From positions 13,781,854 to 13,845,853 of the forward strand of contig JAUPFP010000001.1 of assembly GCA_036925085.1 (NCBI GenBank): DNA of 64,000 bases. Direction: 5' to 3'. The notes below the pieces were generated by a model. That model was given only the letters and a program-made list of their open reading frames with translations. It searched no databases and was not told the DNA's origin. Positions within the stretch are counted from its first letter, which is position 1, and each line of letters opens with the position of its first letter. This document shows positions 1 to 64,000 of the stretch, in pieces. The DNA comes from Brachycybe producta (lineage: Eukaryota; Arthropoda; Diplopoda; Playtdesmida; Andrognathidae). Made by a program: the position numbers and the translations under genes.

Positions 1-560
1 CAAAATTAAAAGATTAAAATAGTAAACAAGGAAGTTAAGAACTTCATTCATAAATCGAGCATCCTTTTCCGGAAGGTAATAAAAAATAAGATTTTTACAC
101 ACCATGTATAGGTGAATGAGAAAGTTTCAAAAGTAAAAAAAAAGTTAATAATAACTAAATTATTATTAATAATTTAGTTAATAATTAATAAATATTAGTA
201 ATACAATTTAATTAAGTTATTGAACGCTGTAGAACCAAATTTAACAGAATAACACTAACAAGATGAAAACTTCAAGATGAAAAATTAAGACATCAAAAAT
301 AGGTACGATATGATTGGAAAAAAGGCTTAAAAGTTAGGAAATAGATAGAGAAACACTAGCTACCCAAGCTGACAATAACAAGAAAAGATCAACGGAAACA
401 AAGGTAATAAAGTAAGTAGCTATCTTTAATTGTAGTCAGTGGAAGAATTGGAGTTGGAATGCACAGATCGAAATTTGGAGTTCAGGCTACTGAAATCTAA
501 GTTGAAGAGACAGTAAAAGAAGTTATAGTTTTAAGCGAAAATAAGTATTGAAAAATAAGT
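1..560. repeat. Dispersed AT-rich repeat, copy 1 (truncated by window edge)
   Basis: Most of this stretch can be aligned by eye with 14,880-15,570. Shared blocks include 'attcataaatc', 'aggtacgata', 'aacactag/aacactaa' and 'aaccaaaggtaat', in the same order and spacing. There is no coding potential. Shorter pieces resembling the same family occur near 4,550-4,720 and 22,780-22,910. The class is unknown; no terminal repeats could be fixed because the left end is outside the window. Confidence 0.55.
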
Positions 561-1149
561 GGTGAATAGTGTGTGGCAAATTCGGTTAATTTCAGACTTC
601 TGGAAAACTTCTTGGAACATCTGAACATTTAAGTGGATAGAAAGAAATCTACAATAACAGTAAAGCAAGAACCAGGTAAGAAAAGAATTCTTATTATAAT
701 TGGCCGTAGAATCTTAGGGTGGGCAAGGGACCTAAAAGATAAATGGAATTTACTTAGAAGACAGGATTTCAAGTTATTAAAGTTGTTAAATTTGTGCACT
801 TGAGATAAAAGAAAAAAAATTAGGCATAGGAATTTCTCGGGGAAAAATACGGCCAATTAAGTTGCATGTTAGATTAAGCGCATTTTTGTTTTTATGTTGG
901 TTTGAATTGGGGTTGGGAAAGTGCATTCAATGTGGCAACCGCACAATAAAACACACGCACCCCACACGATAGTCCCTCAAAAGAGGACACACCATTTTGA
1001 AATTTAACCAAGTCAGAAAATCATAAGAGCAGCCAATAAAATGTTTTGTTTAATTTTATTTATACTAAACGAAAACCATGTCCGAAGTACAAAAAAGGCG
1101 AAAATATACAAATATCAAAATGCACATAAATAGGATCCTAATCCGTACC

Positions 1150-2700
1150 TCATGCACATCGACCAGGTACTATTACGCTGACCAAAAATAGCACCGACCT
1201 TTCACCTAGAAGCCGTCTTCTACAAAACGAAGTGTACAATTTGAGCATATAACAAGGAAAGTTGGCCCTATGTTCCATGTCTGGAACAGATTGGGGCTCG
1301 GAAGTAAAAGTCGAGCAAGGATGCGGTAAAGCTACACAACACACTATCGATTTTGTGAACCAATCTCACAACGAAAATCATCCATACGAAATCGTAGTAG
1401 ATCCTCTGGGTATTCATAATCCACAGTTACCGAACTCAAGCCACAGAGCTAATGGAAGAGGTCAAATGCCAGGAATGGGACTGGGACCTACAGATAATTT
1501 TAGTGGAGTCATTAACGAAAATTGAATGGAAACCTTCCCAACAATAAAACAATGTAAAAGATGTGCTTACTTGCTTGGGCCTATCAATCTAACTCATCAA
1601 ATTGCTTGGTGCCTTTTCAGTTCAAAACTTGAAATAAGATTTGTAAAGGAAGAAAATAAATGTATCTTTGATCAATGGACCAGTTGCCTTGTGATTTACC
1701 TTGGTGGCCAAAAACACCTAATAATTGATTTAAGAGCAGATTATCATAACATTTTGTTACACACCTACACATTTATGAAGTGGAATAATTTAAATTTTGG
1801 TTAGAATACTTGTACTATTGCGAGAAATTAAAATTCTACGTCAATTATTAGAACTTAGATGAAAACTCGAAGAATAATTGAAGACGTATTTAACACCAAC
1901 CATTGGAACTATTGCTACAGTATGCCCATAAACAGGTATTGGCTTTAGAACTCCCAGCGATTTAAATATTCCATATCAGTGGAAGTGTTTGATTCATGAA
2001 TTTGAATTTAGTATCCGAAGTTTCCCTTATATTTCATTAGGAAGACCGGGATCTTCATACGTACTAGCTTGCCTGGAATATAATGAACTACATGCATTTC
2101 TAGATTCATTCATATTACCACAACAAATTAATGAAATTAAAAACTTCTTTAATAGGACAGACTTTAGCCAGAATGAATAATGAAATTAAGTGTGTCAGTG
2201 ATTGTCCGTTAGGCTCACATTGTGTCACATGTCAGAAGGGTACAGGAAAAATAAGTGTTTTCACCATAATATTTATCAACCAGAAGAGTTTTACCATAAA
2301 GTTAAAGAATTTGAGGAAATCCGAAAACTTGTCAAAGGAAGATATGAGTATTCATAAACAAATAGTTGTTCCTGATTACTTTGTTAAACGAAATGGTAGA
2401 GCTAACAATGTAGGAGAGACTAATCAAAATGCAGTGTGCTAGTGGAATTCGACTTTCAGGTATCGGTATGCCAAGAGACCTCACCTTGTACTATACAATT
2501 TCATTCAATGCCAGTGTATTCCCAATCTCACCACCGGGAGCCCTAGCCACAATATGCGTTTTTTACAAATGTGGAAGAAAAAATCCACACATAGTAAAAT
2601 GCAAACTTTGCATAAAAACAAGAAAAAATAAAGTCTATCTATCAACTACCAATCTACCATAATATCTACAGAAAAGAATTTCCTAGTGAGCTCTTTTCAA
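1150..2700. other. Unassigned sequence with short overlapping ORFs
   Basis: This stretch lies downstream of the BBS4 stop codon. It has a run of short plus-strand open frames (1,262-1,525; 1,526-1,804; 1,989-2,180; 2,131-2,442; 2,429-2,662) in changing frames. None gives a protein I recognise, and no transposon signature or convincing splice pattern was seen. It is less AT-rich than its surroundings, so it may be a decayed gene or element. A short coherent minus-strand frame at about 1,860-1,960 was also noted. No function is proposed. Confidence 0.25.
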
Positions 2701-3051
2701 TTATTTTGCAGACAACTGTAAACAAATAAGATTTCTTTCAGGCCCAGTAGTTGCTACTCAAATGTAATAAACATCTCTCTTGAAAAGTAATTAAATTGTT
2801 TTGAGAAAAATGAGTAATTGTAATATTTTTAATTTTTTACTGACAAAATTAATTAGTAATTGTAATTTATAAAAAATTGTAATGTTTCTTAAAGTTACTT
2901 CTAGCAAAAGGTAATGTATTTTAAACTGCGTAAATCTGTGACAATTTCAATATCTTCAAATTCAAGAGAAATAAAGAAAATATCTACTACGGTTCCAAAG
3001 TTATGAGAAAATAAAATCAGTTTATACAACAATATAAATGGCCCTCTTTGT

Positions 3052-38573
<35,522 letters not shown>

Positions 38574-39023
38574 TATTTTGAAGTAGAAAACAAAAACAAA
38601 TGCACTTTGCAATTGTTTTAAAGTGGCTGAATAGCGATTTCGTTTCAGATCCCAGTCGGCGCCACTGAATTGGCTATTATGTTCTACGGGACGTTTCTTT
38701 CCTCCACCCGCGGTTTTGAGAACATTTTTATTTTTCAAGCAAACGTTTTTTTCAGTATAAACATACAGAAGAAAACAAACAAACAAACAAGTGTTTTAGA
38801 AACTAGACTAGTTGTAGATAATGTTAAAAGTAATTTCATGATGATATCTTTCAAAATAAACATTTTTTGGACAGTTTGAAAAAAGCAAATAGTTCTTCAT
38901 GAAATGTCAACGGAAAAACGAAAATACAGGTTCCTCTTCAAACTGAACGATAAAATGTTAATTTTTAAGATATTGTCAAAAAAACCTTAACGGTATTGAA
39001 AAGTCAATTTACCGGTACTGATG

Positions 39024-39125
39024 TAACAAAATAGAAAGGTAATACCGGTTTACCAGTAACGATAAAACCAGTAATTACCGGTTTTATCGTTACTGGTAAA
39101 CCGGTATTACCTTTCTATTTTGTTA
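39024..39125. repeat. Perfect palindrome, 46-bp arms, 10-bp loop
   Basis: Left arm 39,024-39,069 (TAACAAAATAG...ATAAAACC) and right arm 39,080-39,125 are exact reverse complements as far as read. Words 'taccggt' and 'accggta' also surround it and recur at 39,650-39,690, so it may be the core of a larger foldback element. Confidence 0.9.
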
Positions 39126-39287
39126 TTACGGTAAAAAAATTATATTAATTTGGATAAAAGAATTGACCAATATTTAAGAACCACTGAGTTTAAAATTAAA
39201 ATTTCACATAATTATGCGTATAAACTAAAGAGTTTTTTTCAAAGACTGAAGTAAAAAAAAATAGTATTCGTATGCATTTGTAAGAGG

Positions 39288-39512
39288 TTAGACTAAAACA
39301 CGGAAACGCGCGGAAAAATAAATATTAGGCTACTATGTATAGGCGATACAAGGCACGGGGAAAGCACAGAAAACACAAACACACTGAAAACACTAGTCTT
39401 ATAAACACACGGGGAAAATGTTTGTGTTTTCCGCGCTTTCCCGTGCTTCGCCTATAGTAGCCTAATATTTATTTTTCCGCGCGTTTCCGTCAGTTTCCGT
39501 GTTTTAGTCTGA
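39288..39512. mobile_element. Foldback element with about 95-bp arms
   Basis: Left arm 'gactaaaacacggaaacgcg...ggctactatgtataggcg' (from about 39,288) returns inverted as '...cgcctatagtagcctaatatttatttttccgcgcg' up to about 39,512. The arms differ by small indels, for example an extra 10 bp 'tcagtttccg' in the right arm. No coding capacity; a MITE-like foldback. Confidence 0.8.
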
Positions 39513-39924
39513 CCCACTTGTAAATTGTAGCCGTTTACGACAGACGCAGTAAGGTTCTAATGTAAATGTTCGTACAGTTAAAATGCTTTCCGTGCATTTA
39601 TTATAACGTATATTAAATTTATTAAATTTTTAGTTGTATTACCGAAATTTACCGGTTTCGGTATTGCTGCATTACCGGAAAAACCGGTAATGCTATAAGG
39701 TGACCAGTAATGGAAACCCTACTTAATCATAATCATCTACAAATTTAGTTTTAAAAACAATTTCAGTTTTTTCATAATGTTTTTTAAAAAAAAGTTCACT
39801 TGACATTTTTGCGTTCAAATTTTATAATAAAAAAAATCTATAGTGCAAGAGCATAGCCTTAACCATTGCAGTGGCGCCGTCTGGTGGGGGGCCAAAAACA
39901 AAACAAATACCTATTCAGCACAGC

Positions 39925-40015
39925 ACTAAATTTCGTTTCCCCGCCCTTTTTATGAGCGCCATCAATTTCTAATTAGTTTGTTACTTGGTCTGATGTCATA
40001 AAAGGGCGGGGCAAA
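39925..40015. mobile_element. Small MITE, GTTTCCCCGCCCTTTTTATGA ends
   Basis: Inverted ends 'tccccgccctttttatga' and 'tcataaaagggcgggg' enclose 40-50 bp. The same core words occur in the larger element at 40,118-40,316, so the two are related. Confidence 0.65.
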
Positions 40016-40117
40016 CGTACTTTTTAATGCTGGGCAGAACTGCCTGTCTATTCCGCTACCTAAACTTGCAGCCACTGCCGTAACAATGAATATTAAATAT
40101 AAATTGTTGCAATCTAC

Positions 40118-40316
40118 AGGCAATTAGAAATCGGGACGAACATAACTTGGCTCCGCACTTTTTATGACGACCGGCAACTTATAATTGGTTGGTTATGTAG
40201 TCTGACGTCACATGCTCCGCCCTTTTCAACGTCGAACCACACAACAAACCAATTGGAAGACGCCGGTCGTCATAAAAAGGGAGGAGCCAACTTATGTTCG
40301 TCCCGATTTCTAATTG
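40118..40316. mobile_element. MITE with about 56-bp inverted repeats
   Basis: Left 'gcaattagaaatcgggacgaacataa...gacgaccggc' and right 'gccggtcgtcataaaaaggg...cgtcccgatttctaattgc' are inverted copies with few differences. The interior has 'attggttggttatgtagtctgacgtcac', related to the element at 39,925-40,015. Confidence 0.8.
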
Positions 40317-40552
40317 CCTCTTTGCAATCTGCCTTTCAATAACAAAACGTGGTTACCTAGCAACCTCAAATATTTCATACAAATATTACGCTACAGCCGC
40401 TATTTATACAAAAATAATACTTAACAGTGTTATCCTCAGTTTTATACATTGTCCATTTATAAAAAAGAACAGTAATTACAATTAAAAAAACTTTTAAAAT
40501 GCTCAAAAGTCACTTGTCATCAACACAAACAAACAAAAACACCCGAAACCAA

Positions 40553-41155
40553 CGATCTATAAAGAATAGATTGGCAATTTCATAGACAGCAGCGCCTCCA
40601 AACGGAGGCTACTGCAGCTACGCACCGCCATGACAGTTATAGGCAGAAAGAACAGTGATCAGCAGTCAAATACATCAGGGGTCATACTAAAAGGCAGGAT
40701 GGGCAGAAAAGCCAGAATTTCGTTATTTCTCGTCAGGTCGCGATATTTTAATGCAGGTGAGGGTAATCGAGGGTACTACCTGCCAACAGTGAAAAAGCGA
40801 ATGACTGTAACAGTAACAGCTAACCAAATTAATTATTTTCAAAGGCCATTGAATAAATCACGTTTATGTATGTATTTTATTATGTTAAATATGTGTATTT
40901 TGGTATTTAATTGTGTGAAATAATTAAATTTTATTGTATTGTATTCAGTATAATTTTACGAGTAGGTTACATAAATAATGAACAAATACATTAAATGTGC
41001 AGTTCCATTTCTGAAAAAAAAATAAGAATATATGAGTTTGCTATGAGCAGCCCATAGGCAATTAAGAGCTTTTTGCCTTTTACTGTCATGGCCGCCGTAG
41101 TGTTCAATTCGCCTCAAAATGGCGTCTTAACTGCCAATCTATTCTTTATAGATCG
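40553..41155. mobile_element. Non-autonomous DNA element, 24-bp terminal inverted repeats
   Basis: CGATCTATAAAGAATAGATT... at 40,553-40,576 is repeated in inverted form at 41,132-41,155. The element is 603 bp. An open frame at 40,630-40,923 is short and unrecognised. No clear target duplication could be fixed. Confidence 0.7.
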
Positions 41156-41165
41156 TTGTCCGAAA

Positions 41166-41823
41166 CACTTGTATGGCAAGCCGTTATACTTTTTATTCCC
41201 GAATTTCGGAGAATGATGAGACTTGTGTGTCGATATCCAAAATTCAAGTTTCGATATCCATAATTCATGTTTCGATATCACAAATTGTGCTGCTACCTGG
41301 CCGCCGATTTTGGAAACTCTACGAGAGTAATTTCCATCTTCATAGGATTTCTATAGTAAAAATAGACACTCTCTTAAAAAGTGGTGCTCGAAAAGCCACC
41401 ACCAGATGTCAGGACATGTGTCGATATCCAGAATTCAACTTTCGATATCCAGAATTCAGTTTGTTCATCAGTCTCCAAAATTCAAAAATAAAAAATAAAA
41501 CGGCGCACAAATTCATTCAATTTCGATACCGAAAATTGAATTTTCGATATCCAGAATTTATGTTTCGATATTACAAATTGTGCTGCTATCTGGCCACCGC
41601 TTTTGAAAACACTGGGAGAGTAATTTCCATCTTCATAGGATTTCTATTGTAAAAGAAGACACTCTCTTAAAAAGTGGTGCTCAGAAAGCCACCACCAGAT
41701 GTCAGGACGTGTGTCGATATCCAGAATTCAACTTTCGATATCCAGAATTGAATTAGCAACACACAAGTCTCATCATTCTCCGAAATTCGGGAATAAAAAG
41801 TAAAACGGCTTGCCATACACTTG
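41166..41823. mobile_element. Foldback element with GATATC-rich internal duplication
   Basis: Terminal inverted repeats of about 65 bp: 'cacttgtatggcaagccgtt...gatgagacttgtgtg' on the left, its reverse complement on the right ending at about 41,823. The inside has a direct duplication of about 330 bp ('caaattgtgctgct...cagaattcaact') and many 'tcgatatccagaattcaa' words. Not coding. Confidence 0.8.
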
Positions 41824-41884
41824 AAAAACAACATCAGGAATTTTGACCGGTGCACCTGCAGCGCCACCTATTGGCTTGGACTGA

Positions 41885-42330
41885 TAACTTAAGATATTTA
41901 TGAACAGCTGATTTTCAAACTCTGATCATATTAATTTCTACAAATTTTTTTTCAGAAGCTAAAAAGAAACTAAAAAGTGTTTTAGAAACTAGAAGGGCAG
42001 CCCATTCATTCAGTCCATTTTCTTTTAAAATGAACTTTTTTTAAACAAAAAATTAAAAATGTCTACCACTTAAGATGGTTTTATGAACAGCTGATTTTCG
42101 AACTTCGATTATTCTGTAATTCGAGAACAAAATGAAGAGAAATTAGAAAAGTGTTTAAGAACCTAGAAGGGTAGCTCATTCACTTTTAAGAATATTTCAT
42201 TCGAAATAAACTTTTTAGAGCCAAAAAAAAAATGTATCATCTGCTTGAAGTTGGGTCATTTCCAAACAAGCATAACAAGTTTATTTTGAAAAAACGTCAT
42301 TTAAATTAAAATACCCTTAAAGTTTTTTTG
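41885..42330. repeat. Two direct repeats of about 170 bp
   Basis: Both copies start 'cttaagat' and share 'atgaacagctgatttt', 'agtgttt', 'ctagaagggcagc/ctagaagggtagc' and 'cattca', at about 41,885-42,055 and 42,068-42,230. They are diverged; class unknown. Confidence 0.6.
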
Positions 42331-42402
42331 CGTTCTTTTTGTGTCTTGAAAAACAAGATTTTTACACCATCAGCTTGTCAAGTTCTGCCAGTTGTAAACA
42401 GT

Positions 42403-43101
42403 TGTAACACCCAGCAACTCCTGCTCCAGCCAAAACTATAGCCTGGGGGTAAACAACTCCTGTTTGTCGCTCCCTCCTTTCCCAATTAATATTCTGACGG
42501 TGGAGTGATACACTTAGGACCTTGGTCACTTGGACCTGGTTACACCTCGTAGATGTACACAGGTCCAAGGTATAAAAGGACCATGTTCCTCTTTGTTCCT
42601 GGTCCTTGTCTTTGCTCTAAATTTGTATTACGTTGATTATTCCGTACCACATCATGGGTATGAAGAAAAATAATATATGAAGTAATGAAACAATTCGTCT
42701 TTGTGTTCTTAGTGTTTCTATACAAAGATGAATAAAAGTGTTACAATAAGAAACTGCGTCATCTCTATGTTTGGAAACTAATAACATCTCTTCAGAGGCC
42801 GGAGACACAATAAGGTAAAGAGTGTATACCGATCCTGATGCAGCTACAACATCTTCTACTGATGGTAAATATCAACAGGAGGGGATGTATAGCAGCGTCG
42901 ATAGAGAGCAGGATGGCCACCATCCTTCTGCACAGATTTCACCCCCATGCAGGAGGACGATCGCAATCCATCGCCATCCACCTCTTTCTGTAGCTCGAAT
43001 CTTCTCCGTGCGGGCACCGAGCGATGCATAAAAGGGACGAGTTACAGAAAACATCATCTACAAGTTGGTCAGAAAAATAGAGTCGACGTCAAAAGCTCAC
43101 A
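42403..43101 (+). repeat. 5' LTR of family A copy 2
   Basis: Starts TGTAACACCC and ends GCTCACA. TATAAAAGG lies at about 42,572 and AATAAAAG at about 42,731. It is followed by TTTGGTGGAGGTGC, the primer-binding-like site. Confidence 0.85.
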
Positions 43102-43356
43102 TTTGGTGGAGGTGCAGGGTATGCCTCCATTTGCCTTCTCCGACCTTTCTACAGAAGCCGTCCTTTGTCTAAAGTCTCGTGATTGTGCCTCACAAGTCTT
43201 CATCCATCCTTTTTATGTTGAAGCCACGTGTGGAGACCGTCGATCGCGTCAAAGTCAACCACGTGGTGCCGTTGTGTTGAATAGCGAAGGAGACTTGTGG
43301 CTACACACATCACATTTCAACCGCGCGATTCCGTGTCTTGGCCAGAGAGACACATG

Positions 43357-43600
43357 AGTAGTATAGGAAAAGTCATTTCTGCATCACTTTTCTCCATAGA
43401 CTACTATGGTGACCTCATTTTGAGCATCACATTCCAGTCTCCCATACACTTACATAGTCATTTCTGTATCACTCATTTTAAGGATAACCAGTTTATAAGC
43501 TATAGAGACATATCTACATTATATTATTATGCTTCATCATAACAGAGAGAAAAACTGTGACCCAGTTTTCATAGGGAGAAAAAAGAATAGTCAACAACAA
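43357..43600 (+). repeat. Left terminal inverted repeat of Polinton
   Basis: Matches the inverted right end through 'tatagagacatatctacattatatta' with small differences. Beyond about 43,540 the similarity becomes patchy ('cccagtttt'). Confidence 0.9.
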
Positions 43601-43619
43601 GTCTTTTTTGTATTGCCTG

Positions 43620-44100
43620 TTGTTTTTAACTCATAATTTATTTCCTGCTTAAATTCTATAAAGAGAAATAACACAAAGCAAGGTTACTTGACCACTTATT
43701 TTTATACAATTTATGATTATAAAAACTTGTTTGTTTACACACTTTCTGTACTGTAGTTTTTATGTATTGAAGGTAAGTCATTTAATTCTATGAGCTGAAA
43801 TATAATATTGTATTTTTTATATTGTATTTTTTCATGCCTCATAGAAAAACAATGAGTCATTTCTACGGCATGGCAATCAATGTCAACCAGTTTTCATGCA
43901 GTGTTTCACAAAATACTTAATTATGTATTCTTTTGATGAAAGGGAAAAAAGGATAGTAAAAAACACTTTTTGTATCTCCTGTTTTTAACTAATTTATTTC
44001 CTGCTTTTTAAATAAATTCTATAAAGAAAAATAACAAAGCAAGGTTACTCGACCACTTATTTTTTATACAATTAATGACCATAAAAACTTGTTTATTTGT
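43620..44100. repeat. Direct repeats of about 125 bp in the left subterminal region
   Basis: 43,630-43,735 and 43,985-44,095 share 'tttatttcctgctt', 'attctataaagagaaataac', 'aagcaaggttact', 'gaccacttattttt' and 'ataaaaacttgttt' in the same order. No gene. Confidence 0.75.
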
Positions 44101-44336
44101 TTCAGTTTATATTATAATTGTAAGTTTTGTATGAAAATAAAATGAGGAACCTGATATGAATTTAAAATGAATGTTTAATGGCTTCTGTTTTTAGATGCAA
44201 TGATTATCAATGTGTCTTAAACTTTTCATTATTATTGAAAGAAAAACCAGCTTCTTGTTTTGAAGTTTTAATCGTATATAGTCCAAGGTTTTTTTTATTT
44301 TGTGATTAATTAGTGATTTTATATTGTATTTTGTTT

Positions 44337-44573
44337 TTAAATTAATTTCAAAAACAGCCTTGGTATGTTATCTATTACACTGTTCTGCATCAAAATCCTT
44401 CCGCCAAATAAAATAGGTGCACCTAATGCATTTTTTTGTGCTGAATCCAATGCAGGAATCAGAATGTCTCTATCACATCTAGTTTTCACAATATCCACCA
44501 CTTTGTGAAATATATATATCACATTGGCATCCAATATTGTGGTTTTTTGCTTTAGTATACATTTCTTTTGCAA
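44337..44573 (-). pseudogene. Short ORF relic, inverted relative of 46,430-46,581
   Basis: The minus-strand frame contains KTRCDRDILIPALDS and GGRILMQNSV. The plus-strand frame at 46,390-46,581 contains KTRCDSAILIAGANSG, and the nucleotide sequences align ('agatgtgatag', 'attctgatt', 'gcagaacagtgt'). They are inverted duplicates of the same coding piece, flanking the cargo gene at 44,660-46,325. The protein family is not recognised. Confidence 0.5.
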
Positions 44574-44659
44574 GAATTATATTCACTACCCTCTCTTGAG
44601 TGCTAAGTGTAGTGACCTGTTTTGTATTTTATTTTTCAAGTGAATTTTTAGAAGGCAAC

Positions 44660-46325
44660 ATGTCACGTACTTGCAAGAACAAACCGAACAGTTTTTGCTA
44701 CATTTGTGGGGACTTCACCTGGGTAGCACAGCGAAAGTCTCTCACATCGCTTGTGAGAAAAGCATACCATCTATACTTTGCCTGCAAAGTGGGAGATCAA
44801 GGTAAAAATTGGGCTCCAAAGATTTGCTGCAACACTTGTTCGAGGACTCTGACCGGCTGGTTGAATGGCACTCATAAATCGATGCCATTTGTTGTACCGA
44901 TGATCTGGCGTGAGCCACAAAATCATTTTTCGGACTGTTACTTTTGTATGACTGATATAAAAGGGTTCATCAGAAAATCCAAACATAAAATTAAGTACCC
45001 AGATATTCCTTCTGCGATGAGACCAGTTCCTTATGATGCCACCATGCCAGTGCCATTACCTTCAGAAGAATACAATTTGGAATCAGAGTCTGAAAGTTCT
45101 CCTGCTGCTAGTCTAAGCTGTGTAAGTGCAGGTGATGATGTGTCTTCAACGGGTAGTTCAAAAAGAAAACCACACCGTCTAACCCAAGCTGAATTGAACG
45201 ATCTTGTCCGGGATTTGGATCTCTCAAAGTCGAAAGCTCAACTTCTCGGATCACGGCTTCAGCAGTGAAATCTTCTAGCGAATGGTATGAGCATCTCCTT
45301 CTTCAGAAAAAGGGAGTCACAGTTTTCAAGTTTATTCACGAAAGGTGATTTAGTATACTGTAACAACCCCCAAGGCTTACTAGAAGAACTGGAACTTCCA
45401 CCTGTAAAAGAGCAATGGAGATTGTTTATTGACTCCTCAAGTCAGCTTGAAAGCAGTTCTTTTACACAATGGAAACAAGCACCCTTCAGTTCCCATGGCC
45501 CATGCAGTAGGCATGAAAGAAACTTATGCTAACATCAAAATGCTGCTTGAGAGCATTCAGCATTCCACGTACAACTGGAACATTTGTGCTGATCTCAAGG
45601 TTATAGCGATGCTGACTGGTCTTCAAGGAGGATATACAAAGTATTGTTGTTTTCTCTGTGAATGGGATAGCCGAGCTAGAGTAAGTCACTAATGCAGGAA
45701 AGATTAGGATCAAAGAACAGAGCATATCCCAAGAAAAATGAATATCGCAAATCCCCCTTTAGTGGATACCAAACAAATTCTTTACCACCACTCCACATTA
45801 AGCTGGGATTAATAAAAAAACTTTATTAAGGCCATGAGCAGAGATGGGGAAGAGTTTAATTACCTTAGGCAAACATTTCCATGGATCAGTGAAGCAAAAA
45901 TAAAAGAAGGCATCTTCGTAGGACCTCAAATCCGAGAGCTCTTTCAGGACCAAAATTTTAAATCCAAACTGAGTGGAGCTGAATAAAAAGCTTGGGAGGG
46001 GTTTGCGAACGTATACCACAACTTCCTCGGCAACAAAAAAGCAGAAAACTACGAACAGGTCGTAGAGGAGCTTCTGTCATCATACAGAGCACTCGGGTGC
46101 AATATGTCTTTAAAAATCCATTTTCTACATTCTCATTTGGATTTTTTTCCAGACAACATGGGGGATGTATCTGATGAACATGGAGAAACATTTCACCAGG
46201 ACATTGCCCAAATAGAAAAACGTTACAGCGGCAGGTGGACAGCAAACATGTTGGCAGACTACTGTTGGTTTATTCATCGGGAAACACCACCAGAGGACTA
46301 CAAAAGGAAAAGAACTACAAACTAA
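44660..46325 (+). pseudogene. Polinton cargo: widespread invertebrate protein of unknown function, broken
   Basis: The ATG at 44,660 follows a possible acceptor (TTTTTCAAG at 44,640). The N-terminal part has clustered Cys pairs (CYICG, CCNTC, CYFCM) suggesting zinc binding, then a Ser/Glu-rich linker. Later parts carry HAVGMKETYANIKMLLE, GYTKYCCFLCEWDSRAR, EGIFVGPQIRELFQD, HSHLDFFPDNMG and SDEHGETFHQDIAQIEKRY. From memory, proteins with these signatures are numerous in arthropod and cnidarian genomes without assigned function. A stop at 45,266, frame changes near 45,430 and 45,690-45,830, and a stop near 45,984 show decay. The last frame ends at 46,325. Confidence 0.6.
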
Positions 46326-46389
46326 CCTTGTAGTTGTAAACAGAACAAATGTTTGTGTATCTTATATATGCCTTTGAAGTTTGAATTAA

Positions 46390-46581
46390 TTGAAATGTAA
46401 AAATAAATATCTTGTTTTCTCTGAAACAATGTTATCCACTTTAAAGCCCAATCTCTTAAAAACGAGATGTGATAGCGCAATTCTGATTGCTGGGGCAAAT
46501 TCAGGACACAAAAATACATTAAAATCACCAAAAATTATTTACGGGAGCGAAAAAAAAATTTTGTTTGCAGAACAGTGTTAA
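46390..46581 (+). pseudogene. Short ORF relic, inverted partner of 44,337-44,573
   Basis: See the 44,337 entry: shared coding piece KTRCD-x3-ILI. It ends in FAEQC. Unknown family. Confidence 0.45.
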
Positions 46582-46675
46582 TGAATTTTTTGGGGTTATG
46601 TGAAAAACAGTTTACTATAAAGGAAACCAATTTTCACTTATTTACAACACATTCATCTTTTCTAAAAATATGGAA

Positions 46676-47194
46676 GCACCACAAATGAAGACAAAGGAAG
46701 AAAAGAAAAAAAGGTAAATATATATTTAAAAATAAACAATCATTTTTGTAATGTTTTTTTTTTCTTATTTTTTTTTTCTAGGTGAAGCAAAGATATTTAT
46801 CAACGATGGTCACCAGCTGCCTACAATCAGTCAGCTAGAGGAAGCTGCTCAAGACATGAGGCAACAGCTCGAGGACATAGAGAATTTCCTTGAAGAAAAC
46901 GAGGAATCACATAAAATGGATGTTGATGCTGGAGAAAAAGACATCAACGATACCAAATGCCCAGATGATGCAGATGAAGCCACCATTGAAAAACTTAAAA
47001 ATGACGGGATTAATCCATTAGAACTTGATGGTGACGATTGGGAGTTGGAGACATATTCGGAGGAGGAAATTACAGCAATGGAGGAGGCTGCTAAAATGGC
47101 CGAAGTGGCCAAAAAAATAGCTGAACAAGAGTGGAGGAAGGAAATTCGCCAACAGGATAAGCTGTGGATAGCTTTTCACAATGCAAAAATTTAA
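46676..47194 (+). CDS. Acidic coiled-coil protein, hypothetical (Polinton)
   Basis: The main frame, about 46,782-47,194, is Glu/Asp-rich: SQLEEAAQDMRQQLEDIE looks like a coiled coil, followed by LELDGDDWELETYSEEE and an Ala/Glu-rich helix (EEAAKMAEVAKKIAEQEW). A small upstream exon starting at ATG 46,671 (MEAPQMKTKEEKKK) with donor AG|GTAAAT and an acceptor TTTCTAG at 46,782 is suggestive. The phases as read do not join cleanly, so the start is uncertain. The product is not recognised. It lies on the same strand as the cargo gene and the polymerase. Confidence 0.45.
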
Positions 47195-48890
47195 TCTTTT
47201 TTTTATTTTGTGTAATATTTTTAATATTTTTAACTATTGTGTTTTTTATTTTAATTTTTTTAATTTTTATGTTTTGTTTTTAATTGGTGTTTTGTGAATA
47301 AAATGTTTTAAAAGTTTTTTTTTGGTTTTGGTATTCTTTGTTATTTTCCTTTTAGTTCTTTTTAAAGTTTTTAGGCTTTGGGTTTTTAATTGTTTTTTTT
47401 TCATTTTTAGTTTTTTAAAGTTTTTAAGCTTTTTTTAGTTTTGTTAATACTTTTTTATTTTACTTTTAGCTATTTTAAAGTTTTTAGGTTTTGTTTTTTA
47501 AATTGTTTTTGTTTTCATTTTTAGTTTTTTAGTTTTTCAAGTTTTGTTTTTTAATTGGTTTTTATGAATAAAATGTTTAAAAGTTTTTTAAGTTTTGTTA
47601 ATAATTTTTTATTTTACTTTCAGCTATTTTAAAGTTTTTAGGCTTTGTGTTTTTTAAATTGTTTTTTTTTTCATTTTTAGGTTTTTAGTTTTTTAAGTTT
47701 TGTTTTTTAATTGGTTTTTATGAATAAAATATTCAAAAGTTTTTTAGTTTTTTGTTTCACTGTTTAGTTTTTTTGGTTTTTAAAAGTTTTTTTAAATACT
47801 TTATAAATAGTATGTATTAAAACAGCTAACTAAAGCAATTCATAAGATTGGTTATTTTACATTTTTTTTGTTTCCATATTGATGCATTCTATAGCCTTGT
47901 TCTGTTGTCTATATTTTGTATAACCTTGTTCTATTTTCTTTATTTTGTTAGGTGTTGAAAAAGTAATTAAAACAACACCTAACAATAATTTGAGAGAGGG
48001 CAGAAGTTAGTAAAAGAGGAAATTAGAATAAAGCTAAAAAGAGAAAAAGGCAGAGCTAAAAAGAGAAACACTAAAAGAAAAGTAAAAAAAAAGAAAAAAT
48101 GAGTAAACAAAAAATGGCGGGAAACACACACACACTCATAGTAAACAGAGGCAAAAGGAGAAAGGGTGAAAAAGTAAAAGAAAAAACCCACCCACACATA
48201 AGAGAATGAAGGAAGCAAGAAGGAAGTCGGAAAAGGGGGAACACAAAAAAGAAACCCACCCACAATTGTAAAAGAGTAATAAAAAGTTTTAAAGAAAACA
48301 AGAGAGGGGGGAAATAGAAAGACAAAACCCACCCACACACACATTAGAAGGGTGAGTCCAGATGAGTGTACCAAGTTAAATAAAAACTTTTTTACAAAAT
48401 TAAATGTAATTAAAGAATGAAAAGGAAACATACTATAAAGTGTAATAGATAGATAAATGAAGTGGTTAATTAACCTGAGATAATCTGATTACCTAGTGAA
48501 GTGTAAAATAAGAGAAAAGTAAGTTAAACAATGAAAAGGTTTGAAATGTGACTCTTAAAGGAGAAAAACATATGGTTTATACTTCATATTTCCATGGTAA
48601 AAGACCACCTGTTTTACAAAATTATTACGTCACTATAGAAAGAAATAAGAAGAAGAAACCGATGGGAAAAATAGTGTAACCAGATACCTATTTACCATAC
48701 GTTCTCTTCTATATTCAAACAACAAAGTAATAAAAAGTTAAAGAAAAAGTAAAGCACACATGCCTTGATGGGTCAATCTTTTTCATCAGGATTGCTAGTT
48801 TAGAATAAAAAGATTAAAATTTTATCATAGAATTCACATATCAGCTTTTATCCTGAAATCTTCACAGCGAAGACTGACTATTGGCACTTG
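47195..48890. other. Low-complexity T-rich then A-rich stretch in Polinton
   Basis: 47,200-47,830 is T-rich with repeated 'tttttagttttttaaagtttttagg'. 48,000-48,430 is purine-rich with 'acccacccacac' repeated at about 48,187, 48,258 and 48,328. The phenylalanine-rich minus-strand frame across the second part (48,431-47,979) is explained by this composition. No gene is supported. Confidence 0.6.
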
Positions 48891-49045
48891 AACATCTTAC
48901 TTTCTACAAAAATCAGCACATCACAAATTCTTTTGCTGTGGTTGCTGTGAAAATCAACTCTTCACAATTTTTTTTTTGCTGTGGTTGCTGTTAATATCAA
49001 CACTTCACATTTTTTTTGCTGAGATTTCTGTTAAAATCAAGTGTT
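48890..49045. repeat. Tandem repeat, about 50 bp, three copies
   Basis: 'ttttgctgtggttgctgtgaaaatcaa' recurs with drift at about 48,930, 48,975 and 49,015, each followed by 'c(a/t)cttcaca'. It lies just upstream of the polymerase gene. Confidence 0.75.
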
Positions 49046-49089
49046 CATCAAAATTGATCATCTGCATCATTAAAAAACAACTCAACACA

Positions 49090-50807
49090 ATGCAGGATAA
49101 TCAAGATATCATTGGTGAGTGTATTTTACAACTTCCTTATACATTTCTACTATTTTTATTTGATGGAGAATTGTCCTTAGTGCTAGTTATAACATACACA
49201 TTTTCAAATTTCACAAAGTAGCCAATATCATTTCTTAGAAAAAATTGTCAAAACATATTGATAGACTTGACGGTAGAAACCGCAGTAACTGGCTGAAAAA
49301 CAAAAAGGAAAGCCGCACCAAAATCCCAACCTGCGAAACGTCAATCGAATGCAACCAGTGATGCAGGCCCATCTTCAGCTGTAGCGGAAGGTACGATCAA
49401 AGAATGGTTTGGACATCACTTCAGTAAATCGGAGGTGTAACGCGGAGGTGTTTTTGTTGCCAGCCACAGATACGCAAAAGCGAACAATCCCTATCTAAAT
49501 GATTACAATCCATCTAAGCCTAAATCTTATTTAGCCTATTGGGATTACAATTCTTTGTATGCTACGGCGATGTGCGAGCCCATGCCCATGAAAGATTTTT
49601 GTTGGTTAGATGAAAATGAGATCAAAACTTTTGACATTCATTCCATAAATTTAGATGACAAAGAGGGATACATATTAGAAGTGGATCTCGATTATCCCGC
49701 AGATTTACATTTTGATCATAGTGACTACCCTCTTTGTCCAGAAAGACTCGATATTCAACTCGATATGCTATCTCCTTATGCTAAAAACCTTCTAAAAAAA
49801 GTAAAAGGAAAAGAACCCAAAAACTACAAGACAAAGAAACTCGCACCAAATCTTTATCAAAAAAACATGTTATTCATGCTAGAAATTTACAATGTTACTT
49901 AAACCTGGGAATGAAATTAATCAAAATTCATCGTGTTCTTTTTTTTTACCCAAGGCAAGTGGTTAAAGCCCTATATAGAATTTAACATTGCCATGCAGAA
50001 ACTAGCAAAAGATGATTTCGAAAAAGACTTTTTCAACTTAATGAACAATGCAAATGCAGTCTTCGGGAAAACGATGGAAAATCAAAGAAAAAAAATTAAT
50101 TCCGAACTCGTTAATGAAAAAGAACGCTGTCAAAATTACTAAGTCGCGCAAATTTAGACTCATTTCACATTATCGATAAGAACCTCACTGTTTTTAAAAT
50201 GAAAAAATAGTCCATTTATTTTAACAAACCATTGTATACAGGTTTTACTGTGCTAGAAATATCGAATTTGTTCATGTATGAATTTTATTATTATGTTCTT
50301 CAGAACATAATAATAAAATTCATACAATTCAACATTCATTCAATCAAATTATCCCGGAAATAGATTTTGTTGTATACTGATACAGATAGTTTCATCATGC
50401 ATATTCAAACGAAAGATTTGTACTATGACATGCAGCGTTACCAATACCATTTGGATACGAGTGACTATCCAAAAAGTCACTTTCTGCACTCTCTTAAAAA
50501 CAAAAAAGTTATGGGAAAATTTAAAGATGAAATGAATAGTGAACCTATTTCGGAATTCGTGGCCCTAAAATCTAAAATGTATTCTGTACTGTTAAGTAGC
50601 CATAAGTATAAATGTAAAACTAAAAGTATTAAGAAACAGATTGTTAAATCTCACTTCAATCATGATATGTGCATTGAATCTTTGCATCAGTCTATTCCGA
50701 ATAGGGTGATTCAATGGCAAATCATGTCTAAAATGCATGACATTTACACTCTAGAAATGAACAAAACCTGTCTTACCGCATTCCATGATAAACATATTGA
50801 TAAATGA
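49090..50807 (+). pseudogene. Polinton DNA polymerase B (protein-primed type), deleted and frameshifted
   Basis: This enzyme would replicate the element from its termini. A first exon, ATG 49,090 to donor at 49,115, is plausible. The polymerase palm is recognisable: DYNSLYATAM (motif A, 49,543 on), EKDFFNLMNN and FGKTMENQRKK (motif B region, about 50,020-50,090), YTDTDS (motif C, 50,373-50,390), then a thumb-like part to 50,807. The N-terminal exonuclease half is missing: sequence jumps near 49,437 from a linker-like segment to GGVFVASHRYAKANNPY. Frames change near 49,880, 49,960 and 50,110, and a 48-bp palindrome sits at 50,277. It is about 500 codons against 1,000 or more normally, so it is not functional. 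Confidence 0.88.
50277..50324. repeat. Perfect 48-bp palindrome inside the polymerase gene
   Basis: Arms of 23 bp with a 2-base centre: TATGAATTTTATTATTATGTTCT, TC, then its exact reverse complement. It lies where polymerase sequence between a fingers/palm segment and motif C is expected, so it replaces or duplicates coding sequence. Confidence 0.92.
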
Positions 50808-50825
50808 AGAAATACGTATAATTTC

Positions 50826-51088
50826 TATGGAAGAATCGCCCCAAGATCGGGTCCCGCACTTCATTTTGGAATTGATGTTTTGGATGGTGTAATTGATTCC
50901 AGCTACAGGGGAGCTATTAATGTTCGGTTAATACATTTCGGAACATATGATTTTTCCATTAAAAAGGGGCTAGAATTGCGCAAATCATTTTTGAAAAAAT
51001 ATATCCCGATGTGGAATTTGCAGAGTGCGATGTTGAACTCCCGGCAAGCACCCGTGGTGAGCTTGGTTTCGGCTCTACGGGAAATTAA
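50826..51088 (+). pseudogene. dut: dUTPase remnant
   Basis: dUTPase hydrolyses dUTP to dUMP and keeps uracil out of new DNA. Four of five trimeric-dUTPase motifs are present in order: GRIAPRSG (motif 2, about 50,829), GVIDSSYRG (motif 3), RIAQIIFEK (motif 4) and [11 protein letters not shown] (motif 5, ending at the TAA at 51,086-51,088). Motif 1 (AGYDL-type) is absent, and a frame change lies in an A/G run near 50,965 between motifs 3 and 4. It follows the polymerase frame at once, so the N-terminus appears lost by deletion. It is a host or viral dUTPase gene captured by the Polinton and now broken. Confidence 0.82.
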
Positions 51089-51269
51089 GTATTTACTTGA
51101 TATAGTCCTATAAATGTTTATTCACGAATGTATCCATCCAATAATGTAACATATACCCATTTTAATATATTAACTTTATATAAATAATATAATAATATAT
51201 GTATTGAAAAGGTAAAGGGTAAATAAAAATGTAATTAAAAAGCATACAGTGGTAAATATTTTTTTTAGA
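51089..51269. other. Gap between convergent polymerase/dUTPase and capsid blocks
   Basis: AT-rich. Genes on the left read plus and those on the right read minus, so this is where two transcription units end. AATAAA-like words occur on both strands (for example 'taaataaaaatg', 51,221). No gene. Confidence 0.45.
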
Positions 51270-51696
51270 TTATAATTAATAAATGCGTGAACAATTTTAT
51301 CATTTCGTAAATAATTGTGTAGATGAAACACAGAAACGATACTTTTCATAGATACATTAGAATATCTTAAAATAGAATAGAAAATACAATATTGGCCACA
51401 TACGGCCGTTCTCGAATACACGCATTGTAAGTCCAGGAGAGACTGTTTCTCGTGATGAACTGATTTATCTCGTTCGGCATTGGCTTCATTCAGTAACTGT
51501 CAAAATATTCAGCCATTCCATTATTGAAATAAATAGCGATCCAGTGAGATCCAAGCTCCGTCCGTGCATCTAGACTAACGATATAAAGTATACGATTCAC
51601 TCTAAAAGGAAGTTGGTCCCGTGTGAATACACCGGCAAACACGAAATGCGTGGCTGGATGATGAAATAATAAATATTCCAGTTGACTAGAATCCAT
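51270..51696 (-). pseudogene. Adenain-like cysteine protease, broken
   Basis: It would cleave capsid precursors. The minus-strand ATG at 51,696 opens MDSSQLEYLLFHHP. SHWIAIYF carries the catalytic His and GMAEYFDSY the acidic residue. A stop at about 51,490 follows, then after a frame change near 51,420 comes AVCGQYCIF with the nucleophile Cys and a C-terminal helix (LRNDKIVHAFINY). The order His-Asp-Cys fits the C5/adenain family found in Polintons and adenoviruses. The gene starts one base from the end of the major capsid gene, which indicates one transcription block. Confidence 0.8.
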
Positions 51697-51697
51697 T

Positions 51698-53011
51698 CTA
51701 ATAATCTATGATAAAATTGCGATGATGATCCACTTCGATGATGGACTGGTAGATAGAATAAACAATGACATTCACCGTTGTGTTCAATGGATTTTTAAAT
51801 TTCATATTGAGACGTAAAGATCCATTTTTACTCAAGTTGAAATGGGATCCTGATAGAGAACTTTGATCATTGGTGAGATCGAAGGCATAAAGAGAATAGC
51901 CATTTTTAAATTCCTTGAACGTCACATCTACACCGTCTGTGCCATAATACTTGCGACACGAAGAAAATAGCTGCTGACAAAGATGACCGTATTCTTTTGA
52001 ACTGAAATTTGGACTGAACTGTATCCCCGGAAACTGGGTACCATCCACCTGTAGCTCGAGAAAACTAAGATCCTTGTAATGAAAATGAAAAGGATTCTTT
52101 TTTAAATTTCCAGCTCGTGCATCACTATCTACGCGTCCAATCATAACGAAACTCGGTAATATGCCATTACAAATGTTGATGTTAATATCATAGCCACCAC
52201 TGGGTTTGCTGAAAGAAGTGCATTTGATTTGATTGATGGGATAAATAAAATTAGTTTTCAATGACTGCTCAATATGCGTTTTAACGATAGATGCATTTGT
52301 TACCACTTTTCGTACATAGAGGGTAGCAGATCTAATATCCACTTTGTAATCATTTTTGTCACTATCTGGTTTCAGTAAACAAAAAGCATCTTTTTGACGA
52401 ATTAATTTTATGGAGAGATCGAGCATATTAGGTAAGAGCCGCCCCTGATGAAAAATATCTCCGCACATATCCATAATAGCACTCGCTTTTGATCTTTCGA
52501 AGCGTTGGGCTAATCCATCTGCTGGATCGGCGGTGGATGGTTTACGATCTTTAAACGCAGAGATGGTATCTTTGTAGAACATCTTGAGAGAAAAATAAGG
52601 TTTATTCCCGGTGTTTTCGCTGCATAGAAGGGTCGTTAAATAAGCTTTATATCCATAATCGTGATCGGTGGAACTAATAATCGTATGCCCGAGAGTAACC
52701 GTAATTTCACTAAAAAGTGAGTGAAAAAAACCATTTATAGGTGTGACTTTGCAAGTAGTGTCCAATGATTTTCCGTCTGCTTTTAAAATTCTTGCCTTCA
52801 CATTCAGGTAAATATCAGAAGAATCTATGTATTCATCAGCATTTCCCATGATATTGAACTCTATCGTATATTGGTTTTCGATACTGTTCACGGGATGGTA
52901 TTCCATAATGCAGTCATCCCGATTACTCATTTGTGTCGTGGGCACGGTAAAAATATCCAACTCACAACTCATTCCAGGCCCCGAGTCATGATGTAAGAGA
53001 AAGCCACTCAT
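51698..53011 (-). CDS. Polinton major capsid protein (double jelly-roll), intact ORF
   Basis: An uninterrupted 437-codon frame, the longest true ORF of the element. Relatives are often annotated as F54H12.2-like proteins in invertebrates and correspond to the Polinton major capsid protein, which is predicted to form trimers with two jelly-roll domains for an icosahedral shell. Landmarks: an N-terminal MSGFLLHHDSG, EYHPVNSIENQYTIEFNI early in jelly roll 1, GFFHSLFSEITVTLG, and near the C-terminus GYSLYAFDLTNDQS and SLRLNMKFKNPLNTTVNVIV. The last two are typical of the family's end. Neighbours are core-like and minor capsid genes upstream and the protease just downstream. Its openness, among broken neighbours, is notable. 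Confidence 0.9.
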   Translation of the reverse strand: MSGFLLHHDSGPGMSCELDIFTVPTTQMSNRDDCIMEYHPVNSIENQYTIEFNIMGNADEYIDSSDIYLNVKARILKADGKSLDTTCKVTPINGFFHSLFSEITVTLGHTIISSTDHDYGYKAYLTTLLCSENTGNKPYFSLKMFYKDTISAFKDRKPSTADPADGLAQRFERSKASAIMDMCGDIFHQGRLLPNMLDLSIKLIRQKDAFCLLKPDSDKNDYKVDIRSATLYVRKVVTNASIVKTHIEQSLKTNFIYPINQIKCTSFSKPSGGYDININICNGILPSFVMIGRVDSDARAGNLKKNPFHFHYKDLSFLELQVDGTQFPGIQFSPNFSSKEYGHLCQQLFSSCRKYYGTDGVDVTFKEFKNGYSLYAFDLTNDQSSLSGSHFNLSKNGSLRLNMKFKNPLNTTVNVIVYSIYQSIIEVDHHRNFIIDY

Positions 53012-53013
53012 GT

Positions 53014-53505
53014 TTATAGGAGATTCACGAAATTACCAGTTTTTCTTTTCTTTTGGCCAGAAGCTTTCTTTGCTCCGGTTTTCCTTTTCTTAGCGACTTT
53101 CTTCTTCGATGCTTTCCTTTTCACTGTACGCTTCGTACTGGCCACGACTCTTCTATTTGAAGATGTTTTAGTTGTTTTTTGGTGCTTAGCTCCGCCTGTC
53201 ATAGTCTTCAAAAATTCATGCCCAGCTTCCGTTCCACGTCTTTTTAAGGCACTTTTGAAAGATTCCCCCGCTTCAATATCGGATACAACGTTAGTTCCAG
53301 ACTTTAACAACTGCTTACTCGCTGAGAGGGCTCCTTTTTTCAAAAAAGGAATCACAAAATGTTATAACGAAGAAAAAAATCCGTATCCCCGCTGATATTG
53401 AGATCCTGCGAAGACGGGCAAAGAGGATCCAATTTGTTTGTGATAATTATAACATGGATCAGTCGCTGATCTGCAATGGTAAAGCACCCTCAATTGTGAA
53501 AAATG
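53014..53505 (-). pseudogene. Basic core-like Polinton protein with an early stop
   Basis: The open part (53,355-53,014, 113 codons) has FLKKGALSASKQLLKSG, DIEAGESFKSALKRRGTEAG and a long Lys/Arg/Ser-rich tail (KRTVKRKASKKKVAKKRKTG). This resembles DNA-condensing core proteins of adenovirus and Polinton type. Upstream the same frame continues through a TAA at about 53,365 into AGSQYQRGYGF, which is typical of the N-terminus of this family, so the gene is cut near codon 50. Role inferred: genome packing within the capsid. Confidence 0.7.
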
Positions 53506-53536
53506 GAACACATACGAAAATGAACTGTGGCTATCA

Positions 53537-54794
53537 CTACGTCTCCTCTGGTAAATAAAATTTTACGTATTTTACGTATTTACGTATTTTATGTATACCA
53601 TCACGTGATACTCTTTTGTACTGCAGTTGATTGTAGATTTTGGTAACTATCATTCCATCAGAATCTTGAAGATGAACGGGCCTCAATAAAGGGGAAAGCA
53701 TCTCCCCCACAGGCTGGTACTCGATACAGTCGATATACACGAATAAAGAATGAATATAACACTGAATATCCAAAAGAAAGTCGGCCACCCTAATAATGGG
53801 AAGTTCCGACGTATTGCTAAGATAGTCCTCTTGAAACCCGAGCATTCTTTGTATTTTTTCGGAGAATTGAATACTTGAATTGGGCTGAAAGATAACTTCT
53901 ACACGTGACGTTGTATTCCGATATTTGAACCAAGGATTCTTTTCACTATTTAATCTCGGATTCACAATATTCTCTATTCGTGTTTTGCTTTCTAACAACT
54001 GCTGATGATAATCTTTCATATTTTGTAGATCTTGTTTTGACTTGCCAAATTTTCTTTTTTTTCCTCATACGGGGATTTTAAAATATTGTAATTAAATTCA
54101 TTCGCTTCTTTTTGTAACCGAACCGGATTGATAAGTTTATCTTTGGCATCGTTATCATCTGCCTTCTTTTTTTTCTTCGTCCTGTAGTTTTTGTTGTAAG
54201 GCATTAAGAAGTCGCTGAATTGTTTCGTTCCGTTTTGCATCGGGCCTGGGTAGGAGTCCTTTTTGATGTAATTCTTTTTCGAGATCGGTTATTTTGTTTT
54301 GATATTCCATTTGACTGGTATTCTTATCCTTAACGAGATTCTGATAATTGGTGCGTGATTCCTCGCACGTTTTGAACATGATATCCACATTGTCCGCGGC
54401 TGTTTGCACACTGGCTCCTTCCGTTACCATATTTTTTTCCTTTGTCTATTTTAGATGTAGATTTGTCTATTTTTTTAATCAACTCATTTTTGTTCAACTG
54501 AATCGAAGGATGTCTCAAATGAGGGGGCCCGAAATATTCATCAATATGAGAGTTGATGGCATTCACGAGAAATCCGGGAGAATGGTACGCCCCGCTAGGA
54601 ACACTAATGTTGATGCTTAGGCTCCGATCCAGATCTCTGATAATAATTTTATCTTCCTTTTCATCCGCAATATTTAACCAGGTACGCGAAAAATAAATCT
54701 CAGCCAAAGCGACTTCGTAATCTCCAAAAATTTCGATGGGTTTTGGGAGTTTCACGGTGTAATTCGTTAAAGTGTTGTCCGGATAATATTTCAT
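53537..54794 (-). pseudogene. Polinton minor capsid protein (penton-like), frameshifted
   Basis: The N-terminal frame (54,794 on) starts MKYYPDNTLTNYTVKLPKPI, typical of the minor capsid protein, and includes YEVALAEIYFSRTW and GAYHSPGFLVNAINSHI. The C-terminal frame (54,019-53,537) has IQRMLGF, LFVYIDCIEYQPVGEM and LLRPVHLQD, also typical. Between them lies a Lys/Glu-rich helical segment of about 130 codons in changing frames (54,430, 54,240 and 54,019 mark the next starts). The frame changes fall in A-rich runs. The protein is thought to form the vertex of the particle. Confidence 0.82.
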
Positions 54795-54838
54795 ACTGTC
54801 ATAGTGTCATAGTGTCACGTAAAAGTCTTGAGGCTCGG

Positions 54839-55889
54839 TCATTTTTGAAGCTGTTTCAAATCTCCCACTTTAATCCAACTGTTGTGTTTATCGGAGTATC
54901 CTTTCCACTTCACCAAAAGTTGCCGGTGGCAACCCTTTCCTTTTTCTACCCTCCAAAAATCGCTATCTTTCTTGTCAATTTTTTGAAGTTCTTCCTCGTA
55001 AAACGTACCTTCTAATAGTTCCTCATCAATATCCACGATATGGTATACCGGAGGTATTCGGTCGATATGTGCCAAGATGGTGAAAATTTCGTCTGACCAA
55101 TTAGGTAAGTAACCTTTTTCGAAAGTTAGCTTCGTCTTGGAAATACGGACATGATCTCCTACTTTGAACTTGGGCAATCTACTATTGGCAGATGGAAACA
55201 GCCGTTTAAATACATCTTTTTCATTGGTAGATGAGACTTTCTCCGGGGCCATTCCAATGCTTCTATGACACGATGCATTGTATCCTTTCACCAGATGACT
55301 CAACTTATCAATGTACCGATAATTCCCCTTCGCTGTAAAATACCTCCACATGCGTGATTTCAAAGTTCTATTAAAACGTTCAACAACGGCGGCTTTGACT
55401 TCGTTAAAAGTGGTATGAAATCCAATACCATTTTCTTTGAGAAAGGTCTGAAAGTTCTTATTCAGGAATTCTTTACCCCTATCCGATTGAATTTTTCCCG
55501 GCTTCCTTCCATCTCGCAGAATAATTTTCGAAGCAGCGATCATTTCCTTTCCAGATTTTTGTTTTAATGGTTGAACCCAAGCATATTTTGAAAATACATC
55601 GATACAAGTTAAAAGATAGTTGTAACCCTTATTCTCGTTTTTGTATGACTGCATATCCACGAGATCCATCTGCCATACATCGTCTATTTTACTGACAAAT
55701 GTTCTATTTCTCGTAAATGTTCTTCTCAGTGGCTTATGTAAGGTGTAGGCATCTTGCGTTCGTAACCAGGCTTTCAATTTCACCCCGAGTAAATTTCTTT
55801 CCAGTTGCCGCATGAAGTCGATCCACACCCCCGAAAGACCCACTGGAGGATGGATCGTAATAAATTCTTTTGAGTTCTTTGTTTTTCAT
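54839..55889 (-). pseudogene. Polinton integrase with chromodomain, one frameshift
   Basis: A retrovirus-type integrase (rve) that would insert the element. The start at 55,889 gives KRIYYDPSSSGSFGGVDRL, the usual N-terminal box. The frame changes in a G-run near 55,785, after which 54,839-55,780 is open. Catalytic residues: D in WQMDLVDM, D in KIQSDRGKEF, E in AAVVERFNRTL. The C-terminal part has an SH3-like stretch (FKVGDHVRISK) and a chromodomain (QLLVKWKGYSDKHNSWI). The ATG overlaps the stop of the preceding gene (ATGA). Confidence 0.9.
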
Positions 55890-56472
55890 GATTCTTCCCA
55901 TACGGGGCTGTCAGATTCTTTGGTATCTGGATTATAATCCCATCGCTTGTCATTAGCTATTAGAGATCGAGGTACATTCATTTTTTCAGCTCTGTGTAAA
56001 TGGCTCCCATCCTGGGGGGTCGTATCTAGTTTTACTGATAACGAGATCTCTAATAAGGTCCAGGATATTGGTATTCGGCACGACTTGACCATCTATCAGA
56101 AGCTGATGCGATGAATTCCAACTTAATGGCCTTCTACCATCTTTTATCAAATTAAGAAGACGAACGGCCTTCTTCTGTTGTGTCTTCGGCAGTTGGTTAA
56201 CTATATCGCTGATACCTGATGAATGTTTTTCTTCAATGGGACTCGAAAAACCAAGGTCCTCTAATGTCACTTTTGTTACCTCTTTGGGTCTGTTCTCATA
56301 AATGGATTTATACCGGTGTTGTAATTGTCCTAGAAGTAGAACCTTATTGTAGTTATCCAAGTTTTCTTCTTCCAATGTCTCCTAAAGTACGTTGAACGGG
56401 CGTTTTATTTTCTTGTCTTTCTCATGAAGCTTCCCAAGATTCAGCGGGGATGATGATCATTTTCTCGGCCAT
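55886..56472 (-). pseudogene. Conserved Polinton protein of unknown function, broken
   Basis: Starts at the ATG at 56,472 with MAEKMIIIPAESW. A stop and frame change follow near 56,425-56,390. The main open frame (56,375-55,986) has LLGQLQHRYKSI, LLIDGQVVPNTNILDLIRDL and PPGWEPF. A second frame (to 55,886) has NVPRSLIANDKRWDY. This series of boxes is common to many animal Polintons, but the role is not known to me. It overlaps neighbours at both ends (16 nt upstream, ATGA with integrase). Confidence 0.65.
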
Positions 56473-56818
56473 GATGTTATTAAACCAGTTAACATCGACA
56501 ATACGGGAGAAATTAACAGCGGAAGCCAACCCCCTTTTTGTTTGACGAGAAAGTTTTTCTTCGACTTTGGAAATGCTTTCGTATTCACTAATTTATTCAG
56601 TATATGCCTATAGGGTTGTAACTTTCTTTTTTCATGTTCACTCAGTACAATGTTATAGAGTCCCCAATATTATACGCACAATCACACAAACACTGAATAA
56701 AATCCAAGTTGGAGTTCTTTAGAAGTTCTTTTTGAATTTGTGGATTACTTTCCACAGCTACGTGTAATCTGTGAATGTTATGATCGAGACGTGAAGGAAT
56801 TTTTTGACTTACTTTCAT
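56457..56818 (-). pseudogene. Small Polinton protein with hydrophobic C-terminus, frameshifted
   Basis: The ATG at 56,818 overlaps the ATPase stop (ATGA). The first frame has MKVSQKIPSRLDHNIHRLHV and FIQCLCDCAYNI. After a frame change near 56,655 it continues EHEKRKLQPYRHILNKLV and ends KQKGGWLPLLISPVLSMLTG. The basic region followed by GGWLPLL and a membrane-active hydrophobic tail is a recurring Polinton pattern. A role in particle entry or assembly is only inference. Confidence 0.6.
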
Positions 56819-57563
56819 CGTTGTTTAGGTAAAAATACAGCGGTATACTCTTCCGGAAATATATTCGTTCTGAGCCGAGAGTTGTCATCCGCATTCTGCG
56901 TGAGATCAATCATCAAGTAACTGTACGGATCACGAGTACTCTAGTTAAAGGCATCGATCATGAACTTGGTGTTACCAGGATACATCTGATGAGACAAATG
57001 AGCAATTTGAGATTTGTCTCGAGGGTTTTTAAAAAGAACCAGATAAGAAGCGTTCAAAGAAATGGTGTGCTGATACGGGTTCTTGTCAAACATATTTTGA
57101 GTAATAAATATAACACATTTCGATGATGCGAATTGCACGTAAAGAGCTGAGAAACACCCCTATCCACATCTTGAAACAGATCGTCGATCACAATAAGCTG
57201 GTTTCTATCGCATCTAAACGTCTTCATGTCGGGCAATCCTTTTAGAAATATTGCTCAAGTCCCATAAAGTGAATACCAGTCTTGATATTCAGAATAGTAC
57301 CATGTTACTCTTTCCGGTGGGGGCTTAATCATTCCCCTGGCATGATCCAAAATTTTCTTAACGAAGGTTGTTTTCATCCTAAATGGTGCCATCAACGGAA
57401 TGAAGGAACCCTCTTTTTCCATGATCGTTACAGAATCTTGCGCTAGTTGTATATTGGCAGGTACTTCCGTTTTAGTGGAAAACATGAATAGACATATTGC
57501 ATCATGGGTAGCCCCGTTAACACTTGTCACTTTCTTAAACCTAATGTTAATCTTTTGGAGCAT
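56815..57563 (-). pseudogene. Polinton packaging ATPase, degenerate P-loop and several breaks
   Basis: An A32/FtsK-like ATPase would pump DNA into the capsid. The minus-strand ATG at 57,563 is the first true ATG. The P-loop region reads MAPFRMKTTFVKKIL: the Lys-Thr is kept but the glycines of GxxxxGKT are lost. WYYSEYQDWY and NQLIVIDDLF (Walker B) follow, then TQNMFDKNPYQHTISLNASY and LVLFKNPRDK, both characteristic. There are stops at about 57,252 and 56,940 and a frame change near 57,135. The combined damage makes function very unlikely. Confidence 0.82.
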
Positions 57564-57839
57564 GATAATTCCCAAACCTATACTCAAACCTTAGCTAGAC
57601 ATGATCGAATTTATTTAAACTTGTCAATAGAAGAAATATTTCTAGACAATTAAATCGAATGTGTAACTATGTCTTATAATTTATATATTACATGTGTAGA
57701 CATTGCATCTGATTCTAAACTATATCTAATGCCTCTACTAGAAGTACTGCAGTTAATAGGCATCCGACTGTCTATCTCGATGACTCCAGCAAGTAATTAG
57801 ATTAGTCGTAAAATTTTTTTTAAAAAATAAAATTGCAAC
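57564..57839. other. Intergenic stretch between divergent ATPase and RING genes
   Basis: AT-rich. A divergent promoter region is expected here, but no defined motif was found. Confidence 0.4.
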
Positions 57840-58152
57840 TACAGATGACACGACTGATACTGAATTTCTCCTCCAGCTGATGGGAAATCCACCTGTAAGC
57901 CGCAAACAAGAACTTTTGGAGAAACTACTGCCCTACGATGATGAAGAAACGGCGACCATAAAATATTGTACTATTTGTTTAGTGAACGGTGCACGGGTTG
58001 TATTTGAACCTTGTAAACATCAAGCTGTCTGTAAGGCTTGTACAACAACATTATTAGAAATGGAAAGTTTTTTATGCCCAGTGTGTAGAAACCCCAATTC
58101 AAATGTAATTGATGTTTACCAGCCCTTAACAGATTTATTGCCAATTCAATGA
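57840..58152 (+). CDS. RING-finger protein, IAP/MDM2-like type (Polinton accessory gene)
   Basis: The frame from ATG 57,880 gives 90 residues with a C3HC4 RING at residues 30-69: C30-x2-C33-x11-C45-x-H47-x3-C51-x2-C54-x11-C66-x2-C69 (CTIC, CKHQAVCKAC, CPVC). Such C-terminal RINGs recruit E2 ubiquitin-conjugating enzymes; IAP and MDM2 families have the same Cys/His spacing and also place the RING last. A likely acceptor (CAACTACAG, ending 57,845) and open frame upstream (TDTEFLLQLMGNPP) suggest an earlier exon. No stop or frameshift is seen. It faces the Bcl-2-like gene, 188 bp apart. E3 ligase activity is inferred. Confidence 0.75.
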
Positions 58153-58339
58153 ATATCATCTAAAATAAAACCTGAAGTTCTTTTATATATTGACCACTTC
58201 TGCAAGAGACGTTCGCCTGCCTTGGGATACCAAGTTTGCTATCCCTACGCAGGCAGAGGTCTGTGAAATGCCGAAGTGTCATGAGTTTATATAAAGAAAT
58301 GAAACAATACTGCAAAAACTTTGAACATGTAACATTTTA
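58153..58339. other. Spacer between convergent RING and Bcl-2-like genes
   Basis: A small hairpin, 'cgcctgcc...' at about 58,209 paired with '...gcaggca' at about 58,250, lies in the middle and could end transcription. The word 'aataaaacc' (58,163) is a likely polyadenylation signal for the RING gene. Confidence 0.45.
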
Positions 58340-58831
58340 TTACATCCGCATAAATAAATATAACAAAGTGCTAATCATTAGTAATTGTGGAACCACATGA
58401 ATAACGTTACTCGGAGTGTCGTTAGATGTTGCGTAGACATCCTGCATCACAGCCCATGATCCATTATCTCGAAGCCACGATGCCGATGACTTGAACACGT
58501 ATTCACCGATATGCACTGCCGTTGCTTCCTCGAATCCAGATCTTGCCAGTTGGAGGACGAATGCTTAAGTCACTATAATTTTACCGAATGAAGGTGATCC
58601 TTGATAAACTTCGTCCAACCAGAAGGTTAATTCTTGGTTCAAATGTGAGGCAGTTTTTAAAGTTGTTGCTATGGATTCAAAAGCTTGAATATCCTTATTT
58701 CGAGCTTGTTCGGCGAGTTTGAAAATTGTTCGTGAAAAGTTGGAATTCACGGCTTCGTTCGATTGTTTGGCCATATGATACACATCAACGACAATTTTAG
58801 TAGAATCCTGCATGTTGAACACCTTATTCAT
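58340..58831 (-). pseudogene. Bcl-2-like protein (Polinton accessory gene) with one internal stop
   Basis: The minus-strand frame from ATG 58,831 runs 164 codons to TAA at 58,340, followed by AATAAA, with a single in-frame TAA at codon 89 (58,567-58,565). Features in order: a BH4-like amphipathic start (STKIVVDVYHMAKQ, residues 10-23), helical segments, a BH1-like region (LDEVYQGSPSFGKIIVT, compare the NWGR box) interrupted by the stop, a BH2-like box (WLRDNGSWAVM, compare WI-x-x-NGGW), and a C-terminal hydrophobic anchor (VPQLLMISTLLYLFM). A BH3 match is weak. Size and layout fit multidomain Bcl-2 proteins of viral type (about 150-190 residues). A possible upstream exon ends at a donor near 58,898. 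The product would act at mitochondrial membranes against cell death; function is inferred. Confidence 0.6.
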
Positions 58832-58964
58832 AAAAGCTAAGCACAACTAACATTAAAAAGTATAAATATATTCATAGTTTGAAATAAAATTTCTTACCTT
58901 CTATATACAAAACAACAAAGTCGTGAAAACAAGTTTTTTTATTATCTCAGCAGGTGGTATGAGA

Positions 58965-59213
58965 AAGTTTAAAACTTTCTCTTTAATGAGAAGCAAAAAA
59001 AACTGGGACAAAGTTTTTTTTTCTGATGAAGCATTAAAAAATAATATAATGTAGATATGTCTCTATAGCTTATAAACTGGTTGGCCTTAAAATGAGTGAT
59101 ACAGAAATGAGTCTCTGTAAGTCTATGGGAGATTGGAATGTGGTGCTCAAAATGAGGTCACCATAGTAATCTATAGAGAAAAGTGATGCAGAAATGACTT
59201 TTCCTATACTACT
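58965..59213 (-). repeat. Right terminal inverted repeat of Polinton
   Basis: Inverted counterpart of 43,357-43,600, ending CCTATACTACT followed by the duplicated CACATG. The inner part also holds a local hairpin 'gagaaagtttaaaactttctc' at about 58,969-58,990. Confidence 0.9.
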
Positions 59214-59219
59214 CACATG

Positions 59220-61044
59220 TTAAAAAGAACTGCTGCATCGACATCCATTAAGCACGTTGGAAACACCTTGGTAGCAATTTCTTCGGACACATGTGTTTCC
59301 GTCCGTGTTTTATGTTTTCACCGTCATCCCTGTTATTCTAAACCCTTCTTTAATTTTTGAAGTGAAACCCACATGACCCTCCTCCGTATCATTGGTTGGT
59401 ATGTGGGCAACACTTCAGACAAATTCTTCTTAACCTCCGAGAGGAGTTTGCTTAGCCGAAACTCCGTATCATTGTGAGGTAAGCAAACGAATCTCATCTA
59501 CTTGTCTTTTCACCTATTAATAGGCCTTTAAAAGACGTGTCTTTTAAATGTGCCTATTATCTTCACTCTTCATTTTAATTTTTCAAGCAAGTTTTCGTCC
59601 TAGCTCCGTATAATTGCTAGGGGCTTACGAGCTTAAAACACACTTTTCTCTAGCCACGTGGGACTCTCTTGTCCCCGCTTCTCTTTGTTCTTTTGTTAAT
59701 CCGTTATGCTTCCCTTAGGACCCTCTATGTCCCAAGTCATCATCTTCAAACTCACCATCATCACCTCAATACTACTTCACATGAACTATCTCCATTGGAC
59801 ACCATTAAAGTACTGGCCGCCACCTTGGATCAACCGGAAACTCTTCAAAAAGTGCCAACAGAGCAGTTTTTCGCTCCATGTGAGTGTTTTGTTGTATCTT
59901 CCCTTCTCTTCTTGTTCTTTTCTTCTTTCTACTCTTCCAAAGGGCCTGCACTTGCACGCCCCTGGCGGAGTTTCTCTTTTTAGAGAAAAGTTCTCTTCTC
60001 TTTTGAACTTTTCTCTCTTTTAAGTGTTCTTCCTCCTGGTGACCATCAAGTGCCACCTGGCGGAACCCAACATTTCTGAACAATTTCGGACATTGCAATA
60101 AATCATCCCACCGGAAGTGGCTACCACAGCGCCACCTACGCACCTCTTCTCTCTACTCAACATAGTTCCTCACTACCAGTGACTCTCCCCTTTTCATCCA
60201 GAGCCATCCAGCAGTGAGGATCACAAAAATTATCATTCTGAACATTTCTTCTTGTTCAATAAGCCTTTTGCTTTGTTGATTTGCTCCTTTTAATAAAAAA
60301 GATTCTTTGGCATGTGGTCACCACATCAGAAATTCAGGTTTCTTCACTCTTTCCTATAATAGCCCAGCCATCTTGGTCTTTTATTCTTTTTATTCTTCTT
60401 GTGAAAGTTCAGCCATATTGAACTTTCATCAAACTCTTATCCTTCTTTCTGCTAAACAAGTAAATCTAAGTGTACGGGCACCGCGTTCTAGTTCACTTTT
60501 GCAGTTATTTCCAACTTTTCTTCCAGTGCAATATTTGATTGGGTGGTGTACCACGCTCAGATTTGCATTGTGCACCTGCTGTTCTTTATTGAGAATTCTA
60601 AGACTCTCATAGTCTCCACGTGGTCACCAAAATACCACGTGTTGAGCGAGAGACCCTTCCAAGAAGACTCAATAAAGAATCCACCACAATACACCAGTTG
60701 GAAGCCATTACACCCAACTGATGACATTACAACCAACACGCCACTGGACTACAAACAACACTACTACACGTGCAAAGCGAAGGTAATCCATCGTTACTCA
60801 GTGTATAAGAGTACAAGGAAGACAAACACCGATTACCAGCGCACAAGAACGCACATCGAGTTACAGAACCACGACAGCGTGTTGAGTGAGTCACCTCATA
60901 CTGGACCCCGATCCGGAACCCAAAAAGTATCGCTCAGAGTGTACTCGAGAACCCTCGGAGCTGTACACACCGAATCGGACGTCGCACGACTCATTCTTCA
61001 CCACAGATCCGCACCGCTTACACTCTACACGCCACATCATCAAT
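59220..61044 (+). other. Leader of family A copy 2, right part
   Basis: Aligns with 5,900-7,739 of copy 1, for example 'acacatgtgtttccgtcc', 'ctcctccgtatcattg', 'gagaggagtttgc' and 'cctattaataggcct'. No genes; the short frames are not conserved between copies. Confidence 0.75.
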
Positions 61045-62748
61045 CATGGCCACCTCGAACGAATCTTCGGATCTCCTGCCTGATCACCGTGGCTCTCACG
61101 AAAATTCGCAAGATAATCCCATCGTTGTCAATGATGCGACACCACCGCCGCAGCCAACTGAGCCTAGCAATCTGGAGCTATCGCAACAGGTGACCACACT
61201 CACCGAACACATGGATCGGCTCATAGACAATCGGATCACACCAAACCGAACAACACCGTGGCGGACAACACTCACACGTCGTGATGATGATTCTGACCTG
61301 TCAGCAACCTCCTATTATGGCTATAGAAAGCCATATGTTCCACATCATGATCGTCACAACCACCACCATACACCACGTCACCTACCACGCCACCCTGACT
61401 GGCAGTACACCCCACAATGGCTTCGAGGCCAGTCAGACTTTCAGCAAGGTAGAGACAAGCGCACCGAGCAACCACACGCACTACTGACAATGACCCGTGC
61501 TGATTATCCACGTACCGCACATCAGTAGAGTCGGGCTCCAAACTCAGGCCCGACTCGAGACCCTTCAGTTAATGCACCACGTGTCACACCGCACATGGCA
61601 GCACTGATGATGACTGGGATGTCAAATGTACAAGACAACATCTATCGCCCAGCCCACAGAGACCTCGACCGACGATTTCAACAAGAAATAGCGGCCGCCA
61701 CCCAGCCAATGCCATCCAAAAATTCGATGGATTAACAGGTTTCCGCCCCTTCCTGGAAGAATTCGAGGAAGTGGCCCACCTGTATGACTAGACTGATCGC
61801 CACAAGGAAGAGTATCTCACTGGATGCCTCACCATAGCTGCCCGCACGTGGTCGAGCCAGCTGAAGTATGAATGTCGTGGCATTTCGTGGCCCGAGCTGA
61901 GAGTACAAATGATGGACATGTTCGGTAGGCCGAATGAATTACCCATCCTGGAGAAGCAGTATATAGATGCTTCAAGCAGAAGGCGAGGGCACCCAGGCCT
62001 TCATCTGGAAATGTATGGCCCTCGGCGACCGAGTTTACCCATACATGGACGATCAACTGCGTATAAATCAGTTGCGTCGTGCGCTACACCCGATCCTTCT
62101 ATACGCTGTCCACCATGCACCCACTACATCATTTAAGGACTTCGCCAATGCCATCCTCAACATAGAGGTAGTCCTATCGTCCTTAAACAAATGGCCGTTG
62201 GAACCGAAGGCTGAATCTGACGCACAAACGGACAAGGAAGCATCGAAGACCGATAAAGAGCTGGCGTTAACCGCCGGCTCTAAAGAAAACACATCGTTCT
62301 AGGCACGATAAAAAGCCGAACCAAACTGCAACGACTAATCCGGGGCGACACTCCACAACGGACACCAAACAAGACACCACTCGCACATTCGACAAGAGCA
62401 AGTCGACGTGCTATAATTGTGGGAAGTTGGGACATTTCCTCCGTAAGTGTCGCCAACCCAAGAAGGTCACCATCAAGCAGTTAGGAGAACCGATAACCGA
62501 TTATGACACCGAGGAGGAGGTGCCTGAAATGGACCTAATCACCGAAAACGGAGCTGAGTTCGCATTAATCCGACTAAGGGGACAAATCCATTGGATCCCT
62601 CTTCCAGCTCCAGTTTCAACCGGAAAGGCACCACCGCCCGAAAAACCCGACACCGTCAGTTCCGACAATCCTGAAAATGTACTTATTCACATAATCAATC
62701 GGGCACCCATACGTGCATGGACCTCAGATGAATTCATTACGTGGCAGG
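61045..62748 (+). pseudogene. gag: Family A copy 2 gag, disrupted
   Basis: The ATG at 61,045 opens a 160-codon frame (SDLLPDHRGSHENS, LSQQVTTLTEHMDRLI, a His-rich stretch) ending at 61,526 in an early stop. The capsid part follows in other frames (LEKQYIDASS, TQAFIWKCMALGDRVYPYMD, LRINQLRRALHP at 61,967-62,299). The zinc knuckle CYNCGKLGHFLRKC lies at about 62,411-62,452, then an acidic linker up to the LTR insertion at 62,749. It has more breaks than copy 1, so it is older or under less constraint. Confidence 0.75.
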
Positions 62749-63563
62749 TGTAACAACCCGACTGGGTGCTACAATGACCCGCGGTAAAATTTGCTTTACT
62801 TACCGCCACTGAACCTCCTTGGGACGGGACCTAAGCGCTGGCCAGCCCTCCTCTTGTACCCGTCCGTGCCCACAGGTAGCGCCGGTCGGAGGTTCCCACG
62901 CCGCAAGTCGATGGACGAGTGGCCGCCGAACAAGACGTAGAATCCATGGTAGATTTCCGATGAATCCTACCGTGGATAAACCACGCGCGAAACACCGGCC
63001 GACAGGACGAATAACATGCCGGACCAGGACGGTGAAGCACCGGTGAAACCCCACCGGTAAACCCCCACCCTCCTCGCGGTAACTTCCCCAGTATTTATAA
63101 TAATAACAAACAAGGACACAGTGGTGAGTGAAATAATAAATAAAGATTTATTAAAAAAGAATAATAAAACACTCACTATAAGATGGCTGCAATATCTGCT
63201 CGTTAAATAACCAGCAGAGAGCAGAACAAAAGACAATGATGTATCTCCTGGCTACTCCAGCCAGGAGGAGAGGTTATTAACCTCCATCCACAAAGAAAAC
63301 AAGTGATGAATGGTGGCCATCTTGGCCACCTGATGACTGAAGAGCAACACAAGACACATGCACACAGCATCAAGGGTTTCACTACTGTCCAGATAATAAT
63401 GGCCGCCGCCATTATATATCATCCCCAGGCTGCTCCACCTGGGGAGGACAGTGACCCTTGCTGGCCATTTTGTCGTCTGCCTGGCAACCAATTTACAGGT
63501 GCCTAGCAGGCGACAATGGGAATTTAGTTTTACTCCACAAAGGAGCAAAACTGGGTCGTCACA
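62749..63563 (-). mobile_element. Solo LTR, family B, reversed, with 4-bp duplication CAGG
   Basis: Plus-strand ends are TGTAACAACCCGACTGGG and GGGTCGTCACA (815 bp). CAGG precedes (62,745-62,748) and follows (63,564-63,567) it, and the family A sequence reads straight across ('tggcagg|acaccctc', compare 'tggcaggacacgctt' in copy 1). Inside are the complement of the 'ctggggaagttaccgcgaggaggg' block and AATAAA on the minus strand. It is the cleanest copy for defining the family B LTR. Confidence 0.92.
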
Positions 63564-64000
63564 CAGGACACCCTCAACGTCCTCTCCACATCCATGGAGA
63601 CGGAAGGGTGCCGTAAGAATCAAACGGTAGCCGCCATGGCCCCCGGCACCCAGCTGCCGACAAAGGGTCACTCCTGCTGCCGAAAACTTATGAAGAAGGT
63701 ATATCATCAGCTGATAGACAGCTGTTCACCTCAGGAAGTCGGAGAATACGATGCTAGCGAGACATCCGCCCATCGCTGGCGCCATCAGTGGAAAAGTTAT
63801 ACTTATGCTTGCGGACACCGGAGCTATGGGAAGCGACATCTCAGTTGAACTCGCACAGAAACACCAGTTCGTCATTGAGCCCGTGTTAATCCCGCCCAAC
63901 ATTCACGGCATGGGAGGCCTGAAAATCACTGTGGTGGGAAGACTCGCCGCAGTGGTTCAGCTGGGCACCCCCGCACTGTGCAAGGGCACCTGCTGGTGAT
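63564..64000 (+). CDS. pro: Family A copy 2 protease region, partial at window end
   Basis: Continues the interrupted frame: MAPGTQLPTKGHSCCRKLM as in copy 1, then in another frame LADTGAMGSDISVEL with the catalytic DTG, and GGLKITVVGRLAAVV. The frame leaves the window before the (I/L)LGxD motif, so intactness cannot be judged. Confidence 0.7.

What the first reader, a model, noticed from the sequence alone, without database searches (positions are those of the whole stretch)
58340..58831. A Bcl-2-like death-control gene inside a Polinton
Seen: a 164-codon minus-strand frame with a BH1-like region (SFGKIIVT after an acidic helix), a BH2-like WLRDNGSWAVM, a C-terminal hydrophobic anchor and an AATAAA just after the stop. 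One in-frame TAA lies in the BH1 region. Known: Bcl-2 proteins keep these in that order, and several large DNA viruses carry such genes. Inference: the element captured or co-evolved an anti-apoptotic gene as a virus would, which supports a past infectious phase. I recall proposals of anti-apoptotic accessory genes in adintovirus/Maverick-type elements but cannot verify them here.
Basis: partly seen in the sequence, partly recalled or inferred. Interest (0 to 1): 0.88.

Follow-up and report, generated by a model that had tools for sequence, protein, structure and literature searches.

The report
Broken Bcl-2-like gene in a Polinton
A virus-like mobile element (a Polinton) in what is probably an animal genome carries the decayed remains of what looks like a cell-death-blocking gene of the Bcl-2 type, a kind of passenger gene already suspected in this group of elements.

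Summary
The frame is real: 58340-58831, minus strand, 162 sense codons with one in-frame TAA at 58565-58567. It lies 382 bp inside the right end of a 15,857-bp Polinton (43357-59213) with AGTAGT...ACTACT ends, terminal inverted repeats and a CACATG target duplication. Searched as two separate pieces, the half after the stop matches the Bcl-2 family around BH2: rank 1 of 773 window frames with two profiles, 0 of 300 shuffles as good. The half before the stop is weak: no Pfam Bcl-2 hit (none for the second half either), and 35 of 300 shuffles score as well, though its best alignment falls on BH1 in the right order. I conclude: probably a dead Bcl-2-family gene in the right accessory region, beside an open RING-finger frame. 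Anti-apoptotic action is inference. No homologue turned up in the searches that ran; the host-genome search did not complete. A preprint states that most mammal-associated adintoviruses appear to encode anti-apoptotic homologues and/or candidate oncogenes, so this is a new member of a known kind.

The parts
43357..59213 (.). Polinton/Maverick element, 15,857 bp, decayed
   Evidence: AGTAGT...ACTACT termini and CACATG on both sides; TIR alignment
43351..43356 (.). left copy of 6-bp target site duplication CACATG
59214..59219 (.). right copy of 6-bp target site duplication CACATG
43357..43569 (.). left terminal inverted repeat (about 213 nt)
58999..59213 (.). right terminal inverted repeat (about 215 nt)
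58568..58831 (-). piece 1 of the Bcl-2-like frame (88 aa): N-terminal half ending in a BH1-like stretch
   Evidence: best hhalign alignment is on BH1, residues 68-86, not significant by score
58568..58618 (-). BH1-like stretch
58565..58567 (-). in-frame TAA that breaks the frame
58340..58564 (-). piece 2 of the Bcl-2-like frame (74 aa plus stop): BH2-like stretch and hydrophobic tail
   Evidence: hhalign E 4.1e-5; 0 of 300 shuffles; rank 1 of 773 frames
58445..58477 (-). BH2-like stretch
58349..58405 (-). C-terminal hydrophobic tail, possible membrane anchor
58336..58341 (-). AATAAA, possible poly(A) signal, overlapping the final stop
   Evidence: read
57784..58152 (+). RING-finger frame (122 aa stop to stop), convergent neighbour
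   Evidence: PF13920 E 2.6e-11; best solved matches are CBL, MGRN1 and IAP RINGs
54839..55885 (-). integrase
   Evidence: PF00665 rve E 1.3e-14, chromo domain E 1.6e-5
51698..53032 (-). major capsid protein, uninterrupted 444-aa frame
   Evidence: 74 relatives, best 50% identity over 98%
49441..51113 (+). PolB remnant in several frames (by eye beyond the first), ending in a dUTPase-like frame
   Evidence: PF03175 E 8.8e-5, below the curated score, on 49441-49899; PF00692 E 5e-9 at 50808-51110

Best explanation
The frame is the decayed remnant of a short intronless Bcl-2-family gene that belonged to the Polinton, in the accessory region next to its right terminal repeat. In its working state the protein most likely was a compact helical Bcl-2 fold anchored by its tail in a mitochondrial or ER membrane; it would have held pro-apoptotic BH3 proteins or Bax/Bak-type effectors in its groove and so kept an infected or transposing cell alive. 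Shown: the Polinton, the frame, the stop, Bcl-2 similarity of the second half, a hydrophobic tail. Inferred: that both halves are one gene, the fold, the membrane target, residence in the element, and the pro-survival direction. This copy is broken and probably makes no full protein.
For: Piece 2 against a 7-member Bcl-2 profile: hhalign score 32, E 4.1e-5, probability 70%; best of 300 shuffles 21.6; best of 494 window frames, next 20.9; hmmsearch 17.0 bits, E 1.4e-4, rank 1 of 773 frames, next 4.5. With a profile made only of database proteins: 15.3 bits, E 5.4e-4, rank 1 of 773, next 3.2. PDB phmmer of piece 2: 33 of 42 matches are Bcl-2-family chains (many near-identical), among them the first 25, but best E is only 0.075. 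NCBIfam: only hit at E <= 1 is TIGR00865 bcl-2, E 0.1, far under its cut-off. Piece 1: best hhalign alignment is BH1 at its end; 3rd of 773 frames; score and diagonal together reached in 11 of 1200 shuffles. Order BH1, BH2, tail is right. Single-sequence models of both pieces are all helical.
Against: No PF00452 hit for either piece. Piece 1 is not significant by score: 35 of 300 and 146 of 1200 shuffles reach it; rank 44 of 494; with the database profile 8th of 773 and without a sensible alignment, hhalign placing it elsewhere; neither of its two PDB matches is Bcl-2; its best library hits are an ISL3 transposase model (Pfam E 0.0021, under cut-off) and an ISL3-type alpha-bundle tail (NCBIfam E 0.045). 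BH1 reads SFGK, not NWGR. Foldseek of the piece-1 model: none of 83 PDB matches at E <= 0.001, no Bcl-2 in the 50 shown, with pLDDT 64.8 and the other four models under 50. No relative in viral contigs, in the protein search (piece 1 only) or elsewhere in the window (best tblastn E 2.8). One copy only.
Confidence: 0.72

Rival explanations
1. A piece of a host Bcl-2-family gene (for example a processed copy) landed in the Polinton by chance and was never an element gene.
For: The element is decayed and sits in a repeat-rich window (by eye); only one copy is seen, so residence cannot be shown; the frame is broken.
Against: The frame runs from ATG to a stop with AATAAA, fills the space between the RING frame and the terminal repeat, and shows no poly(A) tail (read); accessory regions flanking the core are usual in vertebrate Mavericks (PMC8097293, passage).
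Confidence: 0.13
2. Chance resemblance: an unrelated helical accessory protein or a random open frame with a BH2-like WLRDNGSW stretch.
For: No Pfam hit; first half not significant; openness alone arises in 37 of 2000 shuffles; the significant part is about 40-50 residues.
Against: Piece 2 is rank 1 of 773 frames with two profiles and well ahead of the next, 0 of 300 shuffles reach it, and its only NCBIfam hit is a Bcl-2 model; BH1-like residues lie where expected.
Confidence: 0.15

Closest known systems
Adintoviruses (Polinton-like animal viruses) with anti-apoptotic homologues (preprint PMC11071296, passages)
   Same: Integrase and PolB of the Polinton kind; [quoted passage not shown]
   Different: The main text has 0 occurrences of 'bcl', so which genes are meant was not seen; here the element is an integrated, decayed copy with repeats and target duplication in an unidentified host
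Viral Bcl-2 proteins of large DNA viruses (review PMC11209288, passages)
   Same: Passages describe irido-, pox- and herpesvirus Bcl-2 proteins, one iridovirus protein with only BH1 and a tail recognisable; African swine fever virus appears in a reference title there; adenovirus is recalled
   Different: That text has 0 occurrences of 'adinto' and 'polinton'; here the gene is broken and lies in a transposon-like element
Cellular Bcl-2, Bcl-xL and kin (PF00452)
   Same: BH2 region, and order BH1, BH2, tail; BH order BH4-BH3-BH1-BH2 and prosurvival motifs normally on one exon (PMC7022251, passage)
   Different: BH1 reads SFGK instead of NWGR, BH2 has S for the second G, the stretch from BH1 to BH2 is about 7 residues shorter than in Bcl-xL (counted by hand), no PF00452 hit
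Burro giant Gypsy-like retroelements of planarians (PMC6431247, passages)
   Same: A mobile element with a BCL2-like motif and with RING and BIR (IAP) motifs
   Different: LTR retrotransposon polyprotein, not a Polinton
Vertebrate Mavericks (PMC8097293, passages)
   Same: (AGT)2...(ACT)2 ends, two modules pointing to the centre, accessory regions outside the core, size within the reported range
   Different: The main text has 0 occurrences of 'bcl' and 'ring' at word starts; the ATPase-like remnant here lies on the integrase side (by eye)

Membership tests
Bcl-2 family | BH2 motif region | tested here: met
   W, G and W kept, second G is S
Bcl-2 family | BH1 motif region (NWGR core) | tested here: inconclusive
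   best alignment falls there but is not significant by score and is not reproduced with the database profile; core reads SFGK
Bcl-2 family | BH3 and BH4 motifs | tested here: inconclusive
   hmmsearch aligns residues 30-66 of the stop-to-stop piece to profile positions 43-80 at 3.1 bits, E 2.6; BH4 likeness by eye only
Bcl-2 family | Pfam PF00452 above cut-off | tested here: not met
   neither piece hits it; the pieces were searched apart, which cuts the domain in two
Bcl-2 family | Bcl-2 fold with hydrophobic groove | tested here: inconclusive
   piece models all-helical, low confidence; no significant PDB match for piece 1, piece 2 not compared; whole domain not folded, step referred
Bcl-2 family | C-terminal hydrophobic tail (common, not obligatory) | tested here: met
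Bcl-2 family | control of cell death | not testable with these tools
   needs bench work
Polinton/Maverick | terminal inverted repeats and 6-bp target duplication | tested here: met
Polinton/Maverick | retrovirus-like integrase | tested here: met
   PF00665 E 1.3e-14
Polinton/Maverick | double jelly-roll major capsid protein | tested here: inconclusive
   74 relatives by sequence, none shown with a Pfam domain or capsid name; no Pfam hit for the frame; the capsid assignment rests on recalled Polinton features and its place in the element
Polinton/Maverick | protein-primed PolB | tested here: inconclusive
   PF03175 E 8.8e-5, 22 bits against cut-off 25.8, on one broken piece; the next piece has no PolB hit
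Polinton/Maverick | packaging ATPase and cysteine protease | tested here: inconclusive
   no Pfam hit for the one frame of each that was scanned; Walker-B-like and adenain-like stretches seen by eye

The most novel reading that the evidence does not exclude
The right end of this Polinton lineage is a two-gene host-death-control module, a Bcl-2-like protein and a RING ubiquitin ligase of IAP/CBL kind transcribed towards each other, kept because the element spreads through an infectious stage in which the host cell must be held alive.
Probability: 0.25. Interest if true: 0.65.

Novelty: new member of a known kind. Interest (0 to 1): 0.42.

Why it matters
Whether Polintons of animals are only transposons or also viruses is an open question. 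A cell-death gene is of little use to a transposon in the germ line but of much use to a virus, so a Bcl-2 gene maintained across copies would argue for an infectious stage and give a gene to test. One broken copy does not settle that.

Tried and rejected
Led nowhere: seven viral-contig scans (the two pieces of the frame; capsid protein; capsid alignment; RING; Bcl-2 profile; capsid relative P0014) gave no confirmed relative, so that collection may simply lack animal Polintons. Protein search with the first piece (stop to stop, 93 aa, so that relatives up to 162 aa were allowed) found no candidate sharing three words; piece 2 was not searched there, because full-length relatives would exceed the length limit. 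The search with the Bcl-2 profile returned 1637 proteins, of which the 120 best are listed; those with names are vertebrate or synthetic Bcl-2/Bcl-xL, so it added no invertebrate or viral members. Foldseek of the piece-1 model gave no significant match.

Papers: adintovirus with Bcl-2 or Bcl2 gave none; Polinton with Bcl-2 gave three listings, one read in passages; wider searches (listings capped) gave nothing on Bcl-2 in Polintons in the listings or in the passages I opened (PMC8097293, PMC10812802, PMC5803895, PMC8961515, PMC5753468). Starrett 2021 (PMC8502044) is not held, so its content is recalled only.

Considered and rejected by eye: an intron in place of the stop (no plausible intron seen); a processed host copy (no poly(A) tail seen; kept as a rival).

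Full report
What is there. The minus-strand frame at 58340-58831 reads 88 codons, a TAA at 58565-58567, then 74 codons and a stop. A run this long with at most one stop arises in 37 of 2000 shuffles of the right end, so openness is weak evidence by itself.

Where it is. The frame lies in an element with exact ends: AGTAGT at 43357 and ACTACT ending at 59213, flanked by CACATG on both sides, with terminal repeats of about 215 nt. These ends are the commonest type in vertebrate Mavericks (PMC8097293, passage). Inside are an integrase (PF00665, E 1.3e-14, and a chromo domain), an uninterrupted 444-residue frame that I read as the major capsid protein, with 74 relatives, best 50% identical, a PolB piece (below cut-off) and a dUTPase-like frame (PF00692, E 5e-9). 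By eye PolB, protease and ATPase are split over several frames, so the copy is decayed. Elsewhere in the window 21157-21588 encodes TPR sequence: its best PDB match is an engineered repeat protein (E 1.4e-51), then BBS4 chains (E 1e-34 and 1.7e-33). I read it as a BBS4 exon, consistent with a ciliated eukaryote, most likely an animal; the species is unknown.

Is it Bcl-2? Because the gene is broken and may be a host-defence gene of an animal virus, I searched its two pieces apart. Piece 2 (58343-58564) matched a seven-member Bcl-2 profile at E 4.1e-5, probability 70%; none of 300 shuffles reached its score of 32 (highest 21.6) and it led 494 window frames of 50-400 aa (next 20.9). hmmsearch without filters put it first of 773 frames of 40-800 aa at 17.0 bits, the next at 4.5. 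A second profile of 113 database proteins, free of typed letters, gave the same rank: 15.3 bits, the next 3.2; with it hhalign gives E 6.3e-4, probability 28%. PDB (33 of 42 matches Bcl-2 family, best E 0.075) and NCBIfam (TIGR00865 bcl-2, the only hit, E 0.1) point the same way without being significant alone. Pfam has no hit.

Piece 1 (58568-58831) is weak. Its best hhalign alignment places residues 68-86 on BH1, where they should be, but 35 of 300 shuffles score as well, it ranks 44 of 494, and with the second profile it ranks eighth of 773 with no sensible alignment, hhalign placing it elsewhere. With the first profile in hmmsearch it is third of 773 at 3.2 bits; 146 of 1200 shuffles reach its hhalign score and 11 of 1200 reach score and diagonal together. 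Pfam gives no Bcl-2 model for it; its best hit is an ISL3 transposase model at E 0.0021, below cut-off, and NCBIfam lists an ISL3-type alpha-bundle tail at E 0.045. Single-sequence AlphaFold models of the pieces are all helical with best mean pLDDT 71.7 and 64.8; piece 1 has five helices, but Foldseek found no match with E <= 0.001. So membership rests on the BH2 half.

Mechanism. If intact, a tail-anchored Bcl-2 fold would most simply act as viral Bcl-2 proteins do, binding pro-apoptotic partners and delaying cell death (review PMC11209288, passages). The neighbouring 122-residue frame on the other strand has a RING finger (PF13920, E 2.6e-11) whose best solved matches are CBL, MGRN1 and IAP RINGs (best E 2e-5); Pfam lists no BIR domain in it, so it is not a full IAP. 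Whether the two act together is speculation. This copy is broken.

Novelty. A preprint says most mammal-associated adintoviruses appear to encode anti-apoptotic homologues and/or candidate oncogenes (PMC11071296, Discussion passage); Starrett 2021 was not held. Planarian Burro retroelements carry BCL2-like motifs (PMC6431247, passages). Text searches for adintovirus with Bcl-2 or Bcl2 found no paper in the held library, which lacks most subscription journals. I file it as a new member of a known kind.

Limits. No relative of the frame was found in viral contigs, in the protein search with piece 1 or elsewhere in the window; the viral collection gave no confirmed relative of the capsid either, and the host-genome search was busy at all ten tries.

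Noticed in passing
50808-51110 (+): A dUTPase-like frame (PF00692, E 5e-9) follows the PolB remnant inside the Polinton. A search for Polinton with dUTPase listed 11 papers; the passages opened in two of them do not report one in Polintons.
   Followed up: partly
57784-58152 (+): Open RING-finger frame (PF13920, E 2.6e-11) in the right accessory region, convergent with the Bcl-2-like frame.
   Followed up: partly
44600-46325 (+): Frames with many Cys (CYICGD, CNTCSRTL, CYFC) and a later YCWFIHRETPPEDYKRK part in the left third of the Polinton; no Pfam family above cut-off for the two frames scanned. By recall it resembles a widespread invertebrate repeat protein, nested or cargo.
   Followed up: no
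57054-57590 (-): By eye a packaging-ATPase remnant (LIVIDDLF, TTFVKKIL) on the integrase side, with a Walker A loop that looks degraded; no Pfam hit for 57258-57590. In vertebrate Mavericks the ATPase lies in the PolB module.
   Followed up: no
51176-51705 (-): By eye an adenain-like protease split over two frames (GSHWIAIYFNN, CGQYC); no Pfam hit for 51179-51499.
   Followed up: no
21157-21588 (-): TPR stretch read as a BBS4 exon (BBS4 chains E 1e-34, behind an engineered TPR protein at E 1.4e-51), the clearest host gene I saw.
   Followed up: partly
22932-25161: Long tandem stretch open in several frames on both strands, with repeating HTRAHVHA-like translations; probably a minisatellite.
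   Followed up: no
9024-9338 and 62271-62753 (+): Two related retroelement gag regions with the same CYNCGKLGHFLR zinc knuckle.
   Followed up: no
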